Under the pieces are notes generated by a model. It was not told the origin of the DNA. It ran no database searches and worked only from the letters and a program-made list of their open reading frames with translations. Below, one piece after another: positions 1 to 64,000 of a stretch of DNA of 64,000 nt (its first letter is position 1; each line of letters opens with the position of its first letter). The position numbers and the translations under genes are program-made. The DNA comes from a candidate division NC10 bacterium CSP1-5 (GTDB taxonomy: Bacteria; Methylomirabilota; Methylomirabilia; Methylomirabilales; CSP1-5): the NCBI GenBank assembly GCA_001443495.1, contig LDXR01000007.1:62001-126000 (forward strand). Direction: 5' to 3'.

Positions 1-1056
1 ATTGATCGAGCTTTGACCCCTCAAAGCTTCGTGATCCCACGCTCCCGGGTGGCGATCCAGGTCAGGCTCATTGAAGAGCGAGGGACCGCCGCCAATATCA
101 TCGGCATCCTCCCAGGAAGTGATCCGGTCCTGCGAGAGACCACCCTTGTCGTGGGCGCGCACTACGACCACCTGGGTCTCGGAGGAGAATACTCTCTGGC
201 ACCCTCGCAGTACGGCGAGATTCACCCCGGCGCCGACGACAATGCCTCGGGGACGGCGGCCCTCATCCTCCTCGCCAGGGCCTTCGCGAAATCCGGCGGA
301 GCCAAGCGGACCCTGATCTTTGCCGCCTTCTCCGCCGAGGAGATGGGGATCGTGGGCTCCTCCCATTACACCAAGCATCCCCGGATCCCACTGGAGAAGA
401 CTGTGGCCATGGTCAACCTCGATATGATCGGCCGCCTCAAGGACCGGACCCTCTATGTTTTCGGGGTCAAGACGGGGAAGGAGTTCGCCGACCTGCTGGA
501 AAAGGTGAATCGCGACCGTAACCTGATCCTGAAGTTCGGTGGAGGCGGGTATGGTCCTTCGGATCATACCAGTTTCTATACGCGAAAGATTCCGGTCCTC
601 TTCTTCTTCACCGGGCCTCACGGCGACTATCACAGGCCTTCAGACACGGCGGACAAGATCGATGCAGACGGGCTCGCCGAGGTCAGCCGCTTCGTGTATC
701 GGATCATCGAGCACCTGGCCAATCGCGCCGACCCGGTCACGTATGTGCGGGTGGAAGAGCCTCCAGGGGGAGGAGGGAGTGGGGGATACGGGGCCTACTT
801 TGGGTCGATCCCCGACTTCGGCTCGCCGGACGAGGAGGGCGTCCGGCTGACCGGGATCCGTCCGGGAAGCCCGGCGGAGAAGGCGGGTCTTCGAGAAGGG
901 GATGTCATCGTAAGAATGGCTGGGGTGCGCATCAAGAATCTCCACGACCTCGTCTATGTCCTGCGCTCCAAGCGGGCCGGCGACACCGCGGAGGTCGTCT
1001 TCCTGCGGAGCGGCCACGAGTTCAATGCGACCGCCACCCTCGAACAGCGCCGCTAA
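1..1056 (+). CDS. M28 family zinc aminopeptidase with C-terminal PDZ domain (5' end outside window)
   Basis: The frame is already open at base 1, so the N-terminus (probably signal peptide and PA-like region) is missing. The M28 metal-site motifs appear in order: GAHYDH (first His), GADDNASG (bridging Asp), SAEE (catalytic and ligand Glu), NLDMIG (Asp) and SDHTSF (last His). A glycine-rich linker then leads into a PDZ domain in the last 80 or so residues (PGSPAEKAGLREGDVI). M28-PDZ proteins are usually exported peptidases that remove N-terminal residues, with PDZ contributing peptide or partner binding. Substrate is unknown. The stop is TAA and the next gene lies on the other strand. Confidence 0.9.
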   Translation: MDRALTPQSFVIPRSRVAIQVRLIEERGTAANIIGILPGSDPVLRETTLVVGAHYDHLGLGGEYSLAPSQYGEIHPGADDNASGTAALILLARAFAKSGGAKRTLIFAAFSAEEMGIVGSSHYTKHPRIPLEKTVAMVNLDMIGRLKDRTLYVFGVKTGKEFADLLEKVNRDRNLILKFGGGGYGPSDHTSFYTRKIPVLFFFTGPHGDYHRPSDTADKIDADGLAEVSRFVYRIIEHLANRADPVTYVRVEEPPGGGGSGGYGAYFGSIPDFGSPDEEGVRLTGIRPGSPAEKAGLREGDVIVRMAGVRIKNLHDLVYVLRSKRAGDTAEVVFLRSGHEFNATATLEQRR

Positions 1057-1214
1057 CCGTGCTTGACGTGATGCCCGGTCCGTTCTGCGCATCCTGTCTT
1101 CCGTTTGGGGACGACGATCCGAAAGTTGCACAAACATCGACACGACGCGATAGTTACACGGCGGCTCTGGTGTCACTTGCCCTCGCCGTATGTGCTCCGT
1201 GAACGGCTTAACGC

Positions 1215-1838
1215 TCACGCTTCGTAAAAGCCTTCGGGTTCCGGGAGGCTGGCGAGGCGGAAGGCCCGTTGGCGGGCGAGGCATTGGGCACAGGCCCCGC
1301 AGTGCCGTTCCCCTCCCAGGAGGCAGCTATAGGTCTTCGAGAAATCGACGCCGAGATCCGTCCCGAGCAGCACGACTTCGTGTTTTCGGAGGGTGATGAG
1401 CGGTGTCGCGATCTCAAACCTCTTGTCGAGGGTCACCGCCATCGCCCGGAACGATTCGATGAATCCCTGCGTGGAGGCGGGGTGATCTTCGGTATCGTCA
1501 CGGTTGATTGAGAGGCAGATGCGCGTGCAGAGGCGCTCGTGCGCGTACGAGAGCGCGATCGCCAGGATCACGAGGTTTCGGTGGGGAAAGGGCACATCGC
1601 GGTCTTTTCTCGCCCGTTGCCTAAAACCCTCGCCCAGCGAGGACGCATCGAGTGTCTCCAGAGTCAGGCCCCGGGCCTTCGCTTGCGCCTCGCAACTCAA
1701 GCGCTCCATCCGCGCGCCGCGCTGGCCATAATCGATGTGCACCGGGACAACGGTGAAGCCCTCCTTGACCTCCCGGGCCAGCAGCGTGGAGCTGTCGACA
1801 CCCCCGCTGAAGAGGACAAGACTTCGCTCTGCCGTCAT
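1215..1838 (-). CDS. queC: 7-cyano-7-deazaguanine (preQ0) synthase QueC
   Basis: ATP-dependent conversion of 7-carboxy-7-deazaguanine to preQ0 in queuosine/deazapurine biosynthesis. The 207-residue product opens with the PP-loop ATP-pyrophosphatase motif FSGGVDSS and ends with the family's four-cysteine zinc site (C...CGACAQC). I chose the ATG at 1838 because the domain starts there and because ATG and the upstream gene's TGA share the four bases ATGA (1835-1838), a translational-coupling arrangement. A longer in-frame extension upstream would run through the adenosyltransferase gene in another frame and is not supported. No other queuosine gene is visible here. Confidence 0.93.
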
Positions 1839-2398
1839 GCCCTGCTGTCCCAGGTAACGTCCGGCGTTCCCCGCCGCGTATTTTCGTAGCGAGCCATCAC
1901 GAAAAGCGCATCCGAGAGTCGGTTGAGGTACTTGATGGCGAAGGGGCCCACGGCCTCCTTTCGACTCAGGGCGATCACCAGTCGCTCTGCGCGGCGGCAC
2001 ACGGTGCGCGCGACATGCAGGTGGGCGGCGCCCGGTGAGCCGCCCGGCAGGACGAAGTTTTCCAGAGGGCTGAGTTCCGCCGACAGGCGATCCATCGACT
2101 GCTCCAGCGCATCGACGTGGCGCTGCTCGATCTGCGGCACCTTGAAGCGTGCTTTGTCCTCTTCCGGAATGCACAGGTCGGAGCCCAGGTGGAACAAGTC
2201 GTTTTGGATCCGCGCCAGCTCGCCTTGGAGAATCGGATCGAGACCGGTGGCCACCGCGGCGCCGATATGGGAGTTCAACTCATCGACCGTTCCGTAGGCC
2301 TCGATGCGCGGCGAGTCCTTCGGGACCCGCCTCCGGGTGCCCAGGCCGGTCGTGCCGTCGTCCCCGGTGCGGGTATAGACCTTTGTAATTCGTGGCAT
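1835..2398 (-). CDS. pduO: PduO-type cob(I)alamin adenosyltransferase
   Basis: Transfers the 5'-deoxyadenosyl group of ATP to cob(I)alamin to give coenzyme B12. The 187-residue product starts with the family signature [15 protein letters not shown] (ATP site) and carries [12 protein letters not shown] and the C-terminal [15 protein letters not shown] stretch that lines the cobalamin site. Start is ATG 2398; a GTG at 2401 is also possible, both behind GAGAAGGAG. It overlaps queC by 4 bases, so the two are probably co-translated although their pathways differ. No cobalamin riboswitch is apparent upstream. Confidence 0.92.
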
Positions 2399-2606
2399 CA
2401 CCGCATCTCCTTCTCACGCGCGTCTTTTGGTCTCGGGGGCTACCGCGGCTTTATTCTAGCAGTAAAGACAATCCTGCCCCTCAGTTTTTCCGATCCCGCC
2501 CTGGCGCTAGAGATCATCCTTTCTCTGGTGGAGGTTTTCGAGGGGCGTGTGAGGCACAGAGGAAGGCCGGTTGTAAGGAAGAAGACCGTGTGGCTCGTAC
2601 CCGCCT

Positions 2607-2978
2607 TTAGATTTCTAAGTCCGCTCCTCGCGTCCACACCCGGCCATTGCCGAAAAAGAATCGCAGGAGCTTGCCGATGCGGCCCTCTTCCCCCTCTTCG
2701 AGCTCAAAGATCGCCGTCCCAAGGTAGTGGTGGTCGTCGCCCTGATCACGGGCTTCTCGGGAGTCGTAGAACACGACCATGGCGATCTGATCCTTGGACG
2801 AGCAGACCACTCGCCTTTCATGGCACGTGACGACCATCGTGGTGTACAGGCCTCCAAACTGATGGAGGTATTCACCGACGATCGGGGGAATTCCGAGGTG
2901 AGCCGGGGCTTTGTCGTGGCCAGCATATGCGGGAGAAGCCAGAAAGATCGTGAATGCGAACAGCAATATCTTTTTCAC
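2607..2978 (-). CDS. Small secreted protein of unknown function
   Basis: The 123-residue product starts with a clear Sec signal peptide: KK, a hydrophobic core (ILLFAFTIFLASP), and likely cleavage after AYA. The mature part is rich in charged residues and contains two cysteines (VVTCHERRVVCSS) that could form a disulfide. I do not recognise a family. Start is GTG at 2978 behind GGAGA. It stands alone on the minus strand between the adenosyltransferase gene and a largely empty region. It is accepted because of the clean signal peptide and ribosome-binding site. Confidence 0.7.
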   Translation of the reverse strand: MKKILLFAFTIFLASPAYAGHDKAPAHLGIPPIVGEYLHQFGGLYTTMVVTCHERRVVCSSKDQIAMVVFYDSREARDQGDDHHYLGTAIFELEEGEEGRIGKLLRFFFGNGRVWTRGADLEI

Positions 2979-3493
2979 CGTGTCTCCATCCTCTATGTCG
3001 GGCTTCGCGTCTTCATTGGGTGCCCAAACTTCGTTATTGCAAATTCGATACCATAGGCTTCAAGCTAAGCAATTTCCTATAGTTCCCAAATTTTTGCACG
3101 GCACCGCATACCCGTGCCCGTCCGGATTTCAGTCGTATCGTGCCGTGTACAAGCGTGGTCGGCCTGATTCGGCCAGCTCGGTCTGGAGGGGGTAGCCGCT
3201 CGTCGGGAGCAAGAGAACACTCTGTCCTTGGCCTACTCGTCGCTATTTGATTCTCCAGGCCAGCTTTGATAGACAGGAGGAGTGGATCTGGCGATGGTGC
3301 AGCGGCGGCTCGTCTCTGGCGCTTTGGGCGCTACGCAACCCTTCCGGCTGCCCATGGTGCTGCGACTCATCCTCAGCCTGCCGATCCTCCGCAACCTCCC
3401 CGGACGCCTTATCGGCCTCGGTGTCTGGCGCGTGCACGTAGAGACTGGCCCTTCCCCCTCAAGACCCTAGATTGGACATCCCACATTTAGTGC
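2979..3493. other. Intergenic region with one possible gene remnant
   Basis: About 515 bases without an intact gene. An 8-base inverted repeat (CACGGCAC near 3098, GTGCCGTG near 3139) lies in it. The right half holds the possible remnant listed separately, and the far right leads into the ArsR promoter. Confidence 0.5.
3273..3470 (+). pseudogene. Possible C-terminal remnant of an FAD-dependent oxidoreductase
   Basis: From about 3282 one frame reads PFRLPMVLRLILSLP followed by LRNLPGRLIGLGVWRVHVE. It resembles the extreme C-terminus (LR.LPAR.IG.GVRPEHV) of aromatic-ring-hydroxylase-like FAD oxidoreductases. A TAG lies just upstream in frame, so there is no room for the FAD domain, and nothing upstream continues the protein. 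Other frames give low-complexity translations. Read as a decayed fragment; the family assignment is from memory of the motif only. Confidence 0.3.
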
Positions 3494-3522
3494 TTGACAA
3501 GAAATGTGGCTCCATTTATGTT
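3494..3522 (+). promoter_or_regulatory. Sigma-70 type promoter of the ArsR operon
   Basis: TTGACA (3494-3499), 17-base spacer, TATGTT (3517-3522). The predicted transcription start falls at about 3529-3530, on or next to the ATG of the ArsR gene. Confidence 0.7.
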
Positions 3523-3538
3523 TAACCATATGGTTAAA
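3521..3538. promoter_or_regulatory. Perfect 18-bp palindromic operator
   Basis: TTTAACCATATGGTTAAA is a perfect inverted repeat with no spacer. It overlaps the -10 element, the predicted start point and the ATG (3530) of the ArsR-type repressor, so bound repressor would block both transcription and initiation. Autoregulation is an inference. Confidence 0.7.
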
Positions 3539-3874
3539 TATACTAGCCATCTCGACGCCACGTTCTCAGCCCTCGCCGATCCGACTCGTCGGGCGATCGT
3601 CGCGCGCCTAAGTCGGGGGGAGTGCTCGGTCACCAACCTGGCGCAGCCGTTCGACGTGTCCCTGCCCGCCATTTCCAAGCACCTGCGAGTCCTAGAGAAG
3701 GCGGGTCTTCTTGCCCGCCGAAGGGAGGGCCGGGTGCACCGGTGCCGCCTGGTGACCCGCCCACTGAAGAACGCCGAAGAGTGGATCGCCCGCTACCGGC
3801 AATTCTGGGAACAGCGCCTGGACGCCCTTGCGGAATACCTGGAGGAATCGCGAAAAAAGAAGGAGGGACGGTGA
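3530..3874 (+). CDS. ArsR-family (AHSA1-partner subgroup) transcriptional repressor
   Basis: The 114-residue protein is a winged helix-turn-helix: FSALADPTRRAIVARLSRGE, then the recognition helix in PAISKHLRVLEKAGLL and the wing RRREGRVHRC. It lacks the usual ArsR metal-binding Cys pair, as is normal for the subgroup encoded next to SRPBCC genes. ATG 3530 fits the family N-terminus (MVKY...LD); ATG 3518 is in frame but lies in the -10 box. There is no Shine-Dalgarno, so translation may be leaderless. Its TGA overlaps the next ATG by one base. It probably represses its own three-gene operon; the ligand is unknown. Confidence 0.88.
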   Translation: MVKYTSHLDATFSALADPTRRAIVARLSRGECSVTNLAQPFDVSLPAISKHLRVLEKAGLLARRREGRVHRCRLVTRPLKNAEEWIARYRQFWEQRLDALAEYLEESRKKKEGR

Positions 3875-4323
3875 TGCCGAGTGCAAGAGCAAAACAGGAG
3901 ACGACCTTGCGTCTTACCCGAACCCTCAAGGCCGCCCGGGAGAAGGTCTTTCGCGCCTGGACGGACCCGGCAGCGCTCAAGAAGTGGTTTGCCCCCGGGG
4001 ACGACTATGCCACGCCGATCGCCGAGGTGGACCTGCGCGTCGGTGGCCGATACCGCATCCAGATCCGGTCTCCTCAGGGGAAGCTTCATACGGTTGTGGG
4101 CGCGTACCGGGAGGTCAAACCACCGGAAAAGCTCGTCTTCACGTGGTCCTGGCAGGAAGGGGGCATGGATGTCGGCGAGACGTTGGTGACGGTCGAATTC
4201 CGCGATCGGGGGAATAGCACCGAGCTGATTCTGACGCATGAGTTGTTCCCGACCGCCGAAACGCGGGACGAGCACACCAAGGGTTGGACCGGATGTCTCG
4301 ACCGACTCCCCACAGCCCTGTAA
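3874..4323 (+). CDS. SRPBCC/AHSA1 (START-like) domain protein
   Basis: A 149-residue single-domain protein of the activator-of-Hsp90-homologue type. It shows KVFRAWTDPAALKKWFAP near the N-terminus, the VGGRYRI strand, and WTGCLDRL near the C-terminus. These proteins form a hydrophobic ligand pocket; the ligand is unknown. The start codon overlaps the ArsR stop (TGATG), with GGAGGGACG as ribosome-binding site inside the upstream gene. A GTG at 3871 is a possible alternative. The C-terminus is a few residues shorter than usual. The pairing ArsR-AHSA1 is very common and implies joint regulation. Confidence 0.88.
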   Translation: MPSARAKQETTLRLTRTLKAAREKVFRAWTDPAALKKWFAPGDDYATPIAEVDLRVGGRYRIQIRSPQGKLHTVVGAYREVKPPEKLVFTWSWQEGGMDVGETLVTVEFRDRGNSTELILTHELFPTAETRDEHTKGWTGCLDRLPTAL

Positions 4324-4371
4324 TGGCGGAGGCGAAACAGGGAACGTTCAAAGGAGAAGGAGGAGATCCCA

Positions 4372-4875
4372 ATGACGCGGATGACGGATCCGATTCTCGC
4401 AGAACTTGATCAGGAAGCGGCGACCACCCGGCGAGTGTTGGAGCGGGTCCCGGGGGATAAACTGGGATGGAGGCCTCACCCGAAGTCCATGTCGCTCGGG
4501 CAGCTGGCGCTGCACGTGGCGACCACGCCAGGGCAGGTCGCTGCTTTACTCTCCCAGGGCGAGCTGGAATTGCCGGAGTTCGGCAATGCGCCGGCGGCCA
4601 CCACGAGTGCCGAGCTTCTCCCCGCGCTCGAAGAGAGCGTCGGTCGCGCCAGGGCGTTCCTCAACAGCCAGACCGACGACAGCGTCATGTCCACCTGGAA
4701 GCTGATGAAAAACGGGAAGCTCCTGTTCGCCGTACCCCGAATTGGCGCTGTCCGTTCCATCATGCTGAACCACTGGTACCATCATCGGGGCCAGCTCTCG
4801 GTCTATCTCCGGCTGCTGAACATCCCGGTCCCCTCGATCTACGGGCCGAGCGCGGACGAGAACCCCTTCGTGTAG
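4372..4875 (+). CDS. DinB family protein (putative metal-dependent thiol transferase/hydrolase fold)
   Basis: The 167-residue protein has the DinB four-helix architecture, with a first metal His in LALHVA and the C-terminal pair in NHWYHHRGQLSVYLR. DinB-superfamily proteins bind a divalent metal; characterised relatives transfer bacillithiol or mycothiol, but this member's substrate cannot be read from sequence. The start has a strong AAGGAGAAGGAGG. It follows the AHSA1 gene by 48 bases and should be the third gene of the ArsR operon. An unrelated DinB-like gene lies at 43869. Confidence 0.85.
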   Translation: MTRMTDPILAELDQEAATTRRVLERVPGDKLGWRPHPKSMSLGQLALHVATTPGQVAALLSQGELELPEFGNAPAATTSAELLPALEESVGRARAFLNSQTDDSVMSTWKLMKNGKLLFAVPRIGAVRSIMLNHWYHHRGQLSVYLRLLNIPVPSIYGPSADENPFV

Positions 4876-5072
4876 GCGCCGGGCGACCCCCCTCAGGCTC
4901 AGGGTGACCGGTTCTTGATCTGAGGCTCTGTCCCGCGACCCGCGATATCGAAGTCCCTGGCTTCCTTCTGTTCCTCTTCTTCTATCAATGCCTTACTGAC
5001 CCCTCTTGAGGCCCGAGGCGCAGTCGAAAATTCTTTGCTCGGCGAACCGCTAGCTCTGCTGTTGGGATTCGC

Positions 5073-5786
5073 CTACGCCTTTAATGCGTCGATTGTGCCC
5101 ACCAACTCCGTGCAGTCGATGACCGCCCGATCCGTCCGCCTGCACGCGCAGTCGATACAACATTGCAGCTCTCGCACATTTCCCGGCCAGTCATGCTTCA
5201 GGAGGACGCGGTGGGCCGGAAGCGTTATGCCCCGAATATCCCGGCAATACTGCACGTTGAAGCAGTGGATGAAGTGTGCAACGAGCCAGGGGATGTCCGC
5301 CTTCCGCTTGCGGAGGGGGGGCACAGTGATGCTGATGCCAGGCAGGCGACGGAAGAGGTCCGCACGGAATTGTCCTTGCGGCATCGGGGAGAGCAACTCC
5401 CTAGTCGTCGTTGCAATCACACGGACCCCGGTATGAGAGGCTGCCTGGTGCTTGATAGCGTGAAGGAGCGCGGTCTGCGAGAGCGCCGAGAGCGCGGCTA
5501 CTTGCTTCAGAACCACCGTCCCACCGCGGGCGACCTGAGAGGCGCCGTCAAAGAGGTCAACTATCTTGTCCCCGTTCCGGGAATCTGCGGGTAGTGTCGC
5601 GCAGTGTATCAGGACGAGAGGACGGCCCGCCCGGTGCGGGTCTCGGGCATGAATGGCCTGAGCGATCAGGGTCTTTCCTGTCCCCCCCTCCCCGAATACG
5701 CAGACAGTTCCTCCTGATGTCGCGAGTGCGCTCACTGAGTGATCAATCTGCCGGATGGCGTTCGACTGGCCCACGATCAGTTTCAT
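5073..5786 (-). CDS. Degenerate sigma-54 interaction AAA+ domain protein
   Basis: A 237-residue protein consisting only of an NtrC-type AAA+ domain. It retains Walker A (GEGGTGKT, residues 32-39), an arginine-finger region (FRADLFRRL) and the sensor II WPGNVREL. The stretch that should carry the GAFTGA loop is missing, and Walker B reads GGTVVLKQV, with K-Q in place of the D-E needed for ATP hydrolysis. No receiver/GAF domain and no Fis-type HTH follow. Start ATG 5786 has GGAGAGGAA. It can hardly activate sigma-54 RNA polymerase; it may be a decoy or modulator, or a gene in decay. Confidence 0.8.
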   Translation of the reverse strand: MKLIVGQSNAIRQIDHSVSALATSGGTVCVFGEGGTGKTLIAQAIHARDPHRAGRPLVLIHCATLPADSRNGDKIVDLFDGASQVARGGTVVLKQVAALSALSQTALLHAIKHQAASHTGVRVIATTTRELLSPMPQGQFRADLFRRLPGISITVPPLRKRKADIPWLVAHFIHCFNVQYCRDIRGITLPAHRVLLKHDWPGNVRELQCCIDCACRRTDRAVIDCTELVGTIDALKA

Positions 5787-5836
5787 GGATTCCTCTCCAT
5801 AGAAGGGATGTCCTCCGCGGGATGAGATACCTCGGT

Positions 5837-6190
5837 TTACTCAACCCTCGCCTGCTTGGATTCGAGAGACGGTGGGGTTTCGCCAACGAAATGGACCGCC
5901 TCCTTTCCCTTCACGACGTCCGGAGTGATCACCCAGGTCCCTCGACAAGAGGCGCTGGCCACCTTGTCGGCCGTTTCGGGCCCGGCCGCGAGGAGGGTGA
6001 AGCCGCTGCCGATTCCTCCCAGGATGCAGAAAGCCGCCTTGAAGGGGAAGTAAACCGCGGACCCGACCACGCTGCCGACCCCGGTGCCGATTTGAGTCAC
6101 GGTGCTCTCTTCGGCCTCTGGCTCTGCCCAACTCGGGGTGGTAAGGGCGAGTAAGCCCAATGTGACCATCACTGCAAGAGCCTGTCTCAT
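5837..6190 (-). CDS. Small secreted glycine-rich protein, unknown function
   Basis: A 117-residue product from ATG 6190 (AAGGAGC upstream; longer upstream start codons lack a site). It has a signal peptide (RQALAVMVTLGLLALTTPSWA) followed by a glycine/hydrophobic stretch (IGTGVGSVVGSAVYFPF and ILGGIGSGFTLL) that may be a membrane hairpin or bury in the outer envelope. A C-terminal part contains CRGTWVITPDVVKGKE. Not recognised as a named family. It is followed by the degenerate AAA+ gene and preceded by a lipoprotein gene on the same strand, with 25-50 base gaps. Confidence 0.7.
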   Translation of the reverse strand: MRQALAVMVTLGLLALTTPSWAEPEAEESTVTQIGTGVGSVVGSAVYFPFKAAFCILGGIGSGFTLLAAGPETADKVASASCRGTWVITPDVVKGKEAVHFVGETPPSLESKQARVE

Positions 6191-6215
6191 TTGCCTGCTC
6201 CTTGTCATTTGAAAG

Positions 6216-6758
6216 CTAGCCCTGTTCATCTTGCGCTGCCTGCGGCCGTACCGTCACTTGGACCCGCAGCCGATTACTCGCCTGGCCCTGTCGGTCCACG
6301 ACAAAGACTTCATAGACCCGGATACCGCCAACGGCCCCCTGACGGACCTCTGGCTCCGCCACACTGCCGTCAAATCTGCGCATGGGGAGGGGGCCAGGAG
6401 CTGGGCGCATGGTGACCTTGATAGTCTCCTCCGCCGTCCCCTCCCGGAGGCCCAGGTAGCGGCCGCGACTGATGACGGCAGGGCCAAGCCCCGTGGCAAG
6501 GGTGAAGTCCTTGATCTCCGCGGTGACCCCGAGATAGACGTCAATGATATCGCCCTCCATGTCTCGAAAATCAAAACGCAAAGCCACCTGCGCCCCGTTT
6601 TCCGCATGGGTCGGCTCGATGCGGAGATTGCTGATCCGAGGTACGCCCGGACCGGGGATAGAGGACTCAAAGCTTGTCGCAGCGCAGCCACTGGTCAATG
6701 CGAGAACAATCGCACATCCCCCAATGGCCAGTGCCCTTTCCTGTTTTCTCATATTCAC
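6216..6758 (-). CDS. Putative lipoprotein, unknown function
   Basis: A 180-residue product with an N-terminal hydrophobic segment ending in the lipobox LTSGC, so probably a lipid-anchored envelope protein. After the Cys the sequence is predicted beta-rich (RISNLRIEPTHAENGAQVAL, IRVYEVFVVDRQGQASNRL), like an Ig-like or beta-sandwich fold. GTG 6758 or ATG 6752 could be the start; both lie behind GAGGGTGGGGG. It shares direction with the neighbouring secreted genes at 5837 and 6868 and may be co-expressed with them. Confidence 0.72.
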   Translation of the reverse strand: MNMRKQERALAIGGCAIVLALTSGCAATSFESSIPGPGVPRISNLRIEPTHAENGAQVALRFDFRDMEGDIIDVYLGVTAEIKDFTLATGLGPAVISRGRYLGLREGTAEETIKVTMRPAPGPLPMRRFDGSVAEPEVRQGAVGGIRVYEVFVVDRQGQASNRLRVQVTVRPQAAQDEQG

Positions 6759-6867
6759 CCCCCACCCTCTACGACGGAGCCCAAGATCAACGAAAACCGA
6801 GAGTCGGAAAGCTCCCCGGGAGGGGGCCGGATGAGGCCCCCTCCCGGAAGCCGAGGGACTGTTGTCA

Positions 6868-7128
6868 CTACTTGAACTTCGTCAGTCCCTCCTGTATCGC
6901 CTTGATCCCTTCCTCCTGCTTGCCCTCCCGGTGGAGCCTCATGCCCTCCTCGCAGAGCTCCTTGGCCTCCTCATTCTTGGGATCCTTCTTCAACCGATCC
7001 TGACACTGCTGGTAGAGCTTCGGGGCCTGCGGGTTCTGCAGGGGCCGCTGCTGCTGAGCCCAGCTTGCAGGAACTGCCAGGAAATACAGGCCCAAGACCA
7101 GCAGGAGTGACAGTGCAACCTTCTTCAT
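6868..7128 (-). CDS. Small secreted helical (TPR-like) protein
   Basis: An 86-residue protein: signal peptide KKVALSLLLVLGLYFLAVP with cleavage after SWA, then two charged amphipathic helices (LYQQCQDRLKKDPKNEEAKE and MRLHREGKQEEGIKAIQEGL). Their periodicity resembles one or two TPR units. Two cysteines (QQCQD, ELCEE) could pair. The start ATG has AAGGAGG. It is the first of a run of three envelope-protein genes (7128 down to 5837). A GGGAAAAACCT motif lies about 200 bases upstream. Confidence 0.75.
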   Translation of the reverse strand: MKKVALSLLLVLGLYFLAVPASWAQQQRPLQNPQAPKLYQQCQDRLKKDPKNEEAKELCEEGMRLHREGKQEEGIKAIQEGLTKFK

Positions 7129-7331
7129 TGTGACCTCCTTGGATAAACATCGGTGACGGTTTACCTGCTTTCATCCTTGAGTTCGATAACCTGCCTCCGC
7201 GTCCTCACCTCCTTTCTCCGGCTCTTCCATCCCCCGAGCCCCGGCGTTTTCGGTTGGTATTCCGCGGTTCTGTCGGAAGGATAGGGAACCGAGCAAGGAA
7301 CCACAATCGGGGTGAAACCTGATATCGCTGA

Positions 7332-7343
7332 GGGAAAAACCTG
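7332..7343 (+). promoter_or_regulatory. Copy A of a local GGGWAAAWCCC-like motif
   Basis: GGGAAAAACCTG within GATAT-N5-AGGGAAAAACCTGAA; it resembles copy B at 7660 over about 35 bases. It lies upstream of the secreted-protein gene that starts at 7128. Confidence 0.4.
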
Positions 7344-7405
7344 AAAGGAGGGGAGGGTGGAGGCCGAGAAGTGAATGGTGATGGGTATTGTGGCGCGTGT
7401 TTCTC

Positions 7406-7558
7406 TCACCGCAATATGATGATGGCGTTGGCCGTGAGAGCTGCTGCCAAAGCTGCCGCCAAGGTTGCCAGAATGAGTATGCAGAGGACTACGCCTATGA
7501 CTGTGGGGACGAGAATGGCAGCCATGATGCATTCCTCGATTATCTTCAAAACCTTCAT
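7406..7558 (-). CDS. Tiny hydrophobic membrane protein
   Basis: A 50-residue ORF from ATG 7558. It begins MKVLKIIEECIMAAILVP and continues with an almost wholly hydrophobic Ala/Leu/Ile run, enough for one long or two short membrane helices, ending IIILR. The ribosome-binding site is weak (GGAG some 10 bases upstream). A GGGAAAATCCCGA motif lies about 100 bases upstream, the same distance as related motifs upstream of the response regulator at 8792, which supports a real transcription unit. No family recognised. The frame could also start further upstream. Confidence 0.4.
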   Translation of the reverse strand: MKVLKIIEECIMAAILVPTVIGVVLCILILATLAAALAAALTANAIIILR

Positions 7559-7659
7559 CAGTCCGACTCCGTGTGGCAAAAGGGATATCGCGACTCTGTT
7601 GAAGAGAATCGGCAGTGAGACGAGATGAGACAATCGGGTGAGCACCGGATATTTGGCGA

Positions 7660-7672
7660 GGGAAAATCCCGA
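7660..7672 (+). promoter_or_regulatory. Copy B of the GGGWAAAWCCC motif
   Basis: GGGAAAATCCCGA, between the LuxR-type regulator gene (ends 7712) and the tiny membrane-protein gene (starts 7558). Flanks (GATAT upstream, AGGGAGGGGA downstream) also match copy A. Confidence 0.45.
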
Positions 7673-7711
7673 AGGGAGGGGAAGGACACCCCCGAGGGGG
7701 CCTCCAGAATT

Positions 7712-8344
7712 TCAGGGCTGGATCAGCCCGCGGCGGATGGCGTAGCGCACCAGGCCGGCCGTCTGACGGATGTCGAGCTTCTCCATGAGCCGGGTGCGGT
7801 GGGATTCGATCGTCTTGACGCTCAACCCCAGCAGCCCAGCAATGTCCTTCGTCGTCTTCCCCTCGGCGATGAGCTGGAGGACTTCCCGCTCCCGCGGGGT
7901 CAGGGGATCGGCGGGGAGGTCGGTCTTGGCCAGATAAGCTTGCACGACGGCCTCGGAGATCCCGGGGCTCAGGTAGCGGCCCCCGCGCATGACCTCCTGG
8001 ATGGCCTGAACGAGTTCGGCGATCGCCTGACTCTTCAACACGTAACCACGGACACCGGCCTGGAGGGCCGCGAGGACGTACTGGTCCGCCGTGTGCACGG
8101 TTACCACGATCGTTTTCGTGCGGCGGGACGCCCGGGTGATCTCACGGGCGGCGTCGAGGCCATTCAGGAGGGGCATGGCAAGATCGAGGACGGCCACATC
8201 GGGCTCGAGTTCCTGGGCAAGTTGAGTGGCTTCGCGGCCGTCTGCAGCCTCACCGATGACGGTGAACCCGTGCTGTTCCAAAAGGGTTCTCAGTCCCTGG
8301 CGGATCAGCGGGTGATCATCCGCAATGAGGACTTGGCCCGACAT
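7712..8344 (-). CDS. NarL/FixJ-type response regulator (REC + LuxR HTH)
   Basis: A 210-residue transcription factor. Receiver domain (about 1-120): acidic pair in IADDHP, phospho-acceptor Asp in VAVLDLAMP, Thr in IVVTVH and Lys in YVLKS are all present. The C-terminal LuxR helix-turn-helix (about 145-205) shows LTPREREVLQLIAEG and LGLSVKTIESHRTRLMEKL. It is probably phosphorylated by the kinase encoded at 8993-10201 and binds DNA as a dimer; the repeated GGGWAAAWCCC sites nearby are candidate targets. A second, output-less regulator gene lies between it and the kinase gene. Confidence 0.93.
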   Translation of the reverse strand: MSGQVLIADDHPLIRQGLRTLLEQHGFTVIGEAADGREATQLAQELEPDVAVLDLAMPLLNGLDAAREITRASRRTKTIVVTVHTADQYVLAALQAGVRGYVLKSQAIAELVQAIQEVMRGGRYLSPGISEAVVQAYLAKTDLPADPLTPREREVLQLIAEGKTTKDIAGLLGLSVKTIESHRTRLMEKLDIRQTAGLVRYAIRRGLIQP

Positions 8345-8396
8345 TGTCGCTCCCTACGGTGAAGGCCACGTGGTGGCGCTGAACAGGGCTCAGCGT

Positions 8397-8792
8397 TCAC
8401 GCTAATGTAGCCTGCTTGCCCGGGCCGCCTTCCAAGACCTGCCGGATCGTGGTCAGGAGCTCCGGCACCCGAGTTCCTTTCGCCAGGAAGGCGTCGGCGC
8501 CGCTCTGAGCCGCCGCTTGACGGTAGGCGTCCTCGTGATATCGGGTAATGATGATAACCTTTGTTTCGGGCCGCTCGGCCTTGATCCTTCGGGTGGCCTC
8601 CAGCCCGTCGACCCGGGGCATCGCAAGGTCCATGAGGATGAGATCGGGCGACAGCGTCCGAGCAAGCTCGAGGGCCTCCGAGCCGTCCCCCGCCTCGCCT
8701 ACCACCCTGAACCCCCGATCCTTTTCGAGAATTCGCATGAGGCTGTTGCGAACTCCTTCATTGTCGTCGACGATCAGGATTGTCGTGGGCAT
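8397..8792 (-). CDS. Stand-alone receiver-domain response regulator
   Basis: A 131-residue single REC domain: ILIVDDNE acidic pair, Asp in LILMDLAMP, Thr in IIITRY and Lys in FLAKG. No output domain follows, so it acts by protein contact, as a phosphate sink, or in a relay. ATG 8792 sits directly before the domain; ATG 8810 is also in frame and neither has a strong Shine-Dalgarno. The frame is open further upstream (to 8939), but that stretch holds the motif copies C and D and is unlikely to be coding. Gene order kinase, this regulator, LuxR regulator suggests one signalling unit. Confidence 0.88.
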   Translation of the reverse strand: MPTTILIVDDNEGVRNSLMRILEKDRGFRVVGEAGDGSEALELARTLSPDLILMDLAMPRVDGLEATRRIKAERPETKVIIITRYHEDAYRQAAAQSGADAFLAKGTRVPELLTTIRQVLEGGPGKQATLA

Positions 8793-8885
8793 ATAGCAGT
8801 CGACTCTCATGCTGGTAGTCCAGATCGTCTCACAGATCAAACGCCTCTTGCTGATATTAAGCCAATCGGATGGGCCTTGGGGAAT

Positions 8886-8920
8886 CGGGTAAAACCCGGA
8901 TTCGGATGGGGGAAATCCCG
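8886..8920 (+). promoter_or_regulatory. Copies C and D of the GGGWAAAWCCC motif
   Basis: CGGGTAAAACCCG (8886-8898, itself an inverted repeat) and GGGGGAAATCCCG (8908-8920), about 22 bases apart centre to centre, some 95-130 bases upstream of the receiver-protein gene. A paired site two helical turns apart is typical of dimeric or cooperative regulator binding. Confidence 0.5.
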
Positions 8921-8992
8921 CAAAAGCCACGCGGGACACCGTGGTTCCACGGTGGCAGCGCGGTCCCGCATGCGGCTGTCAGCCTAGGATGG

Positions 8993-10201
8993 TTACGAGT
9001 GATCCGGGTCCGCCACGACATCCTCGTCCTGCAAGGGGATCGTCAGCCGTAGTTCTGTTCCCTGGCCGGGGGCAGAAGTGATTGTGGCTCTGCCGCCCAC
9101 CTCGGCCACCCGCTCTTGGATGCTAAGCAGGCCGATGCCCCGCCTGCCCCACTTGGCGAGGGCGGCCCGCACCTCAAAGCCGATCCCGTCATCGCGGACG
9201 GTGCAACGGATTTGCTGGGGCTGTCGCTCGAGCTCGATCCACACCCGGCTGGCCCTCGCATGCTTCGCCACGTTCGTGAGCCCTTCCTGGACGCCTCGGT
9301 AAATGACCGTCTCGATCTCTCGCGAGGGACGCGGCCCGAGGGAGCCCTCCACTGTGATGTGAAGCCCTGTCCGGGTTGCCACTCCCTGGCCGAGAGAGTC
9401 CAGAGCGGGTTTGAGTCCCAGGTCGTCCAGGATCGGGGAGCGGAGTTCGTGGGAGAGGCGCCGGAGGTGCTCCTCGGCCTGGTGGAGCTGGCCGCGAACC
9501 GCTTCGAGGTGCTCCTGTGCTTGCAGGGGGAGCGCCTCGGCCAGCTCCTCCAGCTTGAAGTGGATCGCGGCGAGGAGTTGCCCCGCGATATCGTGGAGGT
9601 CGCGGGCGATCCGTCTCGCCTCCACCTCCCGGGTCTGCTGCACTGCGGCCGCGAGCGCGCGGAGCTGGTCCCGATGGGAGACCAGATCTTCGTATAGCTT
9701 GGCGTTCTCGATGGCAACCCCGATGATGCTGCCGATGGCCCGGAGCGTATGCAGCTCGAGCGGGGAGAACGGCACATCGCTGCGCCGGGCGATGAGGGCC
9801 ACACCCAGAGGCTCGGCCTTCGAAAGGAGGGGAACGCAGGCGACGATGCGGAAGCCTTCCCCATCCAGGCCGGCCCGAATGGCCGGATGCTTGATGGCCT
9901 CGACCGGCCATATACTCACCTTCTTCGAGGTAATCGACTCGTCAATGATCAGTGACTCGTTGGGCTTGATGGTTGCCGCATAGATCGGTGAGAATTCCTC
10001 ATGAGGGCCGGCAGTCAGGATCCCGCTCGACAGGTCACGGAGGTACAGCCCTGCAATCCGCACCCCGAATGCGAGCCGGATTTCGGCAGCCGCGGTCTGG
10101 ATGACCTCCTCTACTTTATGGGCGCGGCCCACGGCAACGGCAAGGTCGTGGAGGACCTGTCCATGGGCATCCGTAGGAGGGGGGCTGTGTTGTTCGCTCA
10201 T
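8993..10201 (-). CDS. GAF-domain sensor histidine kinase (HisKA_3/NarX type)
   Basis: A 402-residue soluble kinase with no transmembrane segment. A GAF domain occupies about 25-175. The dimerisation/phosphoacceptor helix has the HisKA_3 H-box ARRIARDLHDIAGQ; further on come the N-box QEGLTNVAKHA, the G1 box DDGIGF and G2 GRRGIGLLSIQERV of the HATPase domain. It is the cognate kinase for the two regulator genes downstream on the same strand. The GAF ligand is not evident. Start ATG 10201 is chosen; GTG 10219 is possible. Both have poor ribosome-binding sites. Confidence 0.92.
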   Translation of the reverse strand: MSEQHSPPPTDAHGQVLHDLAVAVGRAHKVEEVIQTAAAEIRLAFGVRIAGLYLRDLSSGILTAGPHEEFSPIYAATIKPNESLIIDESITSKKVSIWPVEAIKHPAIRAGLDGEGFRIVACVPLLSKAEPLGVALIARRSDVPFSPLELHTLRAIGSIIGVAIENAKLYEDLVSHRDQLRALAAAVQQTREVEARRIARDLHDIAGQLLAAIHFKLEELAEALPLQAQEHLEAVRGQLHQAEEHLRRLSHELRSPILDDLGLKPALDSLGQGVATRTGLHITVEGSLGPRPSREIETVIYRGVQEGLTNVAKHARASRVWIELERQPQQIRCTVRDDGIGFEVRAALAKWGRRGIGLLSIQERVAEVGGRATITSAPGQGTELRLTIPLQDEDVVADPDHS

Positions 10202-10644
10202 GATCGGTCCGCAGAACACTCTGGTGTTCAGGATCCACTCCCGGGCATTCGCTCGGCAGGTTCAAGCGGATGGTGCCTGGGGGGAGTACGCCCGTGAAGG
10301 GGATTGCCCGAGATACGCCCTAATTGTTCATTGTGTTGATGTTATCGGGTTGTTGTGGATGGCTCCTTCCAAACCGCGCAGAGGCTATTATGCTTGGTCG
10401 GACTGATGCGTTTGAAGTTTTCAAAGGGGCAACCTCCATGCCAACATCGGACGGGATCCGTGCCTTTGGGAGCAGTCGCTTAATGTTCAAGGTCTTGTGC
10501 TTGTACCCCTTAACCCCTGTATCAGGGTTGAACGGCCCTTGGAGGTCGAGCGAGGAGGTAAGATTTACACACTCGCAAGAGAGCTCACCCCCCCGGGGGG
10601 GCTCATTGGGGCCGAGGTGGTGGATGGGCAGTGGCGGCCGGCGA
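10202..10644. other. Intergenic region with hairpins, no supported gene
   Basis: About 440 bases. A G/C-homopolymer hairpin lies at 10582-10604 (GAGC-C7 facing G7-GCTC), just downstream of the minus-strand hydrolase gene; it could end that transcript but lacks a U-tract. A smaller hairpin with arms AACCCCTG/CAGGGTT lies near 10518-10535. A plus-strand frame opening at 10324 with a signal-like start runs through the hydrolase gene and is not accepted. Confidence 0.4.
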
Positions 10645-11439
10645 TTAGAGGCGCAGGCGCATGCCGTCGTATGCGACCTCGTCTTCGAAGTCCTGGAGCC
10701 GGGCCAGGGCATCAGCGTGGAGGTGGGTGAGGAGCAGGCGTTTGCACTTGAGTGCCGATCGGTGCGCCCGGATATCCTCGTAGCTCATGTGAAAGCGGAT
10801 TTTTCGATCATAGCGGTAGGACTCGCAGATGAAGAGGTCGCAGCCCTCGGCGAGGTCGATGAGGTTATCCGTCCACTCGGTGTCACCGGAGTACCCAAGA
10901 ACCTTTCCTCCCGCCTTCACCTTGTACCCGTAAGGGATATCCCGCAGGTGATGGACCACCTCGAGTGGGAAGGCCTCTATCGGGCCGATCCGTGTCCATT
11001 TCTTCGGCTCGAGCTCGAGATACTGGACCGTGAATCGCCGTGGCATCATCTCTCGCGTCTCTTTGTACATCAGTCCCCATAGGCCTTCGATGCACTGCTC
11101 GGTTCCGGGGGGGCCGGCGATGATCAGGGGCTCGTCACGCTGGGTGAGAAACTGATACTGTAGGAAGAGGAATGGAATGCCCGACATGTGATCCCCGTGC
11201 AGGTGGCTAATTAGGATGGCCCCGATGGCCCCCGGATCCAGGTTGAGCCGCTTCAACATGATGAGGGTCGTGGCCCCACAGTCGAGGAGAAAGCCCCAGG
11301 AGGGGAGATGTACCAGGAAGGCGGTGTGATTTCGTCCGCCGCTCCCGAACGCATCACCCGATCCGAGGACGATGAGTTCTACCGGTCCCTCGGGCACCCC
11401 CCCGCCGCTCTCCCCTTTCTCTTTCTTCTGTGCCGTCAT
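10645..11439 (-). CDS. Metallo-beta-lactamase-fold hydrolase (RNase Z/phosphodiesterase-like)
   Basis: A 264-residue MBL-fold enzyme. It starts with the LGSGDAFGSGG strand/turn, has the metal motif ISHLHGDH, the bridging-Asp region GYSGDTEWTD, and a C-terminal LLLTHLHAD His. The layout is that of the ElaC/RNase Z-like phosphodiesterase branch rather than of beta-lactamases. It lacks the exosite arm clearly seen in true tRNase Z, so substrate is open. ATG 11439 is the start; the first 18 residues are charged and may be disordered. A thioesterase gene lies 43 bases upstream on the same strand. Confidence 0.85.
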   Translation of the reverse strand: MTAQKKEKGESGGGVPEGPVELIVLGSGDAFGSGGRNHTAFLVHLPSWGFLLDCGATTLIMLKRLNLDPGAIGAILISHLHGDHMSGIPFLFLQYQFLTQRDEPLIIAGPPGTEQCIEGLWGLMYKETREMMPRRFTVQYLELEPKKWTRIGPIEAFPLEVVHHLRDIPYGYKVKAGGKVLGYSGDTEWTDNLIDLAEGCDLFICESYRYDRKIRFHMSYEDIRAHRSALKCKRLLLTHLHADALARLQDFEDEVAYDGMRLRL

Positions 11440-11482
11440 TTCTCCCCCCGTTCCAACACCACGGCCTCTATGCGGTTCCCCT

Positions 11483-11977
11483 TCAGGGACGGGGACTGAT
11501 GATCATCCACGTGCCGAGGCCGCGGGCGACGCGCCTCCCGTCGTGATCGAGGACATCGCCTTCCCCGACGACAAGGTGCTTCCCTTGCCGGATCACCCGC
11601 CCGTGGGCGGTGAGAGTGCCGCTCGTTGCCGCTTCGAGGAAATTGATCTTGAGTTCGGCGGTGACCAACTGTGCTCCTTCCCCCAGGCTGTTGTAGGCCG
11701 CCCAGCCAATCGCCTCATCCATCAGGGTACAAAGCACCCCGCCATGCACCACGCCACTCCGGTTTAACAGGAAGGGCCTCGCCGTGATCCGGGCCTCGGT
11801 CTCGCCGCTTTCCCGTCGCACGACCTCCTCTCCGATCAGGTCCCGATAGTGAGGGTGCTTTTGCTTCTTCCGGGCGGCCGCCAGCCTCTCACTCAGGGAC
11901 AAGAGCTCTTCCCGCGCCTGCTCCCCGAGGGATCGAAACCGCTCCACGAGATCCCTTTCCTCGCTTGTCAGGTCCAC
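11483..11977 (-). CDS. PaaI-family hotdog-fold thioesterase
   Basis: A 164-residue acyl-CoA thioesterase-like protein. After a charged coiled N-terminal helix (about 1-40) comes the hotdog domain with the catalytic segment SGVVHGGVLCTLMDEAIGWA (HGG loop and Asp) and the TAELKINFLEAA strand. PaaI-type enzymes hydrolyse aromatic or medium-chain acyl-CoAs; the substrate here is unknown. Start is GTG 11977 with AAAGGAG. It sits 12 bases after the CrtC/AttH-like gene and is likely co-transcribed with it and with the MBL hydrolase. Confidence 0.88.
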   Translation of the reverse strand: MDLTSEERDLVERFRSLGEQAREELLSLSERLAAARKKQKHPHYRDLIGEEVVRRESGETEARITARPFLLNRSGVVHGGVLCTLMDEAIGWAAYNSLGEGAQLVTAELKINFLEAATSGTLTAHGRVIRQGKHLVVGEGDVLDHDGRRVARGLGTWMIISPRP

Positions 11978-11989
11978 CGGCGACTCCTT

Positions 11990-13096
11990 TCAGATCCGCT
12001 GGTTGAATTTTCCCGCGTACCCGGTCAGCTCCACATACCCGTGGCCGGTGACGGGGTTTCCCTCGTACGTCCCCGTCACGTTGACACTCCCCTCCCAGTA
12101 GATGACCTGGGTGCTCTTTCGCGTATCGAGCTCCTGGTCGGGAAGGCTCGGCCTCACCGTGAGGGCGAGGCGATGATGCGGAATCCGGATCTCCCAACCC
12201 ATCGGGTAGGTCGCCTGGCTCCGTGGGCTCCTCCAGGTCTCCGTCGCCCGGAGCTCTACCTGCGAGAGGGTCAGGTGACGCGAGCTGCCGTCAGGCAGGA
12301 TCAGGGTCCCACTGGAATGGGTGTCGGGCCGCCCCCTCTTCTGGCGCATGAGATAGAACATCAGTTCCACGCGATTGTCGAGCTGAAGCCCAAACCAATC
12401 CCATCCCTCGTGCTCCTCATGGAGCTGGCTGCTCCCGAACTCGTGATCCATCCAACTCCATCCCGCAACCCGCTCCGTCCTCCCCTGTACCGTCATCGTC
12501 CCGGCGGTCTCAAGCCGGGGGAGGGAATAGTAGTGCGAGGCGTAGCCTGCGCCCTCCCCCTTCTGGCTCACCCCATCCGTGCCGTGGACCACGGGCGGCT
12601 TGACCGGGGTCAGGGTCAGGTCCACGACGTACTGTTCGTCCTTGGCCCGGAGGCGATGAACATCTCCTTGTGCCTCAAGACGCCAGTCACCATTCCAGAC
12701 CTTCAGGGCGGTGGTGCTTGCGCCGGCGGCCTCGAGCGCAGCGCGATTGAGGCGATCCGTGAAGTGGAAGTGCCCTCGGTCGAGATCCGAGACGGCGAAA
12801 TGGGCCAGAAAGAGGTCTCGCACCGTCCACCGGGACGGATTGGCCGTGTCCCGTCCTTCTTCAGTCCCGACCCGGAAGAAGGTGACCTGGTACCCGTACC
12901 GCCTTCCGTCGGTCGTCCGAAGGTGCCCGGTGTAGTACCACCACTCCGTCCTGAAATCCGGATGACTGAAATGATCCCGGGGGAACTCGAATCGGTAGCC
13001 GGGAAGGGCCCGGCGATACTCCCGGGCCTCGGCGCTCACACACAGACCGAGCAACAGCAGCAAGGGCCACCAGCGGGCTTTGCCGAAAAGAATCAT
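11990..13096 (-). CDS. Secreted CrtC/AttH-like lipocalin-type protein
   Basis: A 368-residue protein with signal peptide (ARWWPLLLLLGLCVSAEA). The remainder matches the carotenoid 1,2-hydratase-like/AttH double-lipocalin pattern: FPRDHFSHPDFRTEWWYYTG, YGYQVTFFR, the central WSWMDHEFGSSQ and WDWFGLQL. In other bacteria AttH-type proteins are encoded with an FtsX-like permease and an ABC ATPase (AttEFG). Here such a pair lies separately at 18765-22000. Enzymatic activity is not established for this group; role in envelope lipid export or modification is inferred from the family's gene neighbourhoods. Confidence 0.85.
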   Translation of the reverse strand: MILFGKARWWPLLLLLGLCVSAEAREYRRALPGYRFEFPRDHFSHPDFRTEWWYYTGHLRTTDGRRYGYQVTFFRVGTEEGRDTANPSRWTVRDLFLAHFAVSDLDRGHFHFTDRLNRAALEAAGASTTALKVWNGDWRLEAQGDVHRLRAKDEQYVVDLTLTPVKPPVVHGTDGVSQKGEGAGYASHYYSLPRLETAGTMTVQGRTERVAGWSWMDHEFGSSQLHEEHEGWDWFGLQLDNRVELMFYLMRQKRGRPDTHSSGTLILPDGSSRHLTLSQVELRATETWRSPRSQATYPMGWEIRIPHHRLALTVRPSLPDQELDTRKSTQVIYWEGSVNVTGTYEGNPVTGHGYVELTGYAGKFNQRI

Positions 13097-13246
13097 CCTG
13101 GGCCGACTCTAGAGGATGCGGCACCAGGTGTCAAGGCAACGGCCGCGATCCCGTCGTGCAGGCCGATCCGCGTTCTATTGACCGGCAATTGCCTGGGTGT
13201 TAGGGTAGGCCGTGCGTGCCACCATCGCCGGGCGGGTAGAGGGCGG

Positions 13247-13273
13247 GGGAAACTTTTCTGCCGCGGAGTTGTC
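13247..13273 (+). promoter_or_regulatory. ECF-type promoter of the sigma/anti-sigma genes
   Basis: GGGAAACTT, 15-base spacer, GTC (13271-13273, in TTGTCGAA). The same arrangement recurs at 14826-14851, suggesting both are read by the sigma factor encoded at 13287. Confidence 0.6.
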
Positions 13274-13286
13274 GAATTCAGTAGAG

Positions 13287-13886
13287 ATGGCCACACGTGC
13301 CGTCATCTCCGGGGGTCGGGATCCGGACCACGACTTGGTGGATCGGGTGTTGGGTGGGGACCGGGAAGCGTTTGCGAGCCTCCTGACGCGGCATCAGAAG
13401 AAGGTCTTCAATTTTATGTATCGAATGGTCGGGGAGAGAGGGGTGGCAGAGGATCTCACCCAAGAGGTCTTTCTCAAGGTGTACGAGGCGTTGCCCGGGT
13501 TTCGAAAGGCGGCGACGTTCTCGACCTGGCTGTACCGTATCGCCCATAACCACTGCCTCAATGCGCTCAAAGGGAGAGGACGTGAGATCGCCGTGAGCGC
13601 TCTGACGAAAGAGCCGGCGCATGGCAATCCCGTGACGGCGTTTGTGGACCCCTCCGCCTCTCCCGAAGAGAGACTCGAGCAGCAGGAATTGCAAGCCGTG
13701 GTTCAAATGAAGCTGGCGGAGCTGACGCCGGAGCACCGAGCGGTCCTGGTCCTCAGAGATATCCAGGGGCTTTCCTACGACGAGATCGCGGTGACCCTTG
13801 AGCTAGAAGGCGGTACGGTGCGGTCCCGGCTGCACCGGGCCCGGATGGAGCTAAAAGAAAAACTGCGGAGCTATCTGGAGCTGTGA
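13287..13886 (+). CDS. ECF (group 4) RNA polymerase sigma factor
   Basis: A 199-residue RpoE-like sigma factor. Region 2 includes FNFMYRMVGERGVAEDLTQE and FSTWLYRIAHNHCLN; region 4 includes PEHRAVLVLRDIQGLSYDEI and GTVRSRLHRAR. ATG 13287 is preferred because the promoter-like element ends just upstream; the frame is open to 13212. Its TGA overlaps the next gene's ATG (TGATG), and that gene encodes a zinc-finger anti-sigma factor. The unit is probably autoregulated through the element at 13247. The signal is unknown but, from the anti-sigma factor's topology, should come from the envelope. Confidence 0.92.
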   Translation: MATRAVISGGRDPDHDLVDRVLGGDREAFASLLTRHQKKVFNFMYRMVGERGVAEDLTQEVFLKVYEALPGFRKAATFSTWLYRIAHNHCLNALKGRGREIAVSALTKEPAHGNPVTAFVDPSASPEERLEQQELQAVVQMKLAELTPEHRAVLVLRDIQGLSYDEIAVTLELEGGTVRSRLHRARMELKEKLRSYLEL

Positions 13887-14815
13887 TGCAGTGCCAAGAT
13901 ATTCGAAGCCAACTTTCAGCCTATCTCGAGGGCGAGCTTGGGGGGGCGCCGCGGCGCGTGGTTGAAGACCACCTCCGGGAGTGCGTGCGATGTCAGGGGG
14001 AGCTGGTACTGCTCCAGCGGACCATCGCCCTCCTGCGAGGGCTGGACGAGCTCGAGGTGCCAGCGCGGCTCGCGGACGCCGTCGAGGCCCGCATTGCCCC
14101 TCGCAAGACGTTTGGTTGGGGGCGCCTGGCCTCGTGGCTCTTCTTCCCCATCCATGTCAAGCTCCCGATCCAGGCTGTCGCCCTGTTGCTCGTAAGCCTC
14201 GGCGCCGTGTATCTCTATCGTTCCGCTCCGGAGCTCTCACAAGCACCGCAGCCTCCTGTTGCCACTGAATCGGCCCCTCGGGGGGAGGTGGTCCCTTCGA
14301 CGGCGGCAGGGAGAGCCGATCGGCTCGATCGGCCCACCCGCCAGGAAGCCGCTGAGAAGTCCTCCGGGCAGAGAGAGCCCCAGAAGGAGCGCAAGGTGCC
14401 TGAGCAAGAGGATGCCGCCGCCCGCGCCCTGCGGAAGTCGGCCCCGGAGTCGGCCGTCTCGGCCAAGCCCGCAGAGGAGGCCGAGGCGCTCCGGGAACGA
14501 GATATCGGCGCCCGGGTACTGCGCAAAGAGGCTCCGGCAGGAGCCACGATTGCGGCTCCTTTGCAGGACGTGATGCTTGAGACCTCTGATCCCGCTCGTG
14601 CAATCGTGCGGATCACAGAGATTGTCAGCGCGCTCGAGGGGAAAGTTGAAGTGAAGGAGGAACGTCACCTCATTCTCATGATCCCTGCCAAGGCCTACTC
14701 GCACTTTTTGACCGCTCTCAAGGATTCGGGTTATGCCGTGTCCACGCCCACGGAGTCTCCCGCGGCACCCTCTCCCGAGGGTACGGTGACTTTCTCGCTG
14801 CGCCTGACCCCGTAG
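13886..14815 (+). CDS. Membrane-anchored zinc-finger anti-sigma factor
   Basis: A 309-residue protein. N-terminal zf-HC2 zinc finger: His and two Cys in DHLRECVRCQ, forming the sigma-binding anti-sigma domain. A single transmembrane segment (AVALLLVSLGAVYLY, about residue 95-110) follows, then a long Pro/Glu/Ala-rich low-complexity linker. The extracytoplasmic C-terminal domain (DVMLETSDPARAIVRITEIV to the end) resembles DUF2275/DUF4349-type sensor regions. One-base overlap with the sigma gene indicates coupled translation. It should hold the ECF sigma inactive until an envelope stress signal; that function is by family knowledge. Confidence 0.88.
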   Translation: MQCQDIRSQLSAYLEGELGGAPRRVVEDHLRECVRCQGELVLLQRTIALLRGLDELEVPARLADAVEARIAPRKTFGWGRLASWLFFPIHVKLPIQAVALLLVSLGAVYLYRSAPELSQAPQPPVATESAPRGEVVPSTAAGRADRLDRPTRQEAAEKSSGQREPQKERKVPEQEDAAARALRKSAPESAVSAKPAEEAEALRERDIGARVLRKEAPAGATIAAPLQDVMLETSDPARAIVRITEIVSALEGKVEVKEERHLILMIPAKAYSHFLTALKDSGYAVSTPTESPAAPSPEGTVTFSLRLTP

Positions 14816-14825
14816 AGATCACCCC

Positions 14826-14851
14826 GGGAACTTTTTTCGTGCCTCCTTGTC
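14826..14851 (+). promoter_or_regulatory. ECF-type promoter upstream of the DUF4139 gene
   Basis: GGGAACTT (14826-14833), 15-base spacer, GTC (14849-14851, in TTGTCCAA). It matches the element at 13247-13273 in both boxes and spacer length. Confidence 0.6.
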
Positions 14852-14896
14852 CAAAGGGTTGACGGCAAATTGACACCCTTTCACAAGGAGGTTTCC

Positions 14897-16342
14897 ATGC
14901 GACCGTATCTGCACGCGGGTGTTTTCGGGACGTTGCTCCTCTCCCTGGCGGCCCTGGGTGGGACGATCGAGGCCGGGGCCGGCAAGGGCACGGCGCCCGC
15001 AACGGAGGAGCATCAACAGGCCGTGGCGGTGACCATCTACAACGGCAACCTCGGGCTCGTGAAGGACATCCGAAAGATCCAGTTGGCCTCGGGGATCCAT
15101 GACCTACAGTTCATGGATGTGGCCGCGCAGATCAATCCAACCACAGTCCATTTGAAATCCCTGACCGATCCGAGGGGGCTGCGAATTCTCGAACAGAACT
15201 ACGAGTACGACCTCCTCAATCCCCAGAAACTACTTGAAAAGTACGTTGGAAAGAAGATCCGGTTGTGGGAGAAGAACCCGTACACGGGGACGGAGCAGCA
15301 GGTCGAGGCTCTTCTCTTGAGCGTGAACGGCGGTCCTATCTATCAGATCGATGGGGCGATCCATCTCGGTCATCCGGGCCGGCCGATCCTCCCCTCGATC
15401 CCGGACAATCTCATCGCCCGGCCGACCCTGATTTGGCGCCTGGAAAACTCGACCCCCCGGTCCCAGATGATCGAGGCGACGTATCTCACGGGCGGTATCA
15501 CCTGGCGCGCCGACTACGTCCTCACGCTGAACGCGGAGGACAATCGGGGCGACCTGGGCGGGTGGGTGACCATCGATAATCGCAGCGGGGCGACCTACAA
15601 AGACGCCACGCTGAAGCTGGTTGCGGGCGATATCCACCAGGCCGTGGGCGAGCGCGAGATGGCTGATGCCATGGGAAAGATGGCCGCCAGGGCCGAAGCC
15701 CCGAAGCCAGCATTTCAGGAAGAGGGGTTCTTCGAGTATCACCTCTACTCCCTCGACGGCAAGACGACCGTCAAGCAGAACCAGTCCAAGCAGATTAGCC
15801 TCCTCAGCGCCTCCGAGATTCCCATTCGGAAGGAGCTGATCTACTATGGGGCGCAGCACTACTACCGGAATCGGTACGGGGAGCCGATCTCGAACCAGAA
15901 GGTCGGCGTCTATCTGGAGGTCGCCAACAAGAAGGAGAACCGTCTGGGGATCCCGCTGCCCAAGGGGGTGGTCCGGGTTTATAAGGCGGACCGCTCCGGC
16001 GCTGCGCAATTCATCGGCGAGGACCGGATCGACCACACGCCCAAAGATGAGAAGGTCAAGATCAAGATGGGCGAGGCGTTTGATGTCGTGGGGCAACGCA
16101 TCCAGAAGGATTGGCGCAAGATCGCCCCGCAGGTGTATGAGGTCGAGTGGGAGATCTCCCTGCGAAACCACAAAGACGAGGCCGTGGAGGTGCGGGTGGT
16201 TGAGCCGATCCCCGGGGACTGGCAGGTGCTCCATTCGAGTCACGCGTACGAGAAGGTGGAGGCCCACACCCTCGCCTTCCCCGTGAAGATCCCCAAGGAG
16301 AGCGGGGTCAAGATCTCATACCGGGTGCGCCTCACCTGGTAA
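14897..16342 (+). CDS. Secreted DUF4139 domain protein
   Basis: A 481-residue protein with a signal peptide, then VAVTIYNGNLGLVKDIRKI (the typical DUF4139 N-terminal strand) and a long beta-rich body with YLTGGITWRADYVLTL, KLVAGDI and the C-terminal ESGVKISYRVRLTW. Members are exported and of unknown function, often linked to adhesion or cell-surface assembly. ATG 14897 has a perfect CAAGGAGG at 5 bases' spacing; the earlier in-frame start at 14870 lacks one. It lies directly behind a predicted ECF promoter and is the likely output gene of the adjoining sigma/anti-sigma pair. Confidence 0.85.
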   Translation: MRPYLHAGVFGTLLLSLAALGGTIEAGAGKGTAPATEEHQQAVAVTIYNGNLGLVKDIRKIQLASGIHDLQFMDVAAQINPTTVHLKSLTDPRGLRILEQNYEYDLLNPQKLLEKYVGKKIRLWEKNPYTGTEQQVEALLLSVNGGPIYQIDGAIHLGHPGRPILPSIPDNLIARPTLIWRLENSTPRSQMIEATYLTGGITWRADYVLTLNAEDNRGDLGGWVTIDNRSGATYKDATLKLVAGDIHQAVGEREMADAMGKMAARAEAPKPAFQEEGFFEYHLYSLDGKTTVKQNQSKQISLLSASEIPIRKELIYYGAQHYYRNRYGEPISNQKVGVYLEVANKKENRLGIPLPKGVVRVYKADRSGAAQFIGEDRIDHTPKDEKVKIKMGEAFDVVGQRIQKDWRKIAPQVYEVEWEISLRNHKDEAVEVRVVEPIPGDWQVLHSSHAYEKVEAHTLAFPVKIPKESGVKISYRVRLTW

Positions 16343-16710
16343 TGTCGCTTTGTCAGCCTGGGGAGGGCCGGCCCGCTCGGCTGCGGGTCCGCCCCTCCCT
16401 CGGCTTCCCGCCCCACAACCGTACTTCCCAGGCGGCGCCTGCAAGCCCCGAGCGACATTGCCGAGAGCGGCGGGGCCCCTCGGCGTGCGGCGGCCTGGGA
16501 AACCGAGGCGCGATCCATGCGGGCCGGTCTTGCACGGAGCGTGAACACGGAGGGACCCAGGCCGCAAGCGGCCGATCAGGGTCGCCGCGGAAGGCCTGGA
16601 GGGAGGGGCGAAGGCGCCGCTTCTTCTCCCGGCGCACTTGACTTTGTTGCGAAGGGACGGATAGCCTGGAGCGGGATAGGTGAGGGACATTTTGGAGTGG
16701 GAGGGATGCC
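16343..16710. other. GC-rich intergenic region
   Basis: About 370 bases. Immediately after the DUF4139 stop an imperfect G/C-rich inverted repeat (GGGAGGGC ... GCCCCTCCC, about 16360-16400) could fold, but has no U-tract. No ORF here has a plausible protein or ribosome-binding site. Nothing else recognised. Confidence 0.4.
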
Positions 16711-17529
16711 ATGTGTCTTGCAGCCACATTGGAGATGTTCCGGTCTCAGCGCCTTTCGCCCGAGCCGCTGAGCTGGATGGCGATGGGCCCCACCGCCGTT
16801 GCTGGTGGGTCCCCCGCCAATCGCAAGACGAGGCCCCTGAGGCTCTCGCATGTGGTTGATCTCACTCAGACCCTCAGCCCGAAATTTCCGAGCTGGCCGG
16901 GGTACCCGTCCATCGAGGTGCGCAACACCCACAACTACGCGCGCGACGGTTTCCTTGCCAATGCCTGGCACGTCCATGAGCACAGTGGGACCCATGTGGA
17001 CGCCCCTCTTCATTTCAGCGCGCAGGGCTGGTCGGCCGCCGAGATCCCCCAGGAAAGCCTGGTGGTCCCCGCAGTTGTCATCGACATCCGGGGCCGGGTG
17101 CGGCGGGACCCGGATACCCAGGTGCGGATGGAGGATATCAGGGCGTGGGAAAAGAAACATGGACGGGTTCCCCGAGGGGCGGCGGTGCTGATGTGGAGCG
17201 GATGGGAGCGTCGAGCGGGCGATCAGGCAGCCTACCGAAACATGGACAATCAGGGGATCATGCACTTCCCCGGCTTCAGCCGGGAGGCGGCCGAATTCCT
17301 GGTGAAAGAACGCACCGCTGGCGGGGTCGGCGTGGACACCCTCAGCCTCGATTACGGCCCATCCACAAACTTCGGCGCGCATTTTGCAGTCTTGCCCGCC
17401 AACCGGTGGGGGATCGAAAACCTGGCGAATCTGGGTCGGATCCCGCCCAAGGGTGCGACTCTCTTTGTTGGTGTGCCGCGCGTACAGGGGGCCTCGGGAG
17501 GCCCCAGCAGAATCCTCGCCGTGTGGTAG
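16711..17529 (+). CDS. Cyclase family protein (kynurenine formamidase-like metal hydrolase)
   Basis: A 272-residue metal-dependent hydrolase of the cyclase/KynB family. The diagnostic metal motif HEHSGTHVDAPLHF is complete, with the further residues GVGVDTLSLDYG and a C-terminal FVGVPRVQGASGGPSR. KynB-type members open N-formylkynurenine; others act on cyclic amides, and isatin hydrolase shares the fold. Nothing in the neighbourhood is a tryptophan-degradation gene, so the substrate is open. Start ATG 16711 follows GGGAGGGATGCC. The first 40 residues are not conserved-looking and are not a typical signal peptide, so a later start is possible. Confidence 0.85.
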   Translation: MCLAATLEMFRSQRLSPEPLSWMAMGPTAVAGGSPANRKTRPLRLSHVVDLTQTLSPKFPSWPGYPSIEVRNTHNYARDGFLANAWHVHEHSGTHVDAPLHFSAQGWSAAEIPQESLVVPAVVIDIRGRVRRDPDTQVRMEDIRAWEKKHGRVPRGAAVLMWSGWERRAGDQAAYRNMDNQGIMHFPGFSREAAEFLVKERTAGGVGVDTLSLDYGPSTNFGAHFAVLPANRWGIENLANLGRIPPKGATLFVGVPRVQGASGGPSRILAVW

Positions 17530-17549
17530 ATCCGGCCGCGCCAGACGAC

Positions 17550-17579
17550 TTGACGTGTCCTTTAGTCGTATGCTAGATT
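17550..17579 (+). promoter_or_regulatory. Sigma-70 type promoter upstream of the NYN gene
   Basis: TTGACG (17550-17555), 18-base spacer, TAGATT (17574-17579). It would start RNA near 17586, upstream of the hairpin at 17619. Confidence 0.5.
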
Positions 17580-17618
17580 TATTGGTGATGGAGATTGTCG
17601 CAGGGTGAGAATGACTGA

Positions 17619-17656
17619 GGCCCCGAGCGGTGACGAGCCGACGGGGCTTTCTTCTT
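17619..17656 (+). terminator. Terminator-like hairpin in the NYN gene leader
   Basis: GCCCCG (17620-17625) pairs with CGGGGC (17642-17647) around a 16-base loop, followed by TTTCTTCTT. It could end transcripts from the cyclase gene. Because a promoter lies just upstream it could also attenuate the NYN gene. Confidence 0.5.
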
Positions 17657-17671
17657 GCGTAGGGGAGGCAG

Positions 17672-18424
17672 ATGAACGACGAACGCAAACTGGCCCTCTT
17701 CATTGATTTTGAGAATATCGCTCTGGGCGCCCGCGAGGCCAAGTATAAAACGTTCGAGGTTGGCCTGGTCCTCGAACGACTGGTGGAGAAGGGCAAGATC
17801 ATGGTGAAGCGGGCGTACGCCGACTGGGAGAAATATACCGAGTACAAGCGGGGTTTCCACGAGGCCGCCATCGAACTTATCGAGATCCCGCGGCGATCGT
17901 ACAGTGGCAAGAATTCTGCGGATATTCGCATGGTCGTTGATGCCATGGACCTGTCGTACTCCAAGGAGCACATCGACACCTTCGTGATAGCCTCGGGGGA
18001 TAGCGACTTCTCCCCCCTGGTCTCCAAGCTCCGGGAGAACAACAAGTTTGTCATTGGGGTTGGGGTCAAGAACTCCTCCTCCGAACTGCTGGTGGCGAAC
18101 TGTGATGAGTTCATCTACTACGAGGACCTGGTTCGGGGGATCAAGAAGCCGCGCATGGAGAGTTTGCCCGAAAAGAAAGCGGAGGTCTTCGAACTCCTGG
18201 TCGATTCCATCCTGGCCCTCATGCGCGAGAATAAGGACGTCCTCTGGGCCTCGATGATCAAGCAGACCATGATGCGCAAGCGTCCCGCCTTCAATGAGTC
18301 ATACTACGGGTACAGCACCTTCTCCAAGCTCCTTGAGGACGCCGCCAAACACAGGATCGTCGAGCTGAAGAAGGAGGAGAAAAGCCGGACCTACATCATC
18401 ATGGGCCTCGGGGAAGGGCACTAG
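17672..18424 (+). CDS. NYN-domain RNase-like protein with OST-HTH/LOTUS domain
   Basis: A 250-residue protein. Residues 1-160 form a PIN-like NYN (LabA/DUF88) domain: Asp12 in FIDFEN, the Asp pair in SADIRMVVDAMD, and SGDSDFSPLV, all expected metal ligands. Residues 170-245 form a LOTUS/OST-HTH domain (VDSILALMRENKDVLWASMI ... YSTFSKLLEDAA), typically an RNA- or protein-binding adaptor. The combination suggests an RNA-processing or RNA-turnover nuclease; target unknown. The ATG has GGGGAGGCAG. A 59-residue gene follows after a repeat-containing gap. Confidence 0.88.
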   Translation: MNDERKLALFIDFENIALGAREAKYKTFEVGLVLERLVEKGKIMVKRAYADWEKYTEYKRGFHEAAIELIEIPRRSYSGKNSADIRMVVDAMDLSYSKEHIDTFVIASGDSDFSPLVSKLRENNKFVIGVGVKNSSSELLVANCDEFIYYEDLVRGIKKPRMESLPEKKAEVFELLVDSILALMRENKDVLWASMIKQTMMRKRPAFNESYYGYSTFSKLLEDAAKHRIVELKKEEKSRTYIIMGLGEGH

Positions 18425-18525
18425 CGGCCAGCGGCTAGGACGCTAGCACGCTAGGACGCGCGAATGCTCAGATCATCGGGGAACTTTTGCGTTCCAGCCT
18501 GCCAGCGTTCCAGCATTCCAGCCGC
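18421..18525. repeat. Two short degenerate tandem repeats
   Basis: 18421-18460 repeats GCTAGGACGCTAGCACGCTA-type units (core CGCTAG); 18490-18525 repeats GTTCCAGC units (GTTCCAG, GTTCCAG, ATTCCAG). They lie between the NYN gene and a small ORF. The CTAGCG and GTTCCA cores also occur in the inverted-repeat element at 36268. Confidence 0.55.
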
Positions 18526-18539
18526 CAAAGGCGAGGGCG

Positions 18540-18719
18540 ATGGAGCAGGGACTCAAAGAGGCGATCAAGTGGATCAATGCCGAGCTTCAGGATAACCCCC
18601 AGGCCAGGGTCGGGCTCCTGATTGACCAGGCGTCTCGACAGTTCAACCTGACCCCTCTCCAAACCGATTTCCTCTACCGCGAATATCAGCGAAAGGGCAA
18701 TCCGGCGAAGCCCGCGTAG
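18540..18719 (+). CDS. Small conserved-looking protein of unknown function (59 aa)
   Basis: ATG 18540 to TAG 18717-18719 encodes 59 residues: MEQGLKEAIKWINAEL, then ARVGLLIDQASRQFNLTPLQ and TDFLYREYQRKG. It is a soluble, all-helical, charged protein whose last part (SRQFNLTPLQTDFLYR) reads like a small HTH-like three-helix domain. GGCGAGGGCG precedes the ATG. It is too short for default ORF finders. Coding is supported by normal amino-acid composition and by a codon pattern with G/C-rich third positions. Function unknown; it may be co-transcribed with the NYN gene. Confidence 0.6.
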   Translation: MEQGLKEAIKWINAELQDNPQARVGLLIDQASRQFNLTPLQTDFLYREYQRKGNPAKPA

Positions 18720-18764
18720 CCATCCGAGCAGTGAAGGAATCGCAAGTATCTTTGGCGATCTCCG

Positions 18765-21323
18765 CTATTCGTACTTCACCGCGTCGGCGATATTGACGCG
18801 GGAAGCGTACAGCGCGGGGAGGAAGCCGGCGAGGAGCGACGTCAACAGGACGAGCCCGGCCGAGGTGACGAGGATGGTCGGGGGAAACGCAAAGAGGATC
18901 GACCAGCCGAAGGACTGCTTATTGATGACGTGGATCAGGACGAGGGCCAGGAAGAGACCGATGATGACACCGAGGATCTCCGCCAGAAGGCCCAAGAGCC
19001 CCGCCTCCTGAAGGACCACCCGGAATACCTGCCCGCGAGACGCTCCGACTGATCGCAGGATGCCGATCTCGCGCTGTCGCTCCAACACCGACGCCCAGAG
19101 CACATTCAGGATCCCGAGGGCAGCCACGATCACCGCGATGATCCTCAGGGCATGCGTCACGGCGAATGTCTGGTCGAAGATCTCCAAGACCCGTCTCTTG
19201 AGGTCCTGATTTCGCATCACCAGGATGGCTGCCCCCTCGCCCGCCCTCTTGATCCGCTCCGTCATGACATCCGGATCCGCGTCCGACGTCAGGTAGACCG
19301 CCAACACATTGATCCCCTGCTCCCCCCAATGCCGCCGGAAGAGGCTGCGGTCCATGGCGATCTTCCCCCCATCGGTCGTGTAGTCGTAGAAAATGCCGGC
19401 CACAGGAAAGGATGCGGCGCCGTTCGGAGTGTGAATGAGAACCTGGTCTCCCGAGTGAATGCCGTGCGTCAGAGCGACGGTCTCAGAGATGATGATCCCT
19501 TCTTGAGCTTTGGCGCCCCGCAGGATTGCTGAGGAGTCGCCCCGGAGGAAGAGCAGCCTGCCACGGGCTGCCACGACCTCGAAATCGCCGGCGGCGAGGA
19601 GAAGCTCACGTCCACGAAAGGCGATCTTAAGTCCCGTGAAGGGATCCACGGCCGCGATCCCTGCGATCGCGCGAACGCGGTCCGACAGTTCCGAGGGCAG
19701 GATCGCACGGACGCCCTTGGTGAAGCGGGAAGCGGGGGTCACGACGAGATCCGCCCGGATCGTCTCCTGCACCCAGACCTCCACCGTGCCGCGGAAGCTG
19801 CCGATCATGATCGCCAACCCGATCAGCATGCCGAGGGCGGTCATCATCGCTGCCACGGCCACCGCGTGCCTTCCTCGATACCCGCTGAGATGCGAGGCGA
19901 GGAGGAGCCCCGTCCCTCCGGGGACTCTCTGTCCGAGGTTGCGGATCGCCCAGGAAAATCCCAGGAGTGCCGACGGGGTGAGCAGGGCGCCGCCCAGAAC
20001 GAGCAGGACCAGCGCGACGTACCCGAAGAGCGGGGTGCTGCCGACGGCCCCCTGCCGCGACGCCCAGTAGGCCCCGCTGAGAAGCAAGAGGCCGAGGAGC
20101 GAGAGGAGGGCGGGCCGCCGGCTGTGTGGACTGGCCAGCCCTGGATCAAGGGCTTCTCGCACGGTGAGCCTCCCTGCATGAAGACTGGGGTGCAGCGCGG
20201 CGAGAAGGGAAGAGGAGAGGCCCAGACCGAAGGCCGTCAGGACCGTGAAGGGGTCGAACTCCACGGCCGTGACCCGGATGAAGCCATACAGATGCGAGAT
20301 CGTCCGGGAGACAGTGTTGAGAACTTGGCCGGCCAAGAGGTAGCCGAGACCGAGGCCCATGAGCGACCCGATCCCTCCTAAGACCAGGGCCTCGCCGATG
20401 AAGAGGGCCGCGACCTCGCCCCCCGTGACTCCCAGGGATCGGAGGATGCCGATCTGCCGCCGCCGCTGGATGACCGAGAGGGAGAGGGTGTTGTAAATGA
20501 CGAAGGCCGCCACCACCAGCGAGATGGCGCTCAGGGCATTGAGATTCAGTCGGAAGGCCGCCAGCATCTTTTCGACTTGTTGATTGCGCCCCTCCGGCCG
20601 TTCAATGGTCAGATGGTGTGGGAGGACCTGTGCCAGCTCGGTGGCTGTCGTGTCAATTCCTGCGGTTTCCTCGAGGACCAGGTCGATCCGGTCGAGCCTT
20701 CCAATCCTGTCAAAGCTCTCCTGCGCAGTCGCGATGTCCATCAGGGCCAGATGGCCCTCCAGTGCTCGGGCAGGCCCTCGGGGTTCCAGGAGGCCCCGGA
20801 TCGTGAACGAACGGCGGCGGCTCCCGGTGAGCAGGGTGATGTGATCGCCCACCGCAAGACCGTGAGTCGTGGCGAACGGCCGGGAGAGAAAAAGGGTCTC
20901 CGGCTGCAGGAGGATCTTGAGATCAACTGCCTCATCCTGTCCCGCGAGCAGGTACTCACGGAAGGCCTCCTCGGCCAAGAGGTCCACCCCGAGAACGAGG
21001 AGGACTTCTCCAGGACGTCCGTCCACCGGCGCGACATTCAGGACGAGGGGGGCCGCAGACTGTACCCCCTTTGCCGCTCGCACCGTGAGGAGAAGAGTTT
21101 CGTCAAACCCGACCTCTCCGGCCGTGACGGTCAGGGCGCTGCGGCCGGCGACCGCATCGATGGTCCGATGGAAAGAAGCCAGAACGCTTCGGTTCGCCAA
21201 CTGGATGGCGGCGAAGGCCGCGACCCCGATGCCAATGCCGAAGATGGTGAGGGTTGTTCGGACGGGAGAATGTTCTACCCCACGACCGAGGAGGAGGAGC
21301 AGGGCCCGGACCCGGCTGATCAC
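18765..21323 (-). CDS. ABC transporter permease with duplicated FtsX domain (AttFG/MacB-like)
   Basis: An 852-residue permease. An N-terminal membrane helix and a large periplasmic MacB-type domain (about 40-250) precede a first FtsX block of about three helices. A connecting hydrophobic region (410-490), a second periplasmic part and a second C-terminal FtsX block (about 735-850) follow; RRRQIGILRSLGVTGG and QREIGILRSVGASRGQ are the duplicated coupling motifs. Such fused permeases export lipoproteins, lipids or peptides rather than import. Its ATG overlaps the ATPase gene's TGA by four bases. Partnership with the CrtC/AttH-like protein at 11990 is plausible. Confidence 0.9.
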   Translation of the reverse strand: MISRVRALLLLLGRGVEHSPVRTTLTIFGIGIGVAAFAAIQLANRSVLASFHRTIDAVAGRSALTVTAGEVGFDETLLLTVRAAKGVQSAAPLVLNVAPVDGRPGEVLLVLGVDLLAEEAFREYLLAGQDEAVDLKILLQPETLFLSRPFATTHGLAVGDHITLLTGSRRRSFTIRGLLEPRGPARALEGHLALMDIATAQESFDRIGRLDRIDLVLEETAGIDTTATELAQVLPHHLTIERPEGRNQQVEKMLAAFRLNLNALSAISLVVAAFVIYNTLSLSVIQRRRQIGILRSLGVTGGEVAALFIGEALVLGGIGSLMGLGLGYLLAGQVLNTVSRTISHLYGFIRVTAVEFDPFTVLTAFGLGLSSSLLAALHPSLHAGRLTVREALDPGLASPHSRRPALLSLLGLLLLSGAYWASRQGAVGSTPLFGYVALVLLVLGGALLTPSALLGFSWAIRNLGQRVPGGTGLLLASHLSGYRGRHAVAVAAMMTALGMLIGLAIMIGSFRGTVEVWVQETIRADLVVTPASRFTKGVRAILPSELSDRVRAIAGIAAVDPFTGLKIAFRGRELLLAAGDFEVVAARGRLLFLRGDSSAILRGAKAQEGIIISETVALTHGIHSGDQVLIHTPNGAASFPVAGIFYDYTTDGGKIAMDRSLFRRHWGEQGINVLAVYLTSDADPDVMTERIKRAGEGAAILVMRNQDLKRRVLEIFDQTFAVTHALRIIAVIVAALGILNVLWASVLERQREIGILRSVGASRGQVFRVVLQEAGLLGLLAEILGVIIGLFLALVLIHVINKQSFGWSILFAFPPTILVTSAGLVLLTSLLAGFLPALYASRVNIADAVKYE

Positions 21324-22000
21324 TCCAGGATCCGCCCGTCACGGAGGTGGACAATCCGCTGAGCGTAGGAGGCCGCCTGCTGACTGTGGGTGGCGAGGAC
21401 TACGGTGTATCCCTCCTGCCGGTTCAGGGTCTGCAAAAGCGTGAGGACCGCCTCGCCTGCCTTCGAATCGAGGTTCCCGGTCGGTTCGTCAGCAAGAAGG
21501 AGCGATGGTCGGGTGATGACGGCCCGCGCCACGGCGGCCCGCTGCATCTCACCGCCTGAGAGTTGATGCGGCCAATGGTTTATTCGCTCTGTCAGGTCCA
21601 GTCCCTGGATCGCCTCAGCCACCCGTTGCTGGACATCGCGGAGAAGGCTGCCCGCCAGGAGGAGGGGCAAGGCGACATTCTCCCCCAGGGTCAGGTGCGG
21701 CAGGAGGTTATACAGCTGATAGACGATCCCCACCCTTTCCCTGCGCAGACGCGTGAGTTGTGTTTCGTCCATCGCGCTGAACGGCTTTCCTTCAAACCCT
21801 ATCTCCCCGCTCGTCGGCCGGTCAATCCCCGCCATCAGATGAAGCATCGTGCTCTTGCCGCAGCCGCTCGGACCCATCACGGCCACAAACTCTCCCCGAC
21901 GGATCTCCAGGCTCACCCCCTGGAGCGCCAGGATCGGCTGCGGTCCCTTGTCATAGCTCTTGGTGACCTGTTCCAGGTGGATGATGGGGGGCGTCCTCAT
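21320..22000 (-). CDS. ABC transporter ATP-binding protein (LolD/MacB type)
   Basis: A 226-residue ATPase with Walker A GPSGCGKST, Q-loop region VYQLYNLLPHLTLGENV, signature LSGGEMQRAAVARA, Walker B LLLADEPTGNLD and the switch His in LATHS. The GNLDS following Walker B is typical of the MacB/LolD/FtsE export branch. It is translationally coupled (ATGA) to the fused permease gene downstream, with which it should form the complete inner-membrane exporter. Start ATG 22000; a short-chain dehydrogenase gene ends 21 bases upstream on the same strand. Confidence 0.95.
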   Translation of the reverse strand: MRTPPIIHLEQVTKSYDKGPQPILALQGVSLEIRRGEFVAVMGPSGCGKSTMLHLMAGIDRPTSGEIGFEGKPFSAMDETQLTRLRRERVGIVYQLYNLLPHLTLGENVALPLLLAGSLLRDVQQRVAEAIQGLDLTERINHWPHQLSGGEMQRAAVARAVITRPSLLLADEPTGNLDSKAGEAVLTLLQTLNRQEGYTVVLATHSQQAASYAQRIVHLRDGRILE

Positions 22001-22020
22001 TGCTGTCGTCCCCCGCTCAC

Positions 22021-22818
22021 TTAGGCCTTGCGGGAGGTCACAATGCCTATGACCCAGTCCGCCAGCGTCGGGGAGAGGGCGTTCAGCACGACGAGGAGCC
22101 TGGCGGGGGGATAGACTATCACCTCCGGGCGGGGAGATCTGGCGCAGCGGATAATGGCCCTCGCCACATGGGACGGGGTCTGCACGGGCGGCTTGGGACC
22201 GGGCTTTCGTCCCCGGGGATCTTTGGCAGCGTCGAAGAACTCCGTGGCGGTCCCCACCGGGCAGATGACGCTCACCCTGATTCCGCTCCCCTTCAGCTCT
22301 AGGCGGAGCGACTCGGAAAGCCCGATGAGGGCAAACTTGCTGGCACAGTACGCTCCGGAGAGGGGGATGCCTCGTTTCCCGACGATGGACGAGACATTGA
22401 TGATATGCCCGCTTCCCTGCCTCCGCATGATCGGCAGCGCTGCCCGGATCCCGTAAAATGCCCCGAGGAAGTTGACCCGAAGGATCATCTCCATATCCTC
22501 GGGGCTGGTCTCCTCTACCAGGGCAACGAGGCCGACGCCGGCATTGTTGACCAGGATGTCCACCCGGCCGAAGCGTTCGAGCGCGCGCTCGACCATGGCC
22601 TCGACCTGGTCCTGCTGGGCCACATCGGTGGGGAGGCTCAGCACCTCCGTCCCAAGGGCCTCGATCTCATGCTCGAGCCCCTGAAGGCGTTGCTGACGAC
22701 GCGCGGCCAGGACCAGGCGGGCCCTCTCGCGGGCAAAATGGAGGGCCGTCTCCCGCCCGATACCACTCGACGCGCCGGTCACGATCACGACCTGCCCGGC
22801 GAGGCCTGTGCCCAACAC
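22021..22818 (-). CDS. Short-chain dehydrogenase/reductase
   Basis: A 265-residue classical SDR. Coenzyme motif TGASSGIG near the N-terminus, NNAG at about 90, catalytic Ser in INVSS and the Tyr/Lys pair in YCASK. The AARR after the second strand suggests NADP(H) preference. A C-terminal hydrophobic region (ARLLVVLNALSPTLADWVI) could associate with membrane and occurs in SDRs acting on lipids. Start is GTG 22818 (or TTG 22815) behind GGAGG. Substrate is unknown. It leads the ABC exporter genes and may belong to the same transcript. Confidence 0.9.
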   Translation of the reverse strand: MLGTGLAGQVVIVTGASSGIGRETALHFARERARLVLAARRQQRLQGLEHEIEALGTEVLSLPTDVAQQDQVEAMVERALERFGRVDILVNNAGVGLVALVEETSPEDMEMILRVNFLGAFYGIRAALPIMRRQGSGHIINVSSIVGKRGIPLSGAYCASKFALIGLSESLRLELKGSGIRVSVICPVGTATEFFDAAKDPRGRKPGPKPPVQTPSHVARAIIRCARSPRPEVIVYPPARLLVVLNALSPTLADWVIGIVTSRKA

Positions 22819-22900
22819 GCGCCTCCGTCGGCTGGTATTCCTGGTGGTGAGTCAACCGCTCTCGGGCGCGGCCGTCGTGGCCAAGCGGAGCGGGGAAGCG

Positions 22901-23194
22901 CTATTCCTGCGGGTAGGCGATGATCACGGCGTCCAGATGGAGGACCCGGTACTCGGCATCTCCCATGTAGAAATAATGCCCCTCCACCCCTTCGGGGCTC
23001 TCCTCGAAGGCCACGAAGGCGCCCACTTGAGGCATCTCCCGGAAGGTGTTGGCCCCGGCGTCGAAGCCGTCTCCAGTCGCGACCACGCGGCCGTACCGGA
23101 TTGGGGAACCCCGTGGGCAGTGGATCGTCACGCCTGCTGGTGGCTGCGAGAGGACCTGAATCAGGAAATTGACCCCGTACACCTTATATGGCAT
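22901..23194 (-). CDS. GroES-like (Cpn10 fold) small protein
   Basis: A 97-residue protein that looks like a divergent co-chaperonin fold: a first strand block (VNFLIQVLSQPPAGVTI), GRVVATGDG, MPQVGAFVAFEE, and an end reading GDAEYRVLHLDAVIIAY. These align in order with the GroES pattern G.V.A.G.G, VGD.V.F, G.EY.IL...DI.A. It does not look like the housekeeping groES, and no groEL is adjacent. ATG 23194 is preferred over 23197 because AGGAG then has proper spacing. Assignment is by pattern only. Confidence 0.6.
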   Translation of the reverse strand: MPYKVYGVNFLIQVLSQPPAGVTIHCPRGSPIRYGRVVATGDGFDAGANTFREMPQVGAFVAFEESPEGVEGHYFYMGDAEYRVLHLDAVIIAYPQE

Positions 23195-23355
23195 CATGAC
23201 TCCTCCCCTCCAGACGTGGACGTCGAAGATCATCATAGCACATTATCGTCCAGGCGGTGAGGCCGGAGAAATACCTGCCACCCCTGGCGTCACACCCTTG
23301 AGAGGGGTTGGTAGTTTCTGCCGGACGGGATACACTCGCAGGGGCATCTCGGGGG

Positions 23356-24066
23356 ATGATGGAGAGGGTGCAGGCCGTTCGAGGGGCTCGGAGCAGAGAT
23401 GTGAGAAGCGACAAGGGGACAAGTCCTGAGGCGGTCCTGGAAGGGATGATCCGGCGGAGGCTGCTGGCGGTTATCCGGACAAAGACCCCGGAGCAAGCCC
23501 TGGCGGCTGCGGAGGCGGTGGCGGCGGGAGGTATCTTGAGCCTCGAGGTCTCCGTGACCATGCCCGATGCGGACCAGGTAATCAAGGCCTTGGCACCCCG
23601 ACACGGCCTCACCGTCGGCGCCGGGGGTGTGCTGAGTAAGGAGCAGGCAGAGCTGGCCCTTCAGGCCGAGGCCCGGTTCCTGGTCTCGCCTGTCGGCGAT
23701 ATCAGCCTGGTCCCCCTGTGCCGGGAGGCGGGGGCGGTGAGCGTCATCGGTGCCCTGACCCCGACTGAGATCCTCGCCGTCCATCGGGCCGGGGCGGACG
23801 TGGTGAAGATCTTTCCCGTGGACCCCCTCGGCGGTCCGCGCTATCTCCGAGCGGTCCTCGACCCGTTGCCCCCCCTCCCCCTGATGGTCGAGGGGGGTGT
23901 CACCCTGGAAAATCTGCCGGACTATTTGGGACTTCCAATTCGGCTTATCGCTCTCGGTGAGCATGTGGTCGTTCCTCGACTGGTGGCCAAGGGGGTGTAT
24001 GCCCCCATCACGGCGCGGGCCAGAGATCTTGTCCTGCTGGTGGAAAAGCGGCAAGGGAAGAGATAG
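23356..24066 (+). CDS. eda: KDPG/KHG aldolase family protein
   Basis: A 236-residue class I aldolase-like TIM barrel. IRRRLLAVIRTKTPEQALA, the Glu in LSLEVSVT, the GAGGVLSKEQAE segment (GAGTV in most Eda), and the Schiff-base lysine in ADVVKIFPVDPLGG. Eda splits 2-keto-3-deoxy-6-phosphogluconate into pyruvate and glyceraldehyde 3-phosphate, but several substitutions around the phosphate loop leave the substrate uncertain, and no edd is adjacent (the dehydratase at 56484 is IlvD-like). The N-terminus is ambiguous: ATG 23356 or 23359, or starts up to 23308, none with a convincing Shine-Dalgarno. Confidence 0.78.
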   Translation: MMERVQAVRGARSRDVRSDKGTSPEAVLEGMIRRRLLAVIRTKTPEQALAAAEAVAAGGILSLEVSVTMPDADQVIKALAPRHGLTVGAGGVLSKEQAELALQAEARFLVSPVGDISLVPLCREAGAVSVIGALTPTEILAVHRAGADVVKIFPVDPLGGPRYLRAVLDPLPPLPLMVEGGVTLENLPDYLGLPIRLIALGEHVVVPRLVAKGVYAPITARARDLVLLVEKRQGKR

Positions 24067-24084
24067 AGGGGGCCATTTCTCCAG

Positions 24085-24113
24085 TTGGCGTTGCGCCGTC
24101 GTTGTGCCATAAT
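24085..24113 (+). promoter_or_regulatory. Probable promoter of the citrate synthase gene
   Basis: TTGGCG (24085-24090), 17-base spacer, CATAAT (24108-24113), 70 bases before the citrate synthase ATG. Confidence 0.45.
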
Positions 24114-24182
24114 TGACGACACAGAGACATCCGGTCAGGCCTGAGGCAAGGGGCGGGGAGAGAGGGGCAAAGGAGCGCGGCC

Positions 24183-25472
24183 ATGGGGAAACAGACGGTG
24201 ACCATCACGGATAACCGCACCGGCAAGACCTACGAGATCCCGATTGAGCACGGGGCCATTCGGGCCATGGATCTCCGCCAGATCAAGGTCTCCGAGGACG
24301 ACTTTGGCCTGATGAGCTATGACCCCGCCTTCATGAACACGGCCTCATGCAAGAGTACGATCACCTTCATCGATGGGGAGAAGGGGATCCTGCAGTATCG
24401 GGGCTACCCCATCGAGCAGCTGGCCGAGCGGAGCACGTTTCTGGAGACCGCATATCTCATCCTCCACGGCGAACTCCCCACGCGCGCGCAGCTCGACGAG
24501 TGGACCTACCACATCACCCACCACACGATGATCCACGAGAACATCAAGAAGTTCATGGATGGCTTCCATTACGACGCGCATCCGATGGGGATCCTGGTCG
24601 GGACGGTGGGGGCGCTCTCCACTTTTTACCCCGACGCCAAGAACATCATGGATCCCGCCAACCGGAAAAGGCAGATCTACCGCCTGATCGCCAAGATGCC
24701 CACCATGGCAGCCTTCGCCTACCGGCATAGCCTGGGGATGCCCTATGCCTATCCGGACAACGATCTCACCTTTGCCGGTAACTTCCTCAACATGCTCTTC
24801 AAGATGACCGAGATGAAATACAAACCCAATCCGGTGCTGGAGAGGGCCCTGGACGTCCTGTTCATCCTCCACGCGGACCACGAGCAAAACTGCAGTGCCA
24901 ATGCCATGCGCAGCGTCGGGAGCTCCCACGTCGATCCCTACTCTGCAGTGGCGGCGGCCACCGCGGCGCTCTATGGGCCGCTGCACGGCGGGGCCAACGA
25001 GGCGGTCCTCCGGATGCTCCGCGAGATCGGCTCCAAGGACAAGGTCCCGGAGTTCGTCAAGAAGGTCAAGGCGCGCGAGGCGCTCCTCATGGGCTTTGGC
25101 CACCGGGTCTACAAGAGCTATGACCCCCGGGCCAAGGTCATCAAGAATCTGGCGTATCAGATCTTTCAGGAGAGGGGGACGAATCCTCTCCTGGAGATCG
25201 CCATCGAGTTGGAGCGAATCGCCCTGCAGGATGAGTTCTTCGTCAAGCGGAAGCTCTATCCGAACGTGGACTACTACACCGGAATGATCTACGAGGCCAT
25301 GGGCTTTCCGGTGGAGGTCTTTCCGGTCCTCTTTGCTATCGGGCGGACACCCGGCTGGATCGCCCAGTGGCAGGAGATGCTCCTCGATTCCGAGCAGAAG
25401 ATCGCGCGTCCGCGCCAGCTCTATGTCGGGTCCGGGAAGCGCGACTACGTTCCCATCGAGCAGCGCCGGTAA
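24183..25472 (+). CDS. gltA: Citrate synthase
   Basis: A 429-residue type II-length citrate synthase condensing acetyl-CoA with oxaloacetate. Catalytic residues are in place: first His in LHADHEQN, second His in GPLHGGANEAVL, FGHRVYKSYDPR (substrate/CoA binding) and the Asp in YPNVDYYTG. It also carries the N-terminal beta domain (YRGYPIEQLAE). The ATG at 24183 follows a purine-rich GGGGCAAAGGAG. It stands alone with a promoter-like element upstream; a HAD hydrolase gene converges on it. Methylcitrate synthase is less likely given the length and absence of prp genes. Confidence 0.95.
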   Translation: MGKQTVTITDNRTGKTYEIPIEHGAIRAMDLRQIKVSEDDFGLMSYDPAFMNTASCKSTITFIDGEKGILQYRGYPIEQLAERSTFLETAYLILHGELPTRAQLDEWTYHITHHTMIHENIKKFMDGFHYDAHPMGILVGTVGALSTFYPDAKNIMDPANRKRQIYRLIAKMPTMAAFAYRHSLGMPYAYPDNDLTFAGNFLNMLFKMTEMKYKPNPVLERALDVLFILHADHEQNCSANAMRSVGSSHVDPYSAVAAATAALYGPLHGGANEAVLRMLREIGSKDKVPEFVKKVKAREALLMGFGHRVYKSYDPRAKVIKNLAYQIFQERGTNPLLEIAIELERIALQDEFFVKRKLYPNVDYYTGMIYEAMGFPVEVFPVLFAIGRTPGWIAQWQEMLLDSEQKIARPRQLYVGSGKRDYVPIEQRR

Positions 25473-25526
25473 GTGCCGCGGCAGACGGCTCCCCCGGGGA
25501 TCGTTCGCGAGGTGTGCTCCGCGTCG

Positions 25527-26267
25527 TCACAAGATGCCCTTGATCTCCTCCAGGCGTTTCACGATGTGATCCGGGGGCGGGATCGCCTCGTCGAGGCCGT
25601 CTCCCTTCCGATCCAGCCAAATGGCTCCCATACCGACTCCCTTCGCCCCCGCGATGTCAATGCTAGGGCTGTCCCCGATGAAGATCGCCTCGGATGGGGT
25701 GATCCGAAGGGCCTGACAGGCCACCTCGAAGATAGCGGCATGAGGCTTGCGCTGGCCTATCTCTTCGGAGATAAGGATTAACTCGAAGGACGAGGTCATC
25801 CCGGCCCGGTCCAGGATCTGTCGGGCGGTGGGACCGTGATCGAAGTTGGAGATGAGGGCGAGTCGATATCTGGGCCTCAGCCAGTCGAGCAGCTCTCTGT
25901 GTTCGGGCGGGGCATGGACGGCGTCGGCGATGCACGCCATGTGAACGTCCAGCAGGCTCGCCAGAAAGGACTCACTGTCCTGGGTGAGCGGGACCTGGAG
26001 CATCTGAAAGAACAGGTGGAACCGCTCGCGGGCTGAGACCTCGCGCTCCTCCACCTCACGCAGACGAGCCGCCTCATCGAAGCTCTTCCGGAAGGCTTGA
26101 TAGAACGCCTCCATGGAAATATGGCCGTGCCGGGCGGCGAAGATGGGGTAGATTACGGCGCTCGTCGAGCGGATGGCTTCTCCGTTGATGTGGATGAGGG
26201 GGAGGCGCTCCCGGACAAAGTCGGCCAGGGTGTCGAAGAGATCAAAGATGACGACCCGGTAGCTCAT
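25527..26267 (-). CDS. HAD-superfamily hydrolase (subfamily IA)
   Basis: A 246-residue phosphatase-like protein. Motif I DLFDTLAD (nucleophile Asp and general acid), motif II LISNF, motif III Lys in IGQRKPHAAIF and motif IV FIGDSPSIDIAGAKGVGM. A helical cap lies between motifs I and II (about 20-120), as in phosphoglycolate phosphatase-like and haloacid dehalogenase-like enzymes. Its long cap and motif spacing resemble FMN/pyrimidine nucleotidases, but the substrate cannot be fixed. The start is ATG 26267. It follows the ChrA gene by 48 bases on the same strand and could be co-transcribed. Confidence 0.88.
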   Translation of the reverse strand: MSYRVVIFDLFDTLADFVRERLPLIHINGEAIRSTSAVIYPIFAARHGHISMEAFYQAFRKSFDEAARLREVEEREVSARERFHLFFQMLQVPLTQDSESFLASLLDVHMACIADAVHAPPEHRELLDWLRPRYRLALISNFDHGPTARQILDRAGMTSSFELILISEEIGQRKPHAAIFEVACQALRITPSEAIFIGDSPSIDIAGAKGVGMGAIWLDRKGDGLDEAIPPPDHIVKRLEEIKGIL

Positions 26268-26315
26268 GAGTCCCTCGACGAAGCTGGTTTATGGTAGCGG
26301 AATCGGGGATGAAGA

Positions 26316-27467
26316 TCAACTGACCCATGGCCACAGGAGCCGCCCGACGACGGCACCCCCGAGCACGAGCCAGGTCGCGTTCACCCGCCAGCGCAGGCCG
26401 GCCCCCGCCGCCGCCAGCGCGATGACCCAGGCGGGCCAGCTGGTGAGCGTCGAGACCGAGAGTTTCACCGTGACGGCCGCCATCAATGCCAGCGAGCTTA
26501 CGTTCACCGCGTCGAGGAAGGCCGCCATCCATCGCGATCGTCGCAGCCGGGGCAACACGAGACCGAGCGCGGCGACGAAGATGAAGGACGGGAGAAAGAT
26601 ACCCGCCGTCGCCACCACCGCGCCGGGCAGTCCCCCGAGGATGTAGCCGATGAAGGTAGCCGTGCTGAGCACCGGGCCCGGCGTGAGCTGGCCGATGGCG
26701 ATCGCATCGAGAAGCTGCGCCTCGTTGAGCCAACCGTAATCCCGGACGAGCCCGCCCTCGAGGAACGCCACCAAGACGTAGCCGCTCCCGTACAGCACCG
26801 CCCCGACCTTCAGGAAAAACAACCCGAGTTTTACGAGCGAGACGCTCGCCGCCGCTGCACTTCCACCCCCCGCGGCCGCAACGATGCCCGTCGCGGGTGC
26901 GGAGATCCACGCAAGGAGCGCAAGGCTGCCGGCTCGCCCGAGCCACAGCATGCCGATCACGCCCCCGAGGAGCAGGAGGACAATCTCGTCCCACCCGACG
27001 AGCGACGCGACCGCCACGGCGCATCCGAGACTCAGAAGCGGCATCCCCTTGGCGGCGCTTCGGCCCAGCCGCCACACGGCGGCGAGGATGATGGCGATCA
27101 GCGCCGGCTTGATCCCGAACAGGAAAGGGACAACCCGGGGCAGCGTGCCGAACGTGACGTAGGCCCAGGCGAAGCCGGTCGTGATCAGCACGGCAGGGAT
27201 GATGAAGCAGAGACCTGCGATGAGGAGGCCGGCCCATCCGGCCCGGAGGTACCCGACGTGGATGGCCATTTCGGTCGAGTTTGGCCCGGGGATCAGGTTG
27301 GTCGCGCCCACGAGGTCCAGAAAGTGCTCGCGGGTGAGCCAGCGGCGGCGCTCGACCACCTCCTCTTCCATCATGGCGATGTGCGCCGCGGGGCCGCCGA
27401 AGCCGATCAGGCCGAGCTTCAGGAATAGGCGTGCCAGCTCCGCGAGTCGCCCAGGTGGTGTCTCCAT
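26316..27467 (-). CDS. chrA: Chromate-type anion transporter ChrA (long, duplicated form)
   Basis: A 383-residue inner-membrane protein built of two homologous halves. The first has GFGGPAAHIAMMEEEVVERR, the IPGPNSTEMAIHVGY loop and several helices. The second, starting near 215, has LVAFLEGGLVRDYGWLN and the matching GQLTPGPVLSTATFIGY. CHR-family carriers export chromate and are proposed to handle sulfate-like oxyanions. Here the gene follows an MFS carrier and a Sec-containing persulfide-dioxygenase-like gene, which fits export of a sulfur oxyanion such as sulfite; this is inference. The ATG at 27467 lies 18 bases after the MFS stop. Confidence 0.92.
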   Translation of the reverse strand: METPPGRLAELARLFLKLGLIGFGGPAAHIAMMEEEVVERRRWLTREHFLDLVGATNLIPGPNSTEMAIHVGYLRAGWAGLLIAGLCFIIPAVLITTGFAWAYVTFGTLPRVVPFLFGIKPALIAIILAAVWRLGRSAAKGMPLLSLGCAVAVASLVGWDEIVLLLLGGVIGMLWLGRAGSLALLAWISAPATGIVAAAGGGSAAAASVSLVKLGLFFLKVGAVLYGSGYVLVAFLEGGLVRDYGWLNEAQLLDAIAIGQLTPGPVLSTATFIGYILGGLPGAVVATAGIFLPSFIFVAALGLVLPRLRRSRWMAAFLDAVNVSSLALMAAVTVKLSVSTLTSWPAWVIALAAAGAGLRWRVNATWLVLGGAVVGRLLWPWVS

Positions 27468-27485
27468 CCGTCCCGTGTCCTGGGA

Positions 27486-28829
27486 TCAGCTTCCGTGAGG
27501 AATGGGGTGGGCTGATTGCCGAACCTCGGTCGGACGCCGCTCGGGAAGTGTCTCGTACATGCGGAGGGCCACGATAAGCCCCGACAGGAGCGTCAGGGCG
27601 GCCACGACATGAATGGCGGCGGCCATCCCGAGGAGATCGGCAATCAGACCGGCCAATAGCGCCCCTATAGCATATCCCAGATCGCGCCAGAAGCGATAGA
27701 CCCCCATGGAGGTGGCCCGCCAGCCCGCATGGGCAACATCGCTGATAGCTGCCAGCAGGACCGGGTACACCATCGCCGTCCCCAGGCCCTGCAAAACCGC
27801 GGCAAGAATCCACCACGAATACGTGGGAACAAGCACTGTTAACCAGATGCCGACGGCCTGCACTCCCATCCCCCCCGCAATGAGCCACTTCCGGCCGAGG
27901 CGATCGCTCAGTGGGCCCGTGATGGGTTGGAGCAGTCCCCACACCGCGGGATAGACCGCCTTGATGATCCCGATGGCAGCCACGCCCAGGCCATGCGAGG
28001 AGAAGAAGAGCGGGTAAATTCCCCAAGACATCCCATCATTGAGGTTGTTGACCAGACCAGCTTGACTACAGGATGAAAGCGCCCGTTCCTTCCAGGAGGT
28101 CAGCGCAAAAATCTCCTTAACCGAGGGGTGCCTCGCCCCAGGATTGTCAGAACTCGCTGATGTAAGGGCGGGCGCGTGAGATGTATGCTGCCGTGCCTCG
28201 AACCGAGCATAATCGATGGTCTCCCGGACAAACAACACAGAGCAGACCAGGCCTAACGCGGCGATGCCGATGCCCAGGTAGAAGGGCTCCGGGCGGAGGG
28301 AGTAGGCGGCGGCGATCTCACCCGTGACGTATGCCATGGTGCCGACGGCAAGATAACCTGCGAACTCGTTCAGGCCGAGGGCAAGTCCGCGCCGCTTGGG
28401 GCCCACCAGGTCCACCTTCATAATCACCGTCATGGACCAGGTCAGGGCCTGGTTGATGCCGAGCACGATGTTGGCAACATCGAACCAGATCCAGCGGTTG
28501 GCGTAAATGATAATGAAAGGGACCGGCAGTCCGATGATCCAGCCCAGGACTAGCACGCGCTTGCGTCCCCAGGATTCGGAGATCCGGGCGGCGAAGAAGT
28601 TGCAGATGGCCTTGACGATGCCGAAGCTGATGATGAAGGAGACGATGGCGGTCTTCGAGGCGAGGCCGAACTCCTGCTCACCGATCAACGGCACGACGGT
28701 CCGCTCGAGCCCGACCATAGATCCCACGAAGGCCGTGATCAGGACCAAGAGCGAGAACTGGCCTATGTTCTCCCGGAGGCCGAGGCGTAGCTCGGCTGCA
28801 GGACGCTTCACATCGGCATTCCCACTCAC
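27486..28829 (-). CDS. Major facilitator superfamily transporter
   Basis: A 447-residue 12-helix carrier. The motif A-like loop ARISESWGRKRVLVLG occurs between helices 2 and 3 and a second GPLSDRLGRKWLIAGG in the C-terminal half. A long cytoplasmic loop (about 205-245: FEARQHTSHAPALTSASSDN) separates the halves. GTG 28829 begins 3 bases after the stop of the Sec-containing MBL gene, so the two should be co-translated. The transported compound is unknown; context (persulfide oxidation plus ChrA) points to a sulfur or oxyanion compound. Confidence 0.9.
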   Translation of the reverse strand: MSGNADVKRPAAELRLGLRENIGQFSLLVLITAFVGSMVGLERTVVPLIGEQEFGLASKTAIVSFIISFGIVKAICNFFAARISESWGRKRVLVLGWIIGLPVPFIIIYANRWIWFDVANIVLGINQALTWSMTVIMKVDLVGPKRRGLALGLNEFAGYLAVGTMAYVTGEIAAAYSLRPEPFYLGIGIAALGLVCSVLFVRETIDYARFEARQHTSHAPALTSASSDNPGARHPSVKEIFALTSWKERALSSCSQAGLVNNLNDGMSWGIYPLFFSSHGLGVAAIGIIKAVYPAVWGLLQPITGPLSDRLGRKWLIAGGMGVQAVGIWLTVLVPTYSWWILAAVLQGLGTAMVYPVLLAAISDVAHAGWRATSMGVYRFWRDLGYAIGALLAGLIADLLGMAAAIHVVAALTLLSGLIVALRMYETLPERRPTEVRQSAHPIPHGS

Positions 28830-28832
28830 GGC

Positions 28833-29570
28833 TCAGGTCTCGCCGCGATTCTTGCACCGAATGGTGGCAAACTCGGGGGGCTGCGAGGGCAAGTTCTCGA
28901 GCATGAATCGCACGAACTCGGCCTTTGGCCGGGGCTTCAGCGCCGGATTGAACCGCCGCTCGAATCCCAGCGTGGAGCTAGGATTGCCGCTCATCGCGCG
29001 ACCGCAGGCCGAGCCGGCGAAGTGGGTCGGATAGAGCGCCAGCGCGTCATCAAGTGGAGCGAGCTTGATGAAGAGGCTGTCGTAGAGCTGTTCAGCGAGC
29101 ACCCGGGACTCTTCGGGGCCATGGAGGTCTGGGCGGCCGGCGTCCCCGACGAAGAGGGTGTCCCCGGTCAAGAGGAGCCAAGGTTCGGGACCTCTGGTCT
29201 TGTCGGTCACGAGCAGGCAGATGCTGTCAGAGGAATGACCCGGCGTGTGGAGGACCCGCACCTTGACGTTGCCCAGCTCAAGCTGGTCCCCATCTTTCAA
29301 CGGTTGGAAGGGAAAATGCGCCTGCGCAGCCCCGTGGAGGTAAATAGGGGCGCCCGTCTTCGCCGCCAGCTCGCGGCAGCCGGAGAGGTGATCCGCGTGA
29401 ATGTGGGTCTCGATGATATGCGTGATCCGCATTCGGCTTCTCTCGCTGGCCTCGAGATACTGATCGATCTCCTGCTGTGGATCCACCACAGCTGCAGAGG
29501 CTCTTCCGCCTCACCCGAAGAGATATGAGGCACAGCCGGTCTCTGGTCTGAGGAATTGCCTGAAAATCAT
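28833..29570 (-). CDS. Persulfide dioxygenase-like MBL-fold protein, candidate selenoprotein (in-frame UGA at Sec20)
   Basis: From ATG 29570, behind a perfect AGGAGG, the frame reads MIFRQFLRPETGCASYLFG, then UGA (29511-29513), then GGRASAAVVDPQQEID and on to a normal 245-residue end. The family usually has Cys at the UGA position (SYLFGC/SYLVGC). The rest is a complete persulfide-dioxygenase/glyoxalase-II-like enzyme: iron motif THIHADH, HTPGHSSDS, LTGDTLFVG, FAGSACGRAMSGNPSSTLGF. Such enzymes oxidise glutathione persulfide to sulfite. A SECIS-like hairpin follows the UGA. A default call would begin at GTG 29489 and lose the first strand. It heads an operon with MFS and ChrA genes. A true nonsense mutation is the alternative. 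Confidence 0.85.
29474..29492 (-). promoter_or_regulatory. SECIS-like hairpin of the MBL selenoprotein
   Basis: On the mRNA, GCUGUGG pairs perfectly with CCACAGC around the loop UGGAU, which lies 26-30 nt after the UGA. A G in the first two loop positions and a loop 16-37 nt from the UGA are the general features of bacterial SECIS elements. Confidence 0.7.
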
Positions 29571-29600
29571 TGTGGCCTCCTGTGCCGTCTGCCTCGGGGC

Positions 29601-29615
29601 CACTGAAATTCAGTG
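29601..29615. promoter_or_regulatory. 15-bp palindrome upstream of the MBL selenoprotein gene
   Basis: CACTGAAATTCAGTG is a perfect inverted repeat around a central A, with outer GG/CC flanks matching too. It lies about 31 bases before the ATG at 29570; a candidate operator for a sulfide/persulfide-responsive regulator (inference). Confidence 0.5.
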
Positions 29616-29981
29616 TCCCTTCTGTCGTCATTTTCAACAGCCACATACTATTGGTCAAATCAATAATATAAACATTTCTGATTGCTTTTACGAATACATA
29701 TTTAACTATTTGGAATAAAAGATTTTTATTATCATAAAGGCTCTGTTGCAGAAGGAATTTTGGCGAGCCTGGCATGGTGGAGGAGGGGAAAGTAAGGAGC
29801 AAGGGACCGAGAGCGACGCGAAGAGTGCTTATAAACCACTTACCGAAAGCATTGTCGTTTTAGCGGCGTGGTTTGCGGGAAAGGGGCGATTCACGCATCC
29901 CTCGGGTTAAAAGAGGGGAATCATACATCAGTTGTCGTCCGTCTAATACGGTGAGGCACAATTGGACCCAAGAACCTTCGG
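29616..29981. other. AT-rich intergenic region
   Basis: 29640-29740 is strikingly AT-rich compared with the window and should hold the minus-strand promoter of the MBL operon. GGCTCTGTTGCA at 29739-29750 resembles the terminal repeat of IS6-family elements, but no transposase or second end was found. No gene recognised. Confidence 0.45.
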
Positions 29982-29998
29982 TTGGCACGCCGCTTGCT
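29982..29998 (+). promoter_or_regulatory. Consensus sigma-54 (-24/-12) promoter
   Basis: TTGGCACG-CCGC-TTGCT: the GG (29984-29985) and GC (29996-29997) dinucleotides are 10 bases apart as required, and the flanking bases match the sigma-54 consensus. The RNA would start about 30009, 31 bases before the small gene at 30040. Confidence 0.75.
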
Positions 29999-30039
29999 AA
30001 CTTGGCATGATGAAGCGTGGCACAAGGAGGCTGACGGAA

Positions 30040-30180
30040 ATGCTATTCTGCGCTTCATGCAAAATCTGGGTTCAGCCGATCCAATGGGTCGCCTACATGC
30101 TGAATGGCTTGTTGGATATACACCAGGCGTGCCCTTGCTGCCACGATAAACTCCAGCAGCGCGAACCCGCCACTGTATAA
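30040..30180 (+). CDS. 46-residue zinc-ribbon-like protein under sigma-54 control
   Basis: ATG 30040 to TAA 30178-30180, with AAGGAGG nine bases upstream. The protein begins MLFCASCKIWVQPIQWV and continues to HQACPCCHDKLQQ. It thus has two CxxC knuckles (CASC and CPCC) plus a His about 30 residues apart, the layout of a tiny zinc ribbon or rubredoxin-like knuckle. A consensus sigma-54 promoter stands immediately upstream, which strongly supports expression. It is too short for default ORF finders. No family recognised; it is isolated between divergent and convergent minus-strand genes. Confidence 0.65.
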   Translation: MLFCASCKIWVQPIQWVAYMLNGLLDIHQACPCCHDKLQQREPATV

Positions 30181-30322
30181 ACCACCTACGTCTGTCCTCC
30201 ACACCGTCCTGTATCATTCCCAGCCACTGCAGCCTTTTTGAGCATCCTGCACCAACGGTGCTCCGGATTGTAGCGAGGCTCTTGCACCGAACGATGGCGG
30301 AGAGAGGGCGGTATGCCCTGTA

Positions 30323-32224
30323 TCAGCGGATCTTGGAGCCGGGGGGAATATCCTTGTCTGGGGTGAGCAGGATAATGCGCCCTTCGGCGTCCTCGGCGGC
30401 CAGGAGCATCCCCTGGGATTGGATTCCCTGGATGCGCGCGGCCTGGAGGTTGGCAACGACGGCCACCTTTTTGCCGATCAGCGCCTCTGGGGCGTACTGC
30501 CCCTGCAGCCCCGCGACCAAGGTTCGTTCCTCCTCGCCGAGACGCACGGTGAGTTTGAGGAGCTTTTTCGAACCGGCGACCGGCTCGGCGCGCACGATTT
30601 CGGCCACCCTGAGGTCAAGGCGCTGAAACTCCGCGAGGCTTACCTGGGAGTTAGCGGGATCGGCCTCTTCCTGGGCCCGGATCGCCGCAAAGCCCCCCTC
30701 CACGCGGGGGAAGAGGGGTGGCCCCTTGCGGATCATGCCGGACGTGGGACCGCTTCCCCAAGCGGCCTGACCGATCCGCATCGCCTCAACGTTTCCGTGG
30801 ATCCCTAATTGGTCGGTGATGGCCTGCCCCGTCTCGGGCAGGAAAGGCGAGACGAGGAGCCCCACGATCCGCAAGGCCTCCCAGGCATGGTACAGGACCC
30901 GCTCCAGGGCGTGAGGGTCCTTCTTGCTGAGCTCCCAGGGCTTGGTGCTGTCGATATACTTGTTGACCGCATTCACCAGCTCCCACAGAGCCTCCAGGGC
31001 ACGATTGAAGGCGAGCTCATCCACTGCGCCCGTGACGGTCGTCGGGGTAACTTCGGCCTGCTGTATCAGCTCGCGGTCCTGGAGACTTTCGGGGTTCATC
31101 CGCTGGGGGATCCTGCCGCTGACATACTTTTCGATCATAGTCAAGACGCGGCTCAGCAGATTGCCGAGATCATTGGCCAGGTCGGAGTTCAGCCGGCTGA
31201 CCAAGGCGTCTTCACTGAAGCTGGCATCCAGTCCGAAGACCATCTCTCTCAGGAGGAAGTAGCGCAGGGCGTCCCGGCCGTATTTCTGGGTGAGATCGAG
31301 CGGCCGAACCACATTGCCGAGACTCTTGGACATCTTGCCCCACTCCACCTTCCAGTACCCGTGCACGTGCAGGTGGCGGTAAAGTGGGATCTCGGCCGCC
31401 CAAAGCATGGTGGGCCAGTAAATGCCGTGCGGTTTGACGATGTCCTTGGCGATCAGGTGATTGGCCTGGGGCCAGAAGGTCCGGTATTCGTCGCTGTCCG
31501 GATAGCCGAGGCCACTCAAGTAATTGATTAGGGCGTCAAACCAGACGTACGTAACATAGTCGCGATCAAAAGGGAGCGGGATCCCCCATCTCAGGCGGCT
31601 CACCGGCCGCGAGATGCACAGGTCTTCGAGGGGCTCGCGAAGAAAGGCCAGCACTTCATTTCGGTACCGCTCGGGACGGATGAAGTCGGGGTGTTCCTCG
31701 AGGTGCTTGATCAGCCTGTCCTGGTACCTGCTCATGCGAAAGAAGTAATTTCGCTCCTTGATGAAGGTGGGCTCGACCCGATGGTCGGGGCATTTGCCGT
31801 CCTCGAGCTCGCGCTCGGCATAAAAGCGCTCGCAGCCGAAGCAGTACCGGCCGCCGTACTCCCCGAGGTAGATCTCCCCACGGTCGTAGATCCGTTGCAG
31901 GAGGGCCTGAACCACTCGCTGGTGGGAGGGCTCGGTGGTGCGGATAAAGCGGGTATAGGTGATCTTCAAGGCCTGCCAAGTGTCGCGGAAGGCACCGCTG
32001 ATCCGGTCGGCGTACGCCTGCGGTTCATCACCGGCCTTGGCAGCCGCCTGGGCAATCTTGTCCCCGTGCTCGTCGGTCCCCGTAAGAAAGAAGACGCGAT
32101 GCCCCGTGAATCGCTTGAACCGCGCCAGGGCATCGGCCAGGATGGTCGTGTAGGCGTGGCCGAGGTGCGGGACGTCGTTGACGTAATAGATCGGGGTGGT
32201 GATGTAGATGATCCGCTCACTCAT
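30323..32224 (-). CDS. metG: Methionyl-tRNA synthetase
   Basis: A 633-residue class I synthetase charging tRNA-Met. HIGH-type motif HLGHAYTTI near the N-terminus, zinc knuckle cysteines (CFGCERFYAE, GKCPDH), KMSKSLGN at about 300, anticodon-binding helical domain, and a C-terminal EMAP/Trbp111-like tRNA-binding domain (about 525-633, LDLRVAEIVRAEPVAGSKKL). It is the last gene of a minus-strand run selA, unknown gene, tmk, holB, metG with small gaps or overlaps. The holB-metG gap is 40 bases. The start is ATG 32224. Confidence 0.96.
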   Translation of the reverse strand: MSERIIYITTPIYYVNDVPHLGHAYTTILADALARFKRFTGHRVFFLTGTDEHGDKIAQAAAKAGDEPQAYADRISGAFRDTWQALKITYTRFIRTTEPSHQRVVQALLQRIYDRGEIYLGEYGGRYCFGCERFYAERELEDGKCPDHRVEPTFIKERNYFFRMSRYQDRLIKHLEEHPDFIRPERYRNEVLAFLREPLEDLCISRPVSRLRWGIPLPFDRDYVTYVWFDALINYLSGLGYPDSDEYRTFWPQANHLIAKDIVKPHGIYWPTMLWAAEIPLYRHLHVHGYWKVEWGKMSKSLGNVVRPLDLTQKYGRDALRYFLLREMVFGLDASFSEDALVSRLNSDLANDLGNLLSRVLTMIEKYVSGRIPQRMNPESLQDRELIQQAEVTPTTVTGAVDELAFNRALEALWELVNAVNKYIDSTKPWELSKKDPHALERVLYHAWEALRIVGLLVSPFLPETGQAITDQLGIHGNVEAMRIGQAAWGSGPTSGMIRKGPPLFPRVEGGFAAIRAQEEADPANSQVSLAEFQRLDLRVAEIVRAEPVAGSKKLLKLTVRLGEEERTLVAGLQGQYAPEALIGKKVAVVANLQAARIQGIQSQGMLLAAEDAEGRIILLTPDKDIPPGSKIR

Positions 32225-32264
32225 CGAAATCGAGATGGATGGCGCTCCACGCGGGGTGATCCGC

Positions 32265-33248
32265 CTAGGCGGCTTGAAGGTCGCGGAGCATGAGGAACAT
32301 CACCTCCAAGCTGAGTCGCGGGTTCGCGTACCGGCCGAGTCCGTCCAACGTCTGCTTCACCGTGCGATACATCGCCAGAAGCTGCCTGAGCGCGAGGTCC
32401 TTACTCTGGCCTCGCAGGGCCGCTTCGCGGTTTCGATAAACCAGGAGGTCCTGGCGACCCGTCACCTTTGAGACCATGAGGTCCCGGCACCAGGCGAGGA
32501 GCGCCTCGAGGAAGAGAGGGACGGTCTCCTTCTGGCGGAGGATCTGCTCTGTCAGCTCGAGCACGGGGACCGTCCTTCCGGGGGGAAGGGCAAAGACCTG
32601 CCCCACCAGATCCCAGACCTCTGAGAGCGGGCTCTTGCGCAGCTCTTGCGCCCGGCCGAGGCTGCCGCCAGCGAGGCTGGCCAGGAGGGTGGCCTCCCCC
32701 TCTTCACACCCCTGCTCCCGGAGCCGGGTGGCGATAACCCCTTCGGGCAGGGGGGCGAATCGGATCTGACTACAGCGGGAAACGATCGGGGGAAGAAGCG
32801 CCGAGGCCTCTGGGGCGATGAGGATCAGGAAGGTAGCTCGTGGGGGCTCTTCCAAGGTCTTGAGGAGCGCATTCTGGGCCTGCTCCGTCATCGTCTCGGC
32901 CTGATCCAGGATGAAAACCTTTCCTCGTCCCTCGTAAGGCGTGAGGGGTGCCTCGCGGGTCAGGGTGCGGATCTGATCGATCTTGACCGTGGCGCCTTCC
33001 GGGATGACCAGATGGACATCGGGGTGAATTTTCTTGGCGATCTTGCTACAGGCGGGACATCGGTCACAGCAATCGCCGTTGACCCTGTCCAGGCAGTTCA
33101 GCGCTTTGGCAACCGTGATGGCCGTCAGAAACCGCCCGACCCCTTTCGGTCCGGTGAAGAGGAGCGCATGCGGCAGGCGATCGATCCCGATCGCCCGCTT
33201 GAGCAGCGAGACCGCGCGTTCCTGGCCGAGGATGCCGGCAAAGCCCAC
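32265..33248 (-). CDS. holB: DNA polymerase III delta' subunit
   Basis: A 327-residue clamp-loader subunit. The degenerate P-loop GPKGVGRF lacks the catalytic Lys as usual for delta'. The zinc-binding cysteines CCDRCPACSKI, the NALLKTLEEPPRATF stretch and the SRC motif (IVSRCSQIRF) follow, then an all-helical C-terminal collar domain. It belongs to the complex that loads the beta clamp. The start GTG 33248 shares a base with the tmk stop (TAGTG), the common tmk-holB order in bacteria, implying coupled translation. Confidence 0.93.
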   Translation of the reverse strand: MGFAGILGQERAVSLLKRAIGIDRLPHALLFTGPKGVGRFLTAITVAKALNCLDRVNGDCCDRCPACSKIAKKIHPDVHLVIPEGATVKIDQIRTLTREAPLTPYEGRGKVFILDQAETMTEQAQNALLKTLEEPPRATFLILIAPEASALLPPIVSRCSQIRFAPLPEGVIATRLREQGCEEGEATLLASLAGGSLGRAQELRKSPLSEVWDLVGQVFALPPGRTVPVLELTEQILRQKETVPLFLEALLAWCRDLMVSKVTGRQDLLVYRNREAALRGQSKDLALRQLLAMYRTVKQTLDGLGRYANPRLSLEVMFLMLRDLQAA

Positions 33249-33916
33249 TACCGTTTTTCCCCTTGAACAGCCCAGCTCGCGATCAGCGGCTCGACCCGCT
33301 GCCAGATCTCTCTGGCGATTGTCTCTTCCTGGCGCGTGGCATCGACGACGAGGAATCGATGAGGTTCCTCCCGAGCGAGGTGGAGATACCCCTCCCGCAC
33401 CCGGTCGTGGAACTCGAGGGCCTCCGACTCCAGGCGATCCAGGAAGGGCTCGGGCAGTGAGACCTGGCCGCGCGCCCTCACCCGGTGGAGCCCCTCGCGA
33501 GGGTCGAGATCGAGGAGGATGGTGAGGTCCGGCGTGAGGCCCCCGGTGGCGACCTGATTCATTGTGCCGATGCGCCTCAGGTCCAGGCGTCGCCCGTGTC
33601 CCTGGTAAGCGACGGTTGCATCGGCGAATCGATCACACACAACGATGATCCCCGCCTCAAGGGACGGGCGGATGCACTCGCGACTGAGTTGGGCACGCGA
33701 GGCCAGATAGAGAAAGAGTTCGGCCTCGGCCGCCATCTCCTGATCGCGGGTCGTGAGCAGCATGGACCGAATCGCATCGCCGAGGGATGTCCCTCCGGGC
33801 TCTCGGGTCTCCGTCACGGGCTGCCCGGCGTGCCGCAGGCTGGTGGCCAAGCGTCGGAGTTGCGTGGTCTTGCCCGAGCCCTCGACGCCTTCAAATGTGA
33901 GAAGCAGACCGCGCAT
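33248..33916 (-). CDS. tmk: Thymidylate kinase
   Basis: A 222-residue dTMP kinase making dTDP. P-loop FEGVEGSGKTT, the substrate-site CDRFADATVAYQGHGR (DR plus the Y/Q that contact dTMP), ETREPGGT, and a LID-type Arg region near 150 (VRARGQVSLPEPFLDRLE). The ATG at 33916 lies 6 bases after the stop of the 264-residue unknown gene. It overlaps the holB start by one base, giving the conserved tmk-holB pair. Confidence 0.95.
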   Translation of the reverse strand: MRGLLLTFEGVEGSGKTTQLRRLATSLRHAGQPVTETREPGGTSLGDAIRSMLLTTRDQEMAAEAELFLYLASRAQLSRECIRPSLEAGIIVVCDRFADATVAYQGHGRRLDLRRIGTMNQVATGGLTPDLTILLDLDPREGLHRVRARGQVSLPEPFLDRLESEALEFHDRVREGYLHLAREEPHRFLVVDATRQEETIAREIWQRVEPLIASWAVQGEKR

Positions 33917-33922
33917 CTTCCC

Positions 33923-34717
33923 CTAATCTTTTTTTGGCGCTGGACCCTTCGCCCGGCGGTCCAGGACCTGCTTGGCGGCCCGGGAGACCGCGGCAGGGAT
34001 GTTGCGATCGCTGGCCAAGAACTTGAGTTCCCTGTCGGTGAGATTGGGAAGCCCGAGAGCCAACGAGACCCCCACGGGAGTTTTCGGATTGTGGAGGAGG
34101 CCGGTGATCACCAATTTGTTGGCCCGGAAGCGCCGGATGTTGGCGATGGCCCTGAGGACTTTATCGGAGATATCCCGCATTTGCGCGATAATGGCAATCT
34201 CCTCGTCGCTGATGCGCGGGCTGTTCACCACCTCGAGGGCGATCATGTCGTTGGGGTCCTTGATCAGGATCATCCGCGCGTCCTTATTCCCCTTCTTCGC
34301 CAGGGCCAGCTTCTGCCCCGTGTTCATCTCCCGGATCAACTGCACGAGGGTCTTCTTGCGCTCGCGCTCTTCTTTCGTGGTTTCGTGCAGGATCCATTGC
34401 ACTCTGCGGCGGTCCGTCTCGGTCAGGCCGGGGTTCTTGAGGAGGGCATGGCCCACGACGGGGTTGTGAAAGATGAAGACCCGATCCTCCAGCAGTTGGG
34501 CCGCCACCGAAGCCGGCGCCCGTTCCGCCATATAGATAATGGCGGGGAGGGGGGTCAGGGGATTCGCGACGAGGAGCTTCCAGAGTTCTTCATCATCGGG
34601 GAATTGGGCGGGCAACTCCTCGAGGAGCTGGGGCTCTATCTCTTGCGATTGGGCGAGGCGGGTAGCCTCATCGCGGGTGAGCGCGGACGGAGTCGGAGTG
34701 GCGCTCGGATCGCTCAT
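33923..34717 (-). CDS. Conserved protein of unknown function, HEAT-like helical repeats
   Basis: A 264-residue soluble protein. After a Ser/Thr/Pro N-terminus, it is built of helical units with recurrent NP/LP turns: LVANPLTPLPAIIYMAE, FHNPVVGHALLKNPGLTE, IKDPNDMIALEVVNSPRISD, LLHNPKTPVGVSLALGLPNL. This looks like a HEAT/DUF2336-type solenoid. I know similar unnamed proteins in deltaproteobacteria-like genomes but no function. Its ATG overlaps the selA stop by four bases (ATGA) and it is followed by tmk, so it is translated with selA. Confidence 0.8.
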   Translation of the reverse strand: MSDPSATPTPSALTRDEATRLAQSQEIEPQLLEELPAQFPDDEELWKLLVANPLTPLPAIIYMAERAPASVAAQLLEDRVFIFHNPVVGHALLKNPGLTETDRRRVQWILHETTKEERERKKTLVQLIREMNTGQKLALAKKGNKDARMILIKDPNDMIALEVVNSPRISDEEIAIIAQMRDISDKVLRAIANIRRFRANKLVITGLLHNPKTPVGVSLALGLPNLTDRELKFLASDRNIPAAVSRAAKQVLDRRAKGPAPKKD

Positions 34718-36150
34718 GAGCTCAGCTCATCTGCAAGTATTGGACCGACGGCGCCGATCAAAAGCCCCACCTCGTCCTCGCGGACAGTTCGCATATCGAG
34801 GAGAACCTTTTCCCCTTTGATGCGCGCCACCACAGCCGGCTCTGCTTCCCTGAGCAGGGCCTCCAGTCGATGCGGGGACACCTCGGACCTCTGAAGCGCG
34901 ACGCAATACGTGGGGAGGCCCTGGGCAGGAAGCGCCCCCCCTCCCACCTCAGACCACTGCTCCTCGACGGTCACGCGGACCGAGGGATGTGCCCGCGCCT
35001 GCAAGCCCGCGCGCACCCGCTCGGCGCGCTGCTCGATCTCGTGGAGCGGGCAGGCGATCATGGCCAGGGCGGGAATGGCACCGAGACCCTTCTCCCCTTC
35101 TAGGTAGGCCCGGAGGGTAGCCTCGAGGGCCGCGAGGGAGAGTTTGTCGATGCGCACCGCTCGCGCCAGCGGGTTTTTCCGGAGGCGCTCGATCATCAGC
35201 TTTTTCCCTACGATGAGCCCCGCCTGGGGCCCTCCGAGGAGCTTGTCTCCGCTGAACGCGATCAGATCCACCTCACTCCGAAGGGTCTCCTGGACGGTGG
35301 GCTCCCCCTTGAGGCCGAATGGGGCGAGATCGGCGATGGCGCCGCTGCCCATGTCGATCATCACCGGGAGGGCCCGGCGCCGGCCCAGCGCCACCAGGTC
35401 CGCGAGGGGGACGTCGCTGGTAAAGCCGAGAATCCGAAAGTTGCTGGGGTGCACCTTCAGGAGCAGGGCTGTCCTCTCCCCGATCGCATCTTCGTAGTCT
35501 TTGAGGCGGGTCCGGTTCGTGGTGCCCACCTCCCTGAGAACCGCCCCCGCCTTTCGCATGACGTCCGGGATTCGGAAGGAGTCTCCGATCTCGATCAACT
35601 CCCCTCGGGAGACCACCACCTCGCGGCCTTCGGCGAGCGTATTGATGCTCAGCAGGACGGCGGCAGCGTTGTTGTTTACCGCAAGGGCCCCCTCGGCTCC
35701 CGTGAGGCGGGTGAGAAGGCCCTGTATATGCCCTTGCCGAGAGCCTCTGGCGCCTCTGGGGAGATCGAATTCTAAGGTCGAGTAGTGCTGCGCGACCTCG
35801 TGGAGGCGGGCCAGCGCCTCAGGAGACAGAGGGGCCCGGCCGAGGTTCGTATGGAGGATGACCCCGGTGGCGTTGATCACCCGGCGCAGGCTTGGGCGGG
35901 CCAGGTGCAGGGTCTTGCGGCACACCTGCGCGAGGAGTGTGGAAAGATCGGGGACGAAAGTCTCGATCCCCTCGCGGAGGAGGGCTAGAATCTTTTGTCG
36001 GCGCTCCTCGAGGGTCTCCCGGACCGCCTCGATCACCGTCCACCGGGGATACGCCTCGAGGAGTTTCTGGATGACCGGCTCCTGGAGGAGTTCGTCGACC
36101 GACGGAATCTGGCGGAGGAGGAGGCCCGCCTGGTGCTCTGGAATAGCCAT
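34714..36150 (-). CDS. selA: L-seryl-tRNA(Sec) selenium transferase
   Basis: A 478-residue PLP enzyme converting Ser-tRNA(Sec) to selenocysteinyl-tRNA(Sec) with selenophosphate. It has the family N-terminal domain (LLRQIPSVDELLQEP, YPRWTVIEAVRETLE), the NATGVILHTNLGRAPLS signature, NNNAAAVLL, SRGELIEIGDSFRIPD, and the PLP lysine in SGDKLLGGPQAG. Its presence shows the cell makes selenocysteine, directly relevant to the in-frame UGA genes at 28833, 45257 and 46501. selB, selC and selD are not in the window. It starts at ATG 36150 and leads the tmk-holB-metG run. Confidence 0.96.
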   Translation of the reverse strand: MAIPEHQAGLLLRQIPSVDELLQEPVIQKLLEAYPRWTVIEAVRETLEERRQKILALLREGIETFVPDLSTLLAQVCRKTLHLARPSLRRVINATGVILHTNLGRAPLSPEALARLHEVAQHYSTLEFDLPRGARGSRQGHIQGLLTRLTGAEGALAVNNNAAAVLLSINTLAEGREVVVSRGELIEIGDSFRIPDVMRKAGAVLREVGTTNRTRLKDYEDAIGERTALLLKVHPSNFRILGFTSDVPLADLVALGRRRALPVMIDMGSGAIADLAPFGLKGEPTVQETLRSEVDLIAFSGDKLLGGPQAGLIVGKKLMIERLRKNPLARAVRIDKLSLAALEATLRAYLEGEKGLGAIPALAMIACPLHEIEQRAERVRAGLQARAHPSVRVTVEEQWSEVGGGALPAQGLPTYCVALQRSEVSPHRLEALLREAEPAVVARIKGEKVLLDMRTVREDEVGLLIGAVGPILADELSS

Positions 36151-36220
36151 GTGCGGCCTCGTGTGCTCTTTGTATCATACCCTCCGAGCCCCGCGCAACG
36201 CAAATTGGCGCGGGGACCGG

Positions 36221-36247
36221 AAAACCAAAAGCCACCCGGAGGTGGCT
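36221..36247 (-). terminator. Rho-independent terminator on the minus strand
   Basis: AGCCACC/GGTGGCT stem (36230-36247) with a 4-base loop; read on the minus strand it is followed by TTTTGGTTTT. It would end the zinc-ribbon transcript before selA. Confidence 0.65.
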
Positions 36248-36267
36248 CTTGGTCGGTGCTTCTTCCG

Positions 36268-36390
36268 CCTAGCGCCGTTCCAACTTTTCTCACCCAATAC
36301 ACGGGTGTGCGATGCCAAGGCCCAAGCCTGCTGGCCGCCTTGGCCCGTTCCCTGGCTGGAACGGGCGCAATAACCTGGAACGGCACTAGG
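36268..36390. repeat. 123-bp element with near-perfect terminal inverted repeats and internal hairpins
   Basis: Ends CCTAGCGCCGTTCCA (36268-36282) and TGGAACGGCACTAGG (36376-36390) are inverted with one mismatch. Inside are two perfect stems: GCCAAGGC/GCCTTGGC (36314-36321 with 36337-36344) and GCCCGTTCC/GGAACGGGC (36343-36351 with 36358-36366). It could be a MITE-like element or a structured RNA. It overlaps the last codon and stop of the zinc-ribbon gene. Confidence 0.6.
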
Positions 36391-36688
36391 AGAGTTCGTG
36401 GACCGCCCCTGCCCGTCTGGCCTGATAGCACGGCTTGCAATAGACCGGGCGGTCCGGCATAGGTCTGAAAGGGACGGTCGTCCGTTGGCCACACTGGGAG
36501 CAGACCGCTTCGAAGATCTCCCTGGGACCGGCGCTGACCCCGCCCCCCTTTCTCATCGCCTTACAACTCTTGCACCGTTTGGGTTCGTTGGTGAATCCCT
36601 TCTGGGCGAAGAACTCCTGCTCACCCGCCGTAAAGGCGAATTCTTTGCCGCAATCTACACATACCAAAATCTTATCTTGCAAGGCCAT
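36386..36688 (-). CDS. Double zinc-ribbon protein
   Basis: A 100-residue protein from ATG 36688 (AGGAGG upstream). First zinc ribbon: CVDCGKEFAFTAGEQEFFAQ then KRCKSCK, the typical zf-trcl probable-zinc-ribbon family. Second: VCSQCGQRTTVPFRPMPD then YCKPCY. Eight cysteines in four CxxC pairs. Proteins of this kind are common in Dehalococcoides- and Geobacter-like genomes and have no assigned biochemical role; nucleic-acid binding is usually suspected. The stop codon lies inside the inverted repeat at 36376-36390, so the last residues may derive from that element. Confidence 0.85.
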   Translation of the reverse strand: MALQDKILVCVDCGKEFAFTAGEQEFFAQKGFTNEPKRCKSCKAMRKGGGVSAGPREIFEAVCSQCGQRTTVPFRPMPDRPVYCKPCYQARRAGAVHELS

Positions 36689-36775
36689 GGGTTTCCTCCT
36701 CGATAGGCATCCATCGTCCTGGTCCTTCGAGCCCTGCGAAACCTTCAAGGTCCCATCCACCCCTCCTTTGTCTGC

Positions 36776-37921
36776 TCACCTTCGAACCCCCAAGCGGGGA
36801 AAGACCAGCTCCTGAACGCGGCCCACCTGGGTTCGTGCATAGTGCCATGCCTCCTCCTTCCGCGGCCCTTCGGTCCGGTACGGGGCGTCGGCGAGGGAGG
36901 TCTCTGTGCATCCCTCGGCCCGAAACTGGGGGAGAAAGGCGGCCGGAAGTTCGGGACCGACCTCGATTCCCGCCATGAGGGCCCAGACCGCAGTCCAGGC
37001 GCGGGGAACGTTCCCCAGGTGGTAGCCTCCACCTCCGAGGGCGAGCCAGCGGGGGGCACTCTCGGCGAGGATCGCGACGGCCCTGAGGAAGCCCTGCATC
37101 GTCAGTCGCAGATGGGACAAGGGGTCACTCCGGTGGGCGTCGATCCCCAACTGGGTGACGACCACATCCGGACGAAACGTCTCGAGAAGAGGAGGGACGG
37201 TCTCCTCGAATGCCCAGATGAAGATCTCGTCATCGGTCTCGGGGGCGAGGGGCACATTGACCGAAAATCCCTCGCCCTTCCCGGTCCCGATCTCCTCCGG
37301 GAAGCCGGTGCCAGGAAAGAGGGTGAGACCGGTCTCATGCAGCGAGATGGTCAGCACCTGATCCGTGTCGTAGAAGGCGTCTTGGACTCCGTCTCCATGG
37401 TGCGCATCGATGTCCACATAGGCTACCCGCAGCCCGTGGTCGATCAACAAGCGGATGGCCACGGCGGCGTCGTTGATATAGCAGAAGCCCGAGGCGCGAC
37501 CGGATGCGGCGTGGTGGAGGCCTCCCGCGATGTTGAAGGCGCGCGGGGTCTCGCCGGCCGCGAGCAGCCGGGCCGCTTCGAGCGACGCCCCGGTAAGGAG
37601 GGTGGACCAGGCGTACACGCCCTCAAAGATGGGATTATCGCTGGTGCCGAGGCCGAAGTGCCAGGAGCGGGGGACCGAGACCCCTGCACTCGCCGCCCGG
37701 AGGACGTCCAGGTACTCTTTCGTGTGGATGCGGCGGAGCTCATCTTCGGTGGCGGTCGGGACGTCGGCCAATCGGGTATGGGCAGAATGAAAGAGGCCGT
37801 AGGCGTGGATGAGATCATGGGTGTGCGTCAGGCGGCGGATCTTCATGGGGTGGCTGGGACCGTAGTCAAACTCCCGGTACTTCTGGGTGTAGAAGAAAAC
37901 GGCCTGGGTCGCGTTGGTCAT
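36776..37921 (-). CDS. acuC: Histone deacetylase/AcuC family zinc deacetylase
   Basis: A 381-residue arginase-fold deacylase. His pair in GGLHHA, zinc ligands in YVDIDAHHGDG (Asp and His), the second Asp in QLGIDAHRSDPL, catalytic-loop glycines LALGGGGYH. AcuC in other bacteria removes acetyl groups from acetyl-CoA synthetase and thus controls acetate use. Here no acs is adjacent, so the target may differ (polyamine or protein deacylation). ATG 37921 is chosen; upstream in-frame sequence overlaps moaC's end poorly and has no site. Confidence 0.9.
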   Translation of the reverse strand: MTNATQAVFFYTQKYREFDYGPSHPMKIRRLTHTHDLIHAYGLFHSAHTRLADVPTATEDELRRIHTKEYLDVLRAASAGVSVPRSWHFGLGTSDNPIFEGVYAWSTLLTGASLEAARLLAAGETPRAFNIAGGLHHAASGRASGFCYINDAAVAIRLLIDHGLRVAYVDIDAHHGDGVQDAFYDTDQVLTISLHETGLTLFPGTGFPEEIGTGKGEGFSVNVPLAPETDDEIFIWAFEETVPPLLETFRPDVVVTQLGIDAHRSDPLSHLRLTMQGFLRAVAILAESAPRWLALGGGGYHLGNVPRAWTAVWALMAGIEVGPELPAAFLPQFRAEGCTETSLADAPYRTEGPRKEEAWHYARTQVGRVQELVFPRLGVRR

Positions 37922-37964
37922 CTCCGGTTGCCTTCTGGAGCGAGGAACCTTAACGCACAGAGGG

Positions 37965-38453
37965 TCAATCCTTTTCGCCCGGGCGGCGATACGTGCCACT
38001 CCTTCCCCCACGCTTGGAAACGAGTCGGATATTCTCGATGGTCATCTCTTTGTCTCGAGCCTTGCACATGTCATAGATCGTGAGGGCTGCCACCGAGACG
38101 GCCGTGAGCGCCTCCATTTCGGCTCCGGTCTTGCCATGCACCTTCACCCGGGACTCGATCTCGATCGTTCCCCGGTCTGCGTCGGGGCTAAAGGTGACCT
38201 CGGCGGAGGTGATCAGGAGGGGATGGCAGAGTGGGATGAGGCGATCGACTCCCTTGGCGGCCATGATCCCGGCCACGCGGGCCACAGCCAACACATCCCC
38301 CTTGGGGATCGATTTGTCGAGAATCATCCGAAGGGTTTCAGGTTTTAGACGGATGGTGCCTCGGGCCGTCGCGTCTCGGGTGGCGTCAGCCTTTTCGCTG
38401 ATATCCACCATCCGGGCTCTGCCCAGGGGATCCAGATGGGATAACGGTTGCAT
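37965..38453 (-). CDS. moaC: Cyclic pyranopterin monophosphate synthase MoaC
   Basis: A 162-residue enzyme of molybdenum cofactor biosynthesis, forming cPMP after MoaA. The start MQPLSHLDPLGRARMVDIS matches the family N-terminus; KGDVLAVARVAGIMAAKG, LIPLCHPL and the active-site helix HGKTGAEMEALTAVSVA follow. With start ATG 38453 it overlaps the DUF465 gene by 68 bases; ATG 38411 would shrink that to 26 but cut conserved residues. The tungstate/molybdate-type ABC operon upstream fits a shared role in Mo/W enzymes. Confidence 0.93.
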   Translation of the reverse strand: MQPLSHLDPLGRARMVDISEKADATRDATARGTIRLKPETLRMILDKSIPKGDVLAVARVAGIMAAKGVDRLIPLCHPLLITSAEVTFSPDADRGTIEIESRVKVHGKTGAEMEALTAVSVAALTIYDMCKARDKEMTIENIRLVSKRGGRSGTYRRPGEKD

Positions 38454-38679
38454 CTTGGGCCTGCGTATGACGCCGCATGATGGCGTACATTTCGTCCTTG
38501 ATCTTGAGTTTGAGTTTCTGCAGCTCTTTGCGCTTGCGCTCTTGATCGCTGGTCAGGTAATAGATCCGATCGAACTCCATGATCTTGCGATCAAACTCTC
38601 TATGCTTTTCGGCGAGGCGGCGGAATTCGGTATCTTCCTCCTTCAGCCGCGCAAAGAGCTGCGCCTCGGTTTCATTCAT
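38386..38679 (-). CDS. DUF465/YdcH-like small coiled protein
   Basis: A 97-residue, highly charged, helical protein: FARLKEEDTEFRRLAEKHRE, LTSDQERKRKELQKLKLKIK and DEMYAIMRR are the DUF465 pattern (LK.ED..F..L...H..LD..I, E...LKK.KL.LKDEI). The family is about 70 residues; the last 20 here extend over the moaC start in another frame. Function is unknown; members are small soluble coiled-coil proteins. The ATG has AAAGGAGG. Probably co-transcribed with moaC. Confidence 0.85.
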   Translation of the reverse strand: MNETEAQLFARLKEEDTEFRRLAEKHREFDRKIMEFDRIYYLTSDQERKRKELQKLKLKIKDEMYAIMRRHTQAQDATVIPSGSPGQSPDGGYQRKG

Positions 38680-38889
38680 ATGTAACCTCCTTTCGCAGAG
38701 CAGAGATTCTTCCCGGTAAGGGCAAGCGCTTTTGGATAGAGGGGGACGAAGGCTGGGTGGGCACGTAGACCCTGCATCGGCAGGCTAAAGCGTCCGACCT
38801 GAGTCATATCCCCTACGGCGTGTGTCACGTACAGACCAGGGCAGTAGGCTAGTGAAAACCGCCGGGAAAGTCAAGAAGAAAAATGGGGG

Positions 38890-39885
38890 TTAGAGGGGTT
38901 TGACCGCCGTACTCTTGAATGTGATGTAAACCCGGGCGCCGATGGCAAGGCCAAGCTCCTGGAACGACTGCTGCGTCACGCGGACGGTGAAGGGCTCCCC
39001 CGCCTCCACGGCGACGTCGAGCACCCCTTCTGCGTGTTCTTCAATCCGGGTCACGCGTCCTTTAAACGCGTTACGGGCGCTCGACTGGAGCGGCTCCTGG
39101 GAGAGCAGGATCTCATCGGGACCGATGGAGATATGCCCGGTCGTGGACAAGCCGGGAGGGACGGCGATGCGCACCTTGCCGGTGTCGAACAAGGCGGTCT
39201 CCCCATTGGTGAGGAGCCGCCCGGTAAAGAGGTTTTCGTACGGGGACGGCGAGGGGCGGCCATCTCTCAGGACCACGACGTCGCGGGCCAGCCGGTGGGC
39301 CAGGCGCCCGTCATGGGTACTGAATATCAGGGTCTGTCCCCGTTCCTCCCTCGCTCGGAATACCTCCTCCAACGCCTTGGCCGTTATCTGATCCACGTTG
39401 GCAAGGGGTTCGTCGAGGAGAAGGACCTCCGGGTCCAGGACTAACGCCCTGGCAATGGCCACCCGCTTTTCTTCGCCCCCCGAAAGCTCTCGAGCCCTCC
39501 GCTTCTGAATATCGGCGCACCCCACCAGGGTCAAGGCTTGCCCAACCCGTTGCTGAATCTCCGCCCGAGGGACGCCGCGAGCTCTGAGGCCGAAAGCGAC
39601 GTTCTCCAGCACCGTCGTGTCAAAAAGGAGGGGGTTCTGGTGAAGCAGGCAGACCTTTTGGCGATGGCGCGCGAGATGCTCCGAAGTTATCGGCTCGCCC
39701 TCGTAGGTCACCGTGCCGCGGACGGGATCCATCAGTCCTGCAAGCACTCTGAGAAGCGTGGTCTTCCCCGCCCCATTGGGACCCATGACGGCGGTGCTTG
39801 AGCCTGCCCTGATAGCGAGGCTCTCGATCGACAGCGCCATTCGGGCACCGTATCTCACTTCGATGTTGCGGAGCATGAAGGGCAT
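38890..39885 (-). CDS. tupC: Tungstate/molybdate ABC transporter ATP-binding protein with TOBE/Mop domain
   Basis: A 331-residue ATPase. Walker A GPNGAGKTT, Q-loop VCLLHQNPLLFD, signature ELSGGEEKRVAIARA, Walker B VLLLDEPLANVD, H-loop STHDG. The C-terminal 115 residues contain a Mop/TOBE-like domain (NAFKGRVTRIEEHAEGVLDV ... GARVYITFKSTAV), the oxyanion-sensing fold seen in ModC and WtpC. It pairs with the permease and TupA-like binding protein encoded immediately upstream. Choice between tungstate and molybdate rests on the TupA resemblance of the binding protein. Confidence 0.9.
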   Translation of the reverse strand: MPFMLRNIEVRYGARMALSIESLAIRAGSSTAVMGPNGAGKTTLLRVLAGLMDPVRGTVTYEGEPITSEHLARHRQKVCLLHQNPLLFDTTVLENVAFGLRARGVPRAEIQQRVGQALTLVGCADIQKRRARELSGGEEKRVAIARALVLDPEVLLLDEPLANVDQITAKALEEVFRAREERGQTLIFSTHDGRLAHRLARDVVVLRDGRPSPSPYENLFTGRLLTNGETALFDTGKVRIAVPPGLSTTGHISIGPDEILLSQEPLQSSARNAFKGRVTRIEEHAEGVLDVAVEAGEPFTVRVTQQSFQELGLAIGARVYITFKSTAVKPL

Positions 39886-39894
39886 GAGGGACGC

Positions 39895-40584
39895 CTATCG
39901 TCTCCGGACTAGCAGCCTAACGACAACGTTGGTCACGAGGGAAAAAAGGATGAGGATCACGCCGAGGGCGATGGCAAAGGCGAACTCGCCTTTCCCCGTC
40001 TCCAAGACTATCGCGGTGGCCAAGGTCCGGGTGTATCCCCGGATGTTCCCGCCGACCATGAGGGCGGATCCCACTTCCGCCACCACTCGGGCGAAGCCGG
40101 CCAGGACCGCGGCGGCGACCGCGTATCGGGCCTCCAGGATCACCATGAGCGCGGCTCGCGGGCGGGAGGCTCCCAGGGTGAGTCCGGTCTCCCGAACCCT
40201 TGGATCCACGCCCGTGAGGGCGGCGACGGCCAGGGCGATCACAATGGGGATGGCGAGGATGAACTCGCCGATGACAATAGCGGTCGGGGTGAAGAGGAGT
40301 TGGAGATCACCGAGCGGGCCTTGGCGAGAGAGGAAGGCGAAGACCGAGAGCCCCACCACCACGGTGGGCAGGGCCATCAGAGTGTTGATCAGGGTGATCA
40401 GGCCCTCCTTGCCTCGGAAGTTTCCCTCCACGAGGAGGACCGCGCAGGGGATCCCAGCGGCCGAGGCCAGAAGGGTCGCGCCGAGGGACACCTGAAGAGT
40501 GAGCCAGGTGATCTGATACACCTCGGGGTTAAGGGTGGCGATGAGGGTGCCCGCTTGCAGCAGACCTTCCAGTAGAAAATCCAT
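39895..40584 (-). CDS. tupB: Tungstate-type ABC transporter permease
   Basis: A 229-residue inner-membrane permease with about five hydrophobic helices. The EAA-type coupling loop is seen in DPRVRETGLTLGASRPRAAL, and GFARVVAEVGSALMVGGNI precedes the last helix. The size and the pairing with a TTTSTENSGLL-type binding protein fit TupB. ATG 40584 (GAGGCGG upstream) is preferred over 40635, which would overlap tupA by 44 bases. It lies 7 bases after tupA and 9 before the ATPase gene. Confidence 0.9.
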   Translation of the reverse strand: MDFLLEGLLQAGTLIATLNPEVYQITWLTLQVSLGATLLASAAGIPCAVLLVEGNFRGKEGLITLINTLMALPTVVVGLSVFAFLSRQGPLGDLQLLFTPTAIVIGEFILAIPIVIALAVAALTGVDPRVRETGLTLGASRPRAALMVILEARYAVAAAVLAGFARVVAEVGSALMVGGNIRGYTRTLATAIVLETGKGEFAFAIALGVILILFSLVTNVVVRLLVRRR

Positions 40585-40591
40585 GGCCGCC

Positions 40592-41401
40592 TCACGGTTT
40601 CGGAATGGCCGTCGGAATGAAAAGGGGTTGGCCAAATTCCTTTGTCCCGAAATTGGCGATGATCTTTTGACCTTCAGGCGAGGTGAGCCAGCCGATCAAG
40701 AGCATTGCCCCGAGGTAGTTGACGTGCGCGTGTCTGGCCGGGTTGACGGCGATGACATGATAGGGATTGAAGAGGACGGGATCCCCCTCCATGAGAATCG
40801 GCAGGTCGAGCTTCTGTCGAAAGGCCAGATAGGTCCCCCGATCCGTGAGGGTGTAAGCCCGCTTCTGGTCAGCGATGACCAGTATCGCTCCCATCCCGCG
40901 CCCCGCCTCGAGGTACCAGGGAAGCGACGGGGTCAACCTCGCCTTCTCCCACAGACTCAGCTCCTTCGCGTGCGTTCCGGACCGGTCTCCCCGCGAGATG
41001 AAGAGGGCCTTCGTTTCCGCAATTCGTTGAAAGGCCTGCTGAGCTTCTGAAGCCCCTTTGATCCCCGCTGGATCATGGGCAGGGCCCACGATGACAAAAT
41101 CGTTATACATGACGGGGCGGCGGTTGACTCCAAAGCCCTGCTTCACAAACTCCTCTTCGAGCTCCGGCGCATGCACCAGCGCAACATCTACATCCCCCCG
41201 CTCGGCCAGTTTCAGGGCCTTTCCCGTCCCCACCGGGATCACGTCCACCTGAAGCCGAGATCGTGTCTCGAAGGGGGGGATCAGGACGGCCAGGAGGCCG
41301 GAGTTTTCGGTGCTGGTCGTCGTCGAGAGGCGCAGTCGCCCCTCGGCCGCCTCTGCTGGAAAGCTCGCGACGAGAAGGAGGGCGAGGATCGCGTAAATCA
41401 T
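40592..41401 (-). CDS. tupA: Tungstate/molybdate ABC transporter substrate-binding protein
   Basis: A 269-residue exported binding protein with signal peptide (MIYAILALLLVASFPAEA). The ligand-site signature STTTSTENSGLL, VIPVGTGKALKLAERGDVDV, FISRGDRSGTHAKE and the closing FIPTAIP are those of TupA-type oxyanion receptors. In TupA the TTTS and R-G-D-x-S-G-T segments contact the tungstate oxygens. ATG 41401 overlaps the stop of the HTH regulator gene by four bases, so regulator, receptor, permease and ATPase form one operon. Confidence 0.93.
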   Translation of the reverse strand: MIYAILALLLVASFPAEAAEGRLRLSTTTSTENSGLLAVLIPPFETRSRLQVDVIPVGTGKALKLAERGDVDVALVHAPELEEEFVKQGFGVNRRPVMYNDFVIVGPAHDPAGIKGASEAQQAFQRIAETKALFISRGDRSGTHAKELSLWEKARLTPSLPWYLEAGRGMGAILVIADQKRAYTLTDRGTYLAFRQKLDLPILMEGDPVLFNPYHVIAVNPARHAHVNYLGAMLLIGWLTSPEGQKIIANFGTKEFGQPLFIPTAIPKP

Positions 41402-42321
41402 ACGGTCTCCGCTCGAGGCGAAGGATCGGTGGCGAGGATGCGGCCGGATTCGGTCGTATCGTAGCCACCCAGTGCGTCCACCCGGGTCCGGAATTCTCGC
41501 GAGCCGGCAACCTCCAAGAGGACCTGGATGCCGCGGGAGAAGAAACGCTCCTTCGGCACCAGGATGTCGAAGCGCTCCCTGGTGAGGGGGATAAACTCGA
41601 GGTCGAGGAGGCGCGCGGCGGCGTGTGTCGCGAGCCCGGCATCACCCTCTCCTCGGAGTATCTTCAACCCCACCGCGAGGTGGGTAGGGACCGCCACCTG
41701 GTATCCGGTGATCTGTTCGGGGTCGATGCCGAGCCGCGCCAGCTCTTGGTCGACGAAAATGCGGGTTCCCGATCCGTCTTGGCGGTTGACGAACCGGAGG
41801 CCGCCGCGGGTCAGATCGGCCACCGACCGAAGCCTAAAGGGGTTTCCGGGCCGCGTGACGAGGCCCAGCTCCCGGTGGAATAGGGGGACGACTGCAGCGC
41901 CGGAGGGAATGGTGCTCCCAAGGTATGGGAGGTTGTATTCACCGGTCTCTGGGTGGCGCACATGGGCCAGGGCAAGATCTGCGACGCCGTCTCGAAGGGC
42001 GACGAGGCCGGCGCTACTGCCGACCGTGGCGAGGAAAAAGGAGGGGCAAGCCCGCCGCCTGGCGTAGAGCTCTGTCAGGATGCCAAGACTCGGGTCGTCG
42101 CTGCCGGCCGCCAGCAGGAAGGGCCGTTCCTCTTCCTTTCGCCGCCACCCTGGACCCTTCGCACTGTCCTCGATCCACTGGTCGATGAGCGCCTTCGGAA
42201 AGATCCATTTCCCGGTCACCCGGGTACACGGGATTCTGCCAGCTTTGGCCAGATAGTAGACCTTCTTCTCGTGGATCCCGAGATAGGCAGCAACTTCTTT
42301 GGTGTTCATGAGTTCGGTCAT
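41398..42321 (-). CDS. HTH (excisionase-type) regulator fused to a PBP-like oxyanion-sensor domain
   Basis: A 307-residue one-component regulator. Residues 1-55: excisionase/MerR-like DNA-binding domain (MNTKEVAAYLGIHEKKVYYL ... GRIPCTRVTGKWIF). Residues 65-307: periplasmic-binding-protein-like type 2 domain (LAAGSDDPSLGILTELYA, VNRQDGSGTRIFVDQEL, GLKILRGEGDAGLATHAAA) of the kind found in molybdate/tungstate-responsive regulators. It heads the tup operon, overlapping tupA by ATGA, and presumably senses the cytoplasmic oxyanion level. ATG 42321 follows GGGGAGAAAG. Confidence 0.9.
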   Translation of the reverse strand: MTELMNTKEVAAYLGIHEKKVYYLAKAGRIPCTRVTGKWIFPKALIDQWIEDSAKGPGWRRKEEERPFLLAAGSDDPSLGILTELYARRRACPSFFLATVGSSAGLVALRDGVADLALAHVRHPETGEYNLPYLGSTIPSGAAVVPLFHRELGLVTRPGNPFRLRSVADLTRGGLRFVNRQDGSGTRIFVDQELARLGIDPEQITGYQVAVPTHLAVGLKILRGEGDAGLATHAAARLLDLEFIPLTRERFDILVPKERFFSRGIQVLLEVAGSREFRTRVDALGGYDTTESGRILATDPSPRAETV

Positions 42322-42343
42322 CTTTCTCCCCTCCGGTGATCGA

Positions 42344-42372
42344 GATTTATGCCTAATTTGGAAAAAAGTCAA
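42344..42372 (-). promoter_or_regulatory. Promoter of the tungstate-uptake operon
   Basis: On the minus strand TTGACT (42367-42372), 17-base spacer, TAAATC (42344-42349); about 23 bases from the -10 box to the regulator ATG. Confidence 0.5.
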
Positions 42373-42383
42373 TAAACATTACT

Positions 42384-42400
42384 AATAATTACAAATTATT
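42384..42400. promoter_or_regulatory. Palindromic candidate operator upstream of the tungstate operon
   Basis: AATAATT-ACA-AATTATT is a perfect 7-bp inverted repeat with 3-base spacer in an AT-rich stretch just upstream of the -35 box; likely the binding site of the HTH-PBP regulator (inference). Confidence 0.5.
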
Positions 42401-42587
42401 CCACAAAATTCCATTATGGATCAGAACCCATATCCCTGAGCTATGGGGAGGCCACCCCCCCAGAATCCCGCTGGTAGTCGATAGTCCATTTGAGAGCCCA
42501 CAGGCATTGTTCAGCGATTCCCGATGTGGTATACCGAGCCTGCTTCGTGCGTTGGGGATCGGCCAACGAGAGAGGCGGAAGGGCGAC

Positions 42588-43769
42588 ATGACCATGCAGG
42601 ATTTCTTCGGTCGCGAACTCGAGCGCTTGAAGCGCAAGGACTCTTACCGGTGGCTCCGGGCCATGGAGGGGCCGCCTGAGGCGCGGATGCGGGTCGATGG
42701 CCGCGAGGTGATCGTCCTCTGTAGCAGTAACTACCTGGGTCTGGCGACCCACCCGCGGTTGAAGGCGGCCGCGATCGAGGCCACCGAGCGCCTCGGCGTT
42801 TGCTCCGCCGCTTCTCGACTCATCGCCGGCAATAATGAGCTCTACCGCATCCTGGAAGAGCGATTGGCCGTTTTCAAGAGGCGTGAGGCCGCGCTCGTCT
42901 TCAGCACCGGCTACATGGCGAACCTGGGGGTCATCTCGGCGGTGGTGGGCGACGGGGACGTGGTCTATACCGACGCGCTGAGTCACGCAAGCATCGTCGA
43001 CGGCTGCCGCTTGAGCCGGGCGACGGTGAAGATCTTTCCCCACAATGACGTCGATGCCCTGGAAGACCTATTGAAGTCAGACACCGGGTTTCGGCGGAGG
43101 CTCATCGCGGTTGACGGGGTCTACAGCATGGACGGAGATCTGACACCCCTTCCCGATCTCGTCAAGTTGTCCAAAGATTACGACGCACTGCTCATGCTTG
43201 ATGATGCGCACGGGACCGGAATCCTGGGCGAGCGGGGAGGGGGCACGGCGGAGCACTTCGGTCTGGACGATCCCGATGCGGTCGATATCGAGATCGGCAC
43301 CCTGGGCAAGGCGTTGGGGAGCTTCGGGGCCTATGTCGTGGGCAGCCGGAGCCTGCGGGAATATCTCATCAATCGATCGCGGAGTTTTATCTTTACCTGT
43401 GCCCTGGCCCCGTCGGCCCTGGCCGCCGCCCTCGCCACCCTGGACGTCCTGGATGAGGAGCCGGCGCATCGGCAGAGGCTCTGGGAAAACCTCCGTCATT
43501 TCCGAGAAGGTCTGCACCGTCTGGGCCTCTCCACAGAGCCCAGTGCGACCCATATCCTTCCCGTCATGACCTATGACCGGCAGCGGACGATGGCGCTCTG
43601 CGAGCGGCTGCTGGAGCTTGGCGTCTTCTGCCAGGGGATCCGGCCCCCGACCGTCCCTCCCGGGACCAGCCGGCTCCGCTTCACCGTCACCGCCGCGCAC
43701 ACGCGGGCCGATCTGGACCGGGCGCTCGAGGCCGTTGAAAAAGCCTTCCGCGAGTTCGCCCCCCTCTGA
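42588..43769 (+). CDS. bioF: 8-amino-7-oxononanoate synthase (BioF/KBL family)
   Basis: A 393-residue PLP enzyme of the alpha-oxoamine synthase family. [69 protein letters not shown] and the PLP lysine in [14 protein letters not shown]. It condenses pimeloyl-thioester with alanine in biotin synthesis; glycine C-acetyltransferase is the close alternative, but bioA and bioD lie 9-12 kb downstream. ATG 42588 is taken (GGCGGAAGGGCGAC upstream). A promoter-like TTGTTC-17-TATACC ends near 42537. Confidence 0.88.
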
Positions 43770-43868
43770 GCGGTCGTTGTTGGCCGGCCTCGCAAGCACA
43801 TCCGCGCAGGGCGGGGACTCATTCGCGCAGAGACTCTGAACGGGAGTTCGTGCGAGGGGGAACGTGCA

Positions 43869-44330
43869 ATGCTCAGTCAATCCACTAGGTGGCGATTGAC
43901 GACGCAACTCGAATGCCTTCAAGTCGTACTGGGCGGGAGGGATGCTGCGGTGATCAACCGGCGTCCGGCATCAGGCAAGTGGTCGGCCCACGAGAATCTC
44001 GCGCACCTCGCTCGGATTCACGAAATCTATCTCGAGCGAATTCGCCGGATCCTGAGCGAGGAGCGGCCACAGCTTCCCCGGTACACAGCCGAGGATGACC
44101 CGGAGTGGCCGCAGTGGGTGAGGATGTCAACCGAGGAGGTCGTGCAGCGGCTGATGGCGCTACGAGATGAGCTCGTCCGGGTCGTCACACCGCTCTCCCT
44201 GGACCGCCTCAACCGGATCGGTGTCCATTCCGCGCTCGGTGGCATGACGATTCCGGAGTGGATCGAGTTCTTCCTGCTACACGAGGCGCATCATCTCTAC
44301 GCTGCGATGCAGCGCGCTCGCGACGGATAG
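43869..44330 (+). CDS. DinB-superfamily protein
   Basis: A 153-residue four-helix-bundle protein of the DinB_2 type. The first metal His is in [18 protein letters not shown], and the C-terminal pair is in [16 protein letters not shown]. Function is unknown beyond likely divalent-metal binding; related proteins are thiol-dependent transferases or damage-inducible proteins. The ATG at 43869 follows GAGGGGGAACGTGCA. It lies 100 bases after bioF on the same strand but need not be functionally linked. Confidence 0.8.
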
Positions 44331-44545
44331 ACCGTCGGGGGTTTGTGCCTAGAACTGGAGCGTGCCCCGCGCCCGCAACTCAGAGGGGCGAAGGCTGTGA
44401 TAGACGAAGGCAATACGCATCGCGGATCTCCTGGCAAGTGACTCCAAAGCCCTGAAACCATCACGCCCCACTGTTCGTCTATTATACGTCAAGGTGAGTT
44501 ACGTCGGATTCCAGCAGTGCCTCAGGCACCAGGGGGATGTGAACC
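44331..44545. other. Intergenic leader of the MOSC gene with a 13-bp palindrome
   Basis: GTGCCTCAGGCAC (44517-44529) is a perfect palindrome around a central C, directly before the AGGGGG ribosome-binding site of the MOSC gene. It may be a small operator or a hairpin. Nothing else recognised. Confidence 0.4.
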
Positions 44546-45244
44546 ATGAAGATTGTTTCCGTCAACGTGGGACTGCCGCGGGAAGTGATCTGGAAGGGTA
44601 AGAGAGTCACCACCGGGATCCTTAAAGAACCCATCACCGGGCGCGTGATGATGCGGAGGCTGAATCTGGACGGGGACCGACAGGCGGACTTGTCCGTCCA
44701 CGGTGGACCCAGCAAGGCGGTGTATGTGTACCCGGTCCAGCATTATGACTATTGGCGGGGGGAATTGCCTGAGATGAAGCTGCCCTGGGGCATGTTCGGC
44801 GAAAATCTGACCACCGAAGGATTGCTGGAGGATGCCGTCAGCATTGGAGATCGGCTTCGCATCGGCTCAGCCGAAGTGATGGTGACTGAACCGCGGATGC
44901 CCTGCTACAAACTGGGGATTAAGTTCGGGCGGGAGGACATCATCAAGCGGTTTCTGAGAAGCGGTCGGACCGGCTTTTATGTGGCGGTCTTGCAAGAAGG
45001 TGAGGTCGGAGCCGGAGACAGCGTGGATCTCATCGGTCGCGACGGAAACGATGTCACAGTGGCCGACATCACCCGCTTATACGTGAATGAAAGGGACAAC
45101 CTGGACCTGTTGCATCGCGCGATCCAGGTCGAGGCCTTGCCCGAAAGCTGGCGCGACCACTTTCGGCAGCAGATCCAAAAACTGGGTCGCTCCGTGGAGA
45201 GAGAGCGGCAGGCGAAGTCGCGGGCATCGCCGTGTTGTGAGTGA
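44546..45244 (+). CDS. MOSC domain protein (YiiM-like)
   Basis: A 232-residue MOSC-domain protein. It reads GLPREVIWKGKRVTTGI, the typical HGGPSKAVYVYPVQHYDYW and GMFGENLTTEGL, and the conserved sulfur-carrier Cys in EPRMPCYKLGIKFG. A YiiM-type 3-alpha C-terminal helix bundle follows. MOSC proteins reduce N-hydroxylated purines and amines with molybdenum cofactor (YiiM/YcbX) or carry sulfur. The Mo/W uptake and moaC genes elsewhere in the window are consistent. It converges on the DedA-rhodanese selenoprotein gene, whose stop codon lies 13 bases beyond. Confidence 0.88.
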   Translation: MKIVSVNVGLPREVIWKGKRVTTGILKEPITGRVMMRRLNLDGDRQADLSVHGGPSKAVYVYPVQHYDYWRGELPEMKLPWGMFGENLTTEGLLEDAVSIGDRLRIGSAEVMVTEPRMPCYKLGIKFGREDIIKRFLRSGRTGFYVAVLQEGEVGAGDSVDLIGRDGNDVTVADITRLYVNERDNLDLLHRAIQVEALPESWRDHFRQQIQKLGRSVERERQAKSRASPCCE

Positions 45245-45256
45245 GCGAAAGGGCAA

Positions 45257-46231
45257 CTACGACGCGCTGGCGCTCATGCCCATCGGAGACGCGGGACTGC
45301 CCCGGGACTCGACGGCAAAGCCCCGTTCGCGCCAGGCGTCAAAGCCACCGGCGAGTGGTCGGACGCGCGTGATCCCTCGCCGCCGTAACAGAAGCGCCAC
45401 CCGGGCGCTCGAGGCCTCGCTGGGTCACGTGCAGTACAGGACGAGCTCGCGGTTGCGCGGGATTTCCTGGTGGCGCTGCTCGAGTTGATCCGGCGAGAGC
45501 TGGATGGCGCCGGGAATGGTCGCTGGCTCTGCCTCGAAGTCGAGCGAGTGACGCAGATCCACGACCACCAGATCTTCGCCGGCATCGAGCTTGCGTTTGA
45601 GTTCCTCCGGGGTGATCCGGTCGATCCGCAGCCGGCGCACAAACCGACGCCGCTGCACATACTTCCAGCCGATGTACCCCGTCAGGGCGACCACGAGAAT
45701 CAATACGAGCCGGGCGCCGAGCTCCGCAGCGTGGGCTGCAACCCGCTCGATTTGATCACTAAAGACGAAGCCGAGCCCCGTATACGCGCCCACCCAAATC
45801 AATGCCCCCACCCCGTCGAAGAATAGAAAGCGCGGGAGCCGCATGCGGAAAATCCCCGCCAGGGGCGGTGCCACCGTGCTCAATCCAGGGACGAACTTAG
45901 CCACGATCAGCGAGCGGGCGCCATGCCGGACGAAGAAATCTTCCGTCCGGCGAACGCATGAGTCCGGCTCGAGGGCGATCCGGCAGAGGAGCTGCAAGAC
46001 CCTGCTGCCGCGTCGGCGACCCAGCTCGTACCAGATCGTGTCGGCGAGCAGCGTCGCCAGGGACCCCACGCCGATGGCGAGGGCGAAGCTTAATTGCTCG
46101 GCGCCGGCAAGGGCTCCGGCGGCGAGCATCAATGGGGCGGCGGGGATGGGCAAACCGACCTGCTCGACGAACACCACCGCGAACAGGACCGAGTACCCGT
46201 GCCGGATCAGGAACTCCAGTGCCTCACTCAT
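45257..46231 (-). CDS. DedA membrane protein fused to rhodanese, candidate selenoprotein (in-frame UGA at Sec269)
   Basis: Residues 1-205: DedA/VTT-type membrane protein (FVEQVGLPIPAAPLML, FLVRHG-like FFVRHGARSLIVAKFVPGLS). Residues 220-324: a rhodanese domain (LVVVDLRHSLDFEAEPATIP). The active-site loop reads LVLYCT, UGA (45425-45427), then PSEASSARVALLLRRRGITR and RPLAGGFDAWRERGF, ending at TAG 45257. Homologous DedA-rhodanese fusions have YCTCP there, so UGA replaces the second Cys and gives a C-x-U motif. Everything after the UGA is standard rhodanese in the same frame, and a SECIS-like hairpin follows. Default calling stops at 268 residues and loses the sulfurtransferase C-terminal half. 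It is the last gene of the MarR-led run. Confidence 0.85.
45393..45409 (-). promoter_or_regulatory. SECIS-like hairpin of the DedA-rhodanese gene
   Basis: On the mRNA, AGCGCC pairs with GGCGCU around the loop CGGGU, 22-26 nt after the UGA; a G-U pair can extend the stem. Confidence 0.65.
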
Positions 46232-46331
46232 CGCAACGGTCCCCTCCTTCGCTCTTGCGAGCCTGCGAGGTTAGTAATACGTCCGCAGGTAATGACGGCA
46301 GCCCACGGAATGATGGACACGAGCAACGATT

Positions 46332-46500
46332 CTAGCAGCCGTTGGGGCCTGTGCATCCCGGTTCTGGCGTTAGGCGACCGGCCACCCGGAAGGCGCCGCT
46401 CACCACCTGCCCCCCACCCTGTAGCAGCCCCCAAAGCGCATCACTCTCATCGGTTGTCGCGGGACTCGCGAAGGCAAGGAGGAGCAGCGGCGCCAGTGCG
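46332..46500 (-). pseudogene. Remnant of a secreted histidine-phosphatase gene
   Basis: Just after the OsmC stop the minus strand reads APLLLLAFASPATTDESDAL then WGLLQGGGQVV, which resembles the start of secreted histidine-phosphatase-family proteins (signal peptide, then DALW..L..GG.VVL.RH). The RH catalytic motif should follow but the sequence changes to unrelated residues and stops at 46332. No start codon fits without overlapping OsmC. Interpreted as a 3'-truncated remnant. Confidence 0.35.
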
Positions 46501-46965
46501 CTACTCTTCGACCACCGCGCCGTCCCATTCGATCGCGATGCCCCGCTGCACGGACTGCGAGGCCGGACAGCCTTTCTCGTGGATCTCGATCGCACGCAGG
46601 GCCTCCTCACGCTTTCCCTGGGGAACCTTCACGTGATAGTGGACCTTGATCCGCGTGATCAGAGGTTTGCCGTCTACATTCTCGATGAAGCCCTCCACCT
46701 CCGAGGACAACTTGTCCGGCTGTGTCGGAATCTTGCGTGCCGCTAGCGCCCCGGCCAGCGTGCCGGTCATTCAGCCGGCCACCGCGGCGATGATGTGGTC
46801 GAGGGTCGTGGGCACGTCCTCCGGCGGCTCCACCCCGTAGAATTTCTTGATCCCCCCGTGGACGCCGTAGCGGACCGGCTCGGGAAAGTTCTCGATGTAG
46901 GCCCGGCGGAGGGGACCCTTATCCTTGATGATTTTCACCTTGGAGACGTGAATCAACTCAGCCAT
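46501..46965 (-). CDS. OsmC family protein, candidate selenoprotein (in-frame UGA at Sec65)
   Basis: ATG 46965 (AAGGAGGAG upstream) opens 64 residues ending TTLDHIIAAVAG. Then comes UGA (46771-46773), then MTGTLAGALAARKIP and 74 further residues to TAG 46501, 154 in all, normal for OsmC. Family members read ...L.AALAGCLTGTL...: the UGA is exactly the peroxidatic Cys. The resolving Cys (EKGCPASQSV) is intact. OsmC/Ohr proteins are thiol peroxidases for organic hydroperoxides; a Sec would raise reactivity. A nine-pair SECIS-like hairpin follows. Naive annotation gives two abutting small ORFs. It belongs to the MarR-led run of stress genes. Confidence 0.88.
46741..46760 (-). promoter_or_regulatory. 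SECIS-like hairpin of the OsmC gene
   Basis: On the mRNA, CGCUGGC pairs with GCUAGCG (one G-U) around loop CGGGGC, 18-23 nt after the UGA, nearly the spacing of the E. coli fdhF SECIS. Two more pairs form below a bulged A. Confidence 0.7.
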
Positions 46966-47078
46966 GTTTGCTCCTCCTTGTCAGAATGGGACGTTTCTTC
47001 TTTTGATGTCCGGCGCTCCCCGTTGGATTCACCGAGTGTCGGCCGCTTCCCTTGGAGTCTCAAAGCGACAGCGTCGGG

Positions 47079-47942
47079 CTAAACTGCACCATGCTTCTTA
47101 AGCCACTCCTGCAAGCGCTTCCATCCATCTTCGGCCGGTTCCCTCCGGTAGCTGGGCCGGTAGTCGGCGTAGAAGGCGTGGGGTGCTCCGGGGTAGACGA
47201 TGATCTCTGACGGACTCCCCGCCGACTTCAGGGTCTTGCGCATCTCCTCGACGGTATCGAGCGGGATGCCCGGATCATCGCCTCCGTACAGGCCGAGGAC
47301 GGGGGCCTTGAGCGCGCCGACGACGTCGATCGGATACTGGGGCTGCAGTTCCGTGCGATTGCCGGTGAGCCGGCCGTACCAGGCCACGCCGGCTTTGAGC
47401 TGGGGGTTGTGGGCGGCATACAGCCAGACGATCCTCCCGCCCCAGCAGAACCCGGTGATGCCGAGCTTCGCGATGTTCCCTTTGCCGCCCGCCTTGGCCC
47501 ACGCGACGGTGGCGTCGAGGTCCGCCATCACCTGCGCGTCGGGGACCTTCGAGACCACTTTCGCGAAAATCTCCTTGCTCTCGGATATTCCCGACACATC
47601 CCCCTGGCGGGCGAAGAGCTCGGGGGAGACAGCGAAGTAACCCATCTTCGCAAATCGGCGACAGATATCCTTGATGTGTTCGTGAACGCCGAATATTTCC
47701 TGCACGACCAGGACCACGGGGAACGCAGTTCCGGTGGCCGGCATCGCCCGGTAGACCGGGATCTGGCCATCGGCGGTCGGAATCTTCACCTCACCCGCGA
47801 TCAACCCGCTGGTATCGGTGGTGATCGTCTGTGCTGATACAGGGCGTACGGCGAGCGCGAAGCCGACAGCCAGTGTGGTCATGACAAACTCTCGCCGTGT
47901 GAACTCCGTCTTGGGCATCAGGCTGCGTAGTTCCTCGTCCAA
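47079..47942 (-). CDS. Exported dienelactone hydrolase family protein
   Basis: A 287-residue alpha/beta hydrolase. N-terminal twin-arginine-type signal ([20 protein letters not shown], cleavage near VSA), then [20 protein letters not shown], nucleophile Cys in GITGFCWGG, Asp in YGGDDPGIP, and His in [16 protein letters not shown]. Dienelactone hydrolases open lactone rings; many exported ones have unknown substrates. TTG 47942 has a strong AAAGGAGG; ATG 47918 is the alternative. Fourth from last in the MarR-led run, 113 bases before OsmC. Confidence 0.88.
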
Positions 47943-47990
47943 ACCCTGATTCCTCCTTTCCCATCCGGTGTTGGGGGTCAAGGGCGGGAC

Positions 47991-48620
47991 TCAACGCCGC
48001 AGCAACTTGAAGCCGATGCCCGAACCCATCTTTTGCGCATATGCGAGATGAATCCAGAGCATGGCTAGTGGCTCGAGCAGGCGCGCCGCCTGCAAGGGAC
48101 CAGCATCCACAGCCTCGAAGCCGAGCTCTTGGGTGAGTCTCGCAACGGCAGTCTTGGCTGCAGCGTCATCGCCGCAGATAAACATCGTAGCCTGCTCGGC
48201 GCCGAAGTGTGGACTCGCCATGTTTTCGGCGCCGGTCATATTGAACGCCTTCACGATGCGAGCGCCCGGTGTCTTCTTGGCAATCTCTTCGGCGGCAGAC
48301 GTGGTGTGACCGATCTCCAGGCCGCCCAAATCTTGCTTGAGCGGATTCGTGCAGTCGATCAGAATCTTGCCCGACAACGGGCCAGCCGCTTTGAGGGCGT
48401 GGTCCACAGAGGGCCAAGGAGGAGCGAAAAGGATAACCTCGCCGAACTGCACAGCCTCGGCAGGGGAACCCGCCCGAGTGTTGGGGCCGGCCAACGTGGC
48501 GAGACTCTCCAGTTTTTTGGGGTCCCGCGAGTAGCTGAAGAGAATCTTGTGGCCACGCCTCGCCCAGGCCTTTCCCAGCGTGCTGCCCACATTGCCTGAG
48601 CCAACAATCCCGATGTTCAT
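47991..48620 (-). CDS. NADP-binding oxidoreductase (F420-dependent reductase-like)
   Basis: A 209-residue Rossmann protein of the FNO-like family. It starts GIVGSGNVGSTLGKAWARRG, has FSYSRDPKKLE (Ser/Arg for NADP phosphate), ILIDCTNPL, VKAFNMTGAENM and closes with QAARLLEPLAMLWIHLAY. Members include NADPH:F420 oxidoreductase and many NADP-dependent enzymes without F420; no F420 genes are visible, so the electron partner is open. ATG 48620 (GGGGAGAAGAGG) is chosen over 48638. It lies 21 bases after the alcohol dehydrogenase gene. Confidence 0.88.
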   Translation of the reverse strand: MNIGIVGSGNVGSTLGKAWARRGHKILFSYSRDPKKLESLATLAGPNTRAGSPAEAVQFGEVILFAPPWPSVDHALKAAGPLSGKILIDCTNPLKQDLGGLEIGHTTSAAEEIAKKTPGARIVKAFNMTGAENMASPHFGAEQATMFICGDDAAAKTAVARLTQELGFEAVDAGPLQAARLLEPLAMLWIHLAYAQKMGSGIGFKLLRR

Positions 48621-48641
48621 CCTCTTCTCCCCAGTCATTTC

Positions 48642-49631
48642 TTACGGGGTTGTAATCACCGCGCGGAAGCGAACCTTGCCTTCAGCAACACGCTCGTAGG
48701 CCTTGGTGATTTCGTCGAGTCGGTAGGTTTCGGTAATGACCTTTACCTTGCCCTGTGCGGCATAGTCAAGGGCCTCGTAAAGGAACTCCATCCCGTTTTG
48801 CTGTGAGCCGATGATCCGAAGGCGCTTCAAGATGGCGTCGGCTGGTGGGACCGGAAAGGGTTTGGCCTCGTAGCCCATCAGAACGAAACGCCCGTCAGGG
48901 CGTAGTCCTTGGATGCTGTCGGCCATGGCGTCGTTCGAGTTACTGGTGCCGAGGATCACGTCGGCACCCCCGATACCGGCCAGGCCCTGCCCATCGCGGA
49001 CGATCTCATCGGCCCCTAGCTGGCGGATGGACCGATCCTTGTCGGGCGACCGGGAAACCGCGATCGTGGTGAAGCCGGCGGCCTTCGCGTACTGCACCGC
49101 GAGGTGGCCCAGGCCACCGATGCCGACCACGGCGATGCGCTCGTGCGGTTTGGGCTCAGCAATCCGCAAACCAGACCACACCGTATAGCCGGCACACAGG
49201 ATGGGTGCGGCCTGCTCGTAGGAAAGCCCCTCGGGTAGAAGCACGGCGGCGTTTGCATAGGCCAGCATGAATTCGGCGTGGCCGCCTGACATCTCCCCGC
49301 TCGTGCCCGCTTGCTGCGCGCAGAACATGGGTGTGCCGCGGAGACACCACTCGCAGCGCCCACATGCGGCTTGCAGCCAGGGCACCCCCACGCGATCGCC
49401 CACGCGCCGCATGGTGACACCCGGACCGACGGCGACGATCTCCCCCACCGGTTCGTGTCCCAGGATGCGGGGGAAGTCTCCCGGCAGCTCGCCCCTGGTC
49501 TGATGCACGTCTGTGTAACAGATCCCGCTGCCGCGGATCTTGATCAAGACCTGATTGGGGCCCGGTTCCGGCGTTGGAACCTCCTTCACTTCCCATTTCC
49601 CGTGAACAGTGGGAACCACTGCAGCTCGCAT
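48642..49631 (-). CDS. Zinc-dependent alcohol dehydrogenase (AdhP-like MDR)
   Basis: A 329-residue medium-chain dehydrogenase. Catalytic zinc ligands in GICYTDVHQTRG (Cys) and LGHEPVGEIVAVG (His), structural zinc cysteines ACGRCEWCLRGTPMFC, and the NAD motif VVGIGGLGHLAVQYAKA. AdhP/propanol-preferring class oxidises primary alcohols or reduces aldehydes; in this stress-gene run it may detoxify aldehydes. ATG 49631 lies 12 bases after the methyltransferase stop. Chain length (329) is slightly shorter than the usual 340. Confidence 0.93.
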   Translation of the reverse strand: MRAAVVPTVHGKWEVKEVPTPEPGPNQVLIKIRGSGICYTDVHQTRGELPGDFPRILGHEPVGEIVAVGPGVTMRRVGDRVGVPWLQAACGRCEWCLRGTPMFCAQQAGTSGEMSGGHAEFMLAYANAAVLLPEGLSYEQAAPILCAGYTVWSGLRIAEPKPHERIAVVGIGGLGHLAVQYAKAAGFTTIAVSRSPDKDRSIRQLGADEIVRDGQGLAGIGGADVILGTSNSNDAMADSIQGLRPDGRFVLMGYEAKPFPVPPADAILKRLRIIGSQQNGMEFLYEALDYAAQGKVKVITETYRLDEITKAYERVAEGKVRFRAVITTP

Positions 49632-49643
49632 GATCCTGGCTCC

Positions 49644-50216
49644 TCAACGGCCGTCGCGAGGCGGGACGATCCAGTAGTAGACCGTGTGCTGGCCGCCCGA
49701 CACCGTCACCCTGATCGTCTTCTCCGGTTTCCAGTCGCCCATGTCGTAGTTGTGCGACACGACTCGGGTCCCTGACCGCAGCTCGCTCAAGAGCTTGGGT
49801 CGCAGCTTCATGTTCACGGACGGCAGCAAATACAGCGTCACCACGGTCGCCTCGCGAAGGTCGGCCTGGAAGATGTCTCCTTGCAGGAACTGCACGCGGT
49901 CTGTGACGCCGGCCTGCCGTGCGTTATCGTTCGCTTCCTGGACGCGCTGCGGGTCGAGGTCGATGCCGACTCCGCGGGTACCGAAGTGCTGGGCAGCGGC
50001 GATAACGATCCGCCCGTCGCCGGAGCCGAGGTCGTACAGCACGTCGTTCGCGTTCACGTTGGCCACCTGCAACATCTCGGTGACGACAAGCATCGGAGTG
50101 GGGACAAATGGGACGTCAAGGTCCGGCACCGTTGTGACGGTCTGCGCATTGACGGGCAGCGCGACCAAGAGACACAGCGCGAGGAGAGCCATGGTGGGAG
50201 GTCGTTGATATCGCAT
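49644..50216 (-). CDS. Exported SAM-dependent methyltransferase-fold protein
   Basis: A 190-residue protein with an unexpected signal peptide (PTMALLALCLLVALPVNA) before a Rossmann methyltransferase domain. Motif I VLYDLGSGDGRIVIAAA, GIDLDPQRVQEANDN, FLQGDIFQ and VVTLYLLPSVNMKLRP. It resembles secreted class I methyltransferases whose donor in the periplasm is unexplained. ATG 50216 has AGGAGG. Function unknown; its position between nitroreductase and alcohol dehydrogenase suggests a role in small-molecule detoxification. Confidence 0.85.
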   Translation of the reverse strand: MRYQRPPTMALLALCLLVALPVNAQTVTTVPDLDVPFVPTPMLVVTEMLQVANVNANDVLYDLGSGDGRIVIAAAQHFGTRGVGIDLDPQRVQEANDNARQAGVTDRVQFLQGDIFQADLREATVVTLYLLPSVNMKLRPKLLSELRSGTRVVSHNYDMGDWKPEKTIRVTVSGGQHTVYYWIVPPRDGR

Positions 50217-50302
50217 CTCATATTCCTCCTTGTAGGATGTCCCAACGTGGGACAAGCAGGATCAGTGCGCCAACGGCGCGACTGTCGCATCGGCATACTA
50301 TT

Positions 50303-50917
50303 TCATCGAGCCTTTCCATGGACGAGGGGCGAGGGTTGGCCCCACTGACCGCTGAAGACAAAGGAGTCCAGGGGCTTGCGGGTGCGCGGGGCCAGCTCGC
50401 GCTCACGCAGGTCATCTGGCAACCGGCCCGGATCGTCGAGATAGCCGATCGCCATCACCGCGACCGGCTCGTAGCCCTCGGGGATCCCGTACACCTCCCG
50501 CGCCCTGTCCACGTGGAATCCGGCCATCTGGTGGACGAAGAGGCCGAGGGCCATCCCCTGGATTACCAAGTTTTCGACCGCCAGACCGACGTCATGAAAG
50601 GCGTGTCGATTCGGCTTCCGGTTTCTCTCAAAGGCCAGCCTGGCCACCGAGAGCATGAGGACCGGCGCATGCTGGGCCCATCGGACGTTGCCTTCGACGA
50701 GACAACTCAGCAAGCGCTCGTATTCACCTGCATGCCCCTTGGTGGCGACGATGAAGCTCCACGGTTGCTCGTTGTAGGAGGACGGCGCCCATCGAGCGGC
50801 CTCCAGAAGGCTGCGGAGCTTGTCCGGTTCAACCACGCGGTCGGCGAAGGCGCGCGGGCTCCAGCGCTCCCGCAGCAGCCCGTGAATCTCGTGTGTAGTC
50901 TCGGCGAGTTTCTGCAT
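50303..50917 (-). CDS. Nitroreductase family FMN enzyme
   Basis: A 204-residue flavoprotein. RERWSPRAFADRVVEPDKL and the FMN-binding AARWAPSSYNEQPWSFIVA at the N-terminus; DVGLAVENLVIQGMALGL in the middle; the C-terminal IPEGYEPVAVMAIGYLD. These enzymes reduce nitro groups, quinones or enones with NAD(P)H as homodimers. It is a natural member of an electrophile-response operon. ATG 50917 lies 28 bases after the Dps-like gene. Confidence 0.92.
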   Translation of the reverse strand: MQKLAETTHEIHGLLRERWSPRAFADRVVEPDKLRSLLEAARWAPSSYNEQPWSFIVATKGHAGEYERLLSCLVEGNVRWAQHAPVLMLSVARLAFERNRKPNRHAFHDVGLAVENLVIQGMALGLFVHQMAGFHVDRAREVYGIPEGYEPVAVMAIGYLDDPGRLPDDLRERELAPRTRKPLDSFVFSGQWGQPSPLVHGKAR

Positions 50918-50945
50918 CGTTGATTTTCCTCGCTGATCATGGCGG

Positions 50946-51221
50946 TCACACCGATTTGCCCTCTACATATGCCCGCAACATCCAGGCCATTTTTTCGTGC
51001 TTCTCCATCAAGCCGGTCAGGAAGTCGTTCGTGCCGATGTCGTGGTAGCGGTCCGCACAGGTCTCGAGGTCCACGCGCAGCGCCCGAATCAGTGCCTCGT
51101 GGTCGGCGAGGAGGTAGTTTTTCGTCTTCGTGTTCAGCACATATTCGTCGGCGAGGACCGTATTGAGAATCTTTACGACGCCTTCACCCTCCTTGTTGGC
51201 CAGTCCGATGTTCGGTTTCAT
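50946..51221 (-). CDS. Dps/ferritin-like protein with internal in-frame deletion
   Basis: A 91-residue protein starting like Dps (GLANKEGEGVVKILNTVLAD, EYVLNTKTKNY) and ending like Dps (LLADHEALIRALRVDLETCA, FLTGLMEKHEKMAWMLRAYV). The middle is absent: the family's HWNV.G..F..LH..FE..Y..L...VD segment and the following loop, roughly 60 residues, jump from KTKNY straight to LLADHE. The lost part carries the His, Asp and Glu of the ferroxidase centre and a core helix. It may be a non-catalytic remnant or a mini-protein; its ribosome-binding site (AAGGAGGA) and position in the run are intact. Confidence 0.8.
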   Translation of the reverse strand: MKPNIGLANKEGEGVVKILNTVLADEYVLNTKTKNYLLADHEALIRALRVDLETCADRYHDIGTNDFLTGLMEKHEKMAWMLRAYVEGKSV

Positions 51222-51273
51222 GTGTGTTCCTCCTTGCTGTTTGGCTCAATGTGCGAAGACTAAAGCATGGTCG

Positions 51274-51972
51274 CTACGGTAGGTCCAGGAAGATCAGCGC
51301 CGCGGCTTCCGTGGCCTGGAGCGCCAGCTCCGGTTCGTCGGCAATTCGGGCCTGGTCCCCTGCCGCGAGGGGGGTACCGTTCACCGTGAGGCTACCGGTA
51401 ATCACAAAGAGGTAAGCCTTGCGACTCGGTCGACTCTTGTGGGTCACTTCCTGTCCCGCCCGCAAGCTCGACACGTAGATGACTGCGTCTTGGTCGATGG
51501 TCAGTGTTTCCGCAACGTTGCCCCCAGACACAACCGGCAGGAGCTTTCCGCCTCGCTCTTCGACCGTGAAGCGACGCTGCTCCCATTGAGGGGGAAGGCC
51601 CTTCGTCCGGGGCGTGATCCAGAGCTGAAGCAGGTGAACGGGACGCTCTGTGGAGTGGTTATACTCGGCGTGGACGATCCCGGTGCCGGCGGACATCCCC
51701 TGGACCTCGCCGGCACGGATGACCCCGCGGTTTCCCTGGTTATCCTGGTGTTCCAGCTCTCCATCCAGAACATAGGTGACGATCTCCATATCGCGGTGCG
51801 GGTGGGCACCGAATCCCTGCCCTGGCTGGATGATGTCGTCGTTGACGACACGGAGCGCCCCCCAGTTCATGTTGGCGGGGTCGTAGTAATCATCAAAGGA
51901 GAAGTGCCAGTAGGTGGAGAGCCACCCGAGGTCTCTGTGGTGCCGCTCTTTGGATTGGATGATTTTGATCAC
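51274..51972 (-). CDS. Pirin family protein (YhhW-like quercetinase type)
   Basis: A 232-residue bicupin. N-terminal WHFSFDDYYDPANMNWGALR; metal-site residues in GFGAHPHRDMEIVTYVL (His, His) and GTGIVHAEYNHS (His, Glu), GELEHQDNQGNRGVIRAGEV between. The C-terminal cupin is typical of YhhW. Some pirins have quercetin 2,3-dioxygenase activity; others act as redox sensors. It follows marR by 43 bases and is a common first target of MarR regulators. ATG 51972. Confidence 0.93.
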   Translation of the reverse strand: MIKIIQSKERHHRDLGWLSTYWHFSFDDYYDPANMNWGALRVVNDDIIQPGQGFGAHPHRDMEIVTYVLDGELEHQDNQGNRGVIRAGEVQGMSAGTGIVHAEYNHSTERPVHLLQLWITPRTKGLPPQWEQRRFTVEERGGKLLPVVSGGNVAETLTIDQDAVIYVSSLRAGQEVTHKSRPSRKAYLFVITGSLTVNGTPLAAGDQARIADEPELALQATEAAALIFLDLP

Positions 51973-52015
51973 GCGCGTTACCTTTGCTATGACAGCGGGC
52001 TGATTCCCTGCTCAA

Positions 52016-52486
52016 TCAAGCGGTCTTCTCGCGCGCGAGCTCCAGGAGTTCGACCAGCGCCTGGAGCCGCTTCGTCCCCAGGTGCCCCAGGTGCTGCGTG
52101 TGCAGATGAACGATCGGAGCGTCGAGGCGCCTCAGGAGGCGGAGCCCCCCTTCCGTGATCCGAACCATGACGACCCTCCGATCCTTCCTGTTGCGCTCCC
52201 GCGCGATGAGTCCGCGGGCCTCGAGCCGATCAAGGAGGCGGGTGACGTCGGGGTCACGGGTGATCAGGCGTTCGCACACTTCCCGGCAGGCGAGCCCGTG
52301 GGGACCGGCGCCCCGCAGGATGCGGAGCACGTTGTACTGGGGGTGTGAAAGTCCGACCGACTTCAGGACCTTTGCCTGGCCGCGCAACAACGCATCGGTG
52401 GTCCGCAAGAGGTTCAGAAACGCCTCTTGCTCCAGCGTCCGGAAGGGCTTCTTTTGTTTGATCTCTGCCTGCAGCCGTCCAGCCAT
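52016..52486 (-). CDS. MarR family transcriptional regulator
   Basis: A 156-residue winged-helix repressor. LLRGQAKVLKSVGLSHPQYN, recognition helix region CREVCERLITRDPDVTRLLD, wing RNRKDRRVVMVRITEGG, C-terminal dimer helix. It leads a ten-gene minus-strand run ending at 45257 and is preceded by a strong promoter with a palindrome between -35 and -10, so autorepression is likely. The inducer is unknown; targets (pirin, nitroreductase, OsmC) suggest electrophiles or hydroperoxides. ATG 52486. Confidence 0.93.
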   Translation of the reverse strand: MAGRLQAEIKQKKPFRTLEQEAFLNLLRTTDALLRGQAKVLKSVGLSHPQYNVLRILRGAGPHGLACREVCERLITRDPDVTRLLDRLEARGLIARERNRKDRRVVMVRITEGGLRLLRRLDAPIVHLHTQHLGHLGTKRLQALVELLELAREKTA

Positions 52487-52495
52487 GGTATGAAG

Positions 52496-52524
52496 AATAT
52501 ATTCGTTTCAACGATAAATGTCAA
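52496..52524 (-). promoter_or_regulatory. MarR-operon promoter with operator 1
   Basis: Minus strand: TTGACA (52519-52524), exact 17-base spacer, TATATT (52496-52501). The spacer contains the palindrome TCGTTTCAACGA (52503-52514), so bound repressor would occlude RNA polymerase. The -10 box is 10 bases from the ATG, which would make the leader extremely short. Confidence 0.7.
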
Positions 52525-52579
52525 GAGGAAGGTCTCTTGGTGAGGCGGAGCGACCCTTGACGCGGACGAGCCGCCCCGG

Positions 52580-52597
52580 TATCGTACGGTTACGATA
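52580..52597. promoter_or_regulatory. Operator 2: palindrome upstream of bioA
   Basis: TATCGTACGGTTACGATA: 7-bp perfect arms with 4-base spacer, sharing the TATCGT/ACGATA ends with operator 1. Possibly a second MarR site or a bioA operator. It does not match known BirA or BioR boxes. Confidence 0.45.
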
Positions 52598-52629
52598 AAC
52601 CTTTCTGGCCCGCCAGGCAGGGGTCGCCC

Positions 52630-53985
52630 GTGATCTCCAAAGCGATCTTGCAGCAGAAGGATTACCGGCATCTGTGGCACCCCTTTACCCAAATGCAGGA
52701 ATGGTTTGCCGAAGAGGCGTTGATCATCGACCGGGGGGAGGGCAACTATCTCATCGATGTCGATGGTAACCGCTACCTCGATGGTGTGTCCTCCCTCTGG
52801 TGTAACGTGCACGGGCACAACCGGCGCGAGATCGATGAGGCGATCATCGCACAGCTTGGGCGGATCGCCCACTCGACCCTCCTCGGCCTCTCCCACCCTC
52901 CCGCGATTCTCCTGGCAGAACGGTTGGTCGAGATCGCCCCGCCCGGCCTCACCAAGGTCTTCTACTCCGACAACGGGGCGACGGCGGTGGAGATTGCCCT
53001 GAAGATGGCGTTTCAGTATTGGCGGCAGAAAGGCCCGGAGAGGTTCCGAGGGAAGACCACCTTTCTCTACTTCACGGGGGGGTATCATGGGGATACCCTG
53101 GGGGCCGTGAGCGTGGGAGGCATCGACCTGTTCCACCACCTCTATAAGCCCCTCCTCTTCGAGGCCTTTCCCCTGCCTGCCCCCTATAGCGCGGCGGAGA
53201 GAGAGGCGGCCCTCAAGGAAGCGCAGCGGACGATTGAAGCCCGCCATCCTGAGGTGGCGGGCCTCATCATGGAGCCGGTGATTCAGGGGGCGTCGGGGAT
53301 GCGACCCTACCCTTCGGGTTTCACGCGAGCCGTCTGGGAGCTCTGTCGGGATCACGAGATCCTCTTCATCGCGGATGAGGTAGCCACCGGGTTCGGTCGC
53401 ACTGGGAAGATGTTCGCCTGCGAGCATGAGGGGGTCGTGCCGGATCTGCTCGCCATTGCCAAGGGCCTCACGGGCGGGTACCTGCCCCTGGCTGCGACCC
53501 TCGCCACGCAAGAGATCTTCGACGCCTTCCTGGGCGCGGTGGAGCAGCAGAAGACCTTTTACCACGGCCACACGTACACGGGAAACCCCTTGGGCTGCGC
53601 CGCCGCCCTGGCCAGCCTGGAGATCTTTGCGAGGGATCAGGTCCTCAAGCACCTGGAACCCAAGATCGCCTTCCTCAAGGTGGGCCTCGAGCGACTCCGG
53701 TCCTTACGCCACGTGGGCGAGATCCGTCACGTCGGATTGATGGGGGGCATCGAGCTGTTCGAGGACGTGGCCGCTCGCCTCGGTTACCCGCCCGGGAGGA
53801 GGATGGGGCACCGCGTGATCACGGAGGCGCGCCGACATGGCGTCATCATGCGATCCCTGGGTGACGTCATCGTCGTGATGCCCCCCCTGTCCGTCACCAC
53901 AGACGAGATTGATACCCTCATTCATGTGGTCCACCGGGCGATCAAGACGATCACCGAGGGCGATGCCTCTTACCGTGAACCGTGA
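52630..53985 (+). CDS. bioA: Adenosylmethionine-8-amino-7-oxononanoate aminotransferase
   Basis: A 451-residue class III PLP aminotransferase producing 7,8-diaminopelargonate with SAM as donor. N-terminal LWHPFTQMQEW is the BioA signature; also SLWCNVHGHNRREID, GGYHGDTLGAVSVGG, LFIADEVATGFGRTG, and the PLP Lys in LLAIAKGLTGGYLPLAA; FYHGHTYTGNPLGCAAAL. Start GTG 52630. The tail of the gene is embedded in a CCGTGAA-type repeat that supplies the TGA stop. bioD follows after a class IV aminotransferase gene. Confidence 0.95.
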   Translation: MISKAILQQKDYRHLWHPFTQMQEWFAEEALIIDRGEGNYLIDVDGNRYLDGVSSLWCNVHGHNRREIDEAIIAQLGRIAHSTLLGLSHPPAILLAERLVEIAPPGLTKVFYSDNGATAVEIALKMAFQYWRQKGPERFRGKTTFLYFTGGYHGDTLGAVSVGGIDLFHHLYKPLLFEAFPLPAPYSAAEREAALKEAQRTIEARHPEVAGLIMEPVIQGASGMRPYPSGFTRAVWELCRDHEILFIADEVATGFGRTGKMFACEHEGVVPDLLAIAKGLTGGYLPLAATLATQEIFDAFLGAVEQQKTFYHGHTYTGNPLGCAAALASLEIFARDQVLKHLEPKIAFLKVGLERLRSLRHVGEIRHVGLMGGIELFEDVAARLGYPPGRRMGHRVITEARRHGVIMRSLGDVIVVMPPLSVTTDEIDTLIHVVHRAIKTITEGDASYREP

Positions 53986-54022
53986 ACACTGAACCGTGAC
54001 CGTATGCCGTGAACCATGAACC
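53973..54022. repeat. Degenerate CCGTGAAC tandem repeat spanning a stop and a start codon
   Basis: Units CCGTGAAC, CGTGAACA, CTGAACCGTGAC, CCGTGAAC, CATGAACC run from the bioA stop to the ATG of the next gene (54016). Both the TGA and the ATG lie within repeat units. A similar short doublet GGCTGACGGCTGAC lies at 54861-54874 before bioD. Confidence 0.55.
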
Positions 54023-54807
54023 ACCAAGGGCGCATCAGTCGTACGTTGCTGTACGGCGAGGGGCTTTTCGAAACCTTGCGGGTGTATCGGGGCCGCCAGG
54101 TCCCTCTCCTCGAGGCGCACTGCCGGCGGATGGCGCGCGGAGCACAGTTCTTTCGGTTTCCCTTCTCGCCGTCGGCCTTCAGGAGGGCCGTCCAAGAGGA
54201 ACTGCAGATGGTCTCTGAGGAGGCCGAGGCGCGCCTCCGGGTCACGTTGGAGGTCTGGGGAGAGGAGGGCCCGGCGGAGACCCGGTTGATCGCCCGCTCC
54301 GCCCCGTTGAGCGGCACGGGTGAGGGTGAAGGGGTGCGCCTGATCACAGCCCCCTTCGCCCGCTCCTCCGGTTCCCCCCTGCTCGCCTTCAAGACCACCA
54401 ACTACTTTGAGAACAGTTACGCTCGGCAATGGGCCCGGCTTCAGGAGTATGACGATGCCCTGTTTTTCAACGAGCGGGCGGAGGTCACCGAGACGACGGC
54501 CGCGAACCTCTTCCTCATTCGTGAGGCGACGTTAGTGACGCCTCCGGTCTCTGCAGGACTCCTGCCGGGGATTGCGCGGGGTGTCGTGCTTGCCTGCGCC
54601 AAAGGGCACGGTCTCATCGCAGAAGAGCGCCCGGTGACGGCGGCCGATTTGCAAGGGGCCGAGGAAATCCTCCTCTCCAATGCGGTGATCGAGGTCGTGC
54701 CGGTCAGGGAGATTGCCGGGGTTTTTGCAGGGCGTTCCCCCTTCGATCGGGCGGGCGCGCTTCGGGCCGCGTACCGGGAGCAGGTCTTTGCAGGAGGGAT
54801 TCCCTGA
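54016..54807 (+). CDS. Class IV aminotransferase (aminodeoxychorismate lyase/BCAT-like)
   Basis: A 263-residue fold-type IV PLP enzyme. LLYGEGLFETLRVYRGR, LEAHCRRMARGA, the PLP lysine in LLAFKTTNYFEN, ERAEVTETTAANLFLI, LLPGIARGVVL and ILLSNAVIEVVPV. Related proteins are aminodeoxychorismate lyase (PabC, folate), branched-chain or D-amino-acid transaminases. Length and motifs are nearest PabC. Its location between bioA and bioD invites a biotin-linked role but nothing in the sequence proves it. The ATG 54016 (or 54001 region) lies in a repeat and lacks a good Shine-Dalgarno. Confidence 0.85.
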   Translation: MNHQGRISRTLLYGEGLFETLRVYRGRQVPLLEAHCRRMARGAQFFRFPFSPSAFRRAVQEELQMVSEEAEARLRVTLEVWGEEGPAETRLIARSAPLSGTGEGEGVRLITAPFARSSGSPLLAFKTTNYFENSYARQWARLQEYDDALFFNERAEVTETTAANLFLIREATLVTPPVSAGLLPGIARGVVLACAKGHGLIAEERPVTAADLQGAEEILLSNAVIEVVPVREIAGVFAGRSPFDRAGALRAAYREQVFAGGIP

Positions 54808-54891
54808 GGATTGCATCAAGGTCCTTGTTGTCGTCAGTCGGGGAACGGGCCTATCCTTACGGCTGACGGCTGACAGATGGGTCGGGGGAGC

Positions 54892-55596
54892 ATGGGGAAG
54901 GGTCTCTTCATCACCGGGACCGACACCGGCGTGGGGAAAACATTCGTCGCGGGCCTCTTGGCGGGCCTTTTGCGAGCCCGTGGCATCGATGTGGGCGTGA
55001 TGAAGCCGGTCGAGACCGGCTGCCCCAGACAGGATGGGCGGCTCGAGCCTCGGGACGCGCTCACCCTCAAGGAGCGAGCGGGAACGACCGATCGGCTGGA
55101 TGAGATCTGTCCCTATGCGCTCGAGATGCCGGTTGCCCCGTCGGTGGCGGCGGAAGCGGCAGGCGTCGCCATCGACCTTGACCGGATTACCGGATGGTTC
55201 CAGGATCTCGCCGCGCGTCATCAACTGACGCTCGTGGAGGGGGCGGGGGGACTCCTGGTTCCGCTCACCGACACGGCCGACACCACGCACCTGATTCAAA
55301 AGCTCCGCATACCGGTCCTCGTGGTGACGCGAACCTCCCTGGGGACGATCAACCACACCCTCCTCACCTGTTATTGGGCCAGGCAGAAAAGGCTGTCCAT
55401 CCTCGGCGTGGTCCTGAATAGTCCGACCGGCCCGCCCGACCCTGCCGAGGAGGCGAACCTCGAGGCGCTCGCCGCGCGGCTCCCGACACCCCTCCTGGGT
55501 CGTGTCCCCTACTTTCCGGAGGCCTCGTATGACCTCTCCCGGGTGAGAGCATCGCTCGACGTGGACCGCCTGCTGGCACTCTTGGGGCACCCGTGA
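54892..55596 (+). CDS. bioD: Dethiobiotin synthetase
   Basis: A 234-residue P-loop enzyme carboxylating 7,8-diaminopelargonate and closing the ureido ring with ATP. FITGTDTGVGKTFVAGLLA, VMKPVETGC, the VEGAGGLLVPL motif and GVVLNSP. ATG 54892 begins right before the domain; ATG 54877 is also in frame. Neither has ideal spacing to GGGGGAG. The stop TGA overlaps the ATG of the DUF309 gene by one base. bioB is not in the window. Confidence 0.93.
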   Translation: MGKGLFITGTDTGVGKTFVAGLLAGLLRARGIDVGVMKPVETGCPRQDGRLEPRDALTLKERAGTTDRLDEICPYALEMPVAPSVAAEAAGVAIDLDRITGWFQDLAARHQLTLVEGAGGLLVPLTDTADTTHLIQKLRIPVLVVTRTSLGTINHTLLTCYWARQKRLSILGVVLNSPTGPPDPAEEANLEALAARLPTPLLGRVPYFPEASYDLSRVRASLDVDRLLALLGHP

Positions 55597-56372
55597 TGCG
55601 ATCAGAGCTTCGCGACAAAGTGGCCGAGCTCTTGATGGAGGCCATCCGGCACCGCGACCGGTCGTTGCTCGTGTTCTGGCTTCGCGCATACTGCCAGATG
55701 GTCGAGGGGCGCGATCCCCCGGCCGTGCCCTTTGTCCGACTGGCGCGCTTCGTGGGGCGCCACCGGACGGAGCTCAGGTGGTGTGGGGACCCGGGGGAGG
55801 GTTGGGGGCGAAGCCTCGTCTCCGACTCGGGCCTCTTTCATTCCGGCGATAGAGAACAGGTGGTCATTGCCCCGCGATACCGGAAAGAGCTTCCGCTCGT
55901 CTGCGCCAGGGCGGCGGCCTATTGGGAATTCCTCAGGGAGCTACACCGCCGGAGCTACCCCTCGGGGCTCCCAGGGGCGCTTCAGCAAGCGGCCCTCCTG
56001 TGGCAACACCGCCTCTTCTTCGAGTTCCATGAGCTGCTGGAGGCGATCTGGATGGACTGGCGGGGGCCCGAGCGGCGATTTCTCCAGGGCCTCATCCAGC
56101 TCGGCGTCGCCTTCTATCACGTGCAGCGAAACAATTGCCGCGGTGCCATGAGCATGTTCCGAAACGGGTGGACCAAGGTGGCGCCCCACACCCCCCGCTA
56201 CTGTGGGGTGGAGCTGCAAGAATTTCTGAAGCGTATCGCAGGATGCCGTGAGCGCGTCGAACGGCTGGGTCCGGGGCGCTGCATCGACTTTGACTGGTCG
56301 TCGGTGCCGCCGCTCCAGGTGGCGGGCGAGAGACAGGCCGCCGTCGCCGGTTCGGCCCGGCTGGGGAGCTGA
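55596..56372 (+). CDS. DUF309 domain protein
   Basis: A 258-residue protein. The C-terminal half carries the DUF309 signature: LFFEFHELLEAIWMDWRGPE, RRFLQGLIQLGVAFYHVQRN, with N.RGAMSMFRNG behind. The N-terminal 130 residues are Arg/Trp-rich and not recognised. DUF309 proteins are small helical proteins of unknown function (characterised only structurally), with an HE..E pattern that might bind metal. ATG 55596 overlaps the bioD TGA (TGATG); GTG 55593 is possible. Confidence 0.82.
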   Translation: MRSELRDKVAELLMEAIRHRDRSLLVFWLRAYCQMVEGRDPPAVPFVRLARFVGRHRTELRWCGDPGEGWGRSLVSDSGLFHSGDREQVVIAPRYRKELPLVCARAAAYWEFLRELHRRSYPSGLPGALQQAALLWQHRLFFEFHELLEAIWMDWRGPERRFLQGLIQLGVAFYHVQRNNCRGAMSMFRNGWTKVAPHTPRYCGVELQEFLKRIAGCRERVERLGPGRCIDFDWSSVPPLQVAGERQAAVAGSARLGS

Positions 56373-56388
56373 AGGGGACCAGCCTGTC

Positions 56389-56416
56389 TTGACGGGGTAT
56401 TGTGAGGAGGTATACT
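56389..56416 (+). promoter_or_regulatory. Sigma-70 type promoter of ilvD
   Basis: TTGACG (56389-56394), 16-base spacer, TATACT (56411-56416). Confidence 0.6.
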
Positions 56417-56483
56417 AGCCCCGCTCTTGATCTTCTCGGAGATGGGGAGGGATAGGCGAGGGGAACGCGGGGAGGAATGCGCC

Positions 56484-58157
56484 ATGAAGGTGGATCCGAA
56501 AGCGCGCAGTCGTGCCATTACCGAGGGGCCCGACCGGGCGCCGGCCCGGGCGATGCTCAAGGCGATCGGCTTCAAGGATCAGGACCTGGAGCGGCCCCTC
56601 GTGGGCGTCGCCAACACCTGGATCGAGATCGGCCCGTGTAACTACCACCTCCGCCGCCTGGCCGCCAAGGTGAAAGAGGGCATCCGTGCGGCGGGCGGGA
56701 CGCCCCTGGAGTTCAATACGGTCTCCATCTCCGACGGGATCACCATGGGGAGCGAGGGGATGAAGGCCTCCCTCGTCAGTCGCGAGGTCATTGCCGACTC
56801 CATCGAGCTCGTAAGCCGGGGCAACATGTTCGATGCCGTGGTCGCGCTGTCCGGGTGCGACAAGACGATCCCCGGAACGGTCATGGCGCTCGTCCGCGTC
56901 AACGTCCCGGGCCTGATGCTCTACGGCGGCTCGATCATGTACGGTGAGCACGGTGGACGTCGGCTGACGATTCAGGATGTCTTTGAGGCGGTCGGGGCCT
57001 TCAATGCCGGGAAGATTTCGGCCCAGGAGTTCCGCGCCATCGAAGACTCCTCGTGTCCCGGCCCCGGCGCCTGCGGCGGGCAGTTCACCGCCAACACCAT
57101 GGCGACGGCCTTCGAGATGCTGGGGATCTCGCCGATGGGGCTGGGCGACGTCCCCGCCATGGATCCCCGGAAAGACGAGGTCGCTTTCGAGTGCGGCCGG
57201 ATGGTGATGGACCTGCTCCGGAAGGGGGTCACCCCCCGGCAGATCATCACCCGCAAGGCGATGGAAAACGCCATTGCGGGCGTGATGGCCACCGGGGGAT
57301 CGACCAACGCCGTGTTGCACCTGCTGGCGGTTGCGCGCGAATCGGGCGTGCGCCTCGGGATCGACGATTTCGATCGGATCTCTCGCCGGATCCCGGTCCT
57401 GGCCGATCTGAAGCCGTGGGGCCGGTTCACCGCCCCCGAAATGTACCGCGCTGGCGGGATGGCAGTCGTCGCCCGGCGATTGCTCGAGGCCAGGCTGCTC
57501 CACGGGGATGCGTTGACGGTCACCGGACGGACGATCGGCGAGGAGGCGCGGGCAGCGCGCGAGGCATCGGGGCAGGAGGTCATTCGTCCGGTCAGGAGTC
57601 CCCTGAAGCAGACAGGGGGAATGGCCGTCCTCCGCGGGAACCTCGCCCCGGAAGGGTGTGTGATTAAGCTGGCCGGGCATGAGCGCACGGCCCACCGGGG
57701 CCCGGCACGCGTCTTTGACCGTGAGGAGGATGCCTTTGCGGCGGTGAAGCGGGGACGCATCAAACCGGGCGACGTCGTGGTCATCCGCTACGAGGGGCCA
57801 AAGGGGGGCCCGGGAATGCGCGAGATGCTTGGCGTGACCGGAGCGATCGTCGGCGCGGGCCTGGGAGCGTCTGTCGCGCTGATGACGGACGGCCGCTTCT
57901 CCGGGGCGACGCACGGCTTCATGGTAGGGCACGTGGCCCCGGAGGCCGCCGTCGGCGGGCCGATCGCGGCGATCAAGAACGGGGACTCGATCGTGATCGA
58001 CGTCAAGAGGCGCCGGATCGACGTCGAGGTCTCGGCCGCCGAGATGAAGCGGCGGCTGGCGAAGTGGAGACCGCCGAAGCCACGGTACACCTCGGGGGTG
58101 ATGGCCAAGTATGCCCGTCTCGTCTCCTCGGCCTCCGAGGGGGCCGTGACCGGCTGA
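56484..58157 (+). CDS. ilvD: Dihydroxy-acid dehydratase
   Basis: A 557-residue iron-sulfur dehydratase of branched-chain amino-acid biosynthesis. Cluster cysteines in [26 protein letters not shown] and [36 protein letters not shown]-terminal [30 protein letters not shown]. The three-Cys pattern and [12 protein letters not shown] favour IlvD over phosphogluconate dehydratase, though relatives act on sugar acids. ATG 56484 with GGAGGAATG. Own promoter upstream; other ilv genes are not in the window. Confidence 0.93.
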
Positions 58158-58280
58158 GCCCCAGCAGGCGCCCGGGCATCCTGTCAGAGGCGCGCCATCT
58201 GCCAGAGGTCAGAGTTGACCACACGCGGACATCCAAAGCCCAGGATCGCGGGGGAGAAGGGACGAGCCGGCACGGCACGT

Positions 58281-58712
58281 ATGCCGGTTCGCCAGCAGGT
58301 CTCTTCCGGAGGCGTCGTCTATCGCCACGGTTCCAATGAGGTGGAGATCGCGCTCATCAGCCTGAAGGGCGGCAGGGTGTGGGCCTTGCCCAAGGGGGTG
58401 GTTGAACCGGGCGAGGATCCCGAGGAGACAGCTCTTCGTGAAGTGCGGGAAGAGACGGGGCTCACCGCGCGGTGTATGGGGAAGGTCGGGGAGATCGAAT
58501 ACTGGTTTGTGGACCGCGAGGCAGGGCATCGCATCCATAAGCGGGTCCACTTCTATCTTTTCGAGCACACCGGGGGAGATACGAGCCAGCACGACTTCGA
58601 GGTGGATGAGGTGTGCTGGGTCCCGCTGCAGGAGGCCTTGGCGCGTCTCAGCTACCGCGGCGAACGAGAGATGGTGGAGAAGGCCAGCCAGGTCCTCCGT
58701 GAGCAGGGGTAG
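58281..58712 (+). CDS. Nudix hydrolase
   Basis: A 143-residue Nudix protein with a complete box, GVVEPGEDPEETALREVREE followed by TGL. Before it is SSGGVVYRHGSNEVEIALI, and after it KVGEIEYWFVDREAGHRIHK. The pattern resembles diadenosine polyphosphate (Ap4A-type) or NDP-sugar-like hydrolases. ATG 58281 is placed by domain fit; the frame is open to 58215 and the nearest ribosome-binding site (GGAGAAGG near 58253) fits neither well. It follows ilvD by 120 bases. Confidence 0.88.
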   Translation: MPVRQQVSSGGVVYRHGSNEVEIALISLKGGRVWALPKGVVEPGEDPEETALREVREETGLTARCMGKVGEIEYWFVDREAGHRIHKRVHFYLFEHTGGDTSQHDFEVDEVCWVPLQEALARLSYRGEREMVEKASQVLREQG

Positions 58713-58736
58713 TTGCCTTGCCGGCGTCGCGCATCC

Positions 58737-59612
58737 CTACAGAGGCGTCGCCTTCTTGATTTCCTCGAGCAGATCGGCACTCAGGGTGCCGGTGTAGACC
58801 TCGCTCACCGGGCCTCGCAATGTGACCTCCCATTCCGGCTGGATCGTGATGTCGAGATCCCCGCCCGGCATCTGGATCGTCACCCGGTCATCCGTCAGTC
58901 CCAGACGGCGGCAGGCAGCAGCCACGGCGCAGGCACTCGATCCAGAGGCCAGCGTGTACCCGGCCCCTCGTTCCCAGATCAGGATCGCCACTCGGTCCCG
59001 GGAGCGCACCTTGGCGAACTGCACGTTGGTGCGGTGGGGGAAGGCGGGATGGTGCTCGATCTGGGGTCCAAGCCGGCGAACCTCCTCCGGGTTGAGGCGA
59101 TCGACGGGGATCACGCAGTGGGGATTGCCCATCGAGACTGCGGTGAACTGGAAGCGTTCCCCGTCCACGCGCAGCTCCTCGTTCACCACCTCTCGCTCAT
59201 CACCCGCCACCGGGATGTCGTGGCTGCGAAAGCTTGCCCGTCCCATCTCGACCGTCACGGTGGTCACCCGATCCCGGTCGCCTTCCAAGTTGACCCGCAC
59301 GAGCCCCCCCTTTGTCTCGATATAGAAGGTCTTTTCTCGGGTGTACCCATGCTCGAAGAGGTACTTGGCAAAGATGCGGAGGCCATTGCCGCTCTTCTCG
59401 GCCTCAGTCCCGTCAGGATTGAAGATCCGGAGGACAAAAGGGACATTTTGCGGACCCGCGAGGAGCAGAATGCCATCCGAACCGAGGCCGTAGTGCCGGT
59501 GGCACAGGAGGCGAACCGCTTCCGGGGTGATCCGAAAATCGAGGTCGGCCTCGTTGAGAACGATATAGTCGTTCCCGAGGCCATGAGACTTGACAAATTT
59601 GGTCACGGCCAT
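58737..59612 (-). CDS. DapF-fold epimerase-like protein with both catalytic Cys replaced by Ser
   Basis: A 291-residue protein with the two-lobed diaminopimelate epimerase fold: KSHGLGNDYIVLNEAD, FNPDGTEAEKSGNGLRIFAK, MGNPHCVIPVD, FPHRTNVQFAKV, WERGAGYTLASGSSACAVAA. In true DapF the first lobe reads MCGNG and the second ACGTG, with the two cysteines acting as acid/base; here both are Ser (KSGNG and ASGSS). A two-base Cys racemisation is therefore not expected. It may be a distinct subfamily or a dehydratase-like relative. ATG 59612. Most pipelines will call it dapF. Confidence 0.85.
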   Translation of the reverse strand: MAVTKFVKSHGLGNDYIVLNEADLDFRITPEAVRLLCHRHYGLGSDGILLLAGPQNVPFVLRIFNPDGTEAEKSGNGLRIFAKYLFEHGYTREKTFYIETKGGLVRVNLEGDRDRVTTVTVEMGRASFRSHDIPVAGDEREVVNEELRVDGERFQFTAVSMGNPHCVIPVDRLNPEEVRRLGPQIEHHPAFPHRTNVQFAKVRSRDRVAILIWERGAGYTLASGSSACAVAAACRRLGLTDDRVTIQMPGGDLDITIQPEWEVTLRGPVSEVYTGTLSADLLEEIKKATPL

Positions 59613-59809
59613 CCTCCGGCGGCATCACCTTAAGAGAGCAATGCGGAGCGGTCAAGGGAAATTCTCTTGCCCGGCCACCTCCCGTCATCCATACTGGGGT
59701 GAACCGAACCAACACCTCCGTTTCTGTTCGTTGATCTCCTGGGACAGGCATGACTCGGAAGAGGCACGGGGGTGCGGCGCGGCATGCTACCAGCGAAGGG
59801 AGGAGAGCG

Positions 59810-60100
59810 ATGCCCACCTATGTGATTCTCGGGAACTATAGCGATCAGGGGATCCGGAACATTAAAGACACGACCAAACGCGCCGAGGCCTTTCGGAATT
59901 TCGCCAAGGGGATGGGGGTGGCGGTGAAGGAGATCTACTGGACCATGGGCCGGTACGATGTCGTCACGATCATCGATGCCCCCGATGACCCTACTGCAAC
60001 CCGCCTGCTGTTGGCGGCCGGTGCCCTGGGCAACGTCCGGACGGAGACCCTGCGGGCGTTTACGGAAAGGGACATGGGGCAAATCCTGAAGGGGATCTGA
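59810..60100 (+). CDS. GYD domain protein
   Basis: A 96-residue single GYD domain: MPTYVILGNYSDQGIRNIKD, then VKEIYWTMGRYDVVTIIDAP (the GYD/GRYD motif) and ALGNVRTETLRAFTE. GYD proteins form small ferredoxin-like alpha/beta oligomers of unknown function and occur next to diverse metabolic genes. The start has GAAGGGAGGAGAGCG. An in-frame upstream extension from 59750 lacks a ribosome-binding site. It converges with the long Aas gene. Confidence 0.88.
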   Translation: MPTYVILGNYSDQGIRNIKDTTKRAEAFRNFAKGMGVAVKEIYWTMGRYDVVTIIDAPDDPTATRLLLAAGALGNVRTETLRAFTERDMGQILKGI

Positions 60101-60135
60101 TGAGGCCTTGAGTCGGGTTGCCTCCATCGGCGGGA

Positions 60136-63100
60136 TTATCCTCGCGCCCTCTCGAGGGCCATCCTCTTGGCCGTCTTCAGGTCCACCTTTCCCGTGCCGA
60201 GCATCGGTATGCTCCCGACCGAGTAAAGATGCTCTCGTTTGGGAATCCAAAGCTTCGGGAGATTGGTCTGGCCTAATCGCTCCCAGAGCTGCTCCGGCGT
60301 GATCTCTGTATGCGTGTAGAGGGCCACGAGCCGCTCGCCCTTCTGGTCATCCGGCAGTGCGGTGACCACCGAGGCGTCCTCCCCCAGAATGGCGTTGATA
60401 GCCTCCTCCAGCTTGATATGGGGAACCATCTCGCCGCCGATCTTGCTGAAGCGGGAGAGGCGGTCCGTGATACTGATGAAGCCGTCCTCATCGACGGAGG
60501 CGATATCTCCGGTGACATACCAGCCGTCTCGCATGACCTCCGCCGTCTCTTCGGGCTGGCCAAGATAGCCGAGCATCTGATTGGGGCCTTTGACCAGGAG
60601 CAGTCCCTCTTCCCCGGGTGGGAGGGTCTTACCGGTTTCGGGATCTACCGCCCTTACCGCGACGCCTGGGAGGGGATGCCCCACCGTCCCGGGCTTGAAG
60701 CCCGTTTGGCGGTAAGCGCCCCGCTCGAAATCCTGCGTGTTCACGGAAACCACGGGTGCCAACTCGGTGCATCCGTATCCCTCCAAGAGGTCCAGACCGT
60801 ACTTCTCCTTAAACGCCCTCGCGATGGGTTCGCGCAGCTTTTCGGCGCCGGCAATGGCAAGCCGGAGCGAGGCAAACTCCTCGGCCGAGCATTTCCGGAG
60901 ATAGGCCGCGTAGAACGTGGGGGTGCCTATCAGAATCGTGGCTTGGTATCTGGAGACCATCTCGCCGATGGTCTTCGCGTCCAAGGGGTTTGCGTGATAC
61001 ACGACGCCAAAGCCGGCCAGGAGTGGGAACCACAGGCTACCGGTGAATCCGAAGGAATGAAAGAACGGCAAGGCCCCCATGAGCCGGTCTTCCCTGGTCA
61101 CCCAAAAGACCTGGGCCAACCCCTCGACGTTTGAGATGATGTTCTGATGCGACAGCATCGCGCCCTTCGGCATTCCGGTGCTCCCGCTGGTAAAGATGAC
61201 GGTGGCCAGGGCCTGCGGTGATCGCTTTCCATCGTGGCAGAGGGTCGCGAGCAGCCGGCGTGGCAAGAGCAGGGCGAGGAGGCCGGCCTGAACTTTGTGA
61301 AGAAGGGTTATCTGTTTCATCACGTCTTCGACAAAGACCATCCCCTCCATCTCTTTGAGTTTTGCCTTGCCCAAGAAGATCCTGGAGGTCACGATGGTCC
61401 GGATGCCGCACTGCTGGATCGCCGAGGCCATGGCTTCGCGCCCGGCGGTGAAATTCAGATTGACAGGGACCTTCCCGGCGAACAGCACCGCGATGTTTGC
61501 CAGGGCCCCACCGACGGACGGGGGAAGGGCGATCCCCACCATCCGCTCGTCGGGACATCGGCTGCGCACCCACCGGCCAAGCAGCAGGCTGCCGACGAGC
61601 GCCCTGCCATACGTCAGCTCGGTGCCGCTGGAGTCGGCCATCGCAAACGAAAACCACCGCCATTTGGCGGTCTGGATGAACCGGAGCTGGAGCAGATCGC
61701 TGGGGCTTTGTCGATAGTCCACCGCAGCGCTACCGAGCTCCTGAATGGCCTGACGAACATCCTCGGCCTTTGACGTGGAGGGCAGAGGGGGGCCGAAGGA
61801 CACCGTGATGGGATAGGGGAGGCGCTCGGGCCGCTTCCAGAAGAATTTTCCCTGCTTGAAGCTGAAGATACTCCCCCACAGCCGGTCGAGGTGAACGGGA
61901 ATGATCGGGATGTCCAGCCCATCGACGATCCGCTCAAAGCCCCTTCTGAACGGGAGGAGGTTGCCCGTCCGGCTCACCGCCCCCTCGGCAAAGATGCACA
62001 CCACGTGGCCCTGACGCAGCTCCTCGCGCGCCCGCTCGAGGGATTCGATGAGCTCTTTTCGGCGGCCGGCTTGAACCGGGATGGCCTTCATCAGGCGAAA
62101 AAGCCAGTTGAGGACCTTGAGTTCGTAATAGGGTCGGTAGACCATGAAGCGGATGAACCGCTGCACGCAGGCGCCGACCAGGAGTCCGTCGACGTGGGAC
62201 ATGTGGTTGCAGACCAGGAGTGCCGGCCCACGGAAGGGCACGTGCTCCTGTCCCACGACCCGGATTCGATACATCGTATGGGTGAGCATCCAGAGGGTGA
62301 AGCGGACGAGAAACTCGGGCAGGAGGCGCAGGATGTAGGCCGTGGCGACGAGGGTGAAGAGCCCGAGAATGAAGATGATCCGGTCCGCTGGCACCTGGAG
62401 GAGATCCCGCAGCACCCAGAGGACACCAGAGGCCAGGAGGACACCCCCGGTCGTGAGAAAATTGGCCGTCGCGATCACCCGGCCCCTCTCCTCTCGGCCG
62501 CTCCTCTGCTGGAGGAGGGCATTCAACGGGACAATGAAGAGCCCGCCGGACAGCCCGAGCAAACACAGGGCCGTTGCCGCCTGGACATACGACGAGGCAG
62601 ATGAGGCCAGCAGGAGCGAAAAGCCCCCGATGCCGATCGAGCCCAACGGCACCAATCCGAGCTCGACCTTTCCCGCCGAAAGGCGCCCGGCTGCCAGGCT
62701 CCCCAGCCCGATTCCGACGGCGAGGAATGTGCTGAGCATTCCGGTGCGAAAGTCGTCCAGCCCCATCACCTCTTTGCCCAAGAGGATAATGTCCAACTGA
62801 AGCAGGGCTCCCAGGAACCAGAAGTAGGCGATCCCCAGCACCGTGAGCCAGAGAGCCTTCTCGGAGTAAAGCCGCCTGAGGCCGATGCCGATCTCGGCCC
62901 AGGGGTTCACGCGAAACGGCTTTCGGGCGCCCGAAGGCGGGACGGGGTGGATTCCGAAACTCGCGAGCGTCCCGGCGATGGCGACCACGATCAGGACAAG
63001 GCTGATCAACCCCAGCCGGTCGTACCACGCGGCGAACATCATGCTGCCAATCGAGGTGCCGAGGATGATCGCCAGGAAGGTCGTCATCTCTAGAAGACCG

Positions 63101-63537
63101 TTGCCCCGTGAGAGATCCTGGTCAGGTAGCATCTCAGGCAGGATGCCGTATTTGGCCGGACTGAAGAAGGTAGAGTGCAGGGCCATGACGAAGAGCACTC
63201 CCAGCATTGGCTCGATCCGCCCGGAAAGGAACGCGAACGCACCCAGCACCATGGCGACAACCTCGAGGCCCTTGGTCGCGACGAGGACGGTGCGCTTGCT
63301 GAAGACGTCGGCCGCGTGACCCGCGTAGCCGGAGAAGAGAAAGAAGGGCAGGATGAAGACCACCCCCGAGAGCGAGAGATACGCACTCCCGCCGCTTGAG
63401 TTCGTCGCCGCGCTCACCGCCACCATGGCGACAACCATCTTGTAGAGGTTATCGTTGAAGGCCCCGAGGAACTGTGTCCAGAGAAAGGCCTGAAACCCCA
63501 CTGATTTCAGGAGGTCTTTGTATGTTCCGGCCGACAC
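60136..63537 (-). CDS. aas: Three-domain LplT-PlsC-acyl-ACP synthetase fusion (Aas-like)
   Basis: An 1133-residue membrane protein. Residues 1-420: MFS lysophospholipid transporter (FLWTQFLGAFNDNLYKMVVA, FSPAKYGILPEML). About 435-630: PlsC-type acyltransferase with the NHMSHVD (HX4D) motif and FAEGAVSRTGN. About 650-1133: AMP-dependent acyl-ligase with TSGSTGMPKG, GYGCTELAP, WYVTGDIASVDEDGF and the C-terminal Lys region GTGKVDLK. In E. coli LplT and Aas are separate proteins that import and reacylate lysophosphatidylethanolamine; here all steps are in one chain. Start is GTG 63537, as the longer frame to 63726 overlaps the peptidase gene. Confidence 0.9.
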   Translation of the reverse strand: MSAGTYKDLLKSVGFQAFLWTQFLGAFNDNLYKMVVAMVAVSAATNSSGGSAYLSLSGVVFILPFFLFSGYAGHAADVFSKRTVLVATKGLEVVAMVLGAFAFLSGRIEPMLGVLFVMALHSTFFSPAKYGILPEMLPDQDLSRGNGLLEMTTFLAIILGTSIGSMMFAAWYDRLGLISLVLIVVAIAGTLASFGIHPVPPSGARKPFRVNPWAEIGIGLRRLYSEKALWLTVLGIAYFWFLGALLQLDIILLGKEVMGLDDFRTGMLSTFLAVGIGLGSLAAGRLSAGKVELGLVPLGSIGIGGFSLLLASSASSYVQAATALCLLGLSGGLFIVPLNALLQQRSGREERGRVIATANFLTTGGVLLASGVLWVLRDLLQVPADRIIFILGLFTLVATAYILRLLPEFLVRFTLWMLTHTMYRIRVVGQEHVPFRGPALLVCNHMSHVDGLLVGACVQRFIRFMVYRPYYELKVLNWLFRLMKAIPVQAGRRKELIESLERAREELRQGHVVCIFAEGAVSRTGNLLPFRRGFERIVDGLDIPIIPVHLDRLWGSIFSFKQGKFFWKRPERLPYPITVSFGPPLPSTSKAEDVRQAIQELGSAAVDYRQSPSDLLQLRFIQTAKWRWFSFAMADSSGTELTYGRALVGSLLLGRWVRSRCPDERMVGIALPPSVGGALANIAVLFAGKVPVNLNFTAGREAMASAIQQCGIRTIVTSRIFLGKAKLKEMEGMVFVEDVMKQITLLHKVQAGLLALLLPRRLLATLCHDGKRSPQALATVIFTSGSTGMPKGAMLSHQNIISNVEGLAQVFWVTREDRLMGALPFFHSFGFTGSLWFPLLAGFGVVYHANPLDAKTIGEMVSRYQATILIGTPTFYAAYLRKCSAEEFASLRLAIAGAEKLREPIARAFKEKYGLDLLEGYGCTELAPVVSVNTQDFERGAYRQTGFKPGTVGHPLPGVAVRAVDPETGKTLPPGEEGLLLVKGPNQMLGYLGQPEETAEVMRDGWYVTGDIASVDEDGFISITDRLSRFSKIGGEMVPHIKLEEAINAILGEDASVVTALPDDQKGERLVALYTHTEITPEQLWERLGQTNLPKLWIPKREHLYSVGSIPMLGTGKVDLKTAKRMALERARG

Positions 63538-63616
63538 GGGACGCTTACCCCTCTTCGATGGGCTGTCAATCGACGCGGAGCCACCAGCAGCCGTCCCGCG
63601 CCGATCCCGGCGCCTC

Positions 63617-64000
63617 TCAGGAACGCGCGACCAGTTCTTCTGGCCTTGCCTCGGACGACCGTGGGATGCGATCGCGATAATTCGAGCGGCCGACGTAGAA
63701 CTGCTGGCCGCGCCAGGCTGACGCATTCCGGTTGATCACCGACTCGAGCTGCCGGACTCGCTTATCGGTCGGTGGATGCGTGGCGAAATAATGCTCCAAA
63801 GCCTTTTCGAGGGCGATGCCCAGCTCTCCGACCATGAGGGTCGGTTTCCTGCGCGGCTTCTTCACCTGCCGCACCCGCTTGACCTTGGCCAGGCGTTCAA
63901 AGACCGTGATTGCCGCCCGAGGGTCGTATCCGGCCATCGCCGCGAGAATCACTCCTCCCGCGTCCGCCTCGAGCTCATGTTGCTCGTTGAAGCCGAGGTT
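63617..64000 (-). CDS. M48 family metallopeptidase, C-terminal part (5' end outside window)
   Basis: The frame is open to the window edge; 127 residues are visible. It starts FNEQHELEADAGGVILAAMA then GYDPRAA, containing the third zinc-ligand Glu and the EADAxG motif typical of M48 (Ste24/HtpX/BepA-like) peptidases. Later it has EHYFATHPPTDKRVRQLE, the usual THP..ERI region. The HEXXH site would lie upstream, beyond the window. Its charged tail (YVGRSNYRDRIPR) is unconserved. The Aas gene follows after 79 bases on the same strand. Confidence 0.88.
   Translation of the reverse strand, partial: NLGFNEQHELEADAGGVILAAMAGYDPRAAITVFERLAKVKRVRQVKKPRRKPTLMVGELGIALEKALEHYFATHPPTDKRVRQLESVINRNASAWRGQQFYVGRSNYRDRIPRSSEARPEELVARS

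Follow-up and report, generated by a model that had tools for sequence, protein, structure and literature searches.

A predicted selenoprotein that fuses a DedA membrane domain to a CxU rhodanese in a Methylomirabilota genome

The window analyzed here, a stretch of 64,000 nucleotides from the candidate division NC10 bacterium CSP1-5, an inhabitant of soil and groundwater, contains at positions 45257-46231 of the minus strand a gene that fuses a DedA (VTT) domain to a rhodanese domain and encodes 324 residues when an in-frame UGA is read through. An AAGGAGG-like site lies just 5' of the ATG start (46231-46229), the TGA is at 45427-45425, and the frame ends with a TAG at 45259-45257; our rereading of the minus strand returned exactly the frame, TGA position and TAG end of the original prediction. 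Around the TGA the frame is ...LVLYCT-U-PSEASSARVALLLRRRG...RPLAGGFDAWRERGF..., so that the UGA (45425-45427, codon 269) sits in the rhodanese active-site loop (Y-C267-T-U269-P), two residues past the canonical rhodanese cysteine. Pfam places the VTT domain (PF09335) at residues 29-154, with 52.1 bits against a cut-off of 33.9, and the rhodanese domain (PF00581) at residues 207-302, with 52.5 bits against 22.2. The DedA/VTT membrane half covers residues 1 to about 201 (45629-46231, minus strand) and includes Cys83 and Cys92. The rhodanese half, residues about 202-309 (45305-45628, minus strand), is probably cytoplasmic, as suggested by a basic stretch after the last transmembrane helix.

The pooled and deduplicated homologues comprise 74 distinct genes with TGA at codon 269 and 32 with Cys; the named GTDB loci belong to the Methylomirabilota/Rokubacteria, Acidobacteriota, Nitrospirota, Verrucomicrobiota, and others. 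In every one of the 74 Sec genes the frame continues past the TGA without a stop as far as the GGxxxW motif. Sixty related genomes yielded about 23 full-length homologues, every one with TGA at the same codon, and 95 genomes of the phylum yielded about 50 full-length copies, with TGA in all but two. Conservation of the UGA in relatives had been proposed as a check on the gene, and it bears out: the codon is UGA or Cys, and the only exceptions are those two paralogues, which carry Ser (L177, G068:C534) or Glu (L178, G063:C480), each also lack one or both DedA cysteines, and are both degenerate. At the cut-off used, no match to the fusion was obtained in six sister genomes from its own genus, so that this check draws on the order, the class, and other phyla. 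Nitrospira copies carry Cys at the Sec codon. Starred branches of the tree force at least 4 changes between Sec and Cys, and parsimony gives 7; one such interchange is seen where L077 (Cys) stands beside L137 (Sec). Viral contigs were also searched for relatives of the fusion, and none were found.

Downstream of the UGA is a candidate bSECIS hairpin, AGCGCC-CGGGU-GGCGCU (45393-45409, minus strand), with arms at 45409-45404 and 45398-45393. Its loop (45403-45399) occupies nucleotides 22-26 after the UGA, within the 16-37 nt of the published model, and the element satisfies the published bSECIS rules (PMC13188914); the 6-bp G/C stem with loop CGGGU reported earlier is thus present as described. 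The general form across homologues is AGCGCC-CG[G/U]G[U/C]-GGCGCU, with a 6-bp stem and a spacing of 21 nt from the UGA. An Rfam scan of the window gave no match. The folding energy is not significant against shuffles (z = +1.09) and is unremarkable for GC-rich DNA, so we dropped stability as evidence for Sec; since energy alone lends nothing, the case for the hairpin is built on where it lies, the sequence of its loop, covariation, and its difference from the Cys genes. When stand-alone rhodaneses are included in the set, both partners have changed in three of the six stem pairs, and the score for covariation, 0.352 (0.134 when shuffled), was reached in 0 of 500 shuffles and lies above all slid controls. 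Sec genes keep the hairpin almost unchanged, whereas it is eroded in Cys genes: all six pairs of the stem are present in 70/74 of the former versus 12/32 of the latter, and the loop Arg codon is CGG, CGT or AGG in 74/74 versus 15/32, the Cys genes often having CGC or AGA instead.

UGA is normally a stop codon and the genome is a draft assembly, which would favor a sequencing error or a genuine stop, with a DedA protein truncated at that point. However, the same UGA is present in 74 genes from many assemblies, all with a rhodanese-like open frame beyond it, Cys alternates with it at the codon, and the hairpin is conserved; we find a stop or an error hardly credible. Gene-calling software that treats UGA as a stop will annotate such genes as truncated DedA proteins.

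The host genome encodes the means to decode such a codon: selA (600 bits), selB (379 bits), a tRNA-Sec with anticodon UCA, and selD, which itself contains a UGA. The selA gene, for selenocysteine synthase, lies in the same window (34753-36117, minus strand, converted from G000:C7:96753-98117), about 9 kb from the fusion gene. Across genomes, SelB is present in 19/20 with the Sec form versus 7/17 with the Cys form (Fisher p = 0.0007, a value that is overstated, the homologues being related). The one Sec-form genome in which selB was not detected (L079) is possibly an incomplete MAG, and selB was absent from the Nitrospirota genomes tested. Taken with the homologue codons, the hairpin, and the tree, this distribution strongly supports the C-x-U motif originally proposed beside the sulfur-carrying Cys267. 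We put the probability that codon 269 is decoded as Sec, by SelB acting through the hairpin just 3' of the codon, making this a true selenoprotein gene, at roughly 0.88, a figure that refers to selenoprotein identity and not to mechanism. Many relatives also appear to read the UGA of their DedA-rhodanese genes as Sec.

The DedA half shares the DedA/VTT fold with the COG0586 DedA proteins (YghB, YqjA, UptA), which are held to be undecaprenyl-phosphate (UndP) flippases (PMC10127716). It could likewise be such a flippase, with the redox state of its CxU rhodanese acting as the switch, and the residue equivalent to YghB E39 (E23 here) is indeed E or D in 104/104 readable sequences. Unlike the COG0586 flippases, however, the fusion lacks Asp51 and Arg136 and has Lys in place of Arg130: the D51 position is occupied in nearly all homologues by residues such as Ala, Ile, Val or Leu, R130 is Lys in 102/102, and R136 is Ser, Asn, Thr or Ala in 102/102, Cys forms included. 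With three of the four key residues (E39, D51, R130 and R136) changed, transport by this half is uncertain, and the earlier suggestion that the fusion couples membrane transport to persulfide or selenide chemistry is a conjecture. The UptA model scored 57 bits on the protein against a cut-off of 250. Because the replaced arginines are reported to be essential in UndP flippases (PMC10127716), we do not class the DedA half as one, and a redox-gated flippase seems to us improbable.

Copies with a CxU or CxC loop keep the Cys83/Cys92 (C-x8-C) pair of the DedA half, while four degenerate paralogues (L177, L178, L054, and L191) have lost one or both of these cysteines along with the loop or domain. 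The pair is missing from the proteobacterial fusion P0006. One could view it as a relay that serves the CxU loop specifically; with P0006 lacking the pair and stand-alone DedAs (L018-L021) having it as well, we mention this as a lead only and do not claim it.

In the AlphaFold2 model of the fusion (pLDDT 85.3, pTM 0.75), one half is helical and the other is a rhodanese. The matches listed by a PDB fold search are all rhodaneses and are uninformative on the DedA half; the rhodanese half matches solved structures with Z up to 17.9, among them GlpE and the rhodaneses of persulfide dioxygenase and CoA-persulfide reductase fusions. Alignment with known rhodaneses, for example that of the BpPRF fusion, places Cys267 at their catalytic Cys, and Sec269 would be a second redox residue beside it. 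The protein may be a plain selenorhodanese, in which Cys267 transfers sulfur from thiosulfate or persulfide and Sec269 only tunes its reactivity or passes selenium or sulfur on, SelD being one conceivable recipient. The canonical catalytic Cys, the fold with its GlpE and persulfide-enzyme matches, and the label thiosulfate sulfurtransferase on proteobacterial relatives (annotation only) are all consistent with this; yet ordinary rhodaneses transfer sulfur without a second chalcogen residue at +2, and the +2 Cys is retained in Nitrospira and proteobacterial relatives. Since the Nitrospirota genomes tested lack SelB, this retention also indicates that the pair is not tied to a supply of selenium. 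We consider plain transfer possible but doubtful, and tentatively favor fast persulfide or thiol reductase activity of the CxU domain over simple sulfur transfer. Our belief is spread over the reductase, plain transfer, and gated flipping in falling order, with modest shares for the first two, a small one for the third, and the remainder left to something else.

For the reductase, a mechanism can be sketched from the residue positions alone. Cys267 would accept sulfane sulfur or an oxidizing equivalent, forming a persulfide or sulfenate, and Sec269 would resolve the loaded cysteine through a Cys-S-Se-Sec (selenenylsulfide) bond, to be reduced and recycled by the cellular thiol system. The DedA half could bring this chemistry to the membrane, where the partner might be a lipid-soluble or exported sulfur species, a quinone, or a hydroperoxide. 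The fusion probably serves in thiol or persulfide redox defense. Its conserved Sec at +2 suggests a redox-active residue.

Upstream of the fusion on the same strand are, by increasing distance, genes for an OsmC-family protein (46501-46965), a dienelactone hydrolase family protein (47079-47981), an NADP oxidoreductase, a zinc alcohol/aldehyde reductase, a methyltransferase, a nitroreductase family protein (50303-50917), pirin (51274-51972), and a MarR-family regulator (52016-52486). The nitroreductase recurs in 19 other DedA-rhodanese loci, often directly upstream; the MarR regulator is found in 15 other loci and pirin in 7. An ortholog of the dienelactone hydrolase adjoins the DedA-rhodanese gene in G029, as does pirin, and on Xanthomonas and P. 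aeruginosa plasmids pirin also occurs close to Cys-form fusions. Together, the MarR, pirin, nitroreductase, dienelactone hydrolase, and OsmC neighbors suggest an electrophile- or hydroperoxide-stress cluster. The OsmC gene (PF02566, 50 bits) has an in-frame TGA of its own (AAVAG-U-MTGTLAG) and is probably a second selenoprotein, of an ordinary kind, OsmC-like selenoproteins being already known (PMC13188914); no match to it was found beside the DedA-rhodanese gene in other loci.

Both parts of the fusion have known counterparts. The predicted selenoprotein domain NF041203 (rhodanese_LYCAU, "rhodanese-like form 3, CxU"; PMC13188914, Table 1) likewise has Sec two residues past the canonical Cys, but it is a domain of 126 positions, whereas here the CxU rhodanese follows an integral-membrane DedA part as the C-terminal half of the protein. 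NF041203 scored 88.3 bits on the fusion, below its cut-off of 115 yet best of all NCBIfam models. DedA-rhodanese fusions with Cys are also known (PMC10127716, PMC12893004), and the role of their rhodanese has been called unclear (PMC10127716). Those annotated "DedA family protein/thiosulfate sulfurtransferase GlpE", such as PA1209 of P. aeruginosa (PMC12893004), have the same architecture with Cys for Sec; a P. aeruginosa plasmid homologue is 40% identical and has a YCACP loop and the C-x8-C pair. TsoB, a rhodanese/DsbD fusion-like selenoprotein (NF045694), similarly joins a selenorhodanese to a membrane redox protein, but with a UxxxxU motif and DsbD rather than DedA, and its model matched the fusion weakly (19.8 bits vs 805). 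No DedA protein is listed in the 2026 table of 119 prokaryotic selenoprotein families, and a full-text search of the open-access literature found no description of a DedA selenoprotein. The suggestion that the combination had not been described therefore stands for the joining, while each half was known separately (NF041203, PMC13188914; PMC10127716, PMC12893004): we could not find the union of these two known parts, DedA and a CxU selenorhodanese, described. With it, the selenoproteome of the Methylomirabilota and Acidobacteriota would gain a membrane branch fused to DedA, complete with natural Sec/Cys pairs.

Other architectures with a selenorhodanese were observed in the same searches. Three loci (L238, L239, and L245, in G035, G045, and G050) encode a secreted trypsin/HtrA-like serine protease followed by a transmembrane helix and a CxU selenorhodanese, with the same hairpin; the search gave many further matches of similar frame length with one TGA. 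This fusion looks like an undescribed selenoprotein architecture. At another locus (L242, G094:C81), the CxU selenorhodanese is fused to an apparent class III nucleotide cyclase, and L058 may be of the same type; the protease and cyclase partners were named by eye from their sequences.

Stand-alone rhodaneses with two UGAs and a U-T-U loop (FYUTUPEEKSAARVAA) are encoded at seven loci (L059-L064 and L244, in G005, G001, G003, G006, G002, G008, and G018). Their hosts are same-genus sister genomes without a match to the DedA fusion, and their hairpin shows compensatory changes. UxU rhodaneses are absent from the 2026 selenoprotein inventory, and the LuxC/LuxE-like neighbors of the U-T-U genes offer no functional clue. 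Speculatively, and with rather low expectation, we suggest that the CxU/UxU module with its hairpin may have been shuffled in the Methylomirabilota onto unrelated outputs (DedA, the HtrA-like protease, and the cyclase), where it would use Sec to sense the persulfide or peroxide state of the cytoplasm and so gate its partner, with DedA no longer serving UndP. One of the genomes with a U-T-U rhodanese encodes another rhodanese (L240, G005:C52:14805-15107), which has a U-G-U loop (FYUGUPEDASAAG).
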